Assembly (NCBI RefSeq): GCF_001908375.1
Contig: NZ_CP017241.1
Span: 2,297,001-2,361,000, forward strand
Direction: 5' to 3'
Length of the DNA: 64,000 nt
DNA from: Rhizobium etli 8C-3
GTDB taxonomy: Bacteria; Pseudomonadota; Alphaproteobacteria; Rhizobiales; Rhizobiaceae
This document shows, piece after piece, positions 1 through 64,000 of this stretch; position 1 is the stretch's first letter; every line of letters begins with the position of its first letter. Under the pieces are notes generated by a model. The model did not search any database and was not told the origin of the DNA. It saw nothing but the letters and a program-made list of their open reading frames with translations. The translations under genes were made by a program, and so were the position numbers.

Positions 1-1214
1 GCGACCTGCTGGTAGGTGTCCGGGTCGAACTCCACAACAGTCTCGGCGCGGAAACTGTGATGCTCCTGGCGGCGGGCGACGAGCGCCTGCTCGAACCATG
101 AGCCGATGCTTTCGCGGGCGATGAGGCGCAGATGGCCGGGGCGCGCCGTGAGATCGAAGATGCGCTGCGGCTTCGGCGTGCGCAGCCACTGGAAATCCGC
201 AGGTAACGTGCCGCCATCGAAACTGTATTCGGTGCGAATGGGTTTTTCGGTGCTAACTGCACCCTTGGGACCCGGAACTTCGACATCGGGCACCGTCGTG
301 CCGTTTTCGAGGTAGAGCCAGTCGTCCGCCTTCCACACGCATTTCTGGAGATTGGTTTCGCGGCCAAGCGTGCAGCGGCGCTTCGGCGGGAGCGGCCGCC
401 CGCAGAGATGGGTGTGATAGACTTGCCCATCGGGCGTCTCGACATACTGCCCGTGCCCTGCCCGCTGCAGAACGGCTTCCGGATTGTCCTTGGAAGTGAT
501 GAGATGGATATTCGGATGCATCTCGTAGGAACCGGCAATGTTGCGCGAACGCGCCATGGTGACCGCATGATCATAGCCCGTGCCGCCTTCGGCGGTCGTT
601 AGATAATAGTAGCCGTTGCGCTTGAAGAGATGCGGGCCCTCGACGAGGCCGAGCGGGCTGCCGGCGAAAATGTTTCTGATCGGACCCTTCAGCGCCTTCG
701 TCACCGGATCCCATTCCTGCAGCAGGATGCCATCGAAGGCTGGATGCTTGGGCGCACCGCCATAGCTTTCCGTGCGGTGGTTCCACTGCATGTTGAGAAA
801 CCACTTGCGGCCATCGTCGTCATGGAAGAGCGAGGGGTCGAAACCGGAGGAGTTGACGTAGACCGGATCAGACCAGCGGGCCTCGATTGTCGGCGAGGTG
901 ACAATGTAGTTGTGCGCGTCCTTGAAGTTGCCGTCGAAGCGCTTGACGTCTGTATACACCAGCCAGAACTGCCCATCGGCATAGGAAAGACACGGCGCCC
1001 ATACGCCGCAGCTATCAGGATTGCCGCGCATGTCGAGCTGCGATTGGCGCTCCAGCGGACGGCGCACCAGTGTCCAGTTCACCAGATCGCGCGAATGATG
1101 GATCTGCACGCCCGGATACCATTCGAAGGTCGATGTCGCGATGTAATAATCGTCGCCGACGCGGCAGATAGACGGATCGGGATTGAAGCCCGGCAGAACG
1201 GGGTTGCGGATCAT
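1..1214 (-). CDS. GH43 glycoside hydrolase, beta-xylosidase/arabinofuranosidase type (3' end off window)
   Basis: Hydrolyses xylosides or arabinosides released from plant polysaccharide; probably cytoplasmic, as no signal peptide is seen. The N-terminus MIRNPVLPGFNPDPS carries the GH43 general base Asp (NPDPS). FDPSLFHDDDG, near residue 120, gives the second conserved Asp, and LVEGPHLFKRNGYYYL, near residue 190, gives the catalytic acid Glu. About 404 residues are visible and the gene runs off the left edge, so the C-terminal beta-sandwich typical of long GH43 enzymes is incomplete. The ATG at 1214 follows a strong GGAGGA site. It is the last visible gene of the minus-strand glycoside operon. 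The exact substrate (xyloside or arabinoside) cannot be fixed from the sequence. Confidence 0.93.
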   Translation of the reverse strand, partial: MIRNPVLPGFNPDPSICRVGDDYYIATSTFEWYPGVQIHHSRDLVNWTLVRRPLERQSQLDMRGNPDSCGVWAPCLSYADGQFWLVYTDVKRFDGNFKDAHNYIVTSPTIEARWSDPVYVNSSGFDPSLFHDDDGRKWFLNMQWNHRTESYGGAPKHPAFDGILLQEWDPVTKALKGPIRNIFAGSPLGLVEGPHLFKRNGYYYLTTAEGGTGYDHAVTMARSRNIAGSYEMHPNIHLITSKDNPEAVLQRAGHGQYVETPDGQVYHTHLCGRPLPPKRRCTLGRETNLQKCVWKADDWLYLENGTTVPDVEVPGPKGAVSTEKPIRTEYSFDGGTLPADFQWLRTPKPQRIFDLTARPGHLRLIARESIGSWFEQALVARRQEHHSFRAETVVEFDPDTYQQV

Positions 1215-1306
1215 AACGGCTGCTCCTCCGGATAGCCGCAGACTGCGGCACGTACATCAGACTGAATGAGAAACGCCCCGGCAGTTATGGCCGGGCGTTC
1301 TTGCGC

Positions 1307-2338
1307 TTATTCTCGCTCTGCCGATTTCGCCCAGAGATTGACGTCGGCCCCACGGGCATAGACGTCGATCTCTTTCAGCTCATCCGCCGTAAACTCAAGA
1401 TTGTCGAGCGCCTTGACGCAATCGACGATCTGCGATGAGCGGCTGGCGCCGATCAGCGCCGACGTCACCCGGCCGCCGCGCAATACCCATGCGATAGCCA
1501 TCTGCGCTAGCGTCTGTCCGCGGCGTTCGGCGATGCTATTCAGCTTGCGGATGTTTTCGACGATCGACGGGCGGATGAAATCCCGCTTCAGAAAGTGGTT
1601 TAGCGCCGCACGGCTGTCTTCCGGGATGCCGGCGAGATACTTGGTCGTCAACATGCCCTGCGCCAGCGGTGAAAAGACGATCGATCCCATACCGACCTTG
1701 TCCAGCGTGTCGAGCAGCTTGTCGTCCTCAACCCAGCGGTTGAGCATGGAATAGCTTGGCTGGTGGATGAGGCACGGCGTACCGAGATCCTTGAGGATCG
1801 CGGCTGCCTCCTGGGTGCGCTGGGAATTGTAAGAGGAGATGCCGACATAGAGCGCCCGGCCGGAGCGCACGATATAGTCGAGCGCGCCGCACGTCTCTTC
1901 GAGAGGCGTATCCGGATCGAACCGGTGAGAATAGAAGATATCGACGTAGTTGAGGCCCATCCGCTTCAGGCTCTGGTCGCAGGAAGCGATCAGATACTTG
2001 CGGCTACCCCACTCGCCATAAGGACCCGGCCACATATCGTAGCCTGCCTTCGACGAGACGATGAGTTCGTCCCGCAGGCCTGCGAATTCGGTGCGAAGGA
2101 TTTCGCCGAAGGCGGTTTCGGCCGAACCTGGAGGCGGGCCGTAATTATTTGCAAGGTCGAAGTGAGTGATGCCGAGATCGAAGGCAGTGCGGCACATGTC
2201 GATCTTGCGATCATGCGGCGTGTCACCGCCGAAATTGTGCCAGAGACCGAGGGAGACGGCAGGAAGCCTCAGGCCGGAGTGGCCCGTGCGGTTGTACTTC
2301 ATCTTCGAATAGCGGTCGGAAGCCGGTTGCCAGCTCAT
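1307..2338 (-). CDS. Aldo/keto reductase, L-glyceraldehyde 3-phosphate reductase (YghZ/Gpr) type
   Basis: NADPH-dependent aldo/keto reductase of 343 residues, the length of E. coli YghZ, and very similar to it across the whole protein (NRTGHSGLRLPAVSLGLWHN, FDLANNYGPPPGSAE, SSKAGYDMWPGPYG, NLWAKSAERE near the C-terminus). The catalytic tetrad is present: Asp and Tyr in FDLANNYG, Lys in SSKAGYDM, His in FYSHRFD. The start at 2338 was chosen because homologues begin at MSWQP and an AAAGGATC site precedes it; the open frame runs further upstream but with shadow-like composition. It lies in the sugar operon, 68 bp after the Gfo/Idh gene, so it probably reduces a sugar aldehyde or ketone in that pathway rather than only L-glyceraldehyde 3-phosphate. 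Confidence 0.93.
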   Translation of the reverse strand: MSWQPASDRYSKMKYNRTGHSGLRLPAVSLGLWHNFGGDTPHDRKIDMCRTAFDLGITHFDLANNYGPPPGSAETAFGEILRTEFAGLRDELIVSSKAGYDMWPGPYGEWGSRKYLIASCDQSLKRMGLNYVDIFYSHRFDPDTPLEETCGALDYIVRSGRALYVGISSYNSQRTQEAAAILKDLGTPCLIHQPSYSMLNRWVEDDKLLDTLDKVGMGSIVFSPLAQGMLTTKYLAGIPEDSRAALNHFLKRDFIRPSIVENIRKLNSIAERRGQTLAQMAIAWVLRGGRVTSALIGASRSSQIVDCVKALDNLEFTADELKEIDVYARGADVNLWAKSAERE

Positions 2339-2406
2339 CGTACTGATCCTTTGGAAGAGTGCGCGCGGGCGGGAAAAGCCCGCGCGAAAAATATCCCTTT
2401 GGAGGC

Positions 2407-3540
2407 CTACTTCAAGAGTGCCTGAGCCTCTTCGATGCCAAGCGCGGCGGGCTGTGTGCAGGTCGTCGTGAGTTCCACGAACCTCCCCTCCTCGCCCGAT
2501 TTCAGGATCGAAGTCATGACGTCGACGCCATGCAGCGTGCGCTCCAGAGAGCAGCGGGCATCGCGGCCTTCGATCAGCGCCGCGACCATATCGGCAAGAC
2601 CTGCCGTGCGGTAGTTGGCGCGCGGGCCCTGCGGGCTGTCCTGGTTGAACTTGCCGAAGGGATGTTCCCACGCTTCAAGCGGCTTGATGTCCTTGTCGCG
2701 GCCGCTGGCCTCGACGACGCCGCCGAAGAAATTCGGGTCCGGCACGAAAAGGGTGCCATCGGTGCCGTAGAGCTCCATGTTGGCATGGCGGTGCGACCAG
2801 ACATCCCAGCTCGCCGTCAACGTCACCGTCGCACCGCTGACGAATTCAAGCAGTGCCTGGACCGTCGTCGGCGTCTTGACCGGAATCGTCTCGCCGTGGC
2901 GTGGCTGGCTGGTGATTGTGCGTGTCTCCGAAGCCATCGAGGTGATCGCGCCGACGCGCTTGACCGGGCCGATGAAATTGATGAGGTTGGCGATGTAGTA
3001 CGGTCCCATGTCGAGGATGGGACCCCCGCCCGGCAGGAAGAAGAAGTCCGGGTTCGGATGCCACATCTCCATGCCCGGCCCCATGACATAGCAGGCGCCG
3101 GAGGTGATGCGCCCGATGCCGCCCTCGTCCACATATTTGCGGGCAAGCTGGTGCGCACCGCCGAGAAAGGTGTCCGGCGCGCAGCCGACGGAGAGCTTCT
3201 TCTCCTTGGCGATGCGCCGCAGATCCTCGCCCTGTTCCAGCGTCAGCACGAGCGGCTTTTCGGAGAAGACGTGCTTGCCAGCCTCCAGCGCCGCCTTCGA
3301 GACCGGATAATGCGCGTCAGGGATGGTGAGGTTCACAACGACGTCGATCTCCTCATTGGCAAGAAGCTGCTCGATGGTCTGCGCGGTAACGCCGAATTCC
3401 TTGGCGCGAAGCTCGGCTGCCTGCACATTGATGTCGGCGCAGGCCAGGATTTTCAGGCCCTTGAAGAGGGGCGTGAGCGAAAGGTAAGTGGTGGAGATGT
3501 TGCCGCATCCGATGATGCCGACGCCAAGTTCCTTGGTCAT
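2407..3540 (-). CDS. Gfo/Idh/MocA family NAD(P)-dependent sugar dehydrogenase
   Basis: Oxidoreductase of 377 residues with an N-terminal Rossmann fold (VGIIGCGNIS, GxGxxG) and the family motif EKP in FSEKPLVLT, followed by the alpha/beta C-terminal substrate domain (GGGPILDMGPYY). Family members oxidise or reduce sugars, inositols or sugar acids. The start at 3540 puts the dinucleotide motif ten residues in, follows a GAGG site and lies 8 bp after the stop of the upstream isomerase gene. The pairing with a TIM-barrel isomerase is typical of sugar and inositol catabolic operons. It probably oxidises the sugar released by the mannosidase or xylosidase at one carbon before epimerisation; the substrate is not readable from the sequence. 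Confidence 0.92.
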   Translation of the reverse strand: MTKELGVGIIGCGNISTTYLSLTPLFKGLKILACADINVQAAELRAKEFGVTAQTIEQLLANEEIDVVVNLTIPDAHYPVSKAALEAGKHVFSEKPLVLTLEQGEDLRRIAKEKKLSVGCAPDTFLGGAHQLARKYVDEGGIGRITSGACYVMGPGMEMWHPNPDFFFLPGGGPILDMGPYYIANLINFIGPVKRVGAITSMASETRTITSQPRHGETIPVKTPTTVQALLEFVSGATVTLTASWDVWSHRHANMELYGTDGTLFVPDPNFFGGVVEASGRDKDIKPLEAWEHPFGKFNQDSPQGPRANYRTAGLADMVAALIEGRDARCSLERTLHGVDVMTSILKSGEEGRFVELTTTCTQPAALGIEEAQALLK

Positions 3541-3548
3541 GGTCTGCC

Positions 3549-4310
3549 TCAGTAGGTCTTGAAGGATGCGATCGAGCGGGTGATCAGGCGATCGATGTCG
3601 CGCGGATTGTCGTGCTCGACGACGAAGTGCTTGACCCTGGTGCCCTCGAGCGCCGCGATCAGCTTCGGCCAGGCAAGCGTGCCGTGACCCACGTCGGCCC
3701 AGCCGTCCTCGTCCTTGTTCTCGCCGGCCGGCGCGATGTCCTTGACGTGTACGGCAGTGATGCGCGAGCCGAGCTTGTCGATCCAGGCGAACGGGTCGGC
3801 TCCACCGCGGACGACCCAGGCGATATCGGCTTCCCACGAAATGTCGGGCGCACCTTCGAAGATGCGCTCGATCGGCAGCGAGCCGTCGGCAAGCTTCACG
3901 AATTCGAAGTCGTGATTGTGCCAGCCGAATTCGTAGCCGGCGTCCTTATAGGGCTTGGCCATTTCCTGCAGGCGCTTGCCAAACGCAAGCCAGCCGGCGC
4001 CGTCCGCCGGACGCTGGTCGGCGGCAAGGTGCGGCGCGTAGATCGAATCCATGCCGAGCGTCTTTGCGATGTTCAGCGATTTCTCGACTTCGCCGTCAAG
4101 GAAATCCGGGCTGAAATGGCCCGTTGCCATCGTGAGGCCGTTCTTGTCGAGATCGGCGCGCAGGCCCTTCAAATCAGCGTCGTCGAGGTCGGCGTAGATA
4201 CCGCCGAAGCCTTCGACCTCCGAATAACCGGCCCTGCCGAGCTTTTCGAAGATTGCCGAATAGGGCTGGAAATTGCGGGCGCTATAAAGCTGGAAACTCA
4301 GTTTCGTCAT
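3549..4310 (-). CDS. Sugar phosphate isomerase/epimerase (xylose isomerase-like TIM barrel)
   Basis: Protein of 253 residues of the AP endonuclease 2 / xylose isomerase-like fold (COG1082). It starts FQLYSARNFQPYSAIFEKLG and shows metal-ligand motifs of the family: EVEGFGGIY, GHFSPDFLDG, FGWHNHDFEF, SWEADIAWV, AVHVKDIAP and FVVEHDNP. The ATG at 4310 is preceded by GAGGAGAAAG. It sits between the beta-mannosidase (35 bp upstream) and the Gfo/Idh dehydrogenase (8 bp downstream), a common couple in which the dehydrogenase makes a keto-sugar and the isomerase epimerises or rearranges it. The actual sugar is unknown. Confidence 0.9.
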   Translation of the reverse strand: MTKLSFQLYSARNFQPYSAIFEKLGRAGYSEVEGFGGIYADLDDADLKGLRADLDKNGLTMATGHFSPDFLDGEVEKSLNIAKTLGMDSIYAPHLAADQRPADGAGWLAFGKRLQEMAKPYKDAGYEFGWHNHDFEFVKLADGSLPIERIFEGAPDISWEADIAWVVRGGADPFAWIDKLGSRITAVHVKDIAPAGENKDEDGWADVGHGTLAWPKLIAALEGTRVKHFVVEHDNPRDIDRLITRSIASFKTY

Positions 4311-4345
4311 CACTTTCTCCTCGGGCCTCGTGCCCTTTCTCAAAA

Positions 4346-6805
4346 TCAATCTGCCGACTGGCAGGAATGCAGGTCGTAGAATCGGAACTCCGGAAGCTCG
4401 CCGTCTTGGAGCGGCTTTGCCGGGGTGAAGAGGATGCGCCGGGTTTCGCCAGCTGCCAGATCGAAGACATTGTCGGAGTATTTGCCGTCGGTCTCGGTCT
4501 CGATCATCACGAACAGCGCCAGTCCCCTGGCGGTGACATTGAGGCAAACCGAGCCGTCTTCCTCAGCATATTCGCGGGTCACCTGGAGACCGGCAGGCTC
4601 CAATTCGAGTGCCTTGTAGGTGCCGTGGGCGTAGTGCCCCTCACCGCCCATGCCGTTTGACGCCGTGAAGCGCCAGGCAAGCAGCGTACCCTCGGGGATA
4701 TCCGAGACATCGATCGCCGTTGCCGTCACGGCAGCCTCCGGCGTGCAGACCGCTTGGGCGTCCTTCAGGTGCTTGCGCTCGCCCTTCATCGTCACAACGG
4801 AAATCGAAAGATCGGCGCTGACCTGCGAAAGCGTGTCGTTGACCAGCGAGAAACGGATCGTTTTGCCGTCCTCCGACGGAATGGCGGCCACGGCGACCGG
4901 CTGGAAGAAGCGCTTGACGAGATAGTGCATCGCCTTCCAGCGCCCGCCGTAGTCGAGGCTCGACCAGGACGCGACCGGCCAGGTGTCGTTGAGCTGCCAG
5001 TAGATCGTGCCCATGCAATGGGGCTTGAGCGACCGCCAGTATTCCACCGCCGTCTTGATCGCCAGTCCCTGCTGGATCTGGCTGAGATAAACGAAATTCG
5101 CAAAGTCCTTGGGGAAGCGAAAGTAGCGGAACATCGTGCCCGCGATTCGCTCATTGCCGCCGGCATTCTTCTGATGCAACTCCATCACCGGCGACGCGAC
5201 GTTCATGTCCTTGTGGTCGGCATAGGTCTTGATGACCGGCATAGAGGTATAGGACTGGAAACCGAATTCGGAGCAGAAACGCGGCCGCACCGAGCGATAA
5301 TTGTCGAACGACTTGTTTTCGTGCCAGACCGACCAGTAGTGCATGTCGCCGGAGCCATCGGCGTGCCAGGCGTCACCGAAATCAAGATAGCCGGAGGACG
5401 GGCTCGACGGCCACCAGATCGCACCTGGAGCCGCCTTCTTCATCGCCTGCTCGATCGTGCGGTTCAGTCGATCATAGGAGACGAGATAGCGGTCGCGGTC
5501 TCTCTTCGGCTCGTCGAACCAGGTGAGCGCACCGACCAGTTCGTTGTCGCCGCACCAGAGTGCGATCGAAGGATGCGAGGCGAGCCGCTTGACCTGGTAG
5601 TCGACTTCGAGCGCGACATTGTCGAGGAAGTCTTCTGTCGAGGGGTAGAGGTTGCAGGCAAACATGGAATCCTGCCAGACCATGAGGCCGAGCCGGTCGC
5701 ACAGGTCATAGAACCAGTCGTGCTCGTAAAAGCCCCCACCCCACACGCGGATCATGTTCATGTTCGCAGCTTTTGCCGACTGCAACAGGTCCTCCGTCTT
5801 CTCTTCCGACGACAGCGAAAACAGTGCATCCGCCGGAATCCAGTTCGCACCGCGGCAGAAGATTTCGCGGTCGTTGACCCTGAAAGCGAAGCGGCTTCCG
5901 GCCGCATCCGGCGTGGTAACGAGTTCGACGGTACGAAGGCCGATCTGCTTTGTCACCACTTCGGACGGCAAATCGACGGTCAGCGCATAAAGCGCCTGCT
6001 CGCCGCTGCCGGAGGGCCACCAGAGGCGCGGTTTCTCGACATAAAAGATATGATTGACCACCGTCTCGCCGGCATTGACACCGACATCCAGTCGAACACG
6101 CTCACCGTCGAGCGCGAAATGCATCGGCACGATGCCCGGCTCCTTCGCAAAGAGCGTTGCTGTAACCTGCAGTTCGACGCTGCCGTTAAGGCTATGCCCC
6201 TGGCGCGTCGTGACGTGCTCGATGCGCGCAGTCTCGAGCTTCTTCAATGCGATCTTGCCGTAAAGCCCGAGCGGTGCGATCGCGATGTTCCAGTCCCAGC
6301 CGAAATGGCATTGCGGCTTGCGCAGCATATTGCCGTTGGCGATCGGCGAGTTGCCCTGGTGATAGGGTACGTAGAAAGGCTGCCTGCCCTGCCGCTCTGC
6401 GCCCGCGGCAATGCTCGAATGCAGCACGACGCGAATCGTGTTTTCGCCTGCCTTCAGCATGCTCGAAACGTCTGGCCGGTAGCGGCGAAAGCAATTGTCG
6501 GCCGAGAGCACTGCGAACCCGTTGACGAAGACCGTGGCAACGGTATCGAGGTAATCGATGTCGAGATACCAGTCGCCTTCGGCATCCTCGAGCTGGAAGG
6601 CTCGCTCGAGCACCCAATCTCGATGCGCGACCCACTGCACCTGCTCTTCATTGCGGCCGAAATACGGATCCGCAATGAGCCTTGCAGCGTGAAGCGCCGT
6701 ATGGACGTCGCCCGGAAGCGTGATCGATGTGGTGACATCGCCTTCAGCGGAGGCAAGTCGCCAGGAGCCGGAAAGATCGATGGACGAAGTGTTGGACGTG
6801 GTCAT
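4346..6805 (-). CDS. Beta-mannosidase, glycoside hydrolase family 2
   Basis: Enzyme of 819 residues that removes terminal beta-D-mannose from mannosides and manno-oligosaccharides. The domain order is that of GH2: an N-terminal jelly-roll (SGSWRLASAEG, then GDWYLDIDYLDTVATVFVNG), an immunoglobulin-like domain, then a TIM barrel. In the barrel, WCGDNELVGA carries the acid/base Glu and RFCSEFGFQS the nucleophile Glu. MIRVWGGGFYEHDWFYDLCD is characteristic of bacterial beta-mannosidases as opposed to beta-galactosidases. No signal peptide, so it acts on imported oligosaccharides. The start MTTSNTSS at 6805 sits 207 bp downstream of the ABC ATPase gene, a gap that contains an extragenic repeat. 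Mannosidase specificity is inferred from family resemblance. Confidence 0.92.
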   Translation of the reverse strand: MTTSNTSSIDLSGSWRLASAEGDVTTSITLPGDVHTALHAARLIADPYFGRNEEQVQWVAHRDWVLERAFQLEDAEGDWYLDIDYLDTVATVFVNGFAVLSADNCFRRYRPDVSSMLKAGENTIRVVLHSSIAAGAERQGRQPFYVPYHQGNSPIANGNMLRKPQCHFGWDWNIAIAPLGLYGKIALKKLETARIEHVTTRQGHSLNGSVELQVTATLFAKEPGIVPMHFALDGERVRLDVGVNAGETVVNHIFYVEKPRLWWPSGSGEQALYALTVDLPSEVVTKQIGLRTVELVTTPDAAGSRFAFRVNDREIFCRGANWIPADALFSLSSEEKTEDLLQSAKAANMNMIRVWGGGFYEHDWFYDLCDRLGLMVWQDSMFACNLYPSTEDFLDNVALEVDYQVKRLASHPSIALWCGDNELVGALTWFDEPKRDRDRYLVSYDRLNRTIEQAMKKAAPGAIWWPSSPSSGYLDFGDAWHADGSGDMHYWSVWHENKSFDNYRSVRPRFCSEFGFQSYTSMPVIKTYADHKDMNVASPVMELHQKNAGGNERIAGTMFRYFRFPKDFANFVYLSQIQQGLAIKTAVEYWRSLKPHCMGTIYWQLNDTWPVASWSSLDYGGRWKAMHYLVKRFFQPVAVAAIPSEDGKTIRFSLVNDTLSQVSADLSISVVTMKGERKHLKDAQAVCTPEAAVTATAIDVSDIPEGTLLAWRFTASNGMGGEGHYAHGTYKALELEPAGLQVTREYAEEDGSVCLNVTARGLALFVMIETETDGKYSDNVFDLAAGETRRILFTPAKPLQDGELPEFRFYDLHSCQSAD

Positions 6806-6860
6806 TTTCTGATCTCGAACATTGGAACGAGGAATGCCCTCGCTCGCCCAGGAGCACTTT

Positions 6861-6898
6861 CTGCCCCTCACCCTATCCCTCACCCCGCCCGCGAGAAG
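6861..6898. repeat. Degenerate rhizobial extragenic repeat (CCCTCACCC type)
   Basis: In the 207-bp gap between the ABC ATPase and beta-mannosidase genes, the plus strand reads CCCCTCACCCTATCCCTCAC and continues CCCGCCCGCGAG. This resembles the outer arm of the small palindromic repeats scattered between genes in rhizobia. The inverted partner is not intact, so this is a decayed or half copy. In the operon direction the segment may still form a GC-rich structure between the transport and hydrolase genes. Confidence 0.45.
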
Positions 6899-7012
6899 AG
6901 GAAGTTTGCCGAGCGCAGCGTTGCGATCGGGAAGGCGCTGCGGCTGTCTGTGGGCAGAAGGAGCCGACAGGCATGAGGGTACCTCCCTCGCCCACCGCAC
7001 GCTCGCCGTCTC

Positions 7013-8098
7013 CTAAATTCTCTCCTCCGTCGCAGCATCGAAGAGCGATGCCAGCGACATGTCGAAGCTGAGCTTCACCGGTGTTCCCACCTTGAATCGA
7101 CGCGCGCCGTTGATGCGCACCGACATCGTGTGGCCGGCGTGCTTCAGCCAGAGGAGGTTGTCGGCCCCCATCGGCTCCTCGATGTCGACGGTCGCATCAT
7201 GCACTTCGGGGCCGAGATTTTCATCGACCTTGATGTGCTCCGGGCGCACGCCGAGCACCACCTTGCGGCCCGACTGCAACGGTTGAGCCGCGTCATAGCC
7301 TTCGAGCGAGAAGCTGACGCCGTTTGATCTGAAGACCGTCTTGTCGCTGTTCTTGGTCAATTCGCCGTGCAGGAAGTTCATCGATGGCGAGCCGATGAAG
7401 CCAGCGACAAAGAGATTGCGCGGCCTGTTGTAGATGGTCGTCGGATCGTCGAGCTGCTGAATGATGCCGCTTTTCATGATCGCGATGCGGTCTGCCAGCG
7501 TCAGCGCCTCGATCTGATCGTGGGTGACGTAGATCATCGTGTTTTTCAGCGACTGGTGCAGGCGCTTGATCTCCACACGCAGTTCCGAACGCAGCTTGGC
7601 ATCGAGATTGGACAGCGGCTCGTCGAACAGGAACACATCGACATCACGCACGAGGGCGCGGCCGATTGCCACGCGCTGGCGCTGGCCCCCGGACAGTTCG
7701 GCGGGCCTGCGCTTCAAGAGCGGCTGGATCTGCAGGATCTCGGAGGCGCGCGCCACGCGCTTGTCGATCTCGGCCTGCGGCACCTTTGCAACCCGAAGTC
7801 CGAAGGACAGGTTCTTTTCGACGCTCATCTGCGGATAGAGCGCATAGGACTGGAACACCATACCGATGCCGCGATCCTTGGGCTCTTCCCAGGTAACGTT
7901 CTTGCCCTTGATGAAGATCTGTCCCGCGGATGCATCAAGCAACCCGGCGATGCAGTTGAGCAGCGTGGACTTGCCGCAGCCGGACGAGCCGAGCAGGACC
8001 AGGAATTCGCCGTCGTTAATGTCGAGGTTCAGATCCTTGAGGACGCTGACGGCGCCGAAATTCAGCGACAGATCCTTGATGGAAACGCTTGTGTTCAT
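7013..8098 (-). CDS. Sugar ABC transporter ATP-binding protein (UgpC/MsmK/MalK type)
   Basis: Cytoplasmic ATPase of 361 residues that energises the sugar importer formed with the two permeases and the binding protein upstream. Walker A is GSSGCGKST (near residue 38), the signature is LSGGQRQR, Walker B is DVFLFDEP, and the switch His is in YVTHDQIEAL. After residue 240 there is a C-terminal TOBE/regulatory extension (GVRPEHIKV), as in carbohydrate CUT1 ATPases. The ATG at 8098 lies 2 bp after the stop of the preceding permease, so the two are translationally coupled. Substrate follows the binding protein, probably a mannoside or other plant oligosaccharide. Confidence 0.95.
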   Translation of the reverse strand: MNTSVSIKDLSLNFGAVSVLKDLNLDINDGEFLVLLGSSGCGKSTLLNCIAGLLDASAGQIFIKGKNVTWEEPKDRGIGMVFQSYALYPQMSVEKNLSFGLRVAKVPQAEIDKRVARASEILQIQPLLKRRPAELSGGQRQRVAIGRALVRDVDVFLFDEPLSNLDAKLRSELRVEIKRLHQSLKNTMIYVTHDQIEALTLADRIAIMKSGIIQQLDDPTTIYNRPRNLFVAGFIGSPSMNFLHGELTKNSDKTVFRSNGVSFSLEGYDAAQPLQSGRKVVLGVRPEHIKVDENLGPEVHDATVDIEEPMGADNLLWLKHAGHTMSVRINGARRFKVGTPVKLSFDMSLASLFDAATEERI

Positions 8099-8100
8099 GA

Positions 8101-9018
8101 TCAACCTTTCACTGCGCCAGCGGCGATACCGCGGACGAAGAGACGTCCGGACACGAAATAGACGATAAGCGGCACCGCGCCGGTGAGTAGCGTTGCAGCC
8201 ATGTTGACGTTGTATTCCTTCACGCCCTGGACGGCGTTGACGATGTTGTTGAGCTGTACCGTCATCGGGAAATTCTGGTTGCCGGCAAAGATCACGCCGA
8301 ACAGGAAGTCGTTCCAGATGCCCGTGATCTGGATGATCATCGAAACGACGAAGATCGGCAGCGACATCGGCAGCATGATGCGGAAGAACACCTGCCAGAA
8401 CCCTGCCCCATCCACACGCGCAGCCTTGAAGAGTTCGGGGGGCAGCGATGCGAAATAATTTCGAAAAAGCAGCGTGTTGATCGGCATGCCGAAGATCGTG
8501 TGAACCAGGACGACGGCCCAGATCGTCGAGAAGATGCCGAGCTCGCGCATGATGATGACGAGCGGATAGAGCATGACCTGATAGGGTATGAAAGCGCCGA
8601 AAAGCAGGATCGTAAAGAAGACTTCCGAACCTTTGAAACGCCAGTAGGACAGGCCGTAGCCATTCACCGAGGCAATCGCCACGGAAATAATGACGCTCGG
8701 AATGGTGATCTTGACCGATTTCCAGAAGCCGACGCTGATGCCGGAGCAATCAAGGCCCGTACAGGCCTGACTCCATGCCTTGACCCAGGGCTCGAAGGTG
8801 ATCTGCACCGGCGGAGCGAAGATGTTGCCCATGCGGATTTCTGTCATGTCCTTGAGGGAGGTCACGACCATCACGTAGAGCGGTAGGAGATAATAAAGCG
8901 CGGCGACAGTAAGGATGCTGTAGAGGATTATGGTCGAAGGCGCGAACATGCGACGAGGTCTTGCGCCTGCCGGCTCGACGACGCCGGCGATGTTGTTGGT
9001 GGTGGTGGCTATGGCCAT
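8101..9018 (-). CDS. Sugar ABC transporter permease (MalG type)
   Basis: Inner-membrane permease of 305 residues, CUT1 family. Six hydrophobic segments are visible, starting with TIILYSILTVAALYYLLPLYV. The EAA loop, which contacts the ATPase, is present near residue 205 (ELFKAARVDGAGFWQVFFRI, then MLP). The start at 9018 follows a GGGAG site and lies 12 bp after the upstream permease. A roughly 30-residue basic cytoplasmic N-terminus precedes the first membrane helix, as in other MalG-like subunits. It forms a heterodimer with the product of 9031-9921. Confidence 0.94.
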   Translation of the reverse strand: MAIATTTNNIAGVVEPAGARPRRMFAPSTIILYSILTVAALYYLLPLYVMVVTSLKDMTEIRMGNIFAPPVQITFEPWVKAWSQACTGLDCSGISVGFWKSVKITIPSVIISVAIASVNGYGLSYWRFKGSEVFFTILLFGAFIPYQVMLYPLVIIMRELGIFSTIWAVVLVHTIFGMPINTLLFRNYFASLPPELFKAARVDGAGFWQVFFRIMLPMSLPIFVVSMIIQITGIWNDFLFGVIFAGNQNFPMTVQLNNIVNAVQGVKEYNVNMAATLLTGAVPLIVYFVSGRLFVRGIAAGAVKG

Positions 9019-9030
9019 GATCGTGCTCCC

Positions 9031-9921
9031 TCAGGATCGCTTCTGGCGGAACTCGGCGAGAGCCCACGGAACCAGGATGATGAAGACGGTGACGAGCATC
9101 ACAGTCGAAGCCGCGAGGCCCTGCCCGAGATTGGCGCGCTCGAACATGAACGAATAGACGTATTTGGCAGGCACTTCCGAAGCAAATCCGGGTCCGCCCT
9201 GCGTCATCGCGACGACTAGGTCATAGACGCGCACGATGCCGGAAGCGACGATCACCAGCGTGGTGACGAAGACGCCGCGCATCATCGGAATGATGATGAA
9301 CAGGTATGTGCGCCACGCCGGAATGCCGTCGACGCGCGCCGCCTTCCAGATTTCGGAATCGATGCCGCGCAGACCGGCAAGCATCAACACCATGACCAGC
9401 CCCGTCCCCTGCCACAGGCCGGCGATGACGAGCGCATAGATGACGGTGTTCTTGTCGCCGAGCAGCGCGAGGCTGCCTCCCGGAAGGCCGAGATCGTTCA
9501 AAACCTTCGGCACGCCGAGGCCGGGGTCGAGAATCCACTGCCAGACGAGCCCCGTCACGATGAACGACAAGGCGAACGGGTAGAGAAAGATCGTGCGGAA
9601 GGTGTTCTCGAACCTGATCTTCTGGTCGATGAGAACAGCCAGCACGAAGCCGATGATGAAGACGAATGTCAGGACGCAGACGCCGTAGGTGGCAAGATTG
9701 AGAAGCGACTGGTTCCACCGTGAATTACCGAAGAGCCGGCTGTACTGATCAAAGCCCACGAAATCGCTCGTCGGCAGCAGCCGCGATGACGTGAACGAGT
9801 AGAATACGGTCCAGAGCGTGCAACCGATGAAAATCACGATGACGGTCAGCATCATAGGGATTGCTGCGACCTTCGCATTGAGGTTGCGCAATAGGCCAAA
9901 CGGCCGGCCGGCATGAGCCAT
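9031..9921 (-). CDS. Sugar ABC transporter permease (MalF type)
   Basis: Inner-membrane permease of 296 residues, the first of the two CUT1 permeases. Hydrophobic segments begin at VAAIPMMLTVIVIFIGCTLW, and the EAA loop reads EIWKAARVDGIPAWRTYLFI. The start MAHAGRPFG at 9921 was chosen for its AGGAGGT site 6 bp upstream; the frame is open further upstream but without a good start. It lies 97 bp after the binding-protein gene. That gap can form a hairpin (GCGCGA pairing with TCGCGC) and may lower permease expression relative to the binding protein. Confidence 0.94.
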   Translation of the reverse strand: MAHAGRPFGLLRNLNAKVAAIPMMLTVIVIFIGCTLWTVFYSFTSSRLLPTSDFVGFDQYSRLFGNSRWNQSLLNLATYGVCVLTFVFIIGFVLAVLIDQKIRFENTFRTIFLYPFALSFIVTGLVWQWILDPGLGVPKVLNDLGLPGGSLALLGDKNTVIYALVIAGLWQGTGLVMVLMLAGLRGIDSEIWKAARVDGIPAWRTYLFIIIPMMRGVFVTTLVIVASGIVRVYDLVVAMTQGGPGFASEVPAKYVYSFMFERANLGQGLAASTVMLVTVFIILVPWALAEFRQKRS

Positions 9922-10018
9922 CAATACCTCCTGTTGGCGGTCAGGAGCGCGACCAGACTGGATAGCTGTCCGCTCGCGCGCCCATAAAACCGTCTCAAGT
10001 ACGAGAGCCTCTGTGGCC

Positions 10019-11257
10019 TTACTGGGCCTGCGAGATGATGTCGGCCTGACGATCGATCGCATCGTCCACAGACATCTTGGAGCTGAAGAATTCGAGCGCG
10101 AGATCCTGCAGCTGACCCTGAGTATCGGAATCGAGCATCTGCTCGGTCGAAGGCAGAACGTTGTTAAGGTCCGACAGGATTTCGATTCCCTTCTTCATGC
10201 AGGCGTTTGCGGCTTCGAGATCGACGTCGCCGCGAACCGGAAGCGAACCCTTGACCAGATTGAACTTGACCTGAACTTCCTTGGAAAGAAGCATCTTGGC
10301 GAGTTCAAGCTGCGCCTTGGTAATTTCTGGATTGCTGTTCTTCGGGAAATAGAAGGCGTCGCCGCCCGTATCGAGCTGCGCATTGAAGCCGAGACCCGGC
10401 AGGCAATCGTAGTCGACGCCGGCGACCTTCTTCGCGACGGCGAATTCACCCTGCGCCCAGTCGCCCATGATTTGAGCGGCAGCCTTGCCCTCGATCACCA
10501 TGTTGGTGGCAACGTTCCAGTCGCGGCCGGAGTAAGCCGGATCGACCATGTCGCGGGCCTGGGCGAATGCGGTCCAGACCTTCTTGTTCTGATCGCTGCG
10601 AACGGCCTCTTCGCTCTTCTTGTCGTTGATCTGCAAGTAGAGGTCTTTGCCGCCAATGCCGGCCTGCATGACGTTGCGGATGCCTTCGACCTGCCACGGG
10701 GCGCCGGTGGCGAGCGGCGTGATGCCCTTTTCCTTCAGCTTCGGAGCATTGGCTGCGAGCTCGTCCCAGTTTTTTGGAACAGCCATGCCATTGTCTTCGA
10801 AGACGTGGCGGTTGAGCCACATCCACTGCCAGGAGTGGATGTTGATCGGCACGCAATAAATCTTGCCTTCATAAACGCAGGCGTCGAGCAGCTTGGCCGG
10901 ACGGATGACATCTTTCCAATGCTCCTGCTCGGCAAGTGGCGTCAGATCCGTCATCAGGCCTGCCTTGATGAGCTCCTCGGCGTCGCGGCCGGTGTTCATC
11001 TGGGTAGCGCCCATCGGGTTGCCGCCGAGAATTCGGCTAATGATGATCGGGTTGGCGGTGGTGCCGGAGCCGGCAATAGCGCCATCGACCCACTTGTTGT
11101 TGCCACTCGCATTGAAGCTGTCGGCAAGGACCTTGACCGCAGCGGCTTCGCCGCCGGATGTCCACCAATGGGTGACCTCGAGATCAGTCGCGTTGGCCGC
11201 GCCAAGCGGCAGCACGACAGAAGCAGCAAGCACAGCCGCCATCGAACGAAAATTCAT
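10019..11257 (-). CDS. ABC transporter periplasmic sugar-binding protein (family 1)
   Basis: Binding protein of 412 residues that captures the operon's sugar in the periplasm. The N-terminus MNFRSMAAVLAASVVLPLGA is a signal peptide, cleaved after ANA; the mature protein starts TDLEVTHWWTSGGEAAAVKV, typical of carbohydrate-binding family 1. The start at 11257 follows GGGAGGAG. It is the first gene of the minus-strand operon, with its promoter in the 457-bp gap shared with the divergent LacI-type regulator. The ligand is not readable; the downstream mannosidase and xylosidase suggest a plant beta-glycoside. Confidence 0.95.
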   Translation of the reverse strand: MNFRSMAAVLAASVVLPLGAANATDLEVTHWWTSGGEAAAVKVLADSFNASGNNKWVDGAIAGSGTTANPIIISRILGGNPMGATQMNTGRDAEELIKAGLMTDLTPLAEQEHWKDVIRPAKLLDACVYEGKIYCVPINIHSWQWMWLNRHVFEDNGMAVPKNWDELAANAPKLKEKGITPLATGAPWQVEGIRNVMQAGIGGKDLYLQINDKKSEEAVRSDQNKKVWTAFAQARDMVDPAYSGRDWNVATNMVIEGKAAAQIMGDWAQGEFAVAKKVAGVDYDCLPGLGFNAQLDTGGDAFYFPKNSNPEITKAQLELAKMLLSKEVQVKFNLVKGSLPVRGDVDLEAANACMKKGIEILSDLNNVLPSTEQMLDSDTQGQLQDLALEFFSSKMSVDDAIDRQADIISQAQ

Positions 11258-11714
11258 GAGTTCTCCTCCCTCACTGAAACGTTGCCGGAAAAACTTAGTG
11301 CAATCGACATTTTGGCGCAACAGCCCGCCGTCAAATTTCTATGCAAAACTCGCCATTGCTATCCATGCCTGTTCTTGTTCCACACTTTCGCGAGATGTGG
11401 CGTTGCGCTGAGAATTCAATATTTCGTGACAAGTATCATCCGAACGCACTGATATTAGACATTATTTTTCAACTATGCCGACGCCACCCCAGGAAACGGG
11501 ATTTGCAAGTGAAAAGGGTCAGAGCTTGAAATCGCGAGTCAACCCAGGCGTCCAGTGAGATTGTAGCCGGGATAAAAAGTGCTCGACATTTGAACTGTAT
11601 CGTTACAGATTTAACAACTTCGAGGAGGATTACTTTTCAGCGGCGAATATGCTTACGGCTTGGCAGAAAACATTCTATAAGCGGACCGAAATCGCGCGAA
11701 GGTGACATAAAGGG
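11258..11714. promoter_or_regulatory. Divergent promoter region between sugar operon and LacI regulator
   Basis: This 457-bp gap is clearly more AT-rich than its flanks and must hold the promoters of the sugar operon (leftward) and the regulator (rightward). An inverted repeat CTGTA-TCGT-TACAG lies at 11595-11608, about 110 bp before the regulator start. It lacks the central CG and AA/TT arrangement of a standard LacI-family operator, so it is only a candidate site. No convincing -35/-10 pair was picked out. Confidence 0.35.
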
Positions 11715-12755
11715 ATGGAAAACAAGGGAAATTCGGGGGGAGCGGCAGCAGCCATCCAGCGCGAACGGCCGACACTGAAGACAATCGCCTTCATGACGGG
11801 CTTGGGCATCACCACGGTTTCGCGCGCACTCAAGGATGCACCGGATATCGGCGCGGAGACCAAGGAGCGCGTGCGTATGGTCGCCCGCCAGCTCGGCTAC
11901 CAGCCAAATCGCGCCGGCGTACGCCTCAGGACCGGCAAGACCAATGTCATTGCGCTCGTCCTTTCCATCGATGAAGAAATCATGGGCTTCTCGAGCCAGA
12001 TGGTCTTCGGCATTTCCGAAGTGCTGACCGGCACGCCCTACCACATCGTCGTGACACCGCACTCGCACAGCAAGGACCCGATGCTGCCGGTGCGCTACAT
12101 CCTGGACACCGGCTCTGCAGACGGCGTCATTATTTCGCGCATCGAGCCCGACGATCCGCGCGTGCGACTGCTCGCTGAGCAGAACATGCCCTTCGCCACG
12201 CATGGCCGGACCGATGCGGGACTGGTTCATCCCTACCACGATTTCGACAACGAATCCTTCGCGCACGAGGCGGTCAAGAGACTCGTCGAGCGCGGCCGCA
12301 GGCGCATCGCCCTGCTTCAGCCGGCAAGCAAGCTCACTTACTATGCCCATACGAGGATCGGCTTCCAAACCGGCCTTCACGATTATGGCGCCGAGGAAGT
12401 CCCGCTGCGCGTCAACACCGATACGCCGCTGGAGGAGGTCAAGACCGCGGTCGAAGCGATGATGCGCGTGCCGAATGCACCCGACGGCATCGTCTGTTCG
12501 GCAGGAAGTGCCGCTATTGCCGTCAATGCCGGCATCGAGGCGACAAGCAAGCGCGTCGGCTACGATGTCGACATGGTTTCCAAACAGTCCGCGCCGATTC
12601 TAAACTGGATCAGGCCGGAAATCATCACGGCCAACGAGGATGTTCGCCACGCCGGCCGCGAACTGGCCAAGGCCGTCATCGCCCGCATCGATGGCATTGA
12701 GCCGGAACTGCTGCAGAGCATCAGCAAGCCGGTCTGGCCGGACGATCGAAGATAG
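11715..12755 (+). CDS. LacI-family transcriptional regulator of the sugar operon
   Basis: Regulator of 346 residues. The helix-turn-helix is at residues 20-45 ([20 protein letters not shown]), followed by the hinge ([20 protein letters not shown]) and a periplasmic-binding-protein-like effector domain ([20 protein letters not shown]). The DNA-contacting TTVSRAL is intact. The start at 11715 has a close AAAGGG site. It is divergent from the binding-protein gene, so it most likely represses the transport and hydrolase operon until a sugar inducer binds. A short N-terminal extension before the HTH ([14 protein letters not shown]) is unusual but harmless. Confidence 0.93.
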
Positions 12756-12802
12756 GAGCCGGTGCGCGGGCCACTGATCCTGCATCGATCTGCTCACAAT
12801 AA

Positions 12803-12828
12803 AAAAGCCCGTTCGAAATCGGGCTTTT
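12803..12828. terminator. Bidirectional rho-independent terminator
   Basis: A perfect inverted repeat AAAAGCCCG / CGGGCTTTT is separated by the loop TTCGAAAT. It lies between the stop of the LacI regulator (12755) and the stop of gnd (12847), which converge. The A-tract on one side and T-tract on the other let it act in both directions. Confidence 0.9.
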
Positions 12829-12846
12829 GCATGTTCGATTGATACC

Positions 12847-14277
12847 TCAGAACGTCGAAGCGCCGCTGCCCCACGGACCATGGTGGAAATCCTTGCCGTC
12901 GAGGCGGTCGAAACCGTGGGCGCCAAAGAAGTCGCGCTGGGCCTGGATGAGGTTGGCCGTGCCGCGGCCCTGGCGATAGGCGTCGAAATAGGTAAGCGCC
13001 GAGGTGAGTGCTGGAACCGGCAGGCCGGCGGCAAGTGCTGCTGCAACGACGCGGCGAAGCGATGGGATCGATTCCTTGACCATTTCCGAGAACGCCGGCG
13101 TGACGATGAGGTTTGCCGAATCCGGCGCCTTGGTGAAGGCGCTGGTGATTTCGTCCAGGAACTGTGAACGAATGATGCAGCCGGCTCGCCAGATCTTGGC
13201 GATCACCGGCATCGGCAGAGACCAGTTGAACTCGCGGGAAGCTTCCGCCATCACGGCAAAGCCTTGCGCATAGGCGCCGATCTTGGCGGCAAACAACGCC
13301 AGTTCCAGATCCTTGTCGAGGTCCTGGCTGTAGGGGATCGGGAAATCATATTTCGGCGTGCCGAAGATCCTCTCGGCGGCTTCGCGCTGGCCCTTCATCG
13401 AGGAAATGCTGCGGGCCGCAACGGCAGCTTCGATAGCGGTCGCCGGAATGCCCATGTTCTGCGCTTCGATCGCTGACCACTTGCCGGTCCCCTTCTGGCC
13501 AGCCTTGTCGAGGATCATGTCGACCATCGGGCCGCCGGACACAGGATCGTTCGCCGCCAGCACCCTTTCTGAGATTTCGATGAGGTAGGAATTCAGGCGG
13601 CCCTTGTTCCATTCGCCGAAGATCTTGCTGATCTCGCCGGCGCTCTTGCCGAGGCCGTCGCGCAGGATGCCGTAGATTTCGGCTATCATCTGCATGTCGG
13701 CATATTCGATGCCGTTGTGGATCGTCTTGACGAAGTGACCGGCACCATCGTTGCCGAGCCAGGCGACGCAGGGATCGCCGTTGTACTTGGCGGCAATCGA
13801 GGTCAGAACCTTCTCCACGCGCTTCCAGGAGTCTTCGGTACCGCCGACCATAATCGACGGGCCGTGGCGGGCGCCTTCTTCACCGCCGGAAACTCCCATG
13901 CCGATGAAGGTCAGCTCGGTATCCTTGAGGCGGTCGAAACGGGCGATCGTGTCACGGAAATTGGCATTGCCGGCATCGATCATGATGTCGCCTCTGGAAA
14001 GATGCGGCCGCAGCGCTTCCATCTGTTGGTCGACAGCCTCGCCCGCCTTGATCATGATGATGATCGGACGCGGCGGGCGGATGGCCTCAACGAATTCCTC
14101 GATGGTCTTGCAGGGGACGATCTGCTTTTTGAGCTCACCGGCGCTTTCGTAGAATTCGTCCGTCTTTTCGGGCGTGCGGTTAAAGACTGCGATCTTGTTG
14201 CCTTTTTCCGCGATGTTGAGTGCCAGGTTGGAACCCATGACGGCAAGGCCGATCAGCCCGATTTCTGCCTTTTCCAC
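12847..14277 (-). CDS. gnd: 6-phosphogluconate dehydrogenase, decarboxylating
   Basis: Converts 6-phosphogluconate to ribulose 5-phosphate with NADP in the oxidative pentose phosphate pathway; cytoplasmic, 476 residues, usual length. The N-terminal Rossmann motif is GLIGLAVMGSNLALNIAEKG. MGVSGGEEGARHGPSIM and KTIHNGIEYADMQ carry the substrate and catalytic residues (Lys, Asn, Glu). The start is the GTG at 14277: it gives the family N-terminus EKAEIGLIG and has a GGAGGTGT site 8 bp upstream, whereas the upstream ATGs lack one. It is transcribed alone, converging on the LacI gene across a shared terminator. Confidence 0.96.
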   Translation of the reverse strand: MEKAEIGLIGLAVMGSNLALNIAEKGNKIAVFNRTPEKTDEFYESAGELKKQIVPCKTIEEFVEAIRPPRPIIIMIKAGEAVDQQMEALRPHLSRGDIMIDAGNANFRDTIARFDRLKDTELTFIGMGVSGGEEGARHGPSIMVGGTEDSWKRVEKVLTSIAAKYNGDPCVAWLGNDGAGHFVKTIHNGIEYADMQMIAEIYGILRDGLGKSAGEISKIFGEWNKGRLNSYLIEISERVLAANDPVSGGPMVDMILDKAGQKGTGKWSAIEAQNMGIPATAIEAAVAARSISSMKGQREAAERIFGTPKYDFPIPYSQDLDKDLELALFAAKIGAYAQGFAVMAEASREFNWSLPMPVIAKIWRAGCIIRSQFLDEITSAFTKAPDSANLIVTPAFSEMVKESIPSLRRVVAAALAAGLPVPALTSALTYFDAYRQGRGTANLIQAQRDFFGAHGFDRLDGKDFHHGPWGSGASTF

Positions 14278-14455
14278 GATACACCTCCGATGAGTCATTT
14301 TGGATCGGTGTTGTGGCACTCTCCGGGAAAAACGGCAAGTCTGGAAGGAGGCCGATCAGTTCGGCAGGCGCAGTTCAAAGGCTGAGCGGCCGTTTCCTTC
14401 AACAGGGGCCTTCCTGTCTGCTATTGTCGGCAGAGGGAACACCAAGGAAAATCCG

Positions 14456-14854
14456 ATGAGCACCATGCCTGCCAAAATTCTTCACTGCTCGATCAATCGG
14501 TACTGGAAGGAGGTCTACGACTTTGCCGGCAAGCCGGAAAACATGTCGCTGTGGGCCTCGGGGCTGGCTTCCGGCCTGGAACCGGAAGGAAGCGACTGGA
14601 TCGCGCACGGTCCTCTCGGAACGGTGCGAGTGAGCTTCGTCCCCCACAACGAATTCGGCATCATCGACCATACGGTAACGATCGAAAGCGGACTACGGGT
14701 CTACAACGCGCTGCGAATCGTGCCGAACGGCGACGGCTGCGAGGTGATGTTCATGATGTTGAAACAGCCGGGCATGACGGACGACCAGTTCGCCGCTGAT
14801 GCCGCCCATGTGCAGAAGGACCTCGGCGCCTTGAAATCACTGATGGAGATGTAA
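14456..14854 (+). CDS. SRPBCC-like small protein (polyketide cyclase/START fold)
   Basis: Protein of 132 residues starting MSTMPAKILHCSINRYWKEV. The pattern fits the SRPBCC/START ligand-binding fold: KILHCSINRYWKEVYDFAG, WIAHGPLGTVRVSFVPHNEF, IDHTVTIESGLRVYNALRIV and a C-terminal helix DDQFAADAAHVQKDLGALK. Its ligand or activity is unknown. The ATG at 14456 has an AAGGAA site. It is followed 3 bp later by a glyoxalase-fold gene, so the two form a small operon, perhaps for handling an environmental chemical. Confidence 0.8.
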   Translation: MSTMPAKILHCSINRYWKEVYDFAGKPENMSLWASGLASGLEPEGSDWIAHGPLGTVRVSFVPHNEFGIIDHTVTIESGLRVYNALRIVPNGDGCEVMFMMLKQPGMTDDQFAADAAHVQKDLGALKSLMEM

Positions 14855-14857
14855 GCG

Positions 14858-15211
14858 ATGGAAAAAGGAGACGACCTGAAGATCGACTACATTGAATTCA
14901 ACGTCGCCGACATAGCCGCGGCGAAGGCCTTCTATGGTCGCGCATTCGGTTGGAGTTTCACCGACTACGGCCCCAGCTATTGCGAATTCAATGACGGCCG
15001 CCTGACGGGCGGCTTCACAAACAACCAACCGCCGCGCCCGGGTGGTGGCCCGCTTGTGATCCTCTACGCCGACAAACTTGAGGAAGCGCTGGAGAAGGTC
15101 GAACACGCCGGAGGCAAGATCGTAAAGCCGATCACCGCCTTTCCCGGCGGCCGACGCTTTCATTTTCTTGACAAGGACGCCTATGAACTTGCCGTATGGA
15201 GCAAGACTTAA
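14858..15211 (+). CDS. Glyoxalase/bleomycin resistance (VOC) family protein
   Basis: Protein of 117 residues with a single VOC domain: IDYIEFNVADIAAAKAFYGR, AFGWSFTDYGPSYCEFNDGR, LEEALEKVEHAGGKIVKPIT, FPGGRRFHFLDKDAYELAVW. It ends with the conserved Glu of the metal site (YELAVWSKT). VOC proteins act as isomerases, dioxygenases or drug-binding proteins; the substrate here is unknown. It starts 3 bp after the stop of the SRPBCC gene, so the two are co-translated. Confidence 0.85.
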   Translation: MEKGDDLKIDYIEFNVADIAAAKAFYGRAFGWSFTDYGPSYCEFNDGRLTGGFTNNQPPRPGGGPLVILYADKLEEALEKVEHAGGKIVKPITAFPGGRRFHFLDKDAYELAVWSKT

Positions 15212-15220
15212 GGCGGGAAC

Positions 15221-15970
15221 CTAGGCAGCGATTGTGGAGATCGCTGCCGCACCGACAGCTTCCAGTACGACAAGCGCACCTAGAACCTGCCCGGACAGAT
15301 CGCGCAACGGCGACATGCGGCAACGCGTGCGCCTGCTTTCACCGCGCTGTTCATAGTGGTATTCGACATGCTGCCCCGCAAAGCAGGCGTCGAAGTTGGC
15401 TTTCGCTTGTGCAACGAACTGTTCCTCGCCGATGAATTCCATGACATGGCGGCCGATCATGTCGATCGGCGTTTGCCCGAGATACGCACAGTTCAGCGTA
15501 TTGGAATAAAGATAGCGGTAGTCGCGCGTGAGCACGGCGACACGATCCGGAAGCGTCTCGAGAATTGCCGAATTCAGAAAATTCCCGATGTCGACGTCGG
15601 GCACACCGGCTTTCGGTGCAGGTTGAGGCAAAGCCCGCGGCAAGGCGAAATCGGCACGCGGAAGCGCGCCGAAATAACGCTCCAAAAGCGATAGGAGCAC
15701 GGTTGAGTGATGGCTGACACTGGCAGCATCATCGGCATCCTGCTGCAGCAGATAGCCGACAAACTGAAGCTGCGCGTACATCTCCATCAGGTTGGCGGCC
15801 TGATGGCCCACAATGACCTCGACCAAAAGATCGAGACCGCGGTCAAGAGTTGCAACGCGCCGATCGTCACCAAGACGAATTGCCTCTTCGATCTGCGAGC
15901 AGCGTGATGAGAAAGCTTGCAAAAGTTCGCGCAAGGCGCCTCCAGATCCCTTGTTCTCCAAAGGACACAT
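15221..15970 (-). CDS. PAS-domain sensory protein without output domain
   Basis: Protein of 249 residues. The first half is helical (ALRELLQAFSSRCSQIEEAI, LDLLVEVIVGHQAANLMEMY). Residues about 140-245 form a PAS domain: NSAILETLPDRVAVLTRDYR, YLYSNTLNCAYLGQTPIDMI, GRHVMEFIGEEQFVAQAKAN, then RTRCRMSPLRDLSGQVLGAL. There is no kinase, cyclase or DNA-binding domain, so it probably works through a partner protein. The start at 15970 follows GGGGAGA. Two palindromes lie upstream in its promoter region. It converges with the VOC gene, the stops being 9 bp apart. Confidence 0.75.
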   Translation of the reverse strand: MCPLENKGSGGALRELLQAFSSRCSQIEEAIRLGDDRRVATLDRGLDLLVEVIVGHQAANLMEMYAQLQFVGYLLQQDADDAASVSHHSTVLLSLLERYFGALPRADFALPRALPQPAPKAGVPDVDIGNFLNSAILETLPDRVAVLTRDYRYLYSNTLNCAYLGQTPIDMIGRHVMEFIGEEQFVAQAKANFDACFAGQHVEYHYEQRGESRRTRCRMSPLRDLSGQVLGALVVLEAVGAAAISTIAA

Positions 15971-16005
15971 ATTCTCCCCGCTTTGGCGGAATTCAACGCA
16001 CATGA

Positions 16006-16076
16006 CACGTACGTGAATCCCGTTACTCGCCTTAGTAGCGACGGATAACATGATCAGGATTCACGTTCAACGTGAA
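16006..16076. promoter_or_regulatory. Pair of CACGT-containing palindromes upstream of PAS gene
   Basis: Two perfect inverted repeats lie in the 152-bp gap between the PAS gene and lpxXL: CACGTACGTG at 16006-16015 and TTCACGTT-C-AACGTGAA at 16060-16076. Both contain the half-site CACGT, and they are about 36 and 90 bp upstream of the PAS start, where an operator would be expected. No regulator is assigned. Confidence 0.45.
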
Positions 16077-16122
16077 CGTCACATGGGTTTTAGTGGATGA
16101 GATATGAGAGGTTGAAAGCCCT

Positions 16123-17058
16123 TCACTTAAGAACTTCGTGCTTTACCTTCCAACGGTCGTGGTACCAGAGCCATTGGGCCGGGTATTCCCGCACCCAGCT
16201 TTCGACCTTGTCGTTCAGCATCTGCGCGGTCGCTTTCAGGTCGAGATTGCCCTTCTCGTCGCGCGGCATGTCCAGCTTCGGCTCGATTTCCAGCCGATAG
16301 CGGTTGCCGGGAAGGCGGATGCAGCGCGCGGGATAAACCTCGCAGTTGAACTGGCGGACGAGTTTCGGCAAGAGAGGATTCGTCTTCGTGTCCAGGCCGA
16401 AAAAAGTGGTCTTCAGCCCTTTGCGGAACTTCTGATCGACGAGAACGCCGACACCCTGTCCGGCTTCGAGCTGACGCGCAAGTGCAAAGGATGAGCCTGC
16501 ATGCGACGGTACGAGCTTGCCCATGCGGGCGCTGCGGAAATCGAAGACCTTCTGGGCGACATAAGGATTGTTCGGTGGACGGAAGAGAACCGTCACATGC
16601 AGACCGAAGGCAGCGCCGCTGACGGGCAGGAGTTCGAAGTTGCCGGTATGCGCCGTAAAGACGATGAACGGCCGGGGATTGTCCCGCAGGTCGAGGAAGA
16701 TTGGGATTCCGGAGACTTCCACCCTGCCCGGTCCTGTCCTTTGCGGGTCGAAATCGAACAAACGATCCAGAAAGACATATTCGGCGGCGAGCCTGCCCAT
16801 ATTGCCCCAACTCGCCAAGGCGATCTCTTCTAGCTCCGCCTCTCCTTTCTCAGGGAAGGCATTGCGCAGGTTGAAGAGCATCAGCTTGTGGCGCGATGTG
16901 TGCGGACCGATCTTGCGGGTCAGCCAATCAGCAAATCCGATCGCGCTATCTGCAGGAAACAGCTTCAGAAAATTCATGAAGCCGAAGGCCAGCTGAGCGA
17001 TCAGCCACTGGCGGAAATGCTCGAGCTTCAGAACGATCCGGGTGAGGAAGAGCTTCAC
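16123..17058 (-). CDS. lpxXL: Lipid A very-long-chain acyltransferase LpxXL
   Basis: Inner-membrane acyltransferase of 311 residues, of the HtrB/LpxL lauroyltransferase family, which transfers the 27-hydroxyoctacosanoyl (C28) group from AcpXL to lipid A in rhizobia. Motifs: an N-terminal membrane segment (LAFGFMNFLKLFPADSAIGF), the HX4D/E-type catalytic motif in FTAHTGNFELLPVSG, and VLFRPPNNPYVAQKVFDFRS. It is the last gene of the acpXL cluster, starting 4 bp after adh2XL. The assignment as LpxXL rather than LpxL or LpxM rests on the conserved cluster order. Confidence 0.93.
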   Translation of the reverse strand: MKLFLTRIVLKLEHFRQWLIAQLAFGFMNFLKLFPADSAIGFADWLTRKIGPHTSRHKLMLFNLRNAFPEKGEAELEEIALASWGNMGRLAAEYVFLDRLFDFDPQRTGPGRVEVSGIPIFLDLRDNPRPFIVFTAHTGNFELLPVSGAAFGLHVTVLFRPPNNPYVAQKVFDFRSARMGKLVPSHAGSSFALARQLEAGQGVGVLVDQKFRKGLKTTFFGLDTKTNPLLPKLVRQFNCEVYPARCIRLPGNRYRLEIEPKLDMPRDEKGNLDLKATAQMLNDKVESWVREYPAQWLWYHDRWKVKHEVLK

Positions 17059-17062
17059 CGGT

Positions 17063-18091
17063 TCAGTCCATCTTCAGGATGATCTTGCCGAAGATCTGGC
17101 GGGATTCCATGCGTTCGAGCGCGCGGTCGATATCGTTAAAGCCGACTTCCGTGTCGATGACCGGATGAACGAGGCCACGTCCCATCTTCTGCATGGCATT
17201 CGCCATATTCTCCATACGGCAGCCGAAGGAGCCCAGTAGCTTCAGCTGCTGCTGGAAGAGCATCATCAGGTTCATGTCGGTGGAAACGCCAGACGTCGAG
17301 CCGCAGGTGACGAGGCGGCCGCCGCGTTTCATGCACAGCATCGAGCCCGCCCAGGTATCCTTGCCCACGTGTTCGAAGACGACATCGACGCCCTTTTTTT
17401 TCGTGAGCTTGCGCACCACGCCCTCGAAGCGATCCGTGCGGTAGTTGATGACGTGATCGGCGCCGAGCGCCATGGCCTTCTCGATCTTGTCGTCCGAGCC
17501 GACGGTAGTGATCACCGTGCAGCCGATCTTCTTGGCGAGCTGGATCGCCGCCGTACCGATGCCCGAACCGCCGGCATGCACGAGGATCGTCTCGCCGGGC
17601 TCAAGCTTGGCATTGTCGAAGAGCATGTGCTCGACCGTCCCGAAGGTGACGGGCGCCAGAGCCGCGCCGGTGGCATCGACGCCGGGCGGTGCCGGAACGA
17701 GCAGGCGGGCCGGAAGGTTCACCTTCTCCTGAGCAAAGCCGTCAAGATGGAAACCATGGACGCCAGAGACGTGCTCGCAGAGATTGTCTCGGCCCTCGCG
17801 GCACGAACGGCAGAGACCGCAAGTGCGCGCGCCGTAGATTGCCACCAACTGGCCGGGCAAGACGTGCGCGACGCCCGGGCCGATCGCCTCCACGACGCCC
17901 GAGGCCTCCGCGCCGATGACGAGCGGCATCTTGCGCTTGGCGAATGCCATGCCGCGCCAGCCCCAGACGTCGATATGGTTGAGGGCTACTGCCTTTACGC
18001 GCAGCGTCACCTCACCTGCAGCCGGGGCATCCGGTTCCGGCAGATCGGTGATCTCCAGCTTGCGGTCATCGATCAGTTGCAATGCGCGCAT
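17063..18091 (-). CDS. adh2XL: Zinc-type alcohol dehydrogenase Adh2XL of the lipid A VLCFA cluster
   Basis: Medium-chain dehydrogenase of 342 residues. The structural zinc site is intact (four Cys in ARTCGLCRSCREGRDNLCEH), and the NAD(P) site is VHAGGSGIGTAAIQLAKKIG. The usual catalytic-zinc Cys is replaced: the segment reads VALNHIDVWGWRG, as in quinone oxidoreductase-like members. It therefore probably acts as an enoyl or quinone-type reductase in elongating the C28 chain. The spacing to lpxXL is 4 bp and to fabF1XL 54 bp. The exact step in VLCFA synthesis is inferred from cluster membership. Confidence 0.9.
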   Translation of the reverse strand: MRALQLIDDRKLEITDLPEPDAPAAGEVTLRVKAVALNHIDVWGWRGMAFAKRKMPLVIGAEASGVVEAIGPGVAHVLPGQLVAIYGARTCGLCRSCREGRDNLCEHVSGVHGFHLDGFAQEKVNLPARLLVPAPPGVDATGAALAPVTFGTVEHMLFDNAKLEPGETILVHAGGSGIGTAAIQLAKKIGCTVITTVGSDDKIEKAMALGADHVINYRTDRFEGVVRKLTKKKGVDVVFEHVGKDTWAGSMLCMKRGGRLVTCGSTSGVSTDMNLMMLFQQQLKLLGSFGCRMENMANAMQKMGRGLVHPVIDTEVGFNDIDRALERMESRQIFGKIILKMD

Positions 18092-18145
18092 AAAAAACCT
18101 CTCGCCTCGAAGGCGTCTTGTCTCTCTTGTTTTGTCGGCAACCGC

Positions 18146-19432
18146 TTAAGCCGGTTCGAGCGCCATGACAAGACTGGCGTTCTGGCCGCCGAAGCCGAAA
18201 GAGTTCGAAAGCACGGCGGAAACCTGCTGTTCGCGCTTCCTGTTCGGTACGACATCGAGAACGATAGATGGATCCGGATTGTTGTAGTTGATCGTCGGCG
18301 GCAGCGTGCCGGTGAGCATGGTCTGCAGCGAGAACACCGCTTCGACCGCACCAGCAGCCGTCAGCGTATGGCCGATCATCGATTTGTTGGAGGACAGCGG
18401 AATGGAGGCCATGCGCTCGCCGAAGACGGCAAGCATCGAGCCATATTCCATCTTGTCGTTTTCCGGCGTCGAAGTGCCGTGAGCATTGATGTAGCCGATG
18501 CCGCTCTCTTCGATGCCGGCATCGATGAGGGCGGCACGGATCGTGGCGATCGCCGGGCCGCCGTCGGGCGACGAACGGGTGCGATGGAAGGAGTCGGCCT
18601 TTTCACCTGCGCCCTTCATGATGCCGAGCACCTTGGCGCCACGCGCGACGGCCGCTTCCAACGATTCGAGGACCAGCGTCGCTGCACCCTCGGCGATGAC
18701 GAAACCGTCGCGATCCTTGCTGAAGGGCTTGGAAGCCTTCGTCGGCGGATCGTTTTGCGTCGACAGCGCGGAAAGCAGAGAAAAGCGGATGAGCGCTTCG
18801 GCGCTCAGCGAACCATCGGTCGCAACAGCAAGGGCGCGATTGGTACGCCCCTGGCGGATCGCTTCGATGCCGAGCTGGATCGCGGTGGCGCCAGAAGCAC
18901 AGGCGGTCGAAAGGGTCACCGGCAGCCCGCGCGTGCCGAAACGGTCGGCCAGGCGCTCGGAGATCGCGCCGAACAGTGCTGCTTCATGGAAGGCGGAATC
19001 CGTGCGCTTGCGCATGGCGGCCAGGAACCGCTCGTAGGCATCGCCAGGATGGTCGGAGGGCGGCGAACGGTCGGCGAGATCGAAGCGGGCACTCCATTCC
19101 GGCTCGATCGGCGGCGCGGCGAGAAAAAGCGGACCGTTGAAATCGCCGGAGATACCGGCAACGGAAAGGGCTTCGATCGTCGTTTCGCGGGCAAAAGCGT
19201 AGGAGCGCTCAACGGCGTTGGGGACCGGGATGTCGATGAAATCGACAGTGCCGGCAATGCGCGTCGAGAGCCCGTCGGTCGGAAAGCGCGTGATGGCGTG
19301 GATCCCGGAAGTGCCGGACGTCAGCGCCACCCAGTTGTCCTTGAGCCCCTGGCCGAGCGAGGTAATGATTCCCATACCGGTGACCGCGACGATCGGGCGG
19401 CCGAGATGATCCTTGTAAGTCGCTTCTGTCAT
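18146..19432 (-). CDS. fabF1XL: 3-oxoacyl-ACP synthase FabF1XL (catalytic KAS II-type subunit)
   Basis: Condensing enzyme of 428 residues for elongating the very-long-chain acyl group on AcpXL. The full catalytic set is present: Cys178 in LSTACASGATAIQLG, His318 in INAHGTSTPENDK, Lys350 and His355 in SSNKSMIGHTLTAAG. An insertion around residues 110-160 (EPEWSARFDLADRSPPSDHP) is longer than in FabF of primary metabolism. The ATG at 19432 follows AGGAG; an alternative GTG at 19447 overlaps the fabF2XL stop. It probably pairs with the Cys-less FabF2XL. Confidence 0.93.
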   Translation of the reverse strand: MTEATYKDHLGRPIVAVTGMGIITSLGQGLKDNWVALTSGTSGIHAITRFPTDGLSTRIAGTVDFIDIPVPNAVERSYAFARETTIEALSVAGISGDFNGPLFLAAPPIEPEWSARFDLADRSPPSDHPGDAYERFLAAMRKRTDSAFHEAALFGAISERLADRFGTRGLPVTLSTACASGATAIQLGIEAIRQGRTNRALAVATDGSLSAEALIRFSLLSALSTQNDPPTKASKPFSKDRDGFVIAEGAATLVLESLEAAVARGAKVLGIMKGAGEKADSFHRTRSSPDGGPAIATIRAALIDAGIEESGIGYINAHGTSTPENDKMEYGSMLAVFGERMASIPLSSNKSMIGHTLTAAGAVEAVFSLQTMLTGTLPPTINYNNPDPSIVLDVVPNRKREQQVSAVLSNSFGFGGQNASLVMALEPA

Positions 19433-19443
19433 TTGCTCACTCC

Positions 19444-20649
19444 TCACGCATCCGCGGAAAGAACGGCGACACCCTCGCCGCGTTGGTGGCCGACTGCGGT
19501 GACGACCGCGGCCGTCGTACCGGCGCTCATCGGTTTTTCGTGCGCGACGTCGAAAGGCGGCACCTTCGCTTTGCTGTCGACGGCAAGTGCCGCAAAAGCA
19601 AGTCCAACGGTAAACTGCGCTTCGATCGCATGGCCGGACACGCCGCCGAAGCCGCGGACGGCCGCGCCCGGAAGCTCATGCTCCAGAACCGCCTTCTCGC
19701 GCTCTGCCAGGTCATGCATGCCGGTCGAGCCGGAGAAAATCGCAGTGTTTTCCGGCGCAAGCTTCTTGGCCGGCTGCAGCAAGCGCCCGAGACGAGCCTC
19801 AAATTTCCCGGCATTCCGGTTACCGCGGTCGCCTTCGATGGAATCGATCGTGGCATAGACATGCGCGCCCCGCGCTTCCGCGTGCTTGCGCGATTCCAGG
19901 ACGACAAACGCTCCGGCCGAACCGAGGATCATGCCGCCACCTTCGGCATCCTTGCGCGACCAAAGCGGTACCCATTTGCCCTGCAGATGAGCGCCGATCG
20001 ATTCGGGCAGCAGGATCATGTCCTGACGCTCGGCGGCAAAGGCGCCGCCGACGAGCGCATGCGAGGATTCGCCCGACTTGATCCGGTAGAACGCCGTTTC
20101 GACGGCGGAGATGCCTGCAGCCTCCTCGCCCATGAACGTCCGCGAGGAACCGGTGACCTTATGGACGATCGAGATATTGCCGGCGAGGAGGTTGGAAAGC
20201 TGAGCCAGGAAGAGCGTCGGGCGCAGCTCCGTAGTCAGCTTCTCGTTGAGTAAGAGCTCGCGATCATTGCGCTTCAGGCCCTCGTCGACGATCAGCGTAT
20301 CGACGTTGATGTCACGCTCGCCGCCGCCAGCGGCCACGATCATGTCCATACTGCCGCAGGTTTCGGCATTGTCCTTGAAGCCCGCGTCATCGAGCGCCAG
20401 GCCGGCGGCAAAGACGCCGATGCGCTGCCAGTTTTCCATCTGGCGCTGATCCCCGCGCTTGGCGATCTGTTGCGACCAGTCGATATCCGGCAGCGGATGC
20501 ACCGGATAGGGCTTGAATTTCTCGGTCTCGATGATCGGCTCCGGCGCGCGGCCTGCCGTCAAGAGCGCGACATGCGCATCCCTGCCGACGCCCTGACAGG
20601 TGACGATACCGACACCGGTGATGAGGACATCATTTTGAGCCTTGCTCAT
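19444..20649 (-). CDS. fabF2XL: FabF2XL, 3-oxoacyl-ACP synthase-like partner lacking the active-site Cys
   Basis: Protein of 401 residues with the thiolase/KAS fold (VLITGVGIVTCQGVGRDAHV). The nucleophile region reads HKVTGSSRTFMGEEAAG, with Ser near 168-169 where KAS enzymes have Cys, and the first His position is SGSTG. The second His (GVSGHAIEAQFTVG, His340) remains. It thus resembles the chain-length-factor partner of type II polyketide synthases. It overlaps the fabZXL stop by four bases (ATGA), so translation is coupled. Function in the cluster: partner or length control in C28 synthesis (inferred). Confidence 0.9.
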   Translation of the reverse strand: MSKAQNDVLITGVGIVTCQGVGRDAHVALLTAGRAPEPIIETEKFKPYPVHPLPDIDWSQQIAKRGDQRQMENWQRIGVFAAGLALDDAGFKDNAETCGSMDMIVAAGGGERDINVDTLIVDEGLKRNDRELLLNEKLTTELRPTLFLAQLSNLLAGNISIVHKVTGSSRTFMGEEAAGISAVETAFYRIKSGESSHALVGGAFAAERQDMILLPESIGAHLQGKWVPLWSRKDAEGGGMILGSAGAFVVLESRKHAEARGAHVYATIDSIEGDRGNRNAGKFEARLGRLLQPAKKLAPENTAIFSGSTGMHDLAEREKAVLEHELPGAAVRGFGGVSGHAIEAQFTVGLAFAALAVDSKAKVPPFDVAHEKPMSAGTTAAVVTAVGHQRGEGVAVLSADA

Positions 20650-21128
20650 CCCTTTACTCCCTGCGCAGCGATCGCATCCATCAGGCCGACCTCGCCCGCG
20701 CGCTTTTTCACGATTTCGCCGAGCGGAACCTCGCTGAAGGGCATGGTGCGCAACTTCAACTGCGCATCGCAGACCTTCTTGCCGCCGCTCGTGATCTTTG
20801 CCTTGGTCACGGCAAAGCCGGACCCGTCATGCTCCAGAAACGCCTCAATGTCGAGAACCGCCTCTGGTTCGACGAAGGTGCGCATCTTGGCGCCATCTAC
20901 CGACATCAGGAACGGCATCGCGGCGAAATCAGTCGCTGCCAGCACCAGCATGCCGGAGGCCTGCGCCATGGTTTCGATGAGGAGCACGCCCGGAACGAGC
21001 GGCATACCCGGAAAATGGCCTTCGAAAACGGGGCTTTTCGCCGGCACGACGGAACGCGCCTTGAGCATACCCTTTTCGAGGTCGACCGCTTCCACGCGGT
21101 CAATCATCTGGAAATATTCCAGCAGCAT
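20646..21128 (-). CDS. fabZXL: 3-hydroxyacyl-ACP dehydratase FabZXL
   Basis: Hotdog-fold dehydratase of 160 residues. The catalytic His lies in FEGHFPGMPLVPGVLLIETM and is followed by the conserved acidic residue in LIETMAQASG. It removes water from 3-hydroxyacyl-AcpXL during elongation of the lipid A C28 fatty acid. It lies 114 bp downstream of acpXL and overlaps fabF2XL by four bases. The different N-terminus and roughly ten extra residues distinguish it from housekeeping FabZ. Confidence 0.93.
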   Translation of the reverse strand: MLLEYFQMIDRVEAVDLEKGMLKARSVVPAKSPVFEGHFPGMPLVPGVLLIETMAQASGMLVLAATDFAAMPFLMSVDGAKMRTFVEPEAVLDIEAFLEHDGSGFAVTKAKITSGGKKVCDAQLKLRTMPFSEVPLGEIVKKRAGEVGLMDAIAAQGVKG

Positions 21129-21242
21129 CGGATCCTCCGGCCCGGCGAGAAAGCGAGCGCCGGATACGCCTAGTTAGGAACAAAACCGCCCGGCCGCTAC
21201 TGATCGCAGAGGCAGGGCGGAGAAAAAAGACAGCTGTGTCGC

Positions 21243-21521
21243 TCAGGCCTTGGCGGCGCGAAGCTCATCGATCTTGGCACAGAGGTTCTTCAGCACAAAA
21301 TACTCCTCGGTGGAAACTTTCCCCTCGTTGACTTCCTGCGTCCACTTTTCAAGCGGGATCTTGATGCCGAATTCCTTGTCGATGGCGAAAACGATATCGA
21401 GGAAGTCGAGGCTATCGATACCGAGGTCGTCGATCGTATGGCTCTCCGGCGTGATCGTTTCGCGATCGATCTCGCTGGTTTCTGCAATGATGTCGGCAAC
21501 TTTATCGAATGTAGCGGTCAC
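21243..21521 (-). CDS. acpXL: Acyl carrier protein AcpXL for very-long-chain fatty acids
   Basis: Specialised acyl carrier of 92 residues, the length of rhizobial AcpXL. The phosphopantetheine Ser is in the motif [15 protein letters not shown]. It carries the chain elongated to C28 before LpxXL transfers it to lipid A. The start is the GTG at 21521 (family N-terminus [11 protein letters not shown]) with an AGAGGT site; the open frame continues upstream but through promoter-like sequence. It is the first gene of the minus-strand cluster. Confidence 0.95.
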
Positions 21522-21555
21522 GCGCTGTACCTCTTTCAATGACGAATTTATCCCC

Positions 21556-21584
21556 CTCATAGGCAAATCCATTTCAAAAGCCAA
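21556..21584 (-). promoter_or_regulatory. Candidate promoter of acpXL cluster
   Basis: On the minus strand TTGGCT and TATGAG are separated by 17 bases, in the AT-rich 189-bp gap between cobD and acpXL. They end about 35 bp upstream of the acpXL GTG. The match to the sigma-70 consensus is only moderate. Confidence 0.35.
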
Positions 21585-21710
21585 TGCTTTCGCATGATCT
21601 GCTTTCAAATTTGGCGCGCAACTGTTGCCGAAACAGCAAATGGCATAAATGCTCGGATCAACTGACCAGCATTCTTGTCTGGATAACGCCGAAACTCGTG
21701 CGAGGCACCG

Positions 21711-22691
21711 TCAAAGCAAAGCGACGAATGCCAGAAACACGGCGATCGCCATTATCATGCAACTCGCATTGAATACCGCGATCCCGTCCTCGACGTCGCT
21801 GACGGTGGCCGTGCCGCGGCCTGCGCCGTTGATCATCGGTTCGCTGACGACGATGCCGGCGTAGACCCGCGGACCTGCCAATTGCAAACCAAGGGCACCG
21901 GCCATGGCCGCCTCCGGCCGGCCGGAATTCGGTGAGCGATGCAGACCGCCGTCGCGGATCGCAACCTGGAAGGCTTCGCGGCTGGCGCTTGCGCCGCGCC
22001 GGAGCCAGGCGCCAGCGGCAATCAGCAGGATGGCAAGACGGGCGGCCGGCCAATTCGCCAGATCGTCGAGGCGAGCTGCGGCCCAGCCGAAATCGATGTA
22101 CTTGTCCGACTTGTGTCCGATCATCGAGTCGGCGGTATTCAGCATCTTGTAGATGAAGAGGCCGGGCAGACCGAGGATGACATACCAGAGTGCCGGGGCA
22201 ACGACGCCATCGGAGAAGTTTTCGGCCAGGCTTTCGATCGCCGCACGACAAATGCCCGGCTCGTCCAACGTTTCAGGATCGCGACCGACAATGCGGGACA
22301 CGGCCTTGCGGCCGCCGACGATCCCCTCACAGCGCAAGGCTTCCGCCACCGCAGAAACGTGGTCCGCAAGGCTCTTCTGCGCCAGGAAGATCGCCACGCA
22401 GGCAACTTCGAGCAGAATTCCCACAAAGCCGAACAGCCCGAAGAACCAGTGCAGCACGAGGCCTGCGACAGCGCTGAAGGCCAACAGCACCGTAATCGAG
22501 ACGGTGCCGTTGAGCCGCCGCTCGGCCTTCGTCAGCGTCTCGCTGTTGAACTGACGATCGAAATGTGAAATCGCCTTGCCGAAGAGGACGACGGGATGCG
22601 GCAGCCGCGACCACAGCCAATCCGGATCGCCGACGATCCGGTCGAGAAGGAGCGCCAGCAACAGCACGAGGAGATTTTCGTCGATCGTCAT
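21711..22691 (-). CDS. cobD: Adenosylcobinamide-phosphate synthase CobD (CbiB)
   Basis: Integral membrane protein of 326 residues that attaches aminopropanol (phosphate) to adenosylcobyric acid, making cobinamide. Typical features: LLDRIVGDPDWLWSRLPHPV at the N-terminus, membrane segments (NGTVSITVLLAFSAVAGLVL), and the motifs SIAENFSDGV-like ESLAENFSDGVVAPALWYVI and YKMLNTADSMIGHK. It overlaps cobC by four bases and is last in the cobABCD run. Confidence 0.96.
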   Translation of the reverse strand: MTIDENLLVLLLALLLDRIVGDPDWLWSRLPHPVVLFGKAISHFDRQFNSETLTKAERRLNGTVSITVLLAFSAVAGLVLHWFFGLFGFVGILLEVACVAIFLAQKSLADHVSAVAEALRCEGIVGGRKAVSRIVGRDPETLDEPGICRAAIESLAENFSDGVVAPALWYVILGLPGLFIYKMLNTADSMIGHKSDKYIDFGWAAARLDDLANWPAARLAILLIAAGAWLRRGASASREAFQVAIRDGGLHRSPNSGRPEAAMAGALGLQLAGPRVYAGIVVSEPMINGAGRGTATVSDVEDGIAVFNASCMIMAIAVFLAFVALL

Positions 22692-23689
22692 CCGTCAAAA
22701 CTTTCCAAAGCGACCGCAAGCCTATTGTCGGCGGCGAAATCGGGCGCGAGGCCGAAACGCAGCCATTCCGGCGCATAGTCGAACTTGCGGACGAGAATAT
22801 GGTGGCGGCAGAGATGCGTGTGAATGCGGCCTGCGAGGCTGTCTTTGACGAGCGAAAAGAGCCGCGTACCGCCGGCCGTTTCCAAACCGGCACCTTTCAA
22901 CACGCCTTCCAGGGCATGCTGGCGCTCGGCGATCCTGCGGATGATTGGAGCCGTATCCGACCGCAGCAAGGACGCGGCGATCGACAGCGCCGGACCGGAC
23001 ACCGCCCAAGGGCCGAGCCAATCCTCGAAACGCTCGCGGATATCGCCTGCAGCCACGACGAAGCCGAGCCGCAGACCTGCGAGGCCGAAGAACTTGCCGA
23101 ACGAACGGAAGATGACGAGATTTGAAAGTCGCGATGCAAGAGGCGTGAGACTTAAATTCGGCTCGGCATCGCCGAAGGCTTCGTCGACGACGACCAAGCC
23201 GCCCTGCCCTTTTAACCGGTCATGCAGCGCGGCGAGCTCGTCCGGCTTATAGCTTTGGCCATCAGGATTGTTCGGATTGACAACGACGGCAAGCGCATGC
23301 CTGTCGTCGACATCCCCGATCGCATCGACCGCATCCACGATAAAGCCGGCTGACCGGAACGCCTTCTCATATTCGCCATAGGTCGGCGAGACGATCGCGA
23401 TCGGCCTGCCGGGCTCGATCAGTCTGGGCAGAAGCTGGATGACGGATTGTGTGCCCGGAACAGGCAATGGCAGGAGATCGCCGCTGCGGTAATAGTCGCG
23501 GGCAGCGGCAACGGCAGACTGCACCAGGTACCTGTCGGGAAGGCGATGCCAGGATTGAGCAGGAATGTCCGGCAGCGCCTCCGGGCACGGATTGATGCCG
23601 GTCGATAGATCAAGCCAATCCTCCAGCCTTCCGCCAAAGGCAGCCGCGGCGGCCGTGATCCCGCCGCCATGCACGATCGCAACACTCAT
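22688..23689 (-). CDS. cobC: Threonine-phosphate decarboxylase CobC
   Basis: PLP-dependent enzyme of 333 residues, aminotransferase fold type I, that supplies (R)-1-amino-2-propanol phosphate to CobD. Motifs: WLDLSTGINP near the N-terminus, VVNPNNPDGQ (cofactor-ring Asn region), VVDEAFGD, and the PLP Lys in FRSFGKFFGLAGLRLG. Four-base overlaps on both sides (cobB and cobD) show tight translational coupling. Length is normal for rhizobial CobC. Confidence 0.95.
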   Translation of the reverse strand: MSVAIVHGGGITAAAAAFGGRLEDWLDLSTGINPCPEALPDIPAQSWHRLPDRYLVQSAVAAARDYYRSGDLLPLPVPGTQSVIQLLPRLIEPGRPIAIVSPTYGEYEKAFRSAGFIVDAVDAIGDVDDRHALAVVVNPNNPDGQSYKPDELAALHDRLKGQGGLVVVDEAFGDAEPNLSLTPLASRLSNLVIFRSFGKFFGLAGLRLGFVVAAGDIRERFEDWLGPWAVSGPALSIAASLLRSDTAPIIRRIAERQHALEGVLKGAGLETAGGTRLFSLVKDSLAGRIHTHLCRHHILVRKFDYAPEWLRFGLAPDFAADNRLAVALESFDG

Positions 23690-24993
23690 CCGGCGGCTCC
23701 AGCAAGGTCGATCAGATGCATATAAGACCCAGCGATCTGGCCGCGGCGAAGGCCGGCTTCGCCGAGTCCGATGCCGAGAGCATCGCTCACCCTGAAGAGC
23801 CTGTCGGCCTCGCCTTCGCGAACGACAGTGGAATAATGATATTCATGGGCCGTCATGGCATGGTCGAAGAATGCCCCGTCGACCGGCTGTACGCGGCGAT
23901 AGCCCAGATGCCGGCTGCGCTCTTCATAGCTGGTGACAAGCGGCAGCAGGCCGACCATCTCGTGCCGCGTGCCGCCAGCATCGATCAGCCCTTCGCCAAG
24001 GACCATGTATCCGCCGCACTCGCCGTAAATGCGAGTGCCGCGCCTGGCAGCCTCGATCAACGCCCGGCGGAACGTCTGCGCACCCGCGATCACTCCGGCA
24101 TGCAATTCCGGATAACCGCCCGGCAGATAGATCGCGTCGGCGTCGGCAACGGGTGCTTCGTCGGCCAGTGGCGAGAAGAAGGAAATCGTTGCCCCGCGGC
24201 GGCGCCAGCCGAGCAGCATATGTTCGTAGGAAAAGGCAAAGGCGATGTCGCGGGCAACGGCAATCCGGCTTCCGAGCGGCGCCAGCCGATGGATATTCGC
24301 CGCCGAGGGAACATTGAGGCCCTGGCGCGCGGTGCGCAGGAGAAACTCGAAATTGCACTCGTCGGATACAGCTTCGGCGGCATGCTCGATAAAGTCCTCC
24401 AGCCCCTGATGCTCGCCAGCCTGGACGAGGCCCAGATGCCGCTCCGGAAGCGCCAATGTCTTGTCGCTGCGGATGACGGCGATGACCGGCATGCGGATCG
24501 CATCGAGCGCCTGGCGCAGCATCGTCTCGTGCCGCTCGCTGCCGACCTTGTTGAGAATGACGCCGGCGATACGGACGTCGGCGCGGAAGCTCGCAAAGCC
24601 GCTGACGAGCGGCGCGACCGAATGCGACATGCGCGAGGCGTCGACAACGAGCACGACCGACAGGCGAAGCATCGCAGCGAGATCGGCCGCCGTCCCCTTG
24701 CCGTCGGCCGCGCCGTCGAAGAGGCCCATCATCGCTTCAATGACCAGAATGCGATCGCCGGACCGGTGAAGCGCGGCATTGGCGGAAATCAATTCGGGGC
24801 GCATGGCCCAGGCGTCGAAATTCAGGCAGGGCGTGCCGCTGGCGGCGGAATGAAAGGCTGGATCGATATAGTCGGGGCCGGCCTTGCCGGGAGCGATCGC
24901 AACACGGCGATTGCGAAGCGCCCGAAGCAGGCCGAGCGTGATCGTAGTCTTGCCCGAGCCGGAGGACGGCGCAGCGATCAGCAAGCCGCTCAT
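23686..24993 (-). CDS. cobB: Cobyrinic/hydrogenobyrinic acid a,c-diamide synthase CobB
   Basis: ATP- and glutamine-dependent amidase of 435 residues that amidates the a and c carboxylates of hydrogenobyrinate in the aerobic pathway. It has an N-terminal ATP-binding domain (LIAAPSSGSGKTTITLGLLR) and a C-terminal class I glutaminase domain with the nucleophile Cys in IYGECGGYMVLGEGL and a late His in HEYHYSTV. It overlaps cobA and cobC by four bases each. Confidence 0.96.
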   Translation of the reverse strand: MSGLLIAAPSSGSGKTTITLGLLRALRNRRVAIAPGKAGPDYIDPAFHSAASGTPCLNFDAWAMRPELISANAALHRSGDRILVIEAMMGLFDGAADGKGTAADLAAMLRLSVVLVVDASRMSHSVAPLVSGFASFRADVRIAGVILNKVGSERHETMLRQALDAIRMPVIAVIRSDKTLALPERHLGLVQAGEHQGLEDFIEHAAEAVSDECNFEFLLRTARQGLNVPSAANIHRLAPLGSRIAVARDIAFAFSYEHMLLGWRRRGATISFFSPLADEAPVADADAIYLPGGYPELHAGVIAGAQTFRRALIEAARRGTRIYGECGGYMVLGEGLIDAGGTRHEMVGLLPLVTSYEERSRHLGYRRVQPVDGAFFDHAMTAHEYHYSTVVREGEADRLFRVSDALGIGLGEAGLRRGQIAGSYMHLIDLAGAAG

Positions 24994-25832
24994 GCCATCA
25001 CCCTCCCGCCCGTGCGGCCAAATGGATCAGGCTGCAGCCTGCGCCCTGCCAAAGCACCCAACCAATCGAGCGACGGGCGCAATTTCACGACCTCGCCGAC
25101 GACGAAAATTGCAGGCGGCTCCAACCCGGAGGCCGCGACGGCGGCCGGTGCTTCGCCAAGCGTCGTTTCAAGAACCTGCTGCCCGCTGGTTGCCGCATTG
25201 CATACGAAGGCGACCGGCTCCGACGGATTGCGGCCGGCCGCGATCAGGTTGGCGCTGATCTGGGCGATATGCTTCATCGCCATATAGATGACGATCACCG
25301 GAGAACCGCGGCCGATTGCCTCCCAATTGATCGCATCCGGCACGATGCCGGAAGAATCATGGCCTGTGAGAAACGTCACCGCATGGTTGATGTCGCGATG
25401 GGTGACCGGAATGCCGGCATATGCGAGACCGCCGATCCCGGCCGTAATGCCCGGCACGATGCGGAACGGGATGTTATGCTCGACCAGCGTCAGCGCCTCT
25501 TCGCCGCCACGGCCGAAGACGAAGGGATCACCGCCCTTCAGCCGCAGCACGCGTTTGCCTGAGCGCGCAAGTTCGACCAGGCGAAGCGAGATATCCCGCT
25601 GATTCGCGGAAGGCTTGCCGCCTCGCTTGCCGGCATATTCGAGAACGGCATCGGGCCGCGCGAGCCTCAAGCATTCCTCGTTCACCAGCGCGTCGTGAAT
25701 GATCGTATCGGCTTGCGCCATCGCCTTAGCGGCAAGCAGCGTCAGCAGCCCAGGATCACCCGGCCCGGCGCCGACGAGCCAGACGCTCCCCGGCTCCAGC
25801 GCCGGCAGATGGGAGAATGCGCTTTCGATCAT
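24990..25832 (-). CDS. cobA: Uroporphyrinogen-III C-methyltransferase CobA (SUMT)
   Basis: Methylates uroporphyrinogen III at C2 and C7 with SAM to give precorrin-2, the entry step to cobalamin and siroheme. At 280 residues it is the short SUMT, without the CysG dehydrogenase/chelatase part. Motifs: WLVGAGPGDPGLLTLLAAKA, IIHDALVNEECL, VLRLKGGDPFVFGRGGEEAL and IPVTHRDINHAVTFLTGHD. It is the first gene of the overlapping cobABCD run; no riboswitch is visible in the 180 bp upstream. Confidence 0.96.
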   Translation of the reverse strand: MIESAFSHLPALEPGSVWLVGAGPGDPGLLTLLAAKAMAQADTIIHDALVNEECLRLARPDAVLEYAGKRGGKPSANQRDISLRLVELARSGKRVLRLKGGDPFVFGRGGEEALTLVEHNIPFRIVPGITAGIGGLAYAGIPVTHRDINHAVTFLTGHDSSGIVPDAINWEAIGRGSPVIVIYMAMKHIAQISANLIAAGRNPSEPVAFVCNAATSGQQVLETTLGEAPAAVAASGLEPPAIFVVGEVVKLRPSLDWLGALAGRRLQPDPFGRTGGRVMA

Positions 25833-26012
25833 TCAGGTGATCTATGCCCGGCAGCAGGCAAGGTCAACGGCAACCGTGAAGACCCACCACAGGCTGGGGA
25901 TGGAAAGCGGCTTAATATTGGAATCGGTTGTATCCGAACACAAGCAAAGCAAGCCATCCCATTGATCCGATTCGGCAAGAACCGGCGGAGACAACACCGG
26001 CTCCGCAATTCA

Positions 26013-26963
26013 TCAAGCGCGCAGCAGCGTCTCGCGCACGAGGCCGATCACCTTTTCCGATTCGACGCCGGTGCAGACGATCTGGCTCGGCAGGCCGTCC
26101 CAATCTCCGGGCGGGAAGCGGCGGCCATCCGGCTTCACGATCGTCTGGCCGTCGGCAATACCGCCACAGACGACGCGAACAGAACCTGTGATGGTCGAAA
26201 AGAGTTCCGGCGCCACGACGTAGACGCAGGCGCAGCTGTCATGCACCATCATTCCGTCATCGACGGCGTGCGCATAAAAATCGATATAGAACTGCGAGAG
26301 TTCGTTCAACAGTTTGACGGCACTGTCGCCCTCTGCGGCGGTAGCGGCGAGATAGCGCCGGCTCATAGTCGTGACCGCGGTCACGTCGAGGCCAATGACC
26401 ACGACCTTCCAGGGAGCGGTCAAGACGATGTCGGCAGCTTCCGGATCGCCGTGAATATTGGCTTCTGCGACCGGCGAGACATTGCCCGGCACATAGAAAT
26501 TGCCGCCCATGATGACGACGGCCTTCACGAGCTTGGCGATCCCCGGATCTTCCTTCAGGGCCAGCGCAAGGTTCGTCATGCGGCCGACGGCAACGAGCGT
26601 CACCTCGCCCGGATTGGCGCGCACGGTGTCGATGATGAACCGGTAGGCCGGGCGCGGATCGAGCGGCCCATCGACCGTTTCCGGCACGTCGATATTACCG
26701 AGGCCATTGTCGCCATGCACGAGGGTCGGCCAGCCGATCTCCTTGCGCGACGGATCGATCGTCGTACCCTCGCCCTTGGCGACGGGAGCCGGAATATTCC
26801 ATTCGCGCTTCAAAAACAGCGCGTTGCGCGTCGTCGCTTCGATCGAGGCATTCCCGAATACGGTGGTGATGCCGATCAGATCAATGTCGGGGTGACGATG
26901 CAGGAAGAGGAGCGCCATGGCGTCATCGACGCCCGGGTCCGTGTCATATATGACCTTGTGCAT
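26013..26963 (-). CDS. Inosine-uridine preferring nucleoside hydrolase family protein
   Basis: Enzyme of 316 residues that splits ribonucleosides into base and ribose. The calcium-binding DxDxxxDD motif is intact at the N-terminus (VIYDTDPGVDDAMALLFLHR), and the conserved late Asp region is VVCGGIADGQT after MMVHDSCACVYVV. The start at 26963 follows AAGGAAA. It lies between cobE (72 bp upstream) and cobA (180 bp downstream) on the same strand, so it may be co-transcribed with cob genes. Nucleobase preference is unknown. Confidence 0.92.
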   Translation of the reverse strand: MHKVIYDTDPGVDDAMALLFLHRHPDIDLIGITTVFGNASIEATTRNALFLKREWNIPAPVAKGEGTTIDPSRKEIGWPTLVHGDNGLGNIDVPETVDGPLDPRPAYRFIIDTVRANPGEVTLVAVGRMTNLALALKEDPGIAKLVKAVVIMGGNFYVPGNVSPVAEANIHGDPEAADIVLTAPWKVVVIGLDVTAVTTMSRRYLAATAAEGDSAVKLLNELSQFYIDFYAHAVDDGMMVHDSCACVYVVAPELFSTITGSVRVVCGGIADGQTIVKPDGRRFPPGDWDGLPSQIVCTGVESEKVIGLVRETLLRA

Positions 26964-27034
26964 GAGATTTTCCTTTTATGCTGTTCGTCGCGTGCCGGAA
27001 AACGCCTCGCGAAGTGGCGACACCATAGCGGCCG

Positions 27035-27454
27035 TTATTCTTTCTGCAACCGCATGCGGGCGATCGCCGCGGTTGCGTGCGCAGATTTGATCTTGGGCAC
27101 GGCAAGCTCTGCATTGCAGCCGCAAACGGCAAGCGCAGCGGACTCGGCAACGCCGTGGCAGCCGACCTGGGAAAAGACGATGTCGGATGGATTCTTAAGG
27201 CGCGGCGTCTCTTCCTCAAGGCGTGCGGCGCTGAAAAACAGCAATGGTACGCCGAAATGCCTGGCAGCCTCGACAATAGCAGGCTCTCCGGCCCGGCCGT
27301 CGATCGACGCGATCGCTGCGAGTTCATCGGGCACCAGGCCACCCAGCGACAAAACCTCGGCCGCAAGCGCCATGACTTCGTCGGGCGGCGTCCCGCGCTC
27401 GCAACCGAGGCCGAGGACATGGCGGCGTGAATTGTCAAAGGTGATTCCGGTCAT
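27035..27454 (-). CDS. cobE: Cobalamin biosynthesis protein CobE (CbiG C-terminal-like)
   Basis: Protein of 139 residues matching the C-terminal domain of CbiG/CobE: VLGLGCERGTPPDEVMALAA near the start, LAAIASIDGRAGEPAIVEAA, FGVPLLFFSAARLEEE and VGCHGVAESAAL. CobE takes part in the aerobic corrin ring pathway, possibly in handling intermediates; its exact role is not settled. The start at 27454 (MTGITFDN) fits the family N-terminus. A divergent TauE/SafE gene begins 55 bp upstream. Confidence 0.92.
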   Translation of the reverse strand: MTGITFDNSRRHVLGLGCERGTPPDEVMALAAEVLSLGGLVPDELAAIASIDGRAGEPAIVEAARHFGVPLLFFSAARLEEETPRLKNPSDIVFSQVGCHGVAESAALAVCGCNAELAVPKIKSAHATAAIARMRLQKE

Positions 27455-27509
27455 CGGCCCTATTTGAAATGATGGGTGTTTGTCCAGCCATTGCAGCCGG
27501 AAGCAGGAA

Positions 27510-28364
27510 ATGCAACATGGCGCGGACTTCAGTCCGCCTTCGAGTTCCGCTTTGACCGATATCGCTCCCCAACTGCTTCTACTCCTGTGCCTTGCCGGCT
27601 TTTTTGCCGGCTTTGTCGATGCCATCGCAGGCGGCGGTGGGCTCATCACCGTCCCGGCGATGCTGATCGCAGGGATCCCGCCGCTCCAGACGCTCGGCAC
27701 GAACAAGGTGCAATCCGTTTTCGGAGCAGCGTCCGCGACGATCGCCTATGCCCGCAAGGGCCATGTGAACCTTCAAGAACAACTGCCGATGGCCATGATG
27801 GCGGCCATGGGCGGATCGCTCGGTGCAGCCCTTGCGACGATCGTGCCCGGCGATGTTCTGCGCGCCATCATGCCGGTGCTGCTTATCGCGATCGCGCTCT
27901 ATTTCGCCTTCAAGCCAAACCTGAACGACCTCGATACCCACCGCCGCGTCACGCCATTCTTATTCGGCATGACATTCGTGCCGTTGATCGGCCTTTACGA
28001 CGGGATTTTCGGTCCAGGCACGGGTTCCTTCTTCATGCTGTCCTTCGTGACGCTCGCAGGTTTCGGCATGCTGAAGGCAACTGCGCATACCAAGCTTTTG
28101 AACCTCGGCTCGAACATCGGCGCGCTCATCGTCTTCGCCTCCTTCGGCGCAACGCTGTGGACGGTGGGGCTGATGATGGGTGTCTGTCAGTTCTTCGGCG
28201 CACAGGTTGGCTCACGGCTTGCGATGCGCACCGGCGCCAAGCTCATCAAGCCGCTGCTGGTGGCGGTTTGCATCGCCTTCACGATCAAGCTTCTGTCGGA
28301 CCCGACGAACCCTCTGCGCCTCTGGAGCCTGGGGATGGCCTCCGATTACCTGCCGGGGAATTGA
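27510..28364 (+). CDS. TauE/SafE (TSUP) family membrane permease
   Basis: Inner-membrane protein of about 284 residues with roughly eight hydrophobic segments (PQLLLLLCLAGFFAGFVDAI, then AGGGGLITVPAMLIAGIPPL). The family exports or imports sulfur oxyanions or organosulfonates, and some members sit in cob clusters. The ATG at 27510 is preferred because GGAAGCAGGAA precedes it; a TTG at 27552 would give a shorter N-terminus matching homologues that begin TDIAPQ. It converges with cobO, the stops being 7 bp apart. The transported ion is unknown; cobalt is only a guess from context. Confidence 0.88.
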   Translation: MQHGADFSPPSSSALTDIAPQLLLLLCLAGFFAGFVDAIAGGGGLITVPAMLIAGIPPLQTLGTNKVQSVFGAASATIAYARKGHVNLQEQLPMAMMAAMGGSLGAALATIVPGDVLRAIMPVLLIAIALYFAFKPNLNDLDTHRRVTPFLFGMTFVPLIGLYDGIFGPGTGSFFMLSFVTLAGFGMLKATAHTKLLNLGSNIGALIVFASFGATLWTVGLMMGVCQFFGAQVGSRLAMRTGAKLIKPLLVAVCIAFTIKLLSDPTNPLRLWSLGMASDYLPGN

Positions 28365-28371
28365 TCCGCTT

Positions 28372-29004
28372 TCAGAACTCCACGCCGGGCTGCCCCTTGA
28401 TACCGGAGCGGAACGGATGCTTGATCAGCTCCATTTCCGTGACCAGATCGGCGATCTCGATCAGCTCGTCCTTGGCGTTCCGGCCCGTCAGCACGACGTG
28501 GGTCATATAGGGTTTCTCGGCAATGAGGAATGCGGCCACCTCGTTGACGTCCAGATAGTCATAACGGAGCGCGATGTTGATCTCGTCGAGCAGCACCATG
28601 GAATTGCGCTCGTCGCGGATCAGTTCCTTCGCCTTCTCCCAGGCAGCCCTCGCCGCTGCAACATCGCGCGCACGGTCCTGTGTTTCCCAGGTGAATCCCT
28701 CGCCCATCGTATGAAACTGGCAAATATCAGAGAAATGTTTCTCGATCAGGTCGCGCTCGCCGGTCCACATCGCGCCCTTGATGAACTGCACGACGGCTGA
28801 CGGTTTGCGATGGGCGATATGTCGGAAGATCATTCCGAAGGCAGCAGACGACTTGCCCTTGCCTTTTCCGGTATGAATGATGATCAGGCCTTTCTCGTCG
28901 GTCTTCGTGGCCATGATCTTGTCACGCGCGGCCTTCTTCTTGGCCATCTTTTGGGCGTGACGTGCATCGTCCTTCGCGCCGCTTTCCACTGGTTCTTCGC
29001 TCAT
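28372..29004 (-). CDS. cobO: Cob(I)yrinic acid a,c-diamide adenosyltransferase CobO
   Basis: Adenosylates the corrin cobalt with ATP; 210 residues. The variant P-loop is GKGKGKSSAAFGMIFRHIAH, and further family motifs are VQFIKGAMWTGERDL, LLDEINIALRYDYLD and VVLTGRNAKDELIEIADLVT. It overlaps cobN by four bases and is the last gene of the riboswitch-led cobPWNO operon. The charged N-terminus (DARHAQKMAKKKAARDKIMA) is normal for alphaproteobacterial CobO. Confidence 0.96.
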   Translation of the reverse strand: MSEEPVESGAKDDARHAQKMAKKKAARDKIMATKTDEKGLIIIHTGKGKGKSSAAFGMIFRHIAHRKPSAVVQFIKGAMWTGERDLIEKHFSDICQFHTMGEGFTWETQDRARDVAAARAAWEKAKELIRDERNSMVLLDEINIALRYDYLDVNEVAAFLIAEKPYMTHVVLTGRNAKDELIEIADLVTEMELIKHPFRSGIKGQPGVEF

Positions 29005-32000
29005 TGTTCTTCCCTAAGAGCTTGTGCCGTTTCCGTGCGCGGCGCCGCGAGATCGAAGCGTGCCGAATTGCTGCGTGGCGTCCAGAGCCTGCGCTCGATG
29101 GCTTCGAGCAGCCGCTCCTTCATGTCCGCAAGCGCCGCCGGGTTCTTCTTTGCCATGAAATCGCGGACTTTCGAATCGGCGACGAAGGCCTGGTAGACGG
29201 CCTCGAAGTGGTGGTTGCCGACGGCACCCGTCGTCGCTGCAAAAGCGAACAGGTAATCGACTGTGGCTGCGATCTCGAAGGCGCCTTTGTAGCCATGGCG
29301 CATGACGCCATCGATCCATTTCGGATTGACCGCGCGCCCGCGCACGACGCGGCCGATCTCCTCCTCGAGCGAGCGGATCACCGGCTTCTCCGGTCGTGAG
29401 TGATCGTTGTGATAGATCGCCGGACGTACTCCGCCCAGTTGTTCGGCTGCGGCCGCCATGCCGCCTTCGAACTGGTAGTAATCGTCGCTGTCGAGCAAGT
29501 CGTGCTCGCGGTTGTCCTGGTTCTGCACCACGGCCTGGATGGAGCGCAGGCGCTCTTCGAAGACGCCGCGTTCAGCCCTGCCTTCCTCCGCCGCGCCGTA
29601 GGCATAGCTGCCCCAGACAAGATAGGATTCCGCCAGATCGGCACGCCGTTCCCAGCCCTTTTCGTCGATCAAAGCCTGCAGGCCCGCACCATAGGCGCCG
29701 GGCTTGGACCCGAAGATGCGGTAGCCGGCGCGCTTTTGTGCGGATGCCTCATCGAGGCCGGCGGCGGCAAGGCGCGCCGTTTCGCCGCGCATGCGGGCCG
29801 CGATCGGGTTGTCGGCGGCATCTTCATTGAGGGCGCCTACAGCGCGGATTGCCCGGTCAAACAGCGTGATCTGCTCGGGAAAGGCGTCCCTGAAGAAGCC
29901 GGAGATGCGCAGCGTCACGTCGACGCGCGGGCGCTGCAGCAGTGCAGGCGGAATGATCTCGTAGCCGGTGACGCGCCGCGAGGTCATGTCCCATACCGGC
30001 TTGACGCCGATCAGCGCCAGCGCTTGGGCGATATCGTCGCCACCGGTGCGCATGTTCGACGTACCCCAGGCCGTAAGCCCGAACGAGACCGGCCAGTCAC
30101 CATGGTCTTGAACGTAGCGCCGAACGAGCAATTCGGCGGATTTTTTGCCGAGTTCGAAGGCTGCGGGCGTCGGAACGGCGCGGCTATCGACTGAGTAGAA
30201 ATTCCGCCCCGTCGGCAGCACGTCCGGCCGCCCGCGCGTCGGCGCACCGGACGGACCGGGAGCGACGAAGCGGCCGTCGAGACCGCGAAGAAGGCCCGCG
30301 ATTTCAGCCTTCCCGCAGGCGCGGATGGAAGGCTTCAGACGAGTTTCGATCTCGGTGAGGACCGATTGTGTCGCAGGCCAGTCCGTCGGGCACGGAATTC
30401 CACCAGCGACCAGTTCTGCGGCAAGCAGTTCGATGCGTTCGATGGTGTCGCCATTGGTGCGCCAGGGGGTATCGGAGGTTTCCATCAGCAGCGATGGCCG
30501 CGGGCCGAGCCAGGGCGCCGACATATCGCAATCCAAGGGATCGAAATGTCGAGAGAGGGACTTGGGGCCCTCTGTCCGACCGGAAGCCGCAGATAGGTGT
30601 TTCATAAAGGGGGGTGCCTCCGCGACGTCCGCTGCAAATGCGTCCTTCGCAATCGCCCTTTGCAAACTCTGATCCCCGTCCTCGCCCAAACTGCGCGGCA
30701 CGCGCGCCAGTGCCACCGTGAGATCGGTCAGCAACCGGCCCACCGGCGCAACGCCGAAGACATGCAGCCCATCGCGAATCTGCATTTCCTTAAGATCGCA
30801 AAGATAGGCATCGAGCTTCTTCAGCGCTTCGTCCCCACTCTCGCCTTTGGCGATCCCCGCATCCCGGTCGAGACCTATATCGGCGACGAGATCAAGGATC
30901 TGTTTGCCGAGCAGCCGGATGCGCCGCGGATCGCTGCCGGCGGCCTCGTAATATTCGTCGACCAGCGTTTCCAGGTCCTTCAGTGGGCCATAGCTTTCGG
31001 CCCGTGTCAGCGGCGGCGTAAGGTGGTCGATGATGACGGCGCTCGAGCGCCGCTTGGCCTGCGTGCCTTCCCCCGGGTCGTTTATGATGAAGGGATAAAG
31101 ATGTGGCAGCGGGCCGAGGATCGCTTCCGGATAACATTCCGAAGACAGTGCAAGCGCCTTGCCCGGTAGCCATTCCAGATTGCCGTGCTTGCCCATATGG
31201 ATCACGGCATCAGCGCCGAATTCCTCGCGGAGGAAGGCATAGAAGGCAAGATAGCCATGCGGCGGCACGAGGTCCGGCGAATGGTAGCTTTCCTTCGGAT
31301 CGATGTTGTAGCCGCGTGCAGGCTGGATGCCGACGAGGAGATGTCCAAAGCGGGTGAAAGGCAGGGCGAAACTGCCGTCCATGAAATAGGGATCGGACGC
31401 CGGATCCCCCCAGCGGAGTGTAATCTCGTCCTGAATCTTTTTCGGAAGAGATGCAAAGAAGGCCTTGTATCCACTCAAGGAAAGCGTCTCGCGGATCACC
31501 TTGCCATCATGTCCGGAATTCGTCGGCCCCTCGGCTAGGTGCCTCATCAGCGCATCACCATCGGCCGGGAAACCGGAAACAGCGTAACCCGAATCCCGCA
31601 TTGCCTTGAGCACCTCGATGGTGCTTGCTGGTGTATCGAGGCCGACGCCATTGCCGAGGCGTCCATCACGGTTCGGGTAGTTTGCAAGCACCAGTGCGAT
31701 CCGCCGGCCCGCAACCTGCCTGTTTCGGAGGCGCGCCCAGTTGGCAGCGAGTTTCGCCGTGTAGCGCATGCGTTCAGTATCGGGCTCGCTGGCGACTATG
31801 TTGGCCTCGACGGCCGCGTCGTAACGGGCGGCGGACTTGAACGAGACAGCCCGCGCCAGAACGCGGCCATCGACCTCTGGCAGCGCGACGTTCATGCCGA
31901 GATCGCGGGCGGAAAGGCCTTGGGACGACGAGGCCCACGCCTCCTTGGATGTGGCCGAGAAAATCGCCTGAAGAACAACGGCGCCGTTTGATTCAAGCAC

Positions 32001-32867
32001 GCTCGGCGCTCGATCGGCGCCGGGCGCAGACACGGCAAAGCCGGTAGCGTTGATCACGACATCGGGCGGCGCCTCTGCAAAGACACGCTCTAGAATGCCG
32101 ATAGATAGCGGATCCTTGAGACTATAGGCGAAAACCGGCAAAGGGCGCAGTCCTTCCGCCGCCAGCGCTTCTATGAGCGCTTCGACGGGCGCCGTTTCGC
32201 CGCTTTGCACGAGCGCACGGTAGAAGCTGATGGCGACGATCGGTTTGAATCCGGCCTCTTTTTTCGAGTCTTGGATACCGGGCGCGGAAAAGATTTTCCA
32301 TTCCTCAACTCCAATCACGCCTCGACCCGGCCACCAGATGCCCGCCTTCATCAGTGGCGCGGCTGCGCCCGGCTTCTCGCCGCCGGAAAGCATCGCCGTC
32401 GCGTAATCGAGAAAACTTCGCGAATTCCCCTCGCCGCCTTCGATCAGATAGCCCCAGAGCGCGTTGAGATCGTCAAGCGGCACGTTCGAAAATGGCGTCA
32501 ATCCGGCATCCGGCTTCGAATCCCCAGGCAGGACCGCAATCAACGCACCATGCCGCGCCGCGCAGGCATGCAGCGCCTCCAGCGCGTAGTGGAAGTAGCT
32601 CGCGCCGCCAAGCGCCCGGACGATGATAAGCTTTGCGCAGCTTGCCGTGCGCTCGATATAGGCATCGACGGACATTGGGTGCTTGAGGCTCATCAGGCTG
32701 GCGAGCCGGAGCGTGAAGGACCTTGAGCCTTGCGCGTGAGCTGCGGCGATCGCCGCAAGCTCGGTATCCGCCGCAGACAGGAACAGGATGTCGGCCGGCG
32801 ATTGGCCGAGGTCGATCGCCTCGTCGCCGTCGCTGATCGTTCCCCTCTGGGCAAGCAGCAGATGCAT
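29001..32867 (-). CDS. cobN: Cobaltochelatase large subunit CobN
   Basis: Inserts Co2+ into hydrogenobyrinic acid a,c-diamide together with CobS and CobT, using ATP. The length of 1288 residues is right for CobN, a BchH/ChlH homologue. Family segments are recognisable, e.g. LVGIQPARGYNIDPKESYHS, GADAVIHMGKHGNLEWLPGK and FGLTAWGTSNMRTGGDDIAQ. The start at 32867 is 10 bp after cobW with an AAGG site. cobS and cobT are not in this window, as is usual in rhizobia. Confidence 0.97.
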   Translation of the reverse strand: MHLLLAQRGTISDGDEAIDLGQSPADILFLSAADTELAAIAAAHAQGSRSFTLRLASLMSLKHPMSVDAYIERTASCAKLIIVRALGGASYFHYALEALHACAARHGALIAVLPGDSKPDAGLTPFSNVPLDDLNALWGYLIEGGEGNSRSFLDYATAMLSGGEKPGAAAPLMKAGIWWPGRGVIGVEEWKIFSAPGIQDSKKEAGFKPIVAISFYRALVQSGETAPVEALIEALAAEGLRPLPVFAYSLKDPLSIGILERVFAEAPPDVVINATGFAVSAPGADRAPSVLESNGAVVLQAIFSATSKEAWASSSQGLSARDLGMNVALPEVDGRVLARAVSFKSAARYDAAVEANIVASEPDTERMRYTAKLAANWARLRNRQVAGRRIALVLANYPNRDGRLGNGVGLDTPASTIEVLKAMRDSGYAVSGFPADGDALMRHLAEGPTNSGHDGKVIRETLSLSGYKAFFASLPKKIQDEITLRWGDPASDPYFMDGSFALPFTRFGHLLVGIQPARGYNIDPKESYHSPDLVPPHGYLAFYAFLREEFGADAVIHMGKHGNLEWLPGKALALSSECYPEAILGPLPHLYPFIINDPGEGTQAKRRSSAVIIDHLTPPLTRAESYGPLKDLETLVDEYYEAAGSDPRRIRLLGKQILDLVADIGLDRDAGIAKGESGDEALKKLDAYLCDLKEMQIRDGLHVFGVAPVGRLLTDLTVALARVPRSLGEDGDQSLQRAIAKDAFAADVAEAPPFMKHLSAASGRTEGPKSLSRHFDPLDCDMSAPWLGPRPSLLMETSDTPWRTNGDTIERIELLAAELVAGGIPCPTDWPATQSVLTEIETRLKPSIRACGKAEIAGLLRGLDGRFVAPGPSGAPTRGRPDVLPTGRNFYSVDSRAVPTPAAFELGKKSAELLVRRYVQDHGDWPVSFGLTAWGTSNMRTGGDDIAQALALIGVKPVWDMTSRRVTGYEIIPPALLQRPRVDVTLRISGFFRDAFPEQITLFDRAIRAVGALNEDAADNPIAARMRGETARLAAAGLDEASAQKRAGYRIFGSKPGAYGAGLQALIDEKGWERRADLAESYLVWGSYAYGAAEEGRAERGVFEERLRSIQAVVQNQDNREHDLLDSDDYYQFEGGMAAAAEQLGGVRPAIYHNDHSRPEKPVIRSLEEEIGRVVRGRAVNPKWIDGVMRHGYKGAFEIAATVDYLFAFAATTGAVGNHHFEAVYQAFVADSKVRDFMAKKNPAALADMKERLLEAIERRLWTPRSNSARFDLAAPRTETAQALREEQ

Positions 32868-32876
32868 GGCCGAGCC

Positions 32877-33926
32877 TTAGACGTGTGCCTGGATGGACCT
32901 GCGGACGGTGTCCTGATCCATCTCGTGCAGGCCGATCACCACAAGCCGCGTGCCGCGCGCTTCGCCCGGCACCCAGGCGCGGTCGAAATACTGGTCGATA
33001 CGGCTGCCGACGGCCTGGACCTGCAAGCGCATCGGCTTGCCCTGGACATCGGCAAAGCCCTTGAGGCGCAGAATATCGTGCTCGGCAATCACGCCTTTCA
33101 GCTTCTCGGCGAAGCCTGCCGGATCACCGATCGGGCCGAACTCGACCACAAAACTGTCGAACTCGTCGTGATCGTGCGGCGTGCCGTCCTCATGCTCCAG
33201 CTCGTGATGGGACTTGCGGTTGCCGATGTCCTCTTCAGTACCGATGCCGAGGCCGAGCAGCACGCTTGCCGGAACCTCGCCGTTCCTCGCCTCGATCATC
33301 GCCGGCTTGCGGGCGATGCGGGAGGTCACTTCGTGGCGCACGCGACTGAGCCCTTCGCCGTCAAGGAGATCTGTCTTGTTGAGCACGATGAGATCGGCGC
33401 AGGCCAGTTGGTCCTCGAACAGTTCTTCGATCGGGCTCTCATGATCGAGCGAGACGTCGTCTGCGCGGCGCGCCTCCACCGCCTCGTGATCGTCGGCAAA
33501 ACGGCCGGCAGCGACGGCCGCGCTGTCGACGACTGTGATGACGCCATCGACGGTTACTTCGCTGCGGATATCCGGCCAGTTAAAGGCGGCAACGAGGGGC
33601 TGCGGCAGGGCAAGGCCGGAGGTTTCGATGACGATGTGGTCTGGGCGTTGCGCGCGCTCCAGAAGCTTCGCCATCGTCGGGATGAAATCGTCGGCAACGG
33701 TGCAGCAGATGCAGCCGTTGGTCAGCTCGATGATATCGTCCTCAGTGCAGTTTTCCGCGCCGCAGCCTTTCAATACATCGCCATCGACGCCGAGATCGCC
33801 GAACTCGTTGATGATCAGCGCGATCTTCTTGCCGCCGGTGTTGGAAAGCAGGTTGCGGATCATGGTAGTCTTGCCGGCGCCGAGGAAGCCGGTGATGACG
33901 GTTGCGGGGATCTTCTGCTGGCTCAT
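32877..33926 (-). CDS. cobW: CobW, G3E-family GTPase / metallochaperone
   Basis: GTPase of 349 residues proposed to deliver cobalt to the CobNST chelatase. The P-loop is TGFLGAGKTTMIRNLLSNTG, and the metal-binding CxCC motif is in NGCICCTVADD. NKTDLL matches the guanine-recognition motif. A His-rich linker (HELEHEDGTPHDHDEF) precedes the C-terminal CobW_C domain. It lies 4 bp after cobP and 9 bp before cobN. Confidence 0.96.
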   Translation of the reverse strand: MSQQKIPATVITGFLGAGKTTMIRNLLSNTGGKKIALIINEFGDLGVDGDVLKGCGAENCTEDDIIELTNGCICCTVADDFIPTMAKLLERAQRPDHIVIETSGLALPQPLVAAFNWPDIRSEVTVDGVITVVDSAAVAAGRFADDHEAVEARRADDVSLDHESPIEELFEDQLACADLIVLNKTDLLDGEGLSRVRHEVTSRIARKPAMIEARNGEVPASVLLGLGIGTEEDIGNRKSHHELEHEDGTPHDHDEFDSFVVEFGPIGDPAGFAEKLKGVIAEHDILRLKGFADVQGKPMRLQVQAVGSRIDQYFDRAWVPGEARGTRLVVIGLHEMDQDTVRRSIQAHV

Positions 33927-33930
33927 GGGT

Positions 33931-34455
33931 TCAACCCTTCATTTTCAGCGGCAAACCGGCCGCGATGAAATACACTTCCGCGGCTTGCGCCGCCATTATC
34001 TGGTGCAGCCGTCCTGCATGGTCGCGGAAATCCCGCGCCATGCGGTTTTCCGGCACGATGCCGAGGCCGACTTCATTGGAAACGACGACGAGCCGCGCTT
34101 TTGCATTGGGCAACCAAGCGGCAAGTGCTGCGAATTCCGCCGCCATGTCGCGCTCCTCCATAATCAGGTTGGTGACCCAAAGCGTCAGGCAATCAACAAG
34201 AATCGCCCGGCCCTCGCGGTCGATAATGGAAAGACGCGGGACAAGCTCCAGAGGCTCCTCATGCGTCCTCCACAATGGGCCGCGTTCGGTTTTGTGGCTC
34301 TCGATGCGCTGATGCATCTCCTCGTCCCAGGCCCGGCCCGTCGCGACGTAGTGGCGCTCAAGCCCGCTGTCGGCAATCAGCTGCTCGGCAAATCGGGACT
34401 TGCCGGAACGGGCGCCCCCCAGGACGAAGGCGGTGCCGCGTGTGGAACGGTTCAT
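33931..34455 (-). CDS. cobP: Adenosylcobinamide kinase / GDP-transferase CobP
   Basis: Bifunctional enzyme of 174 residues (CobU homologue) that phosphorylates adenosylcobinamide and adds GMP. The P-loop is [37 protein letters not shown] carries the histidine guanylylation region, and [20 protein letters not shown] is highly diagnostic. The start MNRSTRGTA at 34455 overlaps by four bases (ATGA) the stop of a small upstream reading frame. It is the first recognised gene of the cobPWNO operon below the riboswitch. Confidence 0.95.
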
Positions 34456-34679
34456 CTGGAGACCTGTGGGGTAAGGGATGGCACTGCGGAGGCATAGCGC
34501 AGCCAACCCTCGTTCCTGCGCCTGTCACAGGAGCTGAGCGCCTCCAGGTCCTTGGGCTCAGAAGATCCTTTCAACAGGACTGTTTGCGTTCCTGTGACGA
34601 CAGGAGTGCGGAAAGTCGAAAGTGCCGCATCCCTCAAAGACGCCGCGAAATACGGCATGGAATTCCATCGTTGAGCCAT
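34452..34679 (-). CDS. Small unknown protein between B12 riboswitch and cobP
   Basis: Frame of 75 residues starting [20 protein letters not shown] and ending [11 protein letters not shown]. Three things support translation: a GGAGG site 5 bp before the ATG, a position just below the riboswitch where the regulated ribosome site is expected, and a four-base overlap of its stop with the cobP ATG. No domain, signal peptide or membrane segment is recognised. It could be a leader peptide through which the riboswitch controls cobP by translational coupling, or a small protein of its own. It may also be chance. Confidence 0.5.
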
Positions 34680-34739
34680 GACAACCTCCGTGCTGGCAGC
34701 GGGGAACAATGCCCCAGAATGAGCTCTTCGCCCGGCACG

Positions 34740-35090
34740 CATGGCAGGTCTCCTGGCTCGCGGGTGTCGGCCGACAGGGCGACCACCTAAGGTCGCCCTG
34801 ACCGCGCCAGCGGATCTGCCTCGCCTTCCCGGTTGCGATCTTGTGAAAAGGCGGACGATTCGTAGAAATGGAGGCGTCCTGCCCCGGCTGATCACAATGC
34901 ATTTCCAGTGGCTTTTCCGGCGCCGCAGCCGCTTCACCTGCTCCGCAACATGCAAAACAGCCGTGACCCGACCCGACGCCGGATGGAAGACCCTGACCGC
35001 TCTACAGTCGCGGGGTCGGCTGTGATGAAGACGCCCGGCGTGGGTCCGTCCCTTCACATTCCCTTTTCATCCGGAACAGCATCTGCAGCC
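34740..35090 (-). promoter_or_regulatory. Cobalamin (AdoCbl) riboswitch of the cobPWNO operon
   Basis: Read on the minus strand, the conserved elements occur in the right order: GGGAATGTGAAGGGAC near 35062, GACCCCGCGACTGTAGAGCG at 35017-34998, AAAAGCCACTGG near 34905, CCGGGAAGGCGAGGC, and the B12 box AGCCAGGAGACCTGCC at 34758-34743. Just after the box, CGTGCCGG can pair (one mismatch) with CCAGCACG next to the GGAGG site of the small frame at 34679, which suggests control of translation initiation by coenzyme B12. The 5' limit is approximate. Confidence 0.92.
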
Positions 35091-35280
35091 CCGGAACCAT
35101 CCGTAAGAATATTCATCGTTAGGCAAGCCGCCTTCCGAAGTCAATTGTGCCCACTCAAATGAAACCCGCGGCAAACAGCTTGCAATTCTCGGTCCGTTTC
35201 GCGCCGGGCTTTCGCCACATTTCGGGAGCAAGCGCCCGTATAGCCCTTGACGCTGTTGGCCGCCATCTAGTTCTTTGCAC

Positions 35281-37071
35281 ATGCTCACGAAATCGAATTT
35301 CCCGCGCCTCTACCGGCTCTACCGCCTGCTCGACGCCGGGAGGCTCCGTGCGCTTGCCCGCCGCAGTGAAATGGGCATGGTCTTCGCCGGCATCGCCGTC
35401 GGCGTGACGTCGGGCCTGGCTGTCACCGGCATGAGCCTTGTCTCGCGCGAACTGCATCGCTTGATCTTCGGTATCAGCGACATCGAACGGCTGAGCTCAT
35501 CGCAGACAAACGACAAATTCCTGCTCCTGATGGCGCCGGTCTGCGGCGGGGTTCTGCTCGGCCTTCTGTTTTTCATTCTCGCGCGAACCCGCAAGAAGCC
35601 TATGGTCGATCCCATCGAAGCCAACGCTTTGCATGGCGGACGGCTGTCGCTGACAGATAGCATCATCGTCGCCGTACAGAATCTGGTTTCGAACGGCTTC
35701 GGCGCCTCCGTCGGCTTGGAGGCCGGCTACGTTCAGCTCGCGGCGGGTATCGCCTCCAAACTCGGGCTGAAGCTTCAGCTCCGCCGTGCCGATCTGCGCG
35801 TCCTTGTCGGCTGCGGCGCGGCGGGAGCGATTGCCGCGGCCTTCAACGCACCACTGACAGGCGCGTTTTATGCATTCGAGCTCATCATCGGCACCTACAC
35901 GATCGTTTCACTGACGCCGGTCGTCGTTTCCGCCCTCGTATCGACGCTCGTCGCGCGCCTGCTGGCGGGAAGCGATTTCATGATCGATGTCGGTGAATTC
36001 GGCACGGTGGTTCCGGCTGATTATATCCCTGCCCTGTTGCTTGGCGCCTTCTGCGCCGGCGTCGGCATCCTGATCATGCAGGGCGTGGCCTTCATCGAGG
36101 AGATGGCGCGTAAAAGTTCCGTTCCGACGCCGCTTCGCCCGGCGCTCGGCGGCATCGTCGTCGGCCTTCTGGCGATGATTACACCGCAGGTGCTTTCAGC
36201 GGGCCACGGCGCGCTGCATCTGAACCTTGGCCGTGATGTTGCCGTCCCGATCCTGGTCGGCCTTCTCCTACTGAAGTCCTTCGCATCGGCGATCTCCATC
36301 GGTTCCGGCTTCAGGGGCGGCCTCTTCTTCGCCTCGCTCTTCATGGGCGCGCTGCTCGGCAAGCTTTTCGCCTATTGTGCCCCCTATTTCGCCCATGCGA
36401 CGCTGACGCCCGTGATCTATGCCGTGGTCGGCATGAGTTCGCTCGCCGTTGCGGTCATCGGAGGGCCGCTGACGATGACTTTCCTGGCGCTCGAAATAAC
36501 CGGGGACTTTCCAATCACCGCGCTGGTACTTGCAGCCGTCATCACCTCGTCGCTCGTCGTTCGCAACACGTTCGGTTACTCTTTCGCGACATGGCGTTTC
36601 CATCTTCGTGGCGAAAGCATCCGCAGCGCCCATGATGTCGGCTGGATCCGCAATCTGACGGTCGACAAGCTGATGCGCTCGGACGTGAAAACGGCGAAGG
36701 CCAGCATCACGATTGAAGATTTCAAGAAGGCCTTCCCGATCGGATCGAGGCAGCGCGTCATCCTCGTCGACGACTCCGACAAATATGCCGGCATCGTGCT
36801 CGTTCCGGAAATCTACGCGAGCCCGGTCGACACCTACGACGAGGGCAAGGATCTGAAGGATTTCATTCGCTACCGGAACGACTTCCTGCAGCCACAGATG
36901 AACGCAAAGCAGGCGGCGGCGATCTTCGACAAGACGGAGAGCGAGGCCCTCGCCGTGCTCAACAATCTGATCGAGCGCCGCGTCGTCGGCCAGCTCAGCG
37001 AAAGCTATACGCTTCGCCGCTACAGCGAAGAGCTCGACCGCAGACGACGCGAGGTATCCGGCGAAATCTAG
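35281..37071 (+). CDS. ClC-family chloride channel/transporter with C-terminal cytoplasmic domain
   Basis: Membrane protein of 596 residues. The ClC core shows NGFGASVGLEAGYVQLAAGI (variant of the GREGP filter motif), GCGAAGAIAAAFNAPLTGAF, and IGSGFRGGLFFASLFMGALL (GxFxP-like). About 150 C-terminal residues follow the last membrane helix (VDKLMRSDVKTAKASITIED, then IGSRQRVILVDDSDKYAG) and resemble a CBS-type regulatory domain. The ATG at 35281 has no strong ribosome site. Its stop overlaps the cobQ stop by three bases on the opposite strand. Exchanger or channel cannot be told from sequence alone. Confidence 0.92.
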   Translation: MLTKSNFPRLYRLYRLLDAGRLRALARRSEMGMVFAGIAVGVTSGLAVTGMSLVSRELHRLIFGISDIERLSSSQTNDKFLLLMAPVCGGVLLGLLFFILARTRKKPMVDPIEANALHGGRLSLTDSIIVAVQNLVSNGFGASVGLEAGYVQLAAGIASKLGLKLQLRRADLRVLVGCGAAGAIAAAFNAPLTGAFYAFELIIGTYTIVSLTPVVVSALVSTLVARLLAGSDFMIDVGEFGTVVPADYIPALLLGAFCAGVGILIMQGVAFIEEMARKSSVPTPLRPALGGIVVGLLAMITPQVLSAGHGALHLNLGRDVAVPILVGLLLLKSFASAISIGSGFRGGLFFASLFMGALLGKLFAYCAPYFAHATLTPVIYAVVGMSSLAVAVIGGPLTMTFLALEITGDFPITALVLAAVITSSLVVRNTFGYSFATWRFHLRGESIRSAHDVGWIRNLTVDKLMRSDVKTAKASITIEDFKKAFPIGSRQRVILVDDSDKYAGIVLVPEIYASPVDTYDEGKDLKDFIRYRNDFLQPQMNAKQAAAIFDKTESEALAVLNNLIERRVVGQLSESYTLRRYSEELDRRRREVSGEI

Positions 37072-38522
37072 CCGAGGAGCCCCGCCACCCAGGCATTGTC
37101 GAGATGGGTCTCGAGTTCGTCGGCGACCTCGTCGAGCGCCTGGTCGACGATTTGACCGTAGCTCCGCCGTTGGCCGGATAGGCCAAAGCTTTCGAGAAGC
37201 TTGCCGCGAAAGGCATCGCTGCCGAACAGGCCGTGCAGATAGGTGCCCATGATCCGGCCGCCAACAGATACCGCGCCATCGGCCACACCGTCGATCACCG
37301 CTGATGGCCTGGCACAGTCCGGCCCGGTCGTCACGCCCAGATGGATCTGGTAGCCGGCAAGGGGAACGCCGTGTTCGACCGAAACCGCCAGGCTGTTCCG
37401 CACGGTCTTTTCAGGCGCCATTTCGGTCTCGACATCCAGCAATCCGAGACCCGGTGTCGCATTGCTCGCCCCCTCGATGCCGAGCGGATCGCGAACCACG
37501 CGCCCGAGCATCTGATATCCGCCGCAGATGCCTATGACGCGCCCGCCGCGCCGGACGTGCGCCTCCAGGTCTCGGTCCCAGCCGGCAGCGCGCAGATCAC
37601 CGAGGTCGGCGATCGTCGATTTCGACCCGGGCAATATCACGAGCGCTGCATCGTCCGGTAGCCGGTCTCCCGGCTTCACGAAGACGAGCTCGACATCCGG
37701 CTCGGCACGCAGAGGATCGAGATCGTCGAAATTGGCGATCCGCGGCAGAACCGGTACGGCGATCTTCAACGCACCGGAAGCACCCCTGGCGAGGCGCTCC
37801 AGCACGACCGAATCCTCCGCTGGCAAGCGCGCGGCAGCCTTCAGCCAGGGCACCACGCCGAAGCACGGCCATCCGGTGAAGCGATTGATGGCTGCCTTGC
37901 CGTCATCAAAGAGCGAAACATCGCCTCGGAACTTGTTGATGATATAGCCGGAAATCATCGCCCGGTCGTCGTCCGAAAGGATTGCGTGGGTGCCGGCAAG
38001 AGAGGCGATCACGCCGCCGCGGTCGATATCGCCGACGAGCACGACGGGCACCTTGGCGCGGGTGGCAAAGCCCATATTGGCGATATCGCCGGGACGTAGA
38101 TTGATTTCGGCCGGCGAGCCTGCACCTTCGACGATGACGAGATCGGCGCCTTCCAACGTGATCGCAAAGCTCTCTAGCACTTGCTCAAGAAGCAGCGGTT
38201 TCAACATCTGGTAGTCTCGTGCCCTAGCCTGTCCAAAGACCTTGCCCTGCACGATGATCTGGCTGCCGTTTTCGGATTGAGGCTTAAGGAGAACCGGGTT
38301 CATGTGTATCGACGAGGGCGTGCGCGCCGCAAGCGACTGCAGCCACTGCGCCCGGCCGATCTCCCCGCCGTCATCGGAGACGGCCGCGTTGTTCGACATA
38401 TTCTGTGGCTTGAAAGGCTTCACCTTGAGGCCGCGATTGGCCGCAAGTCGGCAAAGCCCGGCAACGAGCACCGTCTTGCCGACATCCGAGCCGGTTCCCT
38501 GCAACATGATCGCCTTGGTCAT
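37068..38522 (-). CDS. cobQ: Adenosylcobyric acid synthase CobQ
   Basis: Glutamine amidotransferase of 484 residues that amidates the b, d, e and g carboxylates of adenosylcobyrinic acid a,c-diamide. The N-terminal ATP-binding domain reads MLQGTGSDVGKTVLVAGLCR, and the C-terminal glutaminase has its Cys in VIGICGGYQMLG and a late His in YLHGLFGSDAF. The start at 38522 gives the usual MTKAIMLQG N-terminus. It is transcribed alone; a hairpin that may end an upstream RNA lies 57-88 bp before it. Confidence 0.96.
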   Translation of the reverse strand: MTKAIMLQGTGSDVGKTVLVAGLCRLAANRGLKVKPFKPQNMSNNAAVSDDGGEIGRAQWLQSLAARTPSSIHMNPVLLKPQSENGSQIIVQGKVFGQARARDYQMLKPLLLEQVLESFAITLEGADLVIVEGAGSPAEINLRPGDIANMGFATRAKVPVVLVGDIDRGGVIASLAGTHAILSDDDRAMISGYIINKFRGDVSLFDDGKAAINRFTGWPCFGVVPWLKAAARLPAEDSVVLERLARGASGALKIAVPVLPRIANFDDLDPLRAEPDVELVFVKPGDRLPDDAALVILPGSKSTIADLGDLRAAGWDRDLEAHVRRGGRVIGICGGYQMLGRVVRDPLGIEGASNATPGLGLLDVETEMAPEKTVRNSLAVSVEHGVPLAGYQIHLGVTTGPDCARPSAVIDGVADGAVSVGGRIMGTYLHGLFGSDAFRGKLLESFGLSGQRRSYGQIVDQALDEVADELETHLDNAWVAGLLG

Positions 38523-38576
38523 GCGATGAGGCCTACAACGCGGCATGATCCGCGGTCAATCGTCCGATTGAAATGC

Positions 38577-38706
38577 GAAAACCGCGCGGGCTGGCGGGCG
38601 CGCGCGGTTTGCCGAAAACTCTGGCGTATTCGCCAATACACGACGAAACTCGTATTCTCCGGGACGCACTACCTGATCCGGAGAAAGCGGCGGTTGTCCC
38701 CCGCCG
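38577..38706 (-). ncRNA. Candidate structured small RNA upstream of cobQ
   Basis: On the minus strand four hairpins follow one another: CGGCGG/CCGCCG with a 7-nt loop (38706-38688), CTCCGG/CCGGAG (38683-38657), GTATT/AATAC (38639-38626), and a perfect 10-bp stem AAACCGCGCG/CGCGCGGTTT (38610-38579). The last is followed by TTTTCGCATTTC, like a factor-independent terminator. No reading frame explains the stretch. It could be a small RNA ending before cobQ, or part of the cobQ leader. No known RNA family was recognised and the 5' end is not defined. Confidence 0.35.
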
Positions 38707-39095
38707 TGGTTCAACTGATAGCGCGACATTCTTACCGGAGTGTTATTACGGACCTCAGCAATGGCAGATTTCGACTTTTTTCGACATTTTGCCGATTCCC
38801 GATCCGCATGCAGCCCATGATGGCAGCTCGGTACAGGCTATCGCTTGTGGATCAGTGGGGATATTAGCGCATTCAAATCAGCTGCTTAGCTCAATAATAT
38901 TCGCTCATAATCGGATTTCAATTGCCGTGTCAAAGGCGTAGGCTGGAAGTGATGGAATGTTCCAGGCCGCGGTGGCGATGCAAAAATGGCTGAAACCTGA
39001 AATTGCGACGGCGAAATTGTCACATGCATCCATTGAACGAGCCGATGGGCAGTTTGTATTCTGCATGTCAGCATCAGAAACTGGGAAACGAGGGA

Positions 39096-40091
39096 ATGAA
39101 GATCATCCTGGCTTGGCTGTTTATCGCGGTATGTCTCGTTACCGGCGCCCGCGCCGCGCGCGCTGATTGCGATAATGTTTCGATTGCGGAGATGAGTTGG
39201 GCCTCGGCGGCGATTGCCGCCAATATAGACCGCTTCGTCCTTAAAAACGGCTACGGATGCAACGTCACGATGGTAGCCGGTGATACGGTGCCCACTTTTG
39301 CTTCGATGGATCAGAAGGGCGAACCCGATATCGCACCCGAACTCTGGACCGCGTCAGTCAGGGTTCAATTCGATGCGGCTGTGAAGAGCGGGCGCCTGAT
39401 CCAGGCCTCCGAGATTTTGTCGGATGGTGCAATCGAAGGCTGGTGGATTCCGAAATTCATCGCCGATGCAAATCCCGACATCCGCTCAGTGCAGGATGCG
39501 CTGAAACGGCCAGACCTCTTCCCCGCACCCAAAAATGCCTCTAAGGGCGCCGTTCACAATTGTCCGCCGGGCTGGAGCTGCCGGATTTCGACAGCCAATC
39601 TTTTCAGAGCCTTGGCCGGCGAGAAGGCCGGTTTCGAGCTGATTGACAGCGAAAGCCCGCAAAGCCTCGACGATTCGATCGCCGCAGCCTTCGACGCCAA
39701 GGTCGGCTGGCTCGGCTATTACTGGGCACCAACGGCGATCCTCGGCAAATATGACATGACACTGCTTAGTATGGGCGTCAGCCACGACAGGGCGGAATGG
39801 CTGGCTTGCACCGCGATCGAAGGCTGCGCGCGTCCGCAGCTTAACGCCTATCCCGTCTCCCAAGCCTTTACCGTCGTCACCAAGGCCTTTGCCGACCGTG
39901 CCGGTCCGGAACTCGCCTACTTGCGCTCCCGCACCTGGGACAACAACACTATAAACGACGTTCTGGCATGGCAGGACGAAAACCAAGAAAGCAGCGAGAA
40001 CGCCGCACTGCATTTTCTGCGCAACTACCCCGAACTCTGGACACGGTGGATGACGGCTGACGTCGCGGAAAGGGTAAGGGCCGCACTTTGA
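39096..40091 (+). CDS. Glycine betaine/choline-type ABC substrate-binding protein (ProX/OpuAC family)
   Basis: Secreted protein of 331 residues. The signal peptide is MKIILAWLFIAVCLVTGARA, cleaved near ARA-DCDN. The mature part has OpuAC features: MSWASAAIAANIDRFVLKNG, GYGCNVTMVAGDTVPTFASM, PDIAPELWTASVRVQFD, VGWLGYYWAPTAILGKYDMT, and many Trp/Tyr that can form an aromatic quaternary-amine pocket. No permease or ATPase gene is adjacent, so it is an orphan binding protein. The start at 39096 follows CGAGGGA. The ligand (betaine, choline or a related amine) is inferred from the family. Confidence 0.88.
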   Translation: MKIILAWLFIAVCLVTGARAARADCDNVSIAEMSWASAAIAANIDRFVLKNGYGCNVTMVAGDTVPTFASMDQKGEPDIAPELWTASVRVQFDAAVKSGRLIQASEILSDGAIEGWWIPKFIADANPDIRSVQDALKRPDLFPAPKNASKGAVHNCPPGWSCRISTANLFRALAGEKAGFELIDSESPQSLDDSIAAAFDAKVGWLGYYWAPTAILGKYDMTLLSMGVSHDRAEWLACTAIEGCARPQLNAYPVSQAFTVVTKAFADRAGPELAYLRSRTWDNNTINDVLAWQDENQESSENAALHFLRNYPELWTRWMTADVAERVRAAL

Positions 40092-40177
40092 GCAATTCCA
40101 GCCTCGCGAAGGCTATAGCTCCTAGGCTGACGGCATAGCTAGTCGAACGACTGCCGGACAATGGCAAGAACCTATGG

Positions 40178-40542
40178 ATGACCGATGACGCCAGCCGCTT
40201 CCTTTCCCGATCGCGAGATTGTTGCCCACAAATTGCAGGCGCTTGCGAAGCCGACAGGTCCTATCTTGCGCTGCTCATGGAAATGCAGCGCAAGACGACA
40301 ACCTGATCGACGGCTTGCGTCGGTATCTGGATTTGGCGGCGGCTGGGTCTTTTCTCAATTCTCTGAAAATTGAAAATTGCGGAGTCTGGATTGGCGAAGC
40401 CGCTCCCAGGCGCCTTCAGATCCGTTTGACGGAAACGGCAAGATCCAGCCAGCATCCGGCCTATCTTGCATTCCGCGCCGGGCTTGACCGATCAGGCGGC
40501 CTGGAACGCGCCTACCCTGCCGCACGATCTGAAAAGATTTAG
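40178..40542 (+). pseudogene. Frameshifted small gene of unknown function
   Basis: Protein-like sequence passes through three frames. It begins MTDDASRFLSR from the ATG at 40178 and continues in the next frame as DREIVAHKLQALA. It then returns as EADRSYLALLMEMQRKTT, and from about 40310 goes on in the third frame as NLIDGLRRYLDLAAAGSFLN, then NCGVWIGEAAPRRLQIRLTE, to a stop at 40542. The pieces abut without gap or overlap, which suggests one former protein of about 120 residues broken by small indels (or sequence errors). No family is recognised. Confidence 0.45.
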
Positions 40543-40694
40543 CGGCGTGCGGCGCGGTTGACCGAATGGCCGGCATCCTGCGTCGCGTTGACGGCGTTTG
40601 CCGTATCACGGCCCATGCCACGGATGGTATTGCCGCAGGAAGAAAGGGCCAGAAGCAGCATCAGTGCTGCGCCGACTTTGACCGTTGTCGCCAT
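40539..40694 (-). CDS. Entericidin A/B-like small lipoprotein
   Basis: Lipoprotein of 51 residues: MATTVKVGAALMLLLALSSC is a type II signal peptide with the lipobox LSSC, followed by GNTIRGMGRDTANAVNATQD and a basic end (VNRAARR). This matches the entericidin EcnA/EcnB family, short membrane-attached lipoproteins linked to stress or cell lysis. The ATG at 40694 follows AGAGGA. It stands alone, tail to tail with the frameshifted gene on the plus strand and downstream of the LysR gene. Confidence 0.88.
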   Translation of the reverse strand: MATTVKVGAALMLLLALSSCGNTIRGMGRDTANAVNATQDAGHSVNRAARR

Positions 40695-40798
40695 TTTGGA
40701 AATCCTCTTGTGCAAACGAAAATTACGCAGCCGAAGCAGCCAACGCCGCTCCGGCCGTTTAACGCGCTGAAATCCAATAAAGTTCCTCGCCGTCCAGA

Positions 40799-41698
40799 TC
40801 AAGCGGCGGCGGCCTTTGCCTTTTCCGCGAAGGCAAAGCGGATGCTGTCGGCGACGGCCTCCATAGGCCCGGAGAGCTGCGAGGCCGTCAACAGCCGGAT
40901 GTCGAACGAGCCGAGTTCAGGCAGGCCTTCCTGGGCACCAAGCATCACCATCCCGTCGGCCACATAGGAGCGCGGCAGCGGCGCGATCGCAAGGTCGGAA
41001 AGCACAGCGGCGCGCTGCGCCATCGTATGGCCGCTGAGATAGGCAACGCGGTAGGGCCGCTTGTTACGCTCAAGCTGCGCCAGCGCCTCCTGGCGCCAGA
41101 TGCAGCCATCCTCCCAGATCGAGATCGGCAGGGGATCCCGCCTGTGGGCAGTACCGCATTTGGCGCCTGCCCAGACAAGGCGTTCTCGAAACACGATCTC
41201 TCCGCCGGTCGGAAACGGCCGCGTGGCGCAATTGATCAGTGCCAGATCCAGCCTCTGCTCTTCCATACGCTTCTTGAGGCCGATGCTCATGTCGATCGTT
41301 ACGTCGACCATGATGCCCGGGTAGCTCTCCGCAAAGCTCTTCAGGATACTTGGCAGCAGCCGTTCGCCGATATCCTCCGGCGCGCCGAGCCGCACGACGC
41401 CGCTGAGTTCCGGCATGATGAAGCGGGAAACCGCCTCGTTGGAAAGCGCCAAGATATTGCGGGCGTAGGTCAGCAGGAGCTCACCGTGCTGCGTCAGCGT
41501 CACCGATCGCGCATCACGCATGAAGAGCGTCGCGCCGAGCTGTTCCTCGAGCTTCTTGATCTGCATGGAAACCGCCGAAGGAGTGCGGAAAACTGCTTCG
41601 GCTGCGGTCGAAAAATTGCCTGTTTCCGCAATGGCGACAAAGGTTCTTAGAACATCATTGTCGAGCAAGGGGATCGGGCGGCGAAAGGGCACAGTCAT
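40799..41698 (-). CDS. LysR-family transcriptional regulator
   Basis: Regulator of 299 residues. The N-terminal winged HTH reads VLRTFVAIAETGNFSTAAEA, then VFRTPSAVSMQIKKLEEQLG; the effector domain starts near residue 95 (LSGVVRLGAPEDIGERLLPS). The start MTVPFRRPI at 41698 leaves about 13 residues before the HTH. It is divergent from a small gene at 41803 across a 104-bp AT-rich gap, the usual place for a LysR target promoter. Inducer and targets are unknown. Confidence 0.94.
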   Translation of the reverse strand: MTVPFRRPIPLLDNDVLRTFVAIAETGNFSTAAEAVFRTPSAVSMQIKKLEEQLGATLFMRDARSVTLTQHGELLLTYARNILALSNEAVSRFIMPELSGVVRLGAPEDIGERLLPSILKSFAESYPGIMVDVTIDMSIGLKKRMEEQRLDLALINCATRPFPTGGEIVFRERLVWAGAKCGTAHRRDPLPISIWEDGCIWRQEALAQLERNKRPYRVAYLSGHTMAQRAAVLSDLAIAPLPRSYVADGMVMLGAQEGLPELGSFDIRLLTASQLSGPMEAVADSIRFAFAEKAKAAAA

Positions 41699-41802
41699 CG
41701 TCGCATCTTTCAATTTTTCTGATGTTAAGCACCATATCATTTCGTTTGTTTGAATGTCAACGCAAAGCTATTTTAGCACCATGGCGATAAACGAAGGAGG
41801 CC

Positions 41803-42081
41803 ATGATGACCGAGACTGCACATAGCATTTTGGACATCTTCTTTACGTTCAGGGCAAGGCAACTGCAGCGCACCGCCTGGGAGAACACTATGCGGCAGAT
41901 GACCGCGTTGCCCAGCCACCTGATCGCCGATGTCGCCCCACATGCGCCCGACAACAGCCGAGAATGGTTCACCCATCCATCTGCTTCTCCACGAAGTTCT
42001 GCACGTAAAGCGTTACAGACGCTGCACGAAATGCGCTTCACGCCGGGCTTGTCGGCAGCTGACCCTCAACGAAAACTGTAA
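41803..42081 (+). CDS. Small unknown protein divergent from LysR gene
   Basis: Frame of 92 residues, starting MMTETAHSILDIFFTFRARQ and continuing LQRTAWENTMRQMTALPSHL. The ribosome site GAAGGAGG is excellent, and the first 45 residues look like a small basic helical protein of the kind related to DUF1127. The last 45 residues (EWFTHPSASPRSSARKALQT) have a composition typical of out-of-frame sequence, so the gene may have suffered a frameshift near residue 46. Being divergent from LysR, it may be that regulator's target. Confidence 0.5.
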   Translation: MMTETAHSILDIFFTFRARQLQRTAWENTMRQMTALPSHLIADVAPHAPDNSREWFTHPSASPRSSARKALQTLHEMRFTPGLSAADPQRKL

Positions 42082-42243
42082 TCGACTCGCAGGACCCGCA
42101 CCGAACTATTGAGGCCGCCAGACTTCCTCCTTTGCAACCAGGAGGACCATCGCAGATGTGGGCAACCGTGTCATCGAACCGGATGGGAGTACCGATCTGG
42201 AACGACTTTTCTTGGCGCGGGCGAGGTCAGGCCAACGCCGCCG

Positions 42244-43143
42244 CTAATGCTTCATCATCAATGGAAGCGGCGAATGCGACAGCAGGTAGTGAGTGACACG
42301 ACCGAGCAGCAGTTCCAGGAAGTAGCCATGCTTGAAAGCGCCGATCAAAAGGCACGTCGCATTCGCCGATTTGGCGAAATCGAGGATCGTTTCCCCGACG
42401 GACAGGCCTGCCGAGTTGATTGCGACGACGTCGCCGTCAAGCCCCAGCTGATCAAGCAACTCTCTTGCCGTTGACTGGTAGCTTCCGTCCGGTTCGTCGT
42501 TGACGCACAGAACCGTCACGCGATCGGCCGCAGCCAGCCAGCGTCTTGCCGCGGCGACGGCTCCCCGCGCATGACCATGCGGTTTCCAGCCGATCACCAC
42601 ATGCCCCAGCAGATTGCCGGCATGGGTACCGGCAGGTGGTGCCAACACCAGCTTGCGCTCATGGAAAACGAGATCGTGAAAAGCGTCGCGGGCATCCATA
42701 TTGCCATGACAAGGAGCGACGACCAACGCCGTCTCACGGACTTTGGCACTCACGCAACGAGCAACTTCGCCGCGGCAATCATCGAGAAGGAGCCGTTCTC
42801 GGCCAGGCTTGCACTGCTTCCAATCCTCGAAGGCTCGGGCGACCCGTTCGAACCGCTTATGCGGCGAGCCTTCGGTCAGGTCCCGCAGCATCTGCAGATC
42901 GATCTCCTCGGGCGCGGCGATCATCCGTTCCGGATCGGCGCCGACATGGGCCACGGACATGGTGCCATGGATGGCACGGGCGGCGTCTTCGGCGACGTCA
43001 AGGCAAGGTTGCGCAGTTGCCGGATCGGGCAGCAGGGCGAGAACGTCGGCATGGTCGGTCCCTTCCCGCACAAGATCGGCGAAGATGACACCGGCTTCTG
43101 CCGAAGTCGGGTTCGGCGGGTCGTTCGCGGGCGCATTGTTCAT
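42244..43143 (-). CDS. Universal stress protein family (UspA-like, two-domain)
   Basis: Protein of 299 residues. The C-terminal half is a Usp domain: HVVIGWKPHGHARGAVAAAR, RVTVLCVNDEPDGSYQSTAR, and the nucleotide-loop motif LIGAFKHGYFLELLLGRVTH (G-2x-G-9x-G with Lys-His inside). The N-terminal half (ALLPDPATAQPCLDVAEDAA, AHVGADPERMIAAPEEIDLQ) looks like a degenerate second Usp domain. The start at 43143 follows AAAGGAGG. Such proteins are induced by starvation or low oxygen; no FixK-type site was seen upstream. Confidence 0.88.
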   Translation of the reverse strand: MNNAPANDPPNPTSAEAGVIFADLVREGTDHADVLALLPDPATAQPCLDVAEDAARAIHGTMSVAHVGADPERMIAAPEEIDLQMLRDLTEGSPHKRFERVARAFEDWKQCKPGRERLLLDDCRGEVARCVSAKVRETALVVAPCHGNMDARDAFHDLVFHERKLVLAPPAGTHAGNLLGHVVIGWKPHGHARGAVAAARRWLAAADRVTVLCVNDEPDGSYQSTARELLDQLGLDGDVVAINSAGLSVGETILDFAKSANATCLLIGAFKHGYFLELLLGRVTHYLLSHSPLPLMMKH

Positions 43144-43334
43144 ACCGGGCCTCCTTTCGCGATGCTCCCACATCGCTCCCGGTCCATCACGTTTAAGATT
43201 TTACTCCTGCGTCCGATGGCTGGCTAGCAAACGCCGCACAGGCTGCGCCGCTTCCACGGCAAACGGGCGATTGCGTGGTAGGGTTTATACGCCGGCCAGT
43301 ACCAAGGGCTTCGCCATCATAGCCTGCGACCCAG

Positions 43335-43526
43335 ATGGATCGACGGGTTCTGGGAAAAGCCCCTGCCGCCATGGTCGGATTCTTCGTCCGTGCCAACAAC
43401 TCGATCGAGGTCACCTACCAGCGCTCGTTCTACGAAAAACGCGCCGCGCTGCTCCACGGCGGCAATCTCGACGTGGAGCCGATGGTGGCGAAGCCGCGCC
43501 CTGGCACCGCTTGCGGCATCCTTTGA
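43335..43526 (+). CDS. Unassigned small ORF, possible gene remnant
   Basis: Frame of 63 residues with protein-like composition after Met13: MVGFFVRANNSIEVTYQRSF, then EKRAALLHGGNLDVEPMVAK. It has no ribosome site. Directly upstream another frame reads STKGFAIIACDPDGSTGSGK, which could be the earlier part of the same protein joined through a frameshift near 43350. Treat as a possible remnant in the 431-bp gap between the stress protein gene and 43575. Confidence 0.3.
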   Translation: MDRRVLGKAPAAMVGFFVRANNSIEVTYQRSFYEKRAALLHGGNLDVEPMVAKPRPGTACGIL

Positions 43527-43574
43527 ACAATCAGCCAATTTCCGCGTTCATTTGAAGGGGCAAAGGAGCTCTTG

Positions 43575-44018
43575 ATGTCGTACGGATCGCTGAGTGCTTT
43601 TGGTGACACCTGGTGCCGGTACAGGCCGGACACCGAAACCCTCGAGGCCGCTCATGACCTGGTGGACCGGTACCTTGCGTTCGCCGAGGAAGCGCAAGTG
43701 GGAAATGACATTATCGACGAGATCGAGCTGCCCGTCCCGAAGCCTATGCTGATCAAGTCGTTTGGCCTCGTCATCGCTGCCGAGCACCGTCCGCAGATAA
43801 GAGCTCTGCTGATCAGAGCCGGCATGACGCTGGCCCAGTACCGCGCCGACCTCGGACCACGGATGCGGTTAAAGCCCACGACGCCGCACGGCAGGCTACG
43901 GGCAGCCCGATCGCGGGAATTCGAGCGCCGTCTTCAGAAGAAGCTCGTGGCGGTCGCTGAAGAACGGATCAGCCTTGGCGCGTTTTATCGACGCGCCTTT
44001 ATCGAGGCCATGCATTGA
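43575..44018 (+). CDS. Conserved-looking hypothetical protein, 147 residues
   Basis: Starts MSYGSLSAFGDTWCRYRPDT at 43575 with an AAGGAG site. It is soluble and mainly helical, with a basic C-terminal half (RLRAARSREFERRLQKKLVA, VAEERISLGAFYRRAFIEAM) that could bind nucleic acid or a partner. No family is recognised. It converges with the KTSC-like gene (stop 38 bp away). Codon use is like its neighbours, supporting a real gene. Confidence 0.65.
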   Translation: MSYGSLSAFGDTWCRYRPDTETLEAAHDLVDRYLAFAEEAQVGNDIIDEIELPVPKPMLIKSFGLVIAAEHRPQIRALLIRAGMTLAQYRADLGPRMRLKPTTPHGRLRAARSREFERRLQKKLVAVAEERISLGAFYRRAFIEAMH

Positions 44019-44055
44019 CGCCAGATGAGGTCACACCTTGCCTTGACCGCGACGA

Positions 44056-44244
44056 TCAGATCGCCGCCTGCATCAGGTAGAGGGATCGTTCCGGAGGAAG
44101 CTGCGCAACCATTTTCATCATGATCTTGGGATCGACATGGTGAACGGATCGCACTTGGCCGTCCCGGTAGATGATCGTCAAGACGCGCGTCTCTTCGTCA
44201 TAATCGAGTTGGGCGATCGTTTTCGTGTACACCAGGAACCGCAT
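44056..44244 (-). CDS. Small KTSC-like domain protein
   Basis: Protein of 62 residues: MRFLVYTKTIAQLDYDEETR, then VLTIIYRDGQVRSVHHVDPK. The pattern (a start strand, D-Y-D-x-x-T-R-x-L, then a strand with DGQV) resembles the KTSC domain found in small proteins and beside RNA-modifying enzymes. The ATG at 44244 has GAGGT 10 bp upstream. It starts 19 bp after the stop of a 30-residue membrane peptide, so both may share a transcript. Confidence 0.6.
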   Translation of the reverse strand: MRFLVYTKTIAQLDYDEETRVLTIIYRDGQVRSVHHVDPKIMMKMVAQLPPERSLYLMQAAI

Positions 44245-44263
44245 TGCCGTTAAACCTCACTGG

Positions 44264-44356
44264 TCAATGGAACATCACCAAGGTGATGGTGCCGACCATG
44301 ACCCAACCGGAAACGATAATCAGGGACATTCTCAACAACGCCGTCTTGATCGTCAT
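44264..44356 (-). CDS. 30-residue single-pass membrane peptide
   Basis: Too short for routine gene calling. The reading frame gives MTIKTALLRMSLIIVSGWVM, then VGTITLVMFH: a short basic N-terminus and one continuous membrane helix. The ribosome site TTGGAG lies 6 bp before the ATG at 44356. It precedes the KTSC-like gene by 19 bp on the same strand. The function is unknown. Confidence 0.55.
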   Translation of the reverse strand: MTIKTALLRMSLIIVSGWVMVGTITLVMFH

Positions 44357-44630
44357 GGAATACTCCAAATCGCTTCAACCAAACTAGCTGTACTTTGGGA
44401 CGAGTGTGGGCCGATCGGACCGAGCCTCATCCCGGTTGGATTGTATGTCTGACGCCTTTGGGCAAGTATGGGAGCCGAAGGCGGACTGGAATCACCTCCA
44501 GCGCGACTAAACACACACCAATATAGGCGGTCGCGTGAAATCGACGTGACACACGTGTTGCGAGAACATCTATATCGCGCCTCACAATCTCTGCACACAG
44601 TGGCGGGATCGGGTCGGACCCCGATACCGG

Positions 44631-45317
44631 TCAGAAGTCGCGAAGTGCGTAGCCGGCGCCGCGCACCGTCCGGATCACCTTGTCGGCCTTGCCGAGACTG
44701 ATGCCCTTCCGAAGGCGTCCGATGTGTACGTCGACAGCGCGTTCATCGACACTGGCATCGCTGCCCCACAGCGATGCCCTCAATTCCGATCGGGAGTGGA
44801 CGCGACCGGGGGACTTCATCAGAAACTCGAGTAGCCTGAACTCGGTGGGTCCGAGCTTGACTTCCTTTTTCTGCCTGTGGACCCGGCGGGCGTTCTTATC
44901 GAGCGTCAGATCCCCGACTTTCAGCGTGCTCTCCAGTAACGCTGGATTGAGACGTCGCAGAAGGTTCCGCAATCGGATGAGGAGTTCGACGGGGGAAACT
45001 GCCTTTATGAGGCAGTCGTCGGCTCCGGCCGAAAGGACTGCCAACCGGTCCTGTTCGAGGGGCGAGTCCAGAAGCACCACGATCGGAAGGCGGGCGGTCG
45101 CTCCGGTTGTCCTGAACTGGCGGCATGTCGAGATCGCCATCGAGCCAGGAGCCGGCGCACCGAATATCACCGCATCAGGCAGCCGCAACGCCACAAGCTC
45201 GACGAGCGATGCATGGGGGGGAAGACAGTTCACCGAATATCCTTCTGTCTCCAGAGCGTTCTTCAGCGTGGTGAGCAGATCTTCGTCCTGCTCGACAACA
45301 AGTATCCGCACCGACAT
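44631..45317 (-). CDS. PhoB-like response regulator with degenerate receiver domain
   Basis: Protein of 228 residues, aligning end to end with the PhoB encoded 17 bp upstream. The C-terminal winged-helix DNA-binding domain is well conserved (KLGPTEFRLLEFLMKSPGRV, then DVHIGRLRKGISLGKADKVI). The receiver has lost key residues: the phosphoacceptor Asp53 of PhoB is Gly53 (AVIFGAPAPGS), Asp10 is Gln10, and the switch Thr83 is Leu. Lys105 remains. It should not be phosphorylated normally and may act constitutively, or as a competitor or partner of PhoB at PHO boxes. Confidence 0.88.
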   Translation of the reverse strand: MSVRILVVEQDEDLLTTLKNALETEGYSVNCLPPHASLVELVALRLPDAVIFGAPAPGSMAISTCRQFRTTGATARLPIVVLLDSPLEQDRLAVLSAGADDCLIKAVSPVELLIRLRNLLRRLNPALLESTLKVGDLTLDKNARRVHRQKKEVKLGPTEFRLLEFLMKSPGRVHSRSELRASLWGSDASVDERAVDVHIGRLRKGISLGKADKVIRTVRGAGYALRDF

Positions 45318-45334
45318 CCTCTCCGGCCTCCCTG

Positions 45335-46018
45335 CTACGCTTCCATCGAATATCCCGCGCCGCGGACCGTGCGGATGACGTCCTGCATGTTGGAGAAATT
45401 CAGTGCCTTGCGAAGGCGACCGACATGAACGTCGACGGTGCGCTCGTCGACATAAATGTCGTGGCCCCAGACACCATCCAGAAGCTGCGAACGCGAGAAG
45501 ACGCGTCCGGGCGATGACATCAGGAACTCCAGGAGGCGGAATTCGGTCGGACCAAGGCGGACTTCGCGGCTCTTGCGGTGGACGCGATGCGTTTCGCGGT
45601 CGAGTTCGATATCCCCGCATTTCAGCACCGTGGAGAGCACCTCAGGCTTGGCGCGGCGCAGCATCGCCTTTACGCGGGCAACCAGCTCTGGCGTGGAGAA
45701 CGGCTTGACGACATAGTCGTCGGCCCCGGTGGAAAGGCCGCGCACGCGCTCGCTTTCCTCGCCGCGCGCCGTCAGCATGATGATCGGCAGACGCTCCGTT
45801 TCTGGGCGCATGCGCAGGCGGCGGCAAAGCTCGATACCAGAGACGCCGGGCAGCATCCAGTCGAGGATCAGGATATCCGGCGTGCGCTCCTGAAGCCTGA
45901 TTTCGGCCTCGTCGCCGCGCAGGATGGTGTCCACCTCGAAACCTTCGGCCTCGAGGTTATAGCGAAGAAGCACGCTCAGTGCTTCTTCGTCTTCAACGAC
46001 TGCAACTCTCGGGATCAT
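45335..46018 (-). CDS. phoB: Phosphate regulon response regulator PhoB
   Basis: Regulator of 227 residues. The receiver is complete: Glu9/Asp10 in VVEDEEA, phosphoacceptor Asp53 in LILDWMLPGVSG, Thr83 in IMLTARGEE, Lys105 in DDYVVKPFSTPE. The OmpR-type DNA-binding domain follows (VRLGPTEFRLLEFLMSSPGR, then DVHVGRLRKALNFSNMQDVI). It is phosphorylated by PhoR, which is not in this window, and activates PHO-box promoters under phosphate limitation. It sits 34 bp after phoU at the end of the pst operon. Confidence 0.97.
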   Translation of the reverse strand: MIPRVAVVEDEEALSVLLRYNLEAEGFEVDTILRGDEAEIRLQERTPDILILDWMLPGVSGIELCRRLRMRPETERLPIIMLTARGEESERVRGLSTGADDYVVKPFSTPELVARVKAMLRRAKPEVLSTVLKCGDIELDRETHRVHRKSREVRLGPTEFRLLEFLMSSPGRVFSRSQLLDGVWGHDIYVDERTVDVHVGRLRKALNFSNMQDVIRTVRGAGYSMEA

Positions 46019-46052
46019 GCGGTTCTGTCTCCTGAAGGCGGGTTCGCAACAG

Positions 46053-46766
46053 TCATTGCGTGACCGCGCCGACGGTGTTGGCAGTGTCGTCCTTCGGACG
46101 CTCGCCTTCCGGCTGTGCGCCGGTCGCCATGTAATAGATCGTTTCGGCAATGTTGGTTGCGTGATCGCCGATGCGCTCGATGTTCTTGGCGCAGAAGAGA
46201 AGATGCGTGCAACTGGTGATGTTGCGCGGATCTTCCATCATGTAGGTCAGCAGCTCGCGGAACAGCGAGGTGTACATGGCGTCGATTTCCTCGTCTCGCT
46301 CGCGGATCGACTTCGCCTTGTCGGCTGAACGCGAGGCATAGACGTCGAGTACTTCCTTGAGCTGTACCAGCGCCAGTTCGGAAAGATGCTCGAGACCGCG
46401 GGCGAGCTTGCGCGGAACGCCGGTGCTCTGCACGGCAATGACACGCTTGGCAGTGTTCTTGCCGAGATCGCCGACGCGTTCGAGATCGGCCGCGATGCGG
46501 ATCGAGCCCATGATCTCGCGAAGGTCGGAGGCCACCGGCTGGCGGCGGGCAATCGTGACGATCGCCTTGTCGCCAATCTCGCGCTCGGCGTGATCCATGA
46601 TAACATCGTCGGAGATGACCTTCTGGGCCAAGCCAGCGTCACCGTTGACAAGCGCGCGGACGGCGTCCGACACCATCTGCTCGGCAAGCCCGCCCATTTC
46701 CGAGATGCGGCGGGACAAATACTTCAGATCCTCGTCATAGGCAGAAAAAATATGGGTCGATGCCAT
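46053..46766 (-). CDS. phoU: Phosphate uptake regulator PhoU
   Basis: Helical protein of 237 residues with two PhoU repeats: YLSRRISEMGGLAEQMVSDA, then ADLERVGDLGKNTAKRVIAV, and in the second half LLFCAKNIERIGDHATNIAE. The E(R)xGD motifs that bind metal are present in both repeats. It links the state of the PstSCAB transporter to PhoR and limits uptake. It lies 34 bp after pstB and 34 bp before phoB. Confidence 0.97.
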   Translation of the reverse strand: MASTHIFSAYDEDLKYLSRRISEMGGLAEQMVSDAVRALVNGDAGLAQKVISDDVIMDHAEREIGDKAIVTIARRQPVASDLREIMGSIRIAADLERVGDLGKNTAKRVIAVQSTGVPRKLARGLEHLSELALVQLKEVLDVYASRSADKAKSIRERDEEIDAMYTSLFRELLTYMMEDPRNITSCTHLLFCAKNIERIGDHATNIAETIYYMATGAQPEGERPKDDTANTVGAVTQ

Positions 46767-46800
46767 GGGGATTGTCCTTGAATAGCCTGAACGCCGCAGA

Positions 46801-47616
46801 TCAGCCGAAGCGGCCCATGATGTAGTCCTGGGTGCGCGGGTCGTCCGGATTGGTGAACATCTTGTCGGTGTCGTTCTCCTCGACGAGATTGCCGAGGTGG
46901 AACATGGCGGTGCGCTGCGAAACGCGGGCCGCCTGCTGCATCGAATGCGTCACGATGACAATGCTGTAGTTCTCGCGAAGCTCGTGGATCAGTTCCTCGA
47001 CCTTGGCGGTCGCAATAGGATCAAGCGCCGAGCATGGTTCGTCCATCAGGATGACTTCCGGGCTGACGGCGACGGCTCGTGCGATGCACAAGCGCTGCTG
47101 CTGGCCTCCCGACAGACCGGTGCCGGATTCCTGCAGGCGGTCTTTGACTTCGTTCCAGAGACCGGCCTTGTGGAGGCTGCTTTCGACGATCTGATCCAGG
47201 TCAGCCTTCGACCTGGCAATACCGTGGATGCGCGGTCCGTAAGAAACGTTCTCGTAGATAGACTTCGGGAACGGGTTCGGTTTCTGGAAGACCATGCCGA
47301 CGCGAGCGCGCAGTTCCACAACGTCAATGTCCGGATCGTAGATATCCGCGTCGTCCAGCTTGATTTCGCCCGTGACGCGGCAATTGTCGATCGTGTCGTT
47401 CATGCGGTTCAAGCAGCGCAGGAAGGTGGACTTGCCGCAGCCCGACGGGCCGATGAGTGCGGTAACGGTATTTTCGCGGACGTTCAGGTTCACGTCGAAT
47501 AGCGCACGCTTCTCGCCGTAGTAAACCGACACCGTCTTGCCGACCATCTTGTAGGCGGTCGCGTTCATTTTCTGCTCCAGAGCCTTCTCAACTGCTGTTT
47601 CGGTCAACATGTTCAT
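46801..47616 (-). CDS. pstB: Phosphate ABC transporter ATPase PstB
   Basis: ATPase of 271 residues powering the Pst phosphate importer. Walker [10 protein letters not shown], signature [20 protein letters not shown], Walker [14 protein letters not shown], and the PstB-specific [20 protein letters not shown] and [20 protein letters not shown]. The start [13 protein letters not shown] at 47616 has an AAGGAT site; the first 20 residues extend beyond E. coli PstB, as in other rhizobia. It lies 13 bp after pstA. Confidence 0.97.
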
Positions 47617-47629
47617 AATCCTTACTCCG

Positions 47630-48916
47630 TTACCAGCGGCGCTCAAAGCGCTGCCTGAGGAAGATGGCGATCGCGTTCATCAATATGAGGAACCCCAAAA
47701 GCACGAGAATTGCGGCGGAGGTTCTCGATACGAAGCCGCGTTCCGGGCTGTCCGCCCAGATGTAGATCTGGCTCGGAAGCGCCGTCGACGCCGCGAATAT
47801 CCCGTCCGGAGGGCTCGTGATGAAGGCGTTCATGCCGATGAGCAGCAGCGGCGCGGTTTCTCCAAGAGCTCGCGCGAGCGAGATGATCGCTCCCGTCATG
47901 ACGGTCGGCATGGCGAGCGACAGCACGTGGTGGAAGATCATCTCGTGTTTGGAGGCGCCGACCCCCAGGGCCGCCTCTCGGATCGAGGAAGGCACCGCCT
48001 TCAGCGACACGCGTGTAACAATAATGAGCGTCGGCAGCGTCATCAGCGAGAGGACGAGGCCGCCGACGAGCGGAGACGACCGCGGCAGGCCGAAACCGTT
48101 CAAGAACACGGCGAGCCCGAGGAGACCGAACACCACCGACGGGACCGCCGCAAGATTGTTGATGTTGATTTCGATGAGATCGGTGAAACGGTTCTTGGGA
48201 GCGAACTCTTCCAGGTAGATCGCCGCCGCAATGCCGATCGGGAAGCTGATGGCGAAGCAGACGAGCAGCGACCAGAACGATCCGGAAATCGCGCCAGCCA
48301 AGCCAGCCAGTTCCGGGAAGCGGCTGTCGGCATTGAGGAAAAGCGCCCAATTGAACGGACTGGAGATTACGCCCTTGGATACGAGCTGGTCGATCATGCC
48401 GATCTGCTCGTCGCTGATGCGCCGCTGGCTCTCTGGCGTATCCCGGCTGATCTCGCCTTTGACGAACTGGTCGGCCGGATCGGACATCGGGATGACGAAG
48501 CTGCTCGGTGCCTTGAGGCGTGCTGGATCCTTAATGACTGCATCGCGAACGAGGAACGGTGCCGAGGATGTGAAGAGGTCGAAGAAGGCCTTCTCCTGCC
48601 TGCGTGGCAGGTCCCCAATCTGGTTGCGCAGTGCCTCGCGCACGGCGCCGCGCCAGTCGGCCTTCATCATATCACTTGTATCGAGCTCAGCTTTGCTGAG
48701 GTCGATGTTTATGGTGGCCACCGTCTGGGTGAACGCCTTGTACCCGGTGAGCGTCAGAGAACCGATGAGGAAAGCGAGGAAGCCGAGCGCGAAAATGATT
48801 GCGATCATGCCATAAGCCTGGAGACGCCGCTCAGCGGCATAGCGTGCCTTCCGGCGTGCCTTCATGTCATCCGAATGCCAGTTGACACGCGTTCCGGCGA
48901 CTGCGGTCGTGGACAT
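47630..48916 (-). CDS. pstA: Phosphate ABC transporter permease PstA
   Basis: Inner-membrane permease of 428 residues, longer than E. coli PstA because of a periplasmic insertion of roughly 120 residues after the first membrane helix ([20 protein letters not shown], then [20 protein letters not shown]), a known trait of alphaproteobacterial PstA. The permease core follows: [60 protein letters not shown]. Its ATG shares one base with the pstC stop. Confidence 0.95.
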
Positions 48917-50295
48917 CAATATTTCTCCCGGTACTTGCGCACGGTGCGCAGCGCGATGAGGTTCAGGCCGAGTGTGACGAGGAAGAGTACAAGGCCGAGT
49001 GCAAAAGCCGCCAGCGTCTTCGGGTTGTCGAACTCGGAGTCGCCGATGAGAAGGGTGACGATCTGGACGGTCACGGTGGTGACCGCATCGAAGGGGTTGA
49101 GTGTGATCTTCGCGATTAGGCCGGCTGCCATGACGACGATCATCGTTTCGCCGACCGCACGGCTAAGGGCCAGAAGGACGCCGCCGATAATGCCAGGCAA
49201 AGCGGCCGGCAGCAGGACCTTGCGGATAGTCTCGCCCTTGGTTGCTCCCAGGGCCAGCGAGCCGTCGCGCATGGCACGCGGCACCGCCGCAAAGGCGTCG
49301 TCCGAAAGCGAGGAAATGAACGGAATAATCATCACGCCCATGACAAGGCCGGTGGCAAGCGCGCTGTTCGGCGACGAGGCTATCCCCACGGAAGCGCCCA
49401 GGGCCCTAATAGCAGGGGCGACCGTCAGCACGGCGAAGAAGCCGTAGACGACCGTCGGAACTCCCGCGAGAATTTCAAGAAGCGGCTTCACAACGGCACG
49501 GAACCGCGGATGCGCATACTCGGTAAGATAGATGGCGGAGAGTATCCCCGTCGGAACCGCAACCAGCATGGCGATCGCCGAGATGACGAACGTGCCGAAC
49601 AGGACCGGAAGAACGCCGAACGCGCCTTGCCCGGCCACCTGGTCTGCGCGGATGGCGATCTGAGGCTCCCAACGCAGGCCGAAGAGAAATTCGGTGACCG
49701 GAACCCTTGCAAAGAAGTGGAGCGCTTCGAATACGAGCGAGCCGACGATGCCCACTGTGATGATGATGGCAACCAGGGAGGAGAACATCATGAAACCCGT
49801 GACCGCAGTCTCGACACTGTGGCGGGCGCGATACCTTGGGCTGATCACCTTCATCCCGAGAAATGCACCCACCGCGACGATGCAGAAGCCAATCGCCATC
49901 ATCAGGTAGGTGGAGTAGGTCTGGAGCGACCGAAGATGTTCGGCTGCAGCAGCCACTTCAGGCGTTGGCTGGCGGAACAGGTTTCCGGCCGCAACCTGGC
50001 GGATTTCGCCGATGAGCAGCGATAGTGCAGCACTGTCCATGCCTTCGGAGCCAGGATATGAGGCGAGCACAAGCTGGTTCACGACGCTGGACTGGAAGGC
50101 AAGCCAGAGAAGAAGGAAGATGGAAGCGGGAACAGCGGTCCAGATCGCGGCGTTGAGACCGTGGTAAATCGGCCGGGAATGCGCCTTGATGCGGCTCGTT
50201 CCTGCCGTTGTCGATACGGCGAGGGCGCGCAAGCCTCCGAAGTAGGCCGCGACCACGGCTGCGGCAACCAATACGAGGAAGAGATAACCGAACAT
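48916..50295 (-). CDS. pstC: Phosphate ABC transporter permease PstC
   Basis: Inner-membrane permease of 459 residues. After a long N-terminal membrane portion (MFGYLFLVLVAAAVVAAYFG) the core has TEYAHPRFRAVVKPLLEILA, GVPTVVYGFFAVLTVAPAIR and RDGSLALGATKGETIRKVLL (EAA-like loop). The start MFGYLFLV at 50295 was chosen for its GGGGGC site and membrane N-terminus; sequence further upstream is the pstS-pstC hairpin. Joins PstA in the channel. Confidence 0.95.
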   Translation of the reverse strand: MFGYLFLVLVAAAVVAAYFGGLRALAVSTTAGTSRIKAHSRPIYHGLNAAIWTAVPASIFLLLWLAFQSSVVNQLVLASYPGSEGMDSAALSLLIGEIRQVAAGNLFRQPTPEVAAAAEHLRSLQTYSTYLMMAIGFCIVAVGAFLGMKVISPRYRARHSVETAVTGFMMFSSLVAIIITVGIVGSLVFEALHFFARVPVTEFLFGLRWEPQIAIRADQVAGQGAFGVLPVLFGTFVISAIAMLVAVPTGILSAIYLTEYAHPRFRAVVKPLLEILAGVPTVVYGFFAVLTVAPAIRALGASVGIASSPNSALATGLVMGVMIIPFISSLSDDAFAAVPRAMRDGSLALGATKGETIRKVLLPAALPGIIGGVLLALSRAVGETMIVVMAAGLIAKITLNPFDAVTTVTVQIVTLLIGDSEFDNPKTLAAFALGLVLFLVTLGLNLIALRTVRKYREKY

Positions 50296-50316
50296 GTTGC
50301 CCCCATATAAGAAGAA

Positions 50317-50341
50317 GCCGCCCGCGGGCTGCGCAGGCGGC
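50317..50341 (-). promoter_or_regulatory. Intercistronic hairpin between pstS and pstC
   Basis: In the transcript GCCGCC pairs with GGCGGC around a GC-rich loop, just after the pstS stop, and is followed by TTCTTCTT. It is a plausible attenuator or 3' stabiliser that lets the binding protein be made in excess over the membrane components. A comparable hairpin lies after phnD. Confidence 0.55.
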
Positions 50342-50356
50342 CGGTGAAGTTCGATA

Positions 50357-51394
50357 TTACGAGCCGAGCTTCTTGGCTGCCATGACAGCCTTCTCGACTT
50401 CCGCACGCTTGGATTCGTCGAGAGGCGTCAGACCGCGTTCAGCAAGGTAGCCGTCCTCGCCCATCGAAGATTTGGAAGTATATTCTTCCAGGAACTCCTT
50501 CATGCCAGGGATGACGTCGCGATGCGCATTCTTGACATAGATGAAGAGCGGTCGGGATACCGGATAAGAGCCGTCCTTGATGGTCTCGAAGCTTGCCTCG
50601 ACGCCTTCGATCTTGATATCCTTGAGCTTGTCTTCGTTCTCATAGAGGAACGAATAGCCGAAGATGCCGACCGAGTTCGGATCGGATTCAAGACGCTGAA
50701 CGATGAGATTGTCGTTTTCGCCGGCTTCGATGAACGGGCCGTCCTGACGCATGCGCGAGCAGGCTTCCGTGTATTTTTTCTCGTCGGCTTTCTTGAGGTC
50801 AGCCATGCCTGGGGTCTTCTCGCAGCCCGGATGCATAACCAGTTCGACGAATGCGTCACGGGTACCGGAGGTCGGCGGCGGTCCGAAGGCGACGATATCG
50901 ACGTCCGGGAGGGACTTGTCGATGTCCGACCACTTCTTGTTCGGGTTGGCAGTCAGGCCGCCCTTACCATCGGGAAGCTGCGCGGCGAGCGCCTGGAAGA
51001 TCTGCCCCTTGGTCAGGTTCCAGTCGCCGGTATTGGACCTGGATACGGCGACAGACAGGCCGTCATAACCAATGAGAGCTTCGGTGATGTCGGTCACGCC
51101 GTTGCCGGCGCAGAGCTTGACTTCCGATTCCTTGATTGCGCGGGAAGCGCCCGTGATATCTGCGAAGTCTTCGCCGACGCCACCGCAGAAGGCCTTGAAG
51201 CCGCCGCCCGTGCCGGTGGACTCGACGACCGGAGCGGGCTTGCCAGTCTTGTTGGCAAACTCTTCAGCAACTGCTTGAGTGTAGGGAAACACGGTGGAGG
51301 AGCCGACGATCTTGATCTGATCGCGAGCCGATGCGACGCCTGCGGTTGCCAGCAAAATAGCGGCGACTGCGCAGCTTCCGAGATATTTGTTCAT
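50357..51394 (-). CDS. pstS: Periplasmic phosphate-binding protein PstS
   Basis: Secreted protein of 345 residues. The signal peptide is MNKYLGSCAVAAILLATAGV, cleaved after ASA. Phosphate-site motifs: IKIVGSSTVFPYTQAVAEEF, VVESTGTGGGFKAFCGGVGE (binding loop), ITGASRAIKESEVKLC and GPPPTSGTRDAFVELVMHPG. First gene of pstSCAB-phoU-phoB. The ATG at 51394 follows GGGAGAG, and a PHO box lies 64 bp upstream. Confidence 0.97.
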   Translation of the reverse strand: MNKYLGSCAVAAILLATAGVASARDQIKIVGSSTVFPYTQAVAEEFANKTGKPAPVVESTGTGGGFKAFCGGVGEDFADITGASRAIKESEVKLCAGNGVTDITEALIGYDGLSVAVSRSNTGDWNLTKGQIFQALAAQLPDGKGGLTANPNKKWSDIDKSLPDVDIVAFGPPPTSGTRDAFVELVMHPGCEKTPGMADLKKADEKKYTEACSRMRQDGPFIEAGENDNLIVQRLESDPNSVGIFGYSFLYENEDKLKDIKIEGVEASFETIKDGSYPVSRPLFIYVKNAHRDVIPGMKEFLEEYTSKSSMGEDGYLAERGLTPLDESKRAEVEKAVMAAKKLGS

Positions 51395-51457
51395 GGATAC
51401 TCTCCCGTAGAATGTAACGATGACGCTTCGGCGTCGGCTCCCCTCTATAGGCACCAC

Positions 51458-51475
51458 GTAACAGTTTTGTGACAG
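51458..51475 (-). promoter_or_regulatory. PHO box upstream of pstS
   Basis: Minus strand reads CTGTCAC-AAAA-CTGTTAC, two 7-bp direct repeats with 4-bp spacing, close to the rhizobial PHO box CTGTCAT-N4-CTGTCAT. It ends 64 bp before the pstS ATG, fitting PhoB activation of the pst operon. Confidence 0.85.
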
Positions 51476-51718
51476 TTTTGTATCAATTCATCGTGCGGGA
51501 AGGAAGGCATCGGCAATGCTTGCCGGCTGCGCCAGCGAGGGCGGATTTCGAGCATCGAACCAAGATCAAATTAGCCAAATAGAGTCAACGTCTTCTCGGC
51601 AGTTTCCATCTGATTTCAAATCTTAGCCGGACGGTTCCGGCCTCCAAGCAGATAAGAGCTGGCCAACACATCCATTATCCGTCGTGCAGCCAGGAGAAAA
51701 TCGGCAAACATTATAAAA

Positions 51719-51736
51719 GTGACATAAAACCGACAT
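51719..51736 (+). promoter_or_regulatory. Candidate PHO box upstream of phnC
   Basis: Plus strand reads GTGACAT-AAAA-CCGACAT, with the same 7-4-7 layout as the pstS box and a conserved ACAT core in each half. It ends 58 bp before the phnC ATG. The match is weaker than that of the pstS box, but orientation and distance are right. Between the two boxes the roughly 240 bp shows no gene. Confidence 0.6.
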
Positions 51737-51793
51737 TCCACCGTTACGAACGCGGCATATGTCCCCTCAGACGCAATGACGAGGGACGCGCCA

Positions 51794-52639
51794 ATGCTGG
51801 AAATAACGGATTTGACCCGGCGGTTCGGTGGCAAAACCGCGGTCGACCAGACGAACCTGAGAATACCGCAGGGCCAAATGGTGGGCATCATCGGCCGCTC
51901 GGGCGCCGGCAAATCCACACTTCTGCGCATGATCAACCGCCTGCAGGAGCCGACTTCCGGTTCCATCCAATTCTGCGGCGTCGAGGTCTCTGCTCTGCGT
52001 GGCCAAGCCCTGCGCAACTGGCAGCGCGATTGTGCGATGATCTTCCAGCAGTTCAATCTCGTCCCTCGCCTCGACGTTTTGACCAATGTCATGCTCGGCC
52101 GCCTCAATCACCGCCCGACCATGCTGAGCATCCTCAGCATCTTCAGCCGCGACGAGCGTATTCATGCGATTGCGGCTCTGGAGCGCCTCGGCATCGAACA
52201 GACGGCGCTACAAACGGCCGGTACGCTCTCCGGCGGCCAGCAGCAGCGCGTGGCCATCGCGCGTGCCCTGATGCAGAACCCGAAGATGGTCCTCGCCGAC
52301 GAGCCGATCGCCTCGCTCGACCCGCTGAATGCCAAGATCGTCATGGATGCGCTGCGCGACATCAACGAGCGCGAGGGCATCACCGTCATCACCAACCTGC
52401 ATACGCTCGATACGGCGCGCAATTACTGTGAACGCATCGTCGGCATGGCCGCCGGCCGCATCGTTTTCGACGGTAAGCCTTCCGAGCTGACAGCGGCTGC
52501 GGTCAAGGAAATCTACGGCACCGACAGCGATGGCGCCGGCATCGACGAAACAATGACCTCCACCTCGATCAACATGCCCGGGCCAGCCACCGCTCAAGCA
52601 TCCGCCGCCCGGCAACCCGTCGCCCTGGCGGGTCTGTGA
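51794..52639 (+). CDS. phnC: Phosphonate/phosphate ABC transporter ATPase PhnC (PhoC)
   Basis: ATPase of 281 residues. Walker [10 protein letters not shown], signature [20 protein letters not shown], Walker [40 protein letters not shown] is typical of PhnC. The start MLEITDL at 51794 follows GAGGGA; an in-frame ATG at 51776 would add six residues. First gene of phnC-phnD-phnE1-phnE2, matching Sinorhizobium phoCDET, which imports phosphate as well as phosphonates under PhoB control. Confidence 0.94.
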
Positions 52640-52727
52640 GAAAGGGCGGCGATCGACCGCCCGCGTCGACAAGCAAACTTCTTCGCAACAGCAAGACACC
52701 GGGAAACCGGTCAATCAGGAGAGAACC

Positions 52728-53633
52728 ATGGTAAAGAAAGCACTCTTCGCCGCGACAGCGCTTCTAGCGCTTGCCGGCGCTGCCGCAGCCGAAAATCTCA
52801 AGGAATTCCGGGTTGGCATTCTGGGAGGCGAAAACGAAGCTGACCGGCTGCGCAATTTCCAATGCCTGTCTGAAAAGCTTCCTGCAGCAATCGGCGTCGA
52901 GAAGGACTCCTTCTTCCCGGCAGCTGACTACGACGGCGTTGTCCAGGGCCTGCTCGGCGGCACGCTAGACTACGCAGAACTGGGCGCATCGGCCTATGCC
53001 AAGGTCTATCTCGCCAATCCCAAGGCCGTCGAGCCGATCCTGACGACCGTGCAGACCGACGGCGCAACCGGCTACTACTCGGTCATGGTCGCCCGCAAGG
53101 ACAGCGGCATCAAGAAGCTCGAAGAAATGAAGGGCAAGAAGCTCGGCTTTGCCGATCCTGACTCGACTTCCGGCTACCTCGTTCCCCTCGTCACACTGCC
53201 TGAAGCCACTGGCGCTCCGGTCAAGGAATACTTCTCCTCCACCGGTTTTGGCGGCGGCCACGAAAATCTCGTCTTGGAAGTCGTAAAAGGCAACTTCGAT
53301 GCGGGCACGACCTGGGCCTCGGGCGTGGGCGAGTTCAAGGATGGCTACAGCTCCGGTAACCTTCGCAAGATGGTCGACAAGGGCATCTTGAACATGGACG
53401 ACCTCGTCGAGCTCTGGAAGTCGCCGCTCATCCCGAATGGCCCAGTCGTCGTGCGTTCCTCGCTGAACGAAGACATGAAGGCCAAATTCAAGGCGTTCAT
53501 GATGGACCTGCCGAAGTCGGATCCGGCCTGCTTCTCGGCAATTCAGGGGGGCGATTTCAAGGGCTTTACCGAAGTCAACGTCGATTTCTACAAGCCGATC
53601 GTCGACGTCCGCAAGGCAGCCATTGGCGGCTGA
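52728..53633 (+). CDS. phnD: Phosphonate/phosphate-binding protein PhnD (PhoD)
   Basis: Periplasmic binding protein of 301 residues. The signal peptide is MVKKALFAATALLALAGAAA, cleaved before ENLKEF. Family motifs: FRVGILGGENEADRLRNFQC, PAADYDGVVQGLLGGTLDYA, ADPDSTSGYLVPLVTL and SSTGFGGGHENLVLEVVKGN (serine-rich oxyanion site). The ATG follows AGGAGAG. It is separated from phnE by a strong hairpin. Whether phosphate or phosphonate is preferred is not readable. Confidence 0.95.
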   Translation: MVKKALFAATALLALAGAAAAENLKEFRVGILGGENEADRLRNFQCLSEKLPAAIGVEKDSFFPAADYDGVVQGLLGGTLDYAELGASAYAKVYLANPKAVEPILTTVQTDGATGYYSVMVARKDSGIKKLEEMKGKKLGFADPDSTSGYLVPLVTLPEATGAPVKEYFSSTGFGGGHENLVLEVVKGNFDAGTTWASGVGEFKDGYSSGNLRKMVDKGILNMDDLVELWKSPLIPNGPVVVRSSLNEDMKAKFKAFMMDLPKSDPACFSAIQGGDFKGFTEVNVDFYKPIVDVRKAAIGG

Positions 53634-53647
53634 TGCCGTTTCCTCCC

Positions 53648-53679
53648 GCAAAGCCGCCGGTTCCCTCCGGCGGCTTTGC
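53648..53679 (+). promoter_or_regulatory. Strong intercistronic hairpin between phnD and phnE
   Basis: A perfect 13-bp stem, GCAAAGCCGCCGG pairing with CCGGCGGCTTTGC, closes a 6-nt loop (TTCCCT) 14 bp after the phnD stop and 25 bp before the phnE ATG. There is no T-tract, so it is more likely a transcript stabiliser or partial attenuator than a full terminator. Confidence 0.8.
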
Positions 53680-53704
53680 CATATCCCACGTTCGAAGGTT
53701 GACT

Positions 53705-54667
53705 ATGAGCGACACCGCGCTGCGCCACTTCCCGAGTGAATCCGCAAACATGATCGAGCGGCACTGGCACGAACTTGCCTCCCGGCGCCGCGGCCAGACA
53801 TTCCTTGCCTTGTTTCTCGTCGTCGTCTTCACAGCGGGTTCGGTGTGGTTCGCCAATGAGACCAACGCGGGCAAGTTTTGGGACCGCCTACCCTATCTGG
53901 CAGACTTCGTGGGGGACCTCGTGCCGCGTGACGCGTGGGAGCCGGCGCGCGCCCTGCTCGATCTCCCTTCCCCCTATTACGACGGCAGCCAGAAGTACGA
54001 CTATCCCGAGGGCCGGTTCTACGTCACGCAGACCCTCTACGTTCCGGAATATGTCGAAAAGATCGTCGAGACGGTGAACATCGCCATCTTCTCCACGGGC
54101 GTCGGCTTCTGCCTGGGATTTGCACTGTGCTTCTTCGCTGCCAAAAACATGATGCCGAATGCCTATGTCCGTGGAGCGGTGCGCCGTTTCATGGAGATCC
54201 TGCGGGCGTTTCCCGAGGTCGTCATCGCGGGCTTTTGCCTGGCGATCCTCTCGCTCGGGCCGGTCCCGGCGATCATCGCACTATCCGTCCACACCACCGG
54301 AGCGCTCGGAAAGATGTTCTTCGAGGTGGTGGAGAACGCCGACATGCGCCCTGATGAAGGCCTGCGGGCCGTCGGCGCGACCTGGCTTGAACGGGTCTGG
54401 TTTGGAATGGTGCCGCAGGTCATGCCCAACTTCGTGAGCTATTTCCTCCTGAGGCTCGAGATCAACGTGCGGGCGTCCACCATCATCGGAGCGGTCGGCG
54501 GCGGCGGTATCGGCGAACTTCTCAGGCTTTCGATCGGACAGGGTCATCCGGCCAAGACTCTTGCGATCGTATTCCTCCTCTTCTGCACCATCATTGCCGT
54601 CGACCAGTTCTCCGCATGGCTGCGTAGAAAGCTGGTCGGCGAGCAGTCGTTCCGCACCGTCGCATGA
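53705..54667 (+). CDS. phnE: Phosphonate/phosphate ABC permease PhnE1 (PhoE)
   Basis: Inner-membrane permease of 320 residues. Hydrophobic segments include RRGQTFLALFLVVVFTAGSV, and the core has VNIAIFSTGVGFCLGFALCF, MEILRAFPEVVIAGFCLAIL and STIIGAVGGGGIGELLRLSI, characteristic of PhnE. A periplasmic stretch of about 80 residues separates the first helix from the core. Start at 53705 with a GAAGG site. Pairs with PhnE2, 10 bp downstream. Confidence 0.94.
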   Translation: MSDTALRHFPSESANMIERHWHELASRRRGQTFLALFLVVVFTAGSVWFANETNAGKFWDRLPYLADFVGDLVPRDAWEPARALLDLPSPYYDGSQKYDYPEGRFYVTQTLYVPEYVEKIVETVNIAIFSTGVGFCLGFALCFFAAKNMMPNAYVRGAVRRFMEILRAFPEVVIAGFCLAILSLGPVPAIIALSVHTTGALGKMFFEVVENADMRPDEGLRAVGATWLERVWFGMVPQVMPNFVSYFLLRLEINVRASTIIGAVGGGGIGELLRLSIGQGHPAKTLAIVFLLFCTIIAVDQFSAWLRRKLVGEQSFRTVA

Positions 54668-54677
54668 GGTTGCATCG

Positions 54678-56207
54678 ATGAACACGCTTTCGCCCGTCCA
54701 AAAGGCCGACATCGCCGCGCGCCACCCGCAGTTCTTCGACAGGACCTCGCTGCGCCCCTACCGCGCGCCTCTTCTCGTCATTCTCGCTGCCGCATATGTA
54801 GCGTTCTCATTCTGGTTCTTCGCGTTCGGAAAGGTCTTCTCTCAGGCCGACTACTCGATCGCCGGCACCTATCTTGCCGACTGGATCTCCTACGAGGTTC
54901 GCCCGGAGATCGACATGGCAGCCGACGGGACCATGAAGATTTCCTATTCGCGGTTCGATCCGCTTGGCGAAGATCCGAACCCCGGCTGGGTGGAGACCGA
55001 AAAGTCCGTCGTAACCCATCAGACCGGCACGGCCACACCGACGGTCAGCCTGTCCGAGCCGCAGACGACGCCGAAAAGCTGCATATCGCTGATGGTTCCC
55101 GGTGCTGCCATGGGATCGTCCGCACCTAAAGGGCCCGAATCGCCCCCGCAGGCCCCGGCGGCGACCGCTCCGGCAACCGTCACCGAGGAGGTTGTTACAC
55201 GGGCGCGGATCGCCATGAGCAGCAATTCCTCGATAGAAATGACTGCCAATAAGGCGGTGTTGACGAGAGGTGCTGAAACGGTCGTCGTGCCGATGGGTAG
55301 ATCGGACATTCGCATCGACGCCCCCCTTCCGGACTGGGCGTCGCAGAGGCGGCCGGGCGAGAAGATCATCGCCAGCTTCGGATTCGCCGGCTGGGCGGAA
55401 GTCACGACGAACGACGTCAAGGTCCACAAGCGGTTTCTCGGATGGGCGAATTTCCTGTTCGACACGCGGTCTCCCTTTTTTGGGAAGCCATATTCCGAGG
55501 TTGCGAGCCTCATTTTCGGCGGTCCCCGCATCGACCCGGAGCGGAGCAACCTGGCTCTCGCCTGGAACAACATCCTCTACAACAGCGAATGGCAGCACCT
55601 CGACGTATGGACCAAGCTCCTGCAGACCATCGTGATGGCGTTCGTCGGGACTCTGTTCGCTTCGCTCGTCGCTTTTCCCCTGGCATTCGTCGCAGCACGC
55701 AACATCACGCGCAACGGTGTTGCAAACCACGTGACGAAGAGGTCCTTCGACTTCCTTCGCTCCGTCGACATGCTGATCTGGGCGCTTTTCTTCACACGCG
55801 GCTTCGGGCCCGGCCCCCTGGCCGGCATCTCGGCGATCTTCTTCACAGACACCGGGACGCTGGGCAAACTGTATTCGGAATCACTCGAGAACATCGACGA
55901 GAAGCAGCGGGAAGGCGTCCGCTCCGTCGGAGCGTCGCCGATTGCGGTACAGCGGTTCGGTGTCCTGCCGCAGGTACTTCCTGTCTTTGCGTCGCAGGCC
56001 CTCTACTTCTGGGAGTCCAACACGCGCTCAGCGACGATCATCGGCGCCGTCGGGGCGGGAGGAATCGGCCTCAAACTGTGGGAGGCGATGCGCACCAACC
56101 AGGACTGGGAAAACGTCGGCTACATGGTGCTCCTGATTCTGATTGTCGTGTTTGCCTTCGATGCCGTCTCGAACGCGATCCGGACACGTCTGATGGGACG
56201 CCGCTGA
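54678..56207 (+). CDS. Phosphonate/phosphate ABC permease PhnE2 (PhoT) with large periplasmic insertion
   Basis: Permease of 509 residues, far longer than a usual PhnE (about 270-300). The first membrane helix is at about 30-50 (APLLVILAAAYVAFSFWFFA). A hydrophilic region of roughly 250 residues follows, containing a Ser/Pro/Ala-rich low-complexity stretch (GPESPPQAPAATAPATVTEE) and a beta-rich part. The PhnE core begins near residue 310: LLQTIVMAFVGTLFASLVAF, RSVGASPIAVQRFGVLPQVL, then SATIIGAVGAGGIGLKLWEA. Start at 54678 with GAGGT. PhoT of Sinorhizobium is similarly long. Confidence 0.93.
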   Translation: MNTLSPVQKADIAARHPQFFDRTSLRPYRAPLLVILAAAYVAFSFWFFAFGKVFSQADYSIAGTYLADWISYEVRPEIDMAADGTMKISYSRFDPLGEDPNPGWVETEKSVVTHQTGTATPTVSLSEPQTTPKSCISLMVPGAAMGSSAPKGPESPPQAPAATAPATVTEEVVTRARIAMSSNSSIEMTANKAVLTRGAETVVVPMGRSDIRIDAPLPDWASQRRPGEKIIASFGFAGWAEVTTNDVKVHKRFLGWANFLFDTRSPFFGKPYSEVASLIFGGPRIDPERSNLALAWNNILYNSEWQHLDVWTKLLQTIVMAFVGTLFASLVAFPLAFVAARNITRNGVANHVTKRSFDFLRSVDMLIWALFFTRGFGPGPLAGISAIFFTDTGTLGKLYSESLENIDEKQREGVRSVGASPIAVQRFGVLPQVLPVFASQALYFWESNTRSATIIGAVGAGGIGLKLWEAMRTNQDWENVGYMVLLILIVVFAFDAVSNAIRTRLMGRR

Positions 56208-56526
56208 ACGTTGGGCTGCAGGCGTTTGGTCTTGTGTCAGCCCGCTGAAATACGATCTGTGGTAAGTGCTCTGGCGGAGATTTGCCCGGTGTACTTCCCT
56301 CGACTGCGTCTTTGCTCATCGTGTGAGCTTCCTCAGTCGACGAACTGCTTTGTCGGACAAAGGAATTTGCCTCGCTTCCGCTATATGACAACCCGGCTCA
56401 AACAGAGCAGCCAAAGCAATGAGAGATAAAAGAACGGGTTATTGCGGCTGAACGCCCCTTGGCTCGTTAGTGAAAGACAGCTTCTTTCCAGAGGCTGCCG
56501 CCCGCAATTCTCCCGTAGCCGAGGTT

Positions 56527-56700
56527 TTACACTGCACGCATGTAATGGGTGTTGAACGGGTCGGTCATGTCGTACTTGACCTGCGTGTCGATCGAGGCGA
56601 CGCGGAGCCGGATTGTTTCGCTGTGCGTATGCGTAGGGCGCCAGCAAGGCCCTACGGGTTTGCGCCTTAATGAGGGTGGAGCCCGCTTTTGCCATCACAA
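56527..56700 (-). pseudogene. Possible remnant of a small gene
   Basis: In the 633-bp gap after phnE2, the minus strand encodes SETIRLRVASIDTQVKYDMT, then DPFNTHYMRAV and a stop at 56527, with protein-like composition. Upstream the sense passes to another frame (MAKAGSTLIKAQTRRALLAP from about 56695), so a frameshift near 56630 would be needed. No family recognised. The rest of the gap (56208-56526 and 56701-56840) shows nothing I can support. Confidence 0.3.
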
Positions 56701-56840
56701 CGGTCCGTAGTTGGCTTTCCGCAACTGACCTGTCCTTGAAGACGGCATCAAGCTCGCGCTCGCCTAGCCGTCTAGCTTCATGCACATTTGATTTCCGTAG
56801 CGGGCCGCCAAATTAAACAAGTGTCTCCATCCGCTTACTG

Positions 56841-57515
56841 TCACCGGGGCAACTCATAGGTCTGCGGCGACCGTCGATATGCTTCTTCACAACGTGGCGA
56901 ACAAAACCACGGCCCCTGCGGGGCGGCCCGCTTATAGGATGAGTATGGTGCATGCATCTTGCACACAGGATCGATCCAGGCTGGATCAGCCGACGGAGCA
57001 AGCTCGATCTCATAGAGATGGACTTCCCCGGCTACCGATCTCAGCGCCATCATTCCGAGGTCTCGCACTAGAATGCCTCTGGCAATAGCCGCCTCGGCAA
57101 CGGGTTGAGTGGCAAGTAATTGACCAGGCGATGCGAGCGCGGCGATTCGTGCTGCAATGTTGACAGTCGTGCCAAAGAGATCGCCTGCTCTGCGGATGAC
57201 CGGCCCATGGTTCAGCCCCGCCCGAGTGAGGGGTAGCCGTGGCTCCTTGCGGCATGCCTGCAACAACGCTCCGAGTACCTGGATCGCTGTATCGGGCTCG
57301 CGAAATGAGAGCATTGCCTCATCACCGATCCATTTAATCGGAGGCTCATAGCCGCTCAGGGCGTCGCGGACCATGCTCTCGAATACCTCAAGCACGTCAA
57401 GCGCGGCTGCGTCTCCATAAACATCCGCAATCGCGCTGAACCCCGCGATATCTATGAACGCAACGGTGGCCGGTGCTTTATCCAAAATCTCTCGCAGCCT
57501 CACATCTCTCTCCAT
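56841..57515 (-). CDS. Class III nucleotidyl cyclase fused to a C-terminal YHS domain
   Basis: Soluble protein of 224 residues. Residues 15-170 form a class III cyclase domain: metal Asp22 in VAFIDIAGFSAI, metal Asp66 and possible purine-contacting Lys61 in IKWIGDEAMLSF, and GDLFGTTVNIAARIAALASP, with the transition-state Asn/Arg in VNIAARI. It probably makes cAMP. Residues 182-216 are a YHS domain (DPVCKM, then WFCSPRCEEAYRRSP) with Cys185, Cys205 and Cys209, a likely metal or redox sensor. No membrane segment. Divergent from the gene at 57618. Confidence 0.85.
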   Translation of the reverse strand: MERDVRLREILDKAPATVAFIDIAGFSAIADVYGDAAALDVLEVFESMVRDALSGYEPPIKWIGDEAMLSFREPDTAIQVLGALLQACRKEPRLPLTRAGLNHGPVIRRAGDLFGTTVNIAARIAALASPGQLLATQPVAEAAIARGILVRDLGMMALRSVAGEVHLYEIELAPSADPAWIDPVCKMHAPYSSYKRAAPQGPWFCSPRCEEAYRRSPQTYELPR

Positions 57516-57617
57516 GGCCCGAAGATTTGATCGCTAGCAACGCCGCATTCTCGCCTGCGTTCGCGTCCTAAGCAACTTCTGAAACCATCGCTAACAGGAG
57601 CCCTTGACCTTCCCGTC

Positions 57618-58001
57618 ATGGGAGGGATTACCTATGTCGTCCTGGGCGTCATCACGGCAAGCTCGCTGCCCAAAAGCGATCTGCTCGCGCTCACCTCGAA
57701 AATCTGTTCTGACGACATTTCCATTTATGGCACGACAAAATCGAAACCCGATGTCTTGGCTGAGAAAGCTACGGACGTCGACAGATGGCCAATGCGAAGC
57801 TCTGTCGTCCAACCGGACAGTGTTGTCAGCTCGTGTGCGGCGGGGCGCTGTCGGGTAAGCGGGATACGATTGGCGTGTGTTCGATATCCCAAAGGAAACG
57901 AGCGTACGGCTCGGCACAGTTTTGAAGTTGACATGAGTGGGCTGCGCATCGTGGCTGAAGATGGCAAAGTAATCAGTCGTCAAAGGAACGGCGAGAGATA
58001 A
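57618..58001 (+). CDS. Hypothetical protein, possibly secreted
   Basis: Frame of 127 residues: MGGITYVVLGVITASSLPKS (short hydrophobic start that could be a weak signal), then LTSKICSDDISIYGTTKSKP, and late SFEVDMSGLRIVAEDGKVIS. Four Cys are present. No family is recognised and there is no clear ribosome site. It lies between two cyclase genes, 150 bp before the second. Composition is plausible but not decisive. Confidence 0.4.
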   Translation: MGGITYVVLGVITASSLPKSDLLALTSKICSDDISIYGTTKSKPDVLAEKATDVDRWPMRSSVVQPDSVVSSCAAGRCRVSGIRLACVRYPKGNERTARHSFEVDMSGLRIVAEDGKVISRQRNGER

Positions 58002-58151
58002 ACGGCAGCGGCCGCCAAAGACGTCGTTCGCCTTGACCTTCCAACCTTGGAAAGGTCCATGTTCCTCTAACTCGCGACACCGTCGTCACAAAAAAGACGC
58101 TTCCGCCGCAAAGCAGGCAAGGCGTGATCGAAAAGCCAGGTAAAGACCGCC

Positions 58152-59498
58152 ATGAAATCTGCAAACGGCGCTCAATGGGACTACGCGCGAGAAATTCGTT
58201 CGATCCTTCTGCGCTTTGTCGCGTTCGCGATTCTTCTCGCCAACCTCTTGCTAGGCGGCAACGAAGGCGCCGGAAGGACGCACTTAATCGTTGTCGTCAG
58301 CTATCTCGTCATCAGCATCACTTCCGTCGCAACAGCGCGATTCCTTCCTGATCGCTCTTGGTTGAAAACCCTCTTTGTCGTACTCGACTCCTTGCTGGTC
58401 GTCTTAATTTTATATGGGCACATCCTTGGCGAGCCGGTTACCGAAAACCACAATTTGACGACAACCAGCTTGGTGGTGGCATTTATCCTGCTCACCCATG
58501 TAGGCCTCAAGCTGGATCGGCGGCTGGTCCTTATCTTCTCCAGCCTCGTCCTCTTTTCGTGGATCACCATGCTGGCTATCACTGCTGCGAGGCATCATAC
58601 GGCTGACACGGTGTCGTTGATCGCATCGTTCTTCAATCAGGACCTGGGTCTCACGGTCAGCTTTGGCTTCACCGCCTTTGCAATCTATCTTCTCGCGAAG
58701 GACCACGACCGGACGCGCAAGGAAGCGCTGCGAGCGGATGAGCGACGTCTCAACCTTTCGAGGTTCTTCTCGCCGCTCGTGGTCGCGGACCTTGAGGAAG
58801 GCAGTTCGGCTCTCGATCTCGAACGTCGCAACGCGGCGATCATGTTCGTTGATTTGCGAAATTTCACAAGCTTTGCCGAGACTGCGCCAGCACGCGAACT
58901 GGCCTGGGTTCTGGGGGAATACCGGCACCTTGTTTCGGGCACCATTTTTGAGCACGGCGGGACCGTCGATAAGTTTATTGGCGACGGGGTCATGGCGGTC
59001 TTCGGCCAACCCTCCCCCAGAGAAGACGACGCAGACCGCGCCTTGGCATGCGCGCTTGATCTCGTCGATGCGCTCAGCGATTGGAAGAACCACAGTGGTT
59101 ACCCTGGCCTCGACGCAGGTATTGGCTTGCACTGCGGCACGGTCGTCGGCGGCGTCCTGGACAGCGGATGCCATAGCGAGTTTACCGTAATCGGTGATGC
59201 GGTTAACGTCGCCCAGCGCCTGGAGTCTCTGGCCAAATCATTCGATGCGCCGCTCGTCGTGTCGTCGGCCCTGATGGCCCAGCTCCAGAACCCCGTTCCA
59301 CCTGCCCTCTGGATATCGCAGAGTGCGGTGGCACTGCCGGGACGTCGGCTTCCAATAGATGTGTGGTACTTGCGCCGCGAAGCGGGCCTTGCGCTCGCTG
59401 AGGATAGCCTGCGCAACGAAACCGGGGGCGTGCAGACCGCCCTTCAAAGGTCGTCCTTCCAGCCATCGCCTCCGGCGCCCGATGTGTGCACGGGATAG
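58152..59498 (+). CDS. Membrane-anchored class III adenylate/guanylate cyclase
   Basis: Protein of 448 residues. The first 185 residues hold about five or six membrane helices (ILLRFVAFAILLANLLLGGN, HLIVVVSYLVISITSVATAR, TLFVVLDSLLVVLILYGHIL, LTVSFGFTAFAIYLLAKDHD). A short coiled linker leads to a class III cyclase domain: the first metal Asp in AAIMFVDLRNFTSFAETA, the second in FIGDGVMAVFGQP, and FTVIGDAVNVAQRLESLAKS with the Asn/Arg pair. The tail after residue 400 is disordered. The ATG lies 8 bp after AAAGACC, a weak site. Likely makes cAMP in response to a membrane signal. Confidence 0.92.
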   Translation: MKSANGAQWDYAREIRSILLRFVAFAILLANLLLGGNEGAGRTHLIVVVSYLVISITSVATARFLPDRSWLKTLFVVLDSLLVVLILYGHILGEPVTENHNLTTTSLVVAFILLTHVGLKLDRRLVLIFSSLVLFSWITMLAITAARHHTADTVSLIASFFNQDLGLTVSFGFTAFAIYLLAKDHDRTRKEALRADERRLNLSRFFSPLVVADLEEGSSALDLERRNAAIMFVDLRNFTSFAETAPARELAWVLGEYRHLVSGTIFEHGGTVDKFIGDGVMAVFGQPSPREDDADRALACALDLVDALSDWKNHSGYPGLDAGIGLHCGTVVGGVLDSGCHSEFTVIGDAVNVAQRLESLAKSFDAPLVVSSALMAQLQNPVPPALWISQSAVALPGRRLPIDVWYLRREAGLALAEDSLRNETGGVQTALQRSSFQPSPPAPDVCTG

Positions 59499-59546
59499 TC
59501 GATTCTCGGGACTGTTTCGCCTCTGCGTCACGTTTGTCAGTGCCGA

Positions 59547-59717
59547 CTATACGATCAATTCAAACTGCTTCATGAGAAGGCCTGGAAAACCGAGTCGCCC
59601 GAAAAAACCATTCACCGTTTCACGAAAAAATGATTCTGGGCGTCGAATAAAGCGCCTCGGCAGCAAGGTCAGATCCGACGAAGCAACAATCCGGTGCGAA
59701 TTTAGGATTCTGGGCAT
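59547..59717 (-). CDS. Possible small basic protein
   Basis: Frame of 56 residues, MPRILNSHRIVASSDLTLLP, then RRFIRRPESFFRETVNGFFG. It is preceded by AGGAGAAGAGGACAAGG, a strong ribosome site. No homologue recognised; the frame may be chance. The surrounding 59499-60034 otherwise shows no supported gene. Confidence 0.3.
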   Translation of the reverse strand: MPRILNSHRIVASSDLTLLPRRFIRRPESFFRETVNGFFGRLGFPGLLMKQFELIV

Positions 59718-60034
59718 GGCCTTGTCCTCTTCTCCTAAGCTAACAAGGGATGACATGGCATTGTTCCAGTCATGATCTTGGGCGGCGATTTTGGGCCTTC
59801 AGGAAGGGACTGACACAAAAGCGCATGCTTCCAAGCGGGTGGCGACAAGCTTGAGGTTCGTGAGTAGGAAGCAAGAGCCCTGAGCATCAGCTTGCTGGGC
59901 CCAAGGAACCTCAATCGGACATCAACACGACAACCGACCTCGGAGTCACGAGAGAATTCAGTTCGATGACGGTGTTCGGGAGTATCATGGTTGAGACGTG
60001 GGGCATTGAACCCGGCTCGGCTGATGCTCGTTCG

Positions 60035-60103
60035 TCAACCATTCTTTACCTTTGAGTTCTCGTAATCGGGCAGCGTTGTGAAGCAGATGGGGATTGCGTT
60101 CAT
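60035..60103 (-). CDS. Possible 22-residue peptide
   Basis: Very short frame MNAIPICFTTLPDYENSKVK plus NG, with a strong CGGAGG site 5 bp before the ATG at 60103. It lies 52 bp downstream of the small gene at 60156-60350 on the same strand. It could be a tiny protein or a truncated start of a lost gene. Confidence 0.25.
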   Translation of the reverse strand: MNAIPICFTTLPDYENSKVKNG

Positions 60104-60155
60104 GTCGGCCTCCGATGACGGACGCCGCATGACGTAGAAGAATATCTCTTGCCAC

Positions 60156-60350
60156 TCAGTGAGAGGTGATCGCGCGACCGCTGGACGCGAGATGCTCTGT
60201 AATGGCGCGCCGGATTTCGGTTACCGTGTCAAAGAGCCTGTTGTCCAAGTCGATGACATTGAAGCGGACCGCGATGAATTTGAGGCGGTTTTCGACAGGG
60301 ACCGCGATCCCGACTTCCTGACCATTGAATACGACAGCTTGCTTTTGCAT
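60156..60350 (-). CDS. Small hypothetical protein, 64 residues
   Basis: Starts MQKQAVVFNGQEVGIAVPVE and continues NRLKFIAVRFNVIDLDNRLF, then DTVTEIRRAITEHLASSGRA. The beta-then-helix pattern and normal codon use suggest a real small soluble protein. The start at 60350 was chosen for the GAGGT site; an upstream Met at 60371 lacks one. Function unknown. Confidence 0.6.
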   Translation of the reverse strand: MQKQAVVFNGQEVGIAVPVENRLKFIAVRFNVIDLDNRLFDTVTEIRRAITEHLASSGRAITSH

Positions 60351-61080
60351 AACAAACCTCGGGCGCGCCACAGGGGAGCACCATCTTAGAAAAGTGGAAT
60401 AAAGGGTTGGTTTACGACGCGTCAGATTGCCGTCGTAGGTCGGTATCGGATCGAGATGAGATCACGCATTCGCTACACCATTGCGAACAAACGAAGTCAG
60501 ACAAAACAACGTCATCATCCTCCCACAAGCGAGGTCAAACGACCGGTGAGTATCGCCGGCGACGGCCGGTTATTTCGGAACTCTTATGTAAAAACGTAGT
60601 CGAGAAACTTCGAGCAAGCAACTGATTTTTGTGATTATTTAGCGTTTTGAATCGTATGATAATTACCGCAGGTGCGAAGTATCAAATGATGTACGTTCGT
60701 CTGCGAAGGCCCCATCGACGGCTTTACCCGGACGATATTGCAGACTAGGCATCGCTCCGGGTCCAAAATCCCACGCAAGGTCGCGATAGCACCTACGCGC
60801 AATCCGAGATTCAAAATCTCGGCCGTCCCGATCGACGTGACATAGGTGGCATTGGTCTACCAAATCCGCGTATGGAAGTGCCAGACAGTATATGGGTCCA
60901 CCACGCTCTGGCGGTGAACGGGCGTCGCAATCACACGCCCGCGGAGCGTAGAGCTAAGCCACCAAAGTACCCCTGTCGATGGCATCCAGGCCAATGGAAA
61001 CTCGGCGTCACCAAAATCCAGGAAAACGGGACGCTTGTCACCTCTCCAGCGGTCGATCATCGCTGCGGCGCGAGCCGAAG

Positions 61081-61480
61081 ACGCCCTCAATCAGCTGTCA
61101 TCGAAACCAGTCGCGAGAAGGACCGAACGATCGAGGAGCTGAAAACCGAGGTGGCGACCTTGGTCAGCAAGCTGCCCGAGGCCGCACAAAGCCAATATGA
61201 CGAAGACTGGCGGAACTCGTTCTTCAAAAGGACACCTACAAGCGGATCAAGGAGGCCCTGGGCGAGAAAGATGCCAACGACATCCTCAAGCGCGTTGAGG
61301 AGCTGCTTGCCACTGAACAGGAGGCGGCCAACCTGCGGAATGCTAATGACATCCTGAACATGCAGCAGCGTGATCTAGCGACGCGCCTCGATGATACCTT
61401 TAAGAAGCTCACCCAGCGGGACGCCGAGCTTGCGAAACTCGGTGTCCGAGAATACTTCTCAATCGATTGCGTTCGGAGTT
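61081..61480 (+). pseudogene. Frameshifted coiled-coil protein fragment
   Basis: One frame gives SREKDRTIEELKTEVATLVS, then KLPEAAQSQYDEDWRNSFF, to about 61226. The next frame continues as KDTYKRIKEALGEKDANDIL, then KRVEELLATEQEAANLRNAN, then DILNMQQRDLATRLDDTFKK, with strong heptad-like charge pattern, to LAKLGVREYF. The two halves join well, so a single-base change broke a long helical protein. No intact start is visible upstream, and 60351-61080 shows no other supported gene. Confidence 0.55.
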
Positions 61481-61485
61481 TCTGG

Positions 61486-62013
61486 CTATTCCGACGGCTT
61501 GGAAAAGCCGCGGTAGAAGCGTGTCGGATGCAGCAGCGAACTCACGATGTTCGCGACGATCGGCCCATCCGCCTCGCTCTTCGCCCTTGCTTCCTGCCAC
61601 TCCCCATCGGCGGTGAACAATGAGTAGAGAAGTCCGACGACCGCAATGGCCGCCACGATCGCAATGTCCCGGACAACTCTCCTGCCCCACCATCTGGCCT
61701 GTCGTGACAGGAAAGAACGTGTGCGATCTTGCGAGCGGCGTCGATGGACAGCAGCGCGGTATGTCGGCGTCGCTCCTCGATGTCCTGCTCCGTCACGCCG
61801 GAGAATTTGATGCAGCCTGGTCAGTTGCTTGTCGCTCAACCGCGTCCTGCTGCCATATTTCTCCAACCTTGAGAGCACGTCCGACAGAAAGCTCCGCTGC
61901 CAAGGGCCCAGAGCCGCTTCCGCCAATGCAGTCCGAATGTTGGCTTTGAGATGTTCCGTCTCAAAAAGCACGAGCGCGGCGTCACTTGGCTTCGAATCTG
62001 AATAGCCCTGCAA
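61486..62013 (-). CDS. Single-pass membrane protein, internal frame disturbed
   Basis: Open frame of 175 residues: helical N-terminus (LVLFETEHLKANIRTALAEA, LGPWQRSFLSDVLSRLEKYG), one membrane helix (DIAIVAAIAVVGLLYSLFTA) and a short tail. Residues about 72-105 in this frame are Arg-rich and shadow-like, while another frame there reads VTEQDIEERRRHTALLSIDA, then ARKIAHVLSCHDR. Two compensating frameshifts are therefore likely. The formal start is a TTG immediately after the stop of the upstream gene. Function unknown. Confidence 0.5.
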   Translation of the reverse strand: MQGYSDSKPSDAALVLFETEHLKANIRTALAEAALGPWQRSFLSDVLSRLEKYGSRTRLSDKQLTRLHQILRRDGAGHRGATPTYRAAVHRRRSQDRTRSFLSRQARWWGRRVVRDIAIVAAIAVVGLLYSLFTADGEWQEARAKSEADGPIVANIVSSLLHPTRFYRGFSKPSE

Positions 62014-62286
62014 CTAGCGAAACGGCTCCGTGCGCCGGGTCGATTTTCTATAGTGAATCCATAAGGCGGCTATGCAGCCAAGCATGGCAAAGCCATACCA
62101 ACCGAACATCAGGCCCAGCACCCATTGTTCCTGGCTATTGCGAAGACCAAAACCAGTGGCGATCAAAACAACATGAGCAATAAGAAGTCCAAGCGCCACG
62201 AAGATCACGAACACAACCCCTGTTAGTGAGATCGTTGTACGAAAAACAACCGAGACTTCCAAGATGTGGCGGCCTTCTGATTGCAA
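62014..62286 (-). CDS. Two-helix membrane protein of unknown function
   Basis: Protein of 90 residues with two clear membrane segments, LTGVVFVIFVALGLLIAHVV and GLMFGWYGFAMLGCIAALWI, and a basic C-terminus (HYRKSTRRTEPFR). Its stop directly abuts the TTG start of the next gene, so the two are likely co-translated and may form one membrane unit. The start at 62286 has no strong ribosome site; an internal start is possible. Confidence 0.55.
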   Translation of the reverse strand: MQSEGRHILEVSVVFRTTISLTGVVFVIFVALGLLIAHVVLIATGFGLRNSQEQWVLGLMFGWYGFAMLGCIAALWIHYRKSTRRTEPFR

Positions 62287-62381
62287 GCTGGTAAATCTCC
62301 AGTTACAGAATTTGCTCCAGATGATCGGTTAAGGAGAGCGCCTAAGATGGACGTGAACTCTTTCGTTGCACAGGAGACGTA

Positions 62382-62717
62382 ATGCCGGTCGGTTTCGCGG
62401 AAGGACTCTCATTCGACCACACCAGGACGAACTGGACCGGCGACGGCCCTCGTCCGCTCTCCTGGACTATGTGGTATCCGGCCGTCGATAGCGCCAATGA
62501 AACGCTTGCGACTGAACATCCGATTTTCCGGCTGCATCCCATCGCTCCGGATGCCGCGCTGAAGAATGCCGGGAAGCCTCATCCTCTCGTCCTGCTGTCG
62601 CACGGCAGTAGCGGCGTCACCTTCGGCCTTGTTATCAATCGCTTGCGAAGCGCTCGACAGCACGTCCTCTTGTGGTGTCACATCCGGCATCCCGATCATC
62701 GGTCAGTTCGATCTTGA
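62382..62717 (+). pseudogene. Truncated alpha/beta hydrolase (dienelactone hydrolase-like)
   Basis: Starts MPVGFAEGLSFDHTRTNWTG with an AGGAGA site. Residues 1-83 look like the N-terminus of predicted dienelactone hydrolases: RPLSWTMWYPAVDS, then PHPLVLLSHGSSGVTFGL with the oxyanion strand. After about 62630 the sequence turns shadow-like and stops, without the nucleophile elbow (GxSxG) or later catalytic residues. A full enzyme needs over 250 residues, so this is a remnant. Confidence 0.6.
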
Positions 62718-62846
62718 GATTTTCCGAAGCGCTATCTGCAGTTGTAAAATGAAAGTTCGATTACTACTCACATTAGGTAAATAGGAAAAGAACGCCGAAA
62801 CGTTAGAATGCCGCCCGTAAAATCCGGTCACGGATTTGGGGGGACC

Positions 62847-63329
62847 ATGCGAGATCGTCTGAAAATGGTTGGACCCGCCATCGCGGCTTCAGGTCGATGC
62901 GTTGGGATTGGCGTTTTAGGTGCTGTTTTAACCTTTTCCCAAGCCAGCGCAGAACCGCAATCAAACGGTTCTATGCTCACAGCCAAACTGAGATTGCTTT
63001 GCGGCCAGTCGGATGTCGTCTGGAACTATGTTGTAACGATAATGGGTGAAAGAGAAGCAATCCTGAACAACAGCAATCAGGGCAAACAAGGTGAAACAAT
63101 CCGCCACTTCGTGCTTTATCGCGATAACAGCTGGGTCCTGATTTACGATTTCTTTCGGCGGGGACGTCCAAGCAGAGAAGATCAAGCCTGCATCGTCGCC
63201 AGCGGTTCCCAAGAAACAGCCTACGAGGCCGTCGGGCTATTGGTTGTCGAGCTTCCAAATGAGTGGATGGGTGAGCGTCTGAAGGACGTTCCTCCTCCGG
63301 AGCTTGATGGAACACCAGTAACCTACTAG
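62847..63329 (+). CDS. Secreted hypothetical protein
   Basis: Protein of 160 residues from the ATG at 62847 (site GGGGGG). A signal peptide of about 35 residues (MVGPAIAASGRCVGIGVLGA, then LTFSQASA) precedes EPQSNGSM. The mature part has two Cys about 60 residues apart (LRLLCGQSD, EDQACIVAS) and a pattern WVLIYDFFRRGRPS. No family is recognised with confidence. It stands alone, 32 bp before a truncated gene. Confidence 0.7.
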   Translation: MRDRLKMVGPAIAASGRCVGIGVLGAVLTFSQASAEPQSNGSMLTAKLRLLCGQSDVVWNYVVTIMGEREAILNNSNQGKQGETIRHFVLYRDNSWVLIYDFFRRGRPSREDQACIVASGSQETAYEAVGLLVVELPNEWMGERLKDVPPPELDGTPVTY

Positions 63330-63361
63330 CGCCATCAGCGCTGTGAGCCGGAGGTGCTTAC

Positions 63362-63547
63362 ATGAGACGCTTAATCGAAGCCGCCTTAATTCTATTCATC
63401 CTGACGCCGCACGGGTTTGCCGAGGGCGTCCGGCCCAAATTTCCGCCAGACGAGAGGTTAAACGTTCCGTCGCTTACCCTTACGGACGAGCAGTTTCTGC
63501 GGGGCGATACGGCGAACGGGATTGCTGTGACCCTAACGGGAGTGTGA
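63362..63547 (+). pseudogene. Truncated secreted hydrolase-like N-terminus
   Basis: A strong GGAGGT site precedes MRRLIEAALILFILTPHGFA, a clear signal peptide. LNVPSLTLTDEQFLRGDTAN follows, then an early stop after IAVTLTGV. This resembles the start of periplasmic dienelactone-hydrolase-like enzymes, where a strand of this kind leads into the catalytic domain. No catalytic part follows, so the gene appears cut short at about 61 residues. It could instead be a small secreted protein. Confidence 0.4.
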
Positions 63548-63613
63548 TTGTGAACAGGCCCTTCGCCTCGATCCATTGAGTCGGCAGCCTGACCCATTCC
63601 GGAAATCGAAAGG

Positions 63614-63673
63614 TTATGGAGCTGGAACTCCCCTCTCCTGCGCGAGCGCGTAGAACTCTTCGTGGGTCAGCAT
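63614..63673 (-). CDS. Possible 19-residue peptide or gene start remnant
   Basis: MLTHEEFYALAQERGVPAP preceded by AAAGGAGG, a near-perfect ribosome site 8 bp before the ATG. Too short to judge; perhaps the intact beginning of a lost gene. The remaining sequence to 64000 shows no supported gene. Confidence 0.25.
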   Translation of the reverse strand: MLTHEEFYALAQERGVPAP

Positions 63674-64000
63674 GCTGGTTCCCTCCTTTGATGGCGCTGA
63701 ATAGCAACGAGAGCCATCGTCATTGCGCAAACGCTAATGGATGGCTTTCAGTCATTATACAGTTCTTACGCAGAGTTGCTCTCAACGGTCGAGCAGAAAG
63801 AGTGGCGGGGTTTGAGGACGCCCACCGTGCTTCGTTGACCGTCTGCTTTTACTGGTTCGGCTGCATATCCCCGAGAACCTTGTGGAGTGTATTGCAAGTC
63901 TCCATCTGATAGAGGTTTTTATTGCATTACCGACGATCGCCTCAAACAACTTTTCACAATTAAATCAGTTCGATATGGTCTGATAGCTATTTCGCTTTGA

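Follow-up and report, generated by a model that had tools for sequence, protein, structure and literature searches.

What does a PhoB paralogue whose receiver has lost the phosphoacceptor do when it is encoded directly behind phoB itself? The question is raised by a gene, here called phoB2, in a 64,000-nucleotide stretch of Rhizobium etli 8C-3 DNA (the window). A sequence-only reading had placed the gene at 44631..45317 on the minus strand, 17 bp behind phoB in the same operon, and had suggested that its product could bind PHO boxes without phosphorylation or form mixed dimers. An ORF check found the frame, strand and coordinates (228 aa) correct, and the 17-bp gap (45318..45334) was confirmed; this spacer carries a Shine-Dalgarno-like stretch, CAGGGAGG/GGAGAGG (AGGGAGG/GGAGAGG), and relatives have similar spacing. 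The gene order on the minus strand is pstS (50357..51457, the sole PstS match in the genome), pstC (48916..50406), pstA (47630..48919), pstB (46801..47646), phoU (46053..46766, with 81-99% matches beside the phoB-phoB2 pairs of relatives), phoB (45335..46018) and then phoB2. On the plus strand, phnC (51776..52639), phnD (52728..53633) and phnE (53633..54667) diverge from pstS. The spacing and direction of phoB and phoB2 fit an apparent operon, as claimed, and a promoter and terminator scan of 44000-46100, in which both kinds of signal were at the level of shuffled sequence, found nothing between the two genes. The pair is probably co-transcribed, and the operon is presumably under PhoB control. 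Behind phoB2 lie two short minus-strand ORFs, one of 30 residues with a hydrophobic stretch (44264-44356) and one of 62 residues (44056-44244), and further on a 309-aa protein with a universal-stress-protein domain (42244-43173, minus strand), which has a match at 80% in locus L002 and none in L001.

The observation that 44631-45317 encodes a PhoB paralogue holds. PhoB2 aligned with the neighbouring PhoB end to end, without gaps, over 225 residues, of which 107 (48%) are identical. In local PhoB numbering, used throughout, the pairwise alignment bore out the replacements of D10 by Gln, D53 by Gly and T83 by Leu and the retention of K105; four further changes had gone unmentioned, namely A84 to Asp, Y102 to Cys, P106 to Ala and F107 to Val. 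The neighbouring PhoB is canonical at the key positions (D10, D53, T83, Y102, K105). PhoB2 has the OmpR/PhoB architecture of a receiver followed by a winged-helix Trans_reg_C domain, with Pfam scores of 39.9 bits for Response_reg (PF00072, cut-off 30.2) and 87.5 bits for Trans_reg_C (PF00486, cut-off 26.2). It falls below the cut-off of the PhoB equivalog TIGR02154 (213.2 against 296.2 bits), which the neighbouring PhoB passes at 341.9 bits. With G53, Q10 and L83 it lacks the combination of Asp53 with D10, T83 and K105 that marks a PhoB, and it is a pseudo-receiver, a class for which the loss of at least one of the DD, D, T/S and K residues suffices and of which PhoB2 has lost three. The base-contacting V197, R201 and R219 are kept, and T194 is Ala. 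A genome search with PhoB2 as query returned PhoB2 itself (483 bits) and PhoB (205 bits) as the top places, the next being at 111 bits; apart from PhoB, the genome holds no further strong PhoB-type match.

Judged from homology searches, PhoB2 is a patchily distributed family of the Rhizobiaceae. Orthologues at 77-96% were found in another five genomes of the genus, so that 6/148 genomes carry PhoB2 when the window's own is included; 15 of the 148 matched the query, nine of them through an ordinary PhoB at 48%. The family sample gave PhoB2 in 5/394 genomes and 4/109 genera, and the order sample in 2/397 genomes, both counts being lower bounds, since divergent members may have escaped the strict threshold (E 1e-98). 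A spread beyond the Rhizobiaceae was considered and rejected, as both positives of the order sample belong to the window's family, one of them being the window's own genome. A protein search produced 7832 matches among 8000 scored candidates, and among the best 120 of these, which were listed, P0003-P0058 share 52-96% identity with the query and PhoBs appear from about 52% downward. Named PhoB2 carriers among the matches listed belong to Rhizobium, Sinorhizobium, Ensifer, Neorhizobium, Pararhizobium, Mycoplana and Agrobacterium, together with the arsenite oxidiser NT-25. For residue comparisons, 70 distinct PhoB2 proteins were set against 39 distinct PhoBs; every fourth row of P0060-P0122 was sampled and 15 of these were used as PhoB, while P0059 (a fragment) and P0060/P0061 (C102, D53 and Val at 10; place unsettled) were left out of both sets. 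A tree built from 110 distinct sequences put all 70 PhoB2 proteins into one clade with no PhoB inside, a monophyly that is weakly supported (UFBoot 67, SH-like 0.605).

The survey of phoB neighbourhoods proposed in the sequence-only reading recovered the same pair throughout, with PhoB2 directly behind phoB in 20/20 loci (19 different places) and PhoB partners 90-100% identical to the window PhoB. The distance from the last aligned codon of PhoB was 14-22 nt in 18 of the 20 loci, the outliers being L009 (55 nt, or 19 with the full ORF) and L097 (112 nt). Since PhoB2 lies directly behind phoB in every measured locus, it is the pair, rather than the gene alone, that appears to be inherited. In Sinorhizobium americanum (G537), a further PhoB (C45:137072-137749) lacks an adjacent PhoB2 match at E 1e-85; the phoB-phoB2 pair of this genome is on another contig and thus seems to belong to an accessory pho locus there. 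The Rhizobium mongolense group combines near-identical phoU-phoB-phoB2 segments with upstream pst genes in two very different versions, as compared with 47630-51457 of the window: pstS is 94-98% identical to that of the window in L123, L133 and L134, and pstS, pstC and pstA are at 46-52% in L124 (USDA 1844). It is as if the transporter part had been swapped.

The dead receiver stood up for the window member but is no one-off, because the family displays graded loss. The acceptor position 53, Asp in all 39 PhoBs, is Asn in 24, Gly in 18, Ser in 14, Asp in 9, Glu in 3 and Ala in 2 of the 70 PhoB2 proteins. T83 is found in 11/70 and K105 in 54/70, where each of the 39 PhoBs has both. At least one catalytic residue is missing in 65/70 PhoB2 proteins, and D53 in 61/70, against none of the 39 PhoBs, PhoB2 partners included. 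All five catalytic residues are kept in only 5/70 (three Ensifer adhaerens, Sinorhizobium sp. KGO-5 and one more), and basal Ensifer members may therefore still be phosphorylated. The switch position 102, Tyr in 39/39 PhoBs, is Cys in 68/70 PhoB2 proteins (Tyr and Ala in one each) and Cys in no PhoB. C65 is present in 69/70 PhoB2 proteins and also in 39/39 PhoBs. The residues that we take to form the dimer face are mostly kept: L95, D100, E111, R115 and R122 occur in 70/70, D101 in 64 (Glu in 6) and R91 in 57. A conserved salt-bridge network of this face is described in PMC2586830. Hydrophobic dimer positions have changed family-wide, A114 being Ile or Val in 63/70, A118 Asn in 69 and T97 Ala in 67, and position 107 (K+2) is Phe in 50/70 and Ala, Ile, Leu or Val in 18/70, with Val in the window protein. 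On this comparison, Ile or Val at 114 would make the dimer core more hydrophobic in 63/70.

The DNA-binding domain shows the same degree of conservation as that of PhoB (mean entropy 0.63 against 0.62 bits), whereas the receiver is far more variable (1.53 against 0.55 bits). Among the DNA-reading positions, R193 is kept in 69/70, V197 in 61, H198 in 68, and R201, R203, R219 and Y223 in 70/70; N200 is found in 13/70, and T194 is Ala in 61/70 and Val in 6. For E. coli PhoB, PMC3973317 reports that R201, T194, V197 and R219 contact bases (T194 through van der Waals contacts to thymines), that W184R, G185R, V190M and D192G abolish activation, and that the acidic residues at 177 and 191 point towards sigma. 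In PhoB2, W184 and G185 are invariant (70/70), V190 is kept in 64 (Ile in 6), position 192 is Glu or Asp in 70 and D191 is kept in 66; position 177 is non-acidic in most PhoBs of this comparison too. In the transactivation loop, substitutions at positions 180, 181, 188 and 189 affect 69, 70, 70 and 70 of the 70 proteins, with L180 becoming Arg or Lys in 69/70, and D181 and Y189 found in none. Q178 is Glu in 68, and position 182 is Ser in 68/70, compared with Gly in 30, Asn in 5 and Ser in 4 of the PhoBs. The earlier claim of a retained DNA-binding domain is hence correct for most contacts and for positions 184, 185, 190 and 192, but not for T194 or for the loop at 180/181 and 188/189.

Such divergence could signify nothing more than a duplicate decaying without function, and the fast evolution of the receiver (1.53 against 0.55 bits) and the patchy presence (6/148 and 5/394 genomes) would suit that account. 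It is hardly credible, however, and a decaying pseudogene was rejected, the idea being close to refuted, on the ratios of nonsynonymous to synonymous change. In six pairs from the R. mongolense group, dN/dS came to 0.064-0.118 over the whole gene, with 0.071-0.200 in the receiver and 0-0.057 in the DNA-binding domain, far below 1 for both domains, and PhoB had no amino-acid changes in the same six pairs. Over 15 pairs, the whole-gene value was undefined in two through synonymous saturation, and the other defined whole-gene values were at most 0.28; the receiver value was higher in two pairs, 0.48 for L004-L101, which have few synonymous changes, and 0.54 for the very distant pair of the window and L095. 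The 20 translated PhoB2 loci contained no stop codons, interface residues are invariant, and the new Cys102 and Asn118 are nearly fixed. The values of 0.06-0.12 among close relatives therefore indicate a functional gene. Parsimony places D53 at the base of the PhoB2 clade, with about three changes of state across the tree; the simplest history is therefore one in which the switch decayed once the gene had been duplicated, within the limits of a weak tree and possible reversals.

The DNA on which PhoB2 might act is less clearly marked than had been proposed. The two PHO boxes of the sequence-only reading were sought with an E. coli-type consensus, CTGTCAT-N4-CTGTCAT. The first was found as a tandem repeat, CTGTCACAAAACTGTTAC, at 51458..51475 on the minus strand, immediately upstream of pstS and with three mismatches; a looser pattern matches it without mismatches, but was drawn after the site had been seen and hence provides no independent test. 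The second, GTGACAT-AAAA-CCGACAT at 51719..51736 on the plus strand upstream of phnC, was missed by both the consensus scan and the looser-pattern scan, and is a weak candidate picked by eye with four mismatches. PHO-box-like sites were not above chance across the window (5 found against 3.62 expected).

A second feature of the family is its physical association with arsenic genes. A plasmid search gave six records that carry a member of the clade, from Sinorhizobium americanum (2), Ensifer adhaerens (2), NT-25 and NT-26, and in each of the five plasmid loci examined (L098-L102) arsenite-oxidase genes lay within the 12-kb flanks, called by annotation in four and by tblastn in L101. In genomes, arsenic genes were found within about 4 kb downstream of 5/15 PhoB2 loci and 0/20 phoB loci without PhoB2 (Fisher p = 0.009), or 5/12 against 0/20 (p = 0.004) when the four R. 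mongolense-group loci were collapsed to one; the window's locus is outside the 15, and with it the count is 5/16. The queries were arsK, arsR, arsC, aioX and aioA (tblastn, E up to 1e-8), and the controls were the 20 best-scoring phoB loci without PhoB2, covered up to 13 kb downstream and about 1 kb upstream, with shorter stretches for controls L103 and L105 and for several PhoB2 loci. Matches of GNAT type (L119) and SulP (L122) in controls were not counted as arsenic genes, and L135 was counted mainly for arsC (77% and 59%), its aioX and arsR matches being at 51% and 35%. Altogether, 7/14 independent lineages adjoin arsenic genes, comprising 5/12 genome lineages and the E. adhaerens and NT-25/NT-26 plasmids.

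The association does not extend to all members, as 10/15 genome loci have no arsenic genes nearby, nor to whole genomes. A genome-wide tie to arsenite oxidase was considered and found not convincing, AioA occurring in 3/17 PhoB2 genomes (3/16 different ones, G538 and G200 being the same genome) against 44/394 in the family sample, at a stricter E-value; only physical linkage differs. An arsenic-island plasmid without PhoB2 also exists, pSinA, which has one PhoB-type place only. The aio and ars queries found no match in the window's 64 kb, so its locus does not qualify as the pst1/pho1 cassette of an arsenic island; an ArsC-like protein is encoded about 0.5 Mb away. The window pstS is nonetheless 82-84% identical to the Ensifer/Sinorhizobium arsenic-island type and 78% to that of NT-25/NT-26. 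The same pstS type occurs in L006 and L007 with no arsenic genes nearby, and the neighbouring pstS of other PhoB2 genomes is at about 42-52%. Given this pstS type and a phnCDE divergence as on the E. adhaerens plasmids, the window locus looks like an island cassette without the arsenic genes, or the reverse. Since arsenate can also enter through phosphate transporters, the arsenic-island link has a practical side.

The reading we favour, and judge to be an even call, is that phoB2 encodes a phosphorylation-uncoupled partner of PhoB, made together with it and acting on PHO-box-like DNA as a homodimer or with PhoB. PhoB2 would be produced from the phosphate-starvation operon, fold as a receiver plus winged helix, dimerise over its alpha4-beta5-alpha5 face independently of Asp phosphorylation, as a homodimer and possibly with PhoB~P, and occupy PHO-box or PHO-box-like half-sites. 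Its activity would be set by the amount made, itself under PhoB~P control, so that PhoB2 could reshape the size, persistence or target choice of the Pho response, probably adjusting PhoB's genes without the usual signal. The pattern of dead chemistry, kept dimer salt bridges and activation-critical residues, mostly kept DNA contacts, rebuilt core and loop, strong selection and fixed tandem fits a phosphorylation-free dimer on PhoB sites or close variants. PHO-box binding or mixed dimers, as first suggested, are accordingly partly supported: PhoB2 combines a degenerate receiver and tight co-directional spacing with purifying selection and retained dimer salt-bridge and most DNA-reading residues, which makes both ideas reasonable from a sequence standpoint. 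A review (PMC12632262) lists a bulkier or more hydrophobic dimer core and the K+2 residue among proposed routes to constitutive activity; K+2 residues of the kind that Val represents shift CheY towards active conformations. The Val107 of the window protein and the bulkier residue at 114 would fit these two routes, but Phe at K+2 in 50/70 means that the K+2 route is not family-wide. Interface conservation does not by itself demonstrate dimerisation or partner choice, and as E. coli OmpR/PhoB regulators mostly homodimerise despite a common interface (PMC2586830), PhoB-PhoB2 heterodimers are not automatic; the choice between homo- and heterodimers could be tuned by the substitutions at 114 and 118. 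That PhoB2 dimerises, binds DNA or affects transcription is a prediction, and its residues appear compatible with both boosting and damping.

A constitutive self-activator would tend to lock its own operon on, for which reason PhoB2 may be a weak activator, recognise altered sites (T194A in 61/70) or damp. As a damper it would compete for PHO boxes or form less active heterodimers with PhoB~P, limiting the Pho response and arsenate uptake via Pst. Such a role would suit a protein encoded with PhoB in one apparent operon, with dimer salt bridges and DNA contacts kept and a transactivation loop replaced family-wide, and it avoids the self-locking loop. We consider it unlikely all the same, since the activation-critical W184, G185, V190 and D192 are kept as Trp, Gly, Val/Ile and Glu/Asp, the acidic residue at 191 persists in 66/70, and the Glu at 178 adds to the acidic loop. 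The rebuilt loop is itself conserved in the family, which fits contact better than decay. Were PhoB2 instead to have left the PHO box, T194A and the new loop would read a different site and control genes unrelated to PhoB targets. The replacement of T194 by Ala or Val in 67/70 and the low retention of N200 point that way, but the other base contacts are kept (R201 and R219 in 70/70, V197 in 61/70) and the tandem position argues for a common pathway, and we regard a separate regulon as quite improbable.

The near-fixed cysteine at the switch position suggests yet another input, in which Cys102, alone or with Cys65, senses As(III) or oxidants in place of phosphorylation and ties phosphate uptake to arsenic or redox stress. 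C102 is specific to PhoB2, C65 is not, being universal in PhoB as well; arsenic genes adjoin 5/15 PhoB2 loci and no control, and are found beside the plasmid loci; and cysteine-gated pseudo-receivers exist in RitR and Hp1021, according to PMC12632262. Against this, arsenic genes are lacking near the window locus and 10/15 genome loci, arsenite oxidase is not clearly enriched genome-wide, pSinA shows that arsenic islands can do without PhoB2, and Cys could simply fill the space of the Tyr once the Y-T coupling had gone. The thiol switch is therefore doubtful. Its boldest form, in which PhoB2 exchanged phosphorylation for a Cys102 thiol input and arsenite or oxidants directly tune the PhoB regulon, an arsenic override of phosphate uptake, is a long shot; if true, the override has persisted within arsenic islands and also in certain chromosomal pho operons that adjoin no arsenic genes.

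PhoB2 is not the only damaged PhoB-like protein in the Rhizobiaceae, and by residue comparison at least three more accessory pst or phn loci hold proteins with such receivers. On pSinA of Sinorhizobium sp. M14, a protein that follows phoU in the arsenic island (L139:3432-4094, minus strand) has Q9, E10 and R105 and nothing aligned at T83, with D53 still Asp; it is 33-38% identical to PhoB2 and PhoB. The NT-26 plasmid encodes one with S9, N10, E53 and R105 that adjoins phnC (L100:17414-18055, plus strand) and is 57% identical to the pSinA protein over 125 residues; these two may represent a second pseudo-receiver family of arsenic islands. A third, on pC5.7d of Rhizobium rhizogenes (L138:5001-5678, plus strand), has N53 and A83 and adjoins phnC. 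In Agrobacterium tumefaciens 5A, the gene after phoU1, AT5A_25615, is reported in PMC7965956 to be 5.7-7.9-fold up with arsenite and, by gene order, should correspond to the damaged-receiver protein of pSinA. The same strain has two PhoBs, named PhoB1 and PhoB2, of which one is associated with an arsenic island and with the oxidation of arsenite (PMC3834237, PMC7965956, PMC7533571), but these are the PhoBs of two separate pst/pho loci and the clash of names is accidental. Its PhoB1 was considered as a clade member and rejected, the syntenic PhoB1-type protein of pSinA retaining D53, T83, Y102 and K105.

To our knowledge, BldM and WhiI of Streptomyces are not PhoB paralogues, and ChxR of Chlamydia and HP1043 of Helicobacter stand alone, with no adjacent typical paralogue. 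Each nevertheless resembles PhoB2 in one respect. An atypical regulator acts as a heterodimer with a second regulator in BldM/WhiI (PMC12632262), a pair described in PMC12548384 as not co-transcribed, and ChxR and HP1043 are OmpR/PhoB pseudo-receivers reported to dimerise and bind DNA without phosphorylation (PMC3960148, PMC12632262). RitR of Streptococcus is likewise an aspartate-less OmpR/PhoB protein with a regulatory cysteine (PMC4395418, PMC12632262), although that cysteine lies in the linker rather than at K-3, and RitR responds to redox conditions. The review (PMC12632262) describes the switching of pseudo-receivers between on and off as a mystery. The parent that PhoB2 accompanies can still be phosphorylated, its regulon is among the best understood in bacteria, and a candidate DNA site is available. 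The PhoB2 family in turn grades from an intact active site (5/70) to Glu, Asn, Ser, Ala or Gly at the acceptor, so the contribution of a dead receiver to a live one is directly testable here. We found no description of this PhoB2 paralogue in the open-access literature, but the kind is known already, from the BldM/WhiI heterodimer and from the co-encoded CmrR/CmrT of Clostridioides difficile. Like phoB and phoB2, the CmrRST system has two OmpR-family regulators in one operon, one typical and one with a pseudo-receiver, and phoB-phoB2 are of this kind, lying side by side in an apparent operon. According to PMC12548384, CmrT homodimerises without its kinase, a precedent for the PhoB2 homodimer proposed here, and was seen in heterodimers with CmrR in pull-downs. 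CmrT departs from a typical receiver only minimally (DGD, D to E) and keeps T, K and the Tyr at K-3, unlike the window PhoB2, which has none of D10, D53, T83 and Y102. The partner of PhoB2, moreover, is PhoB, which distinguishes the pair from CmrR/CmrT, and common target sites would thus be PHO boxes.
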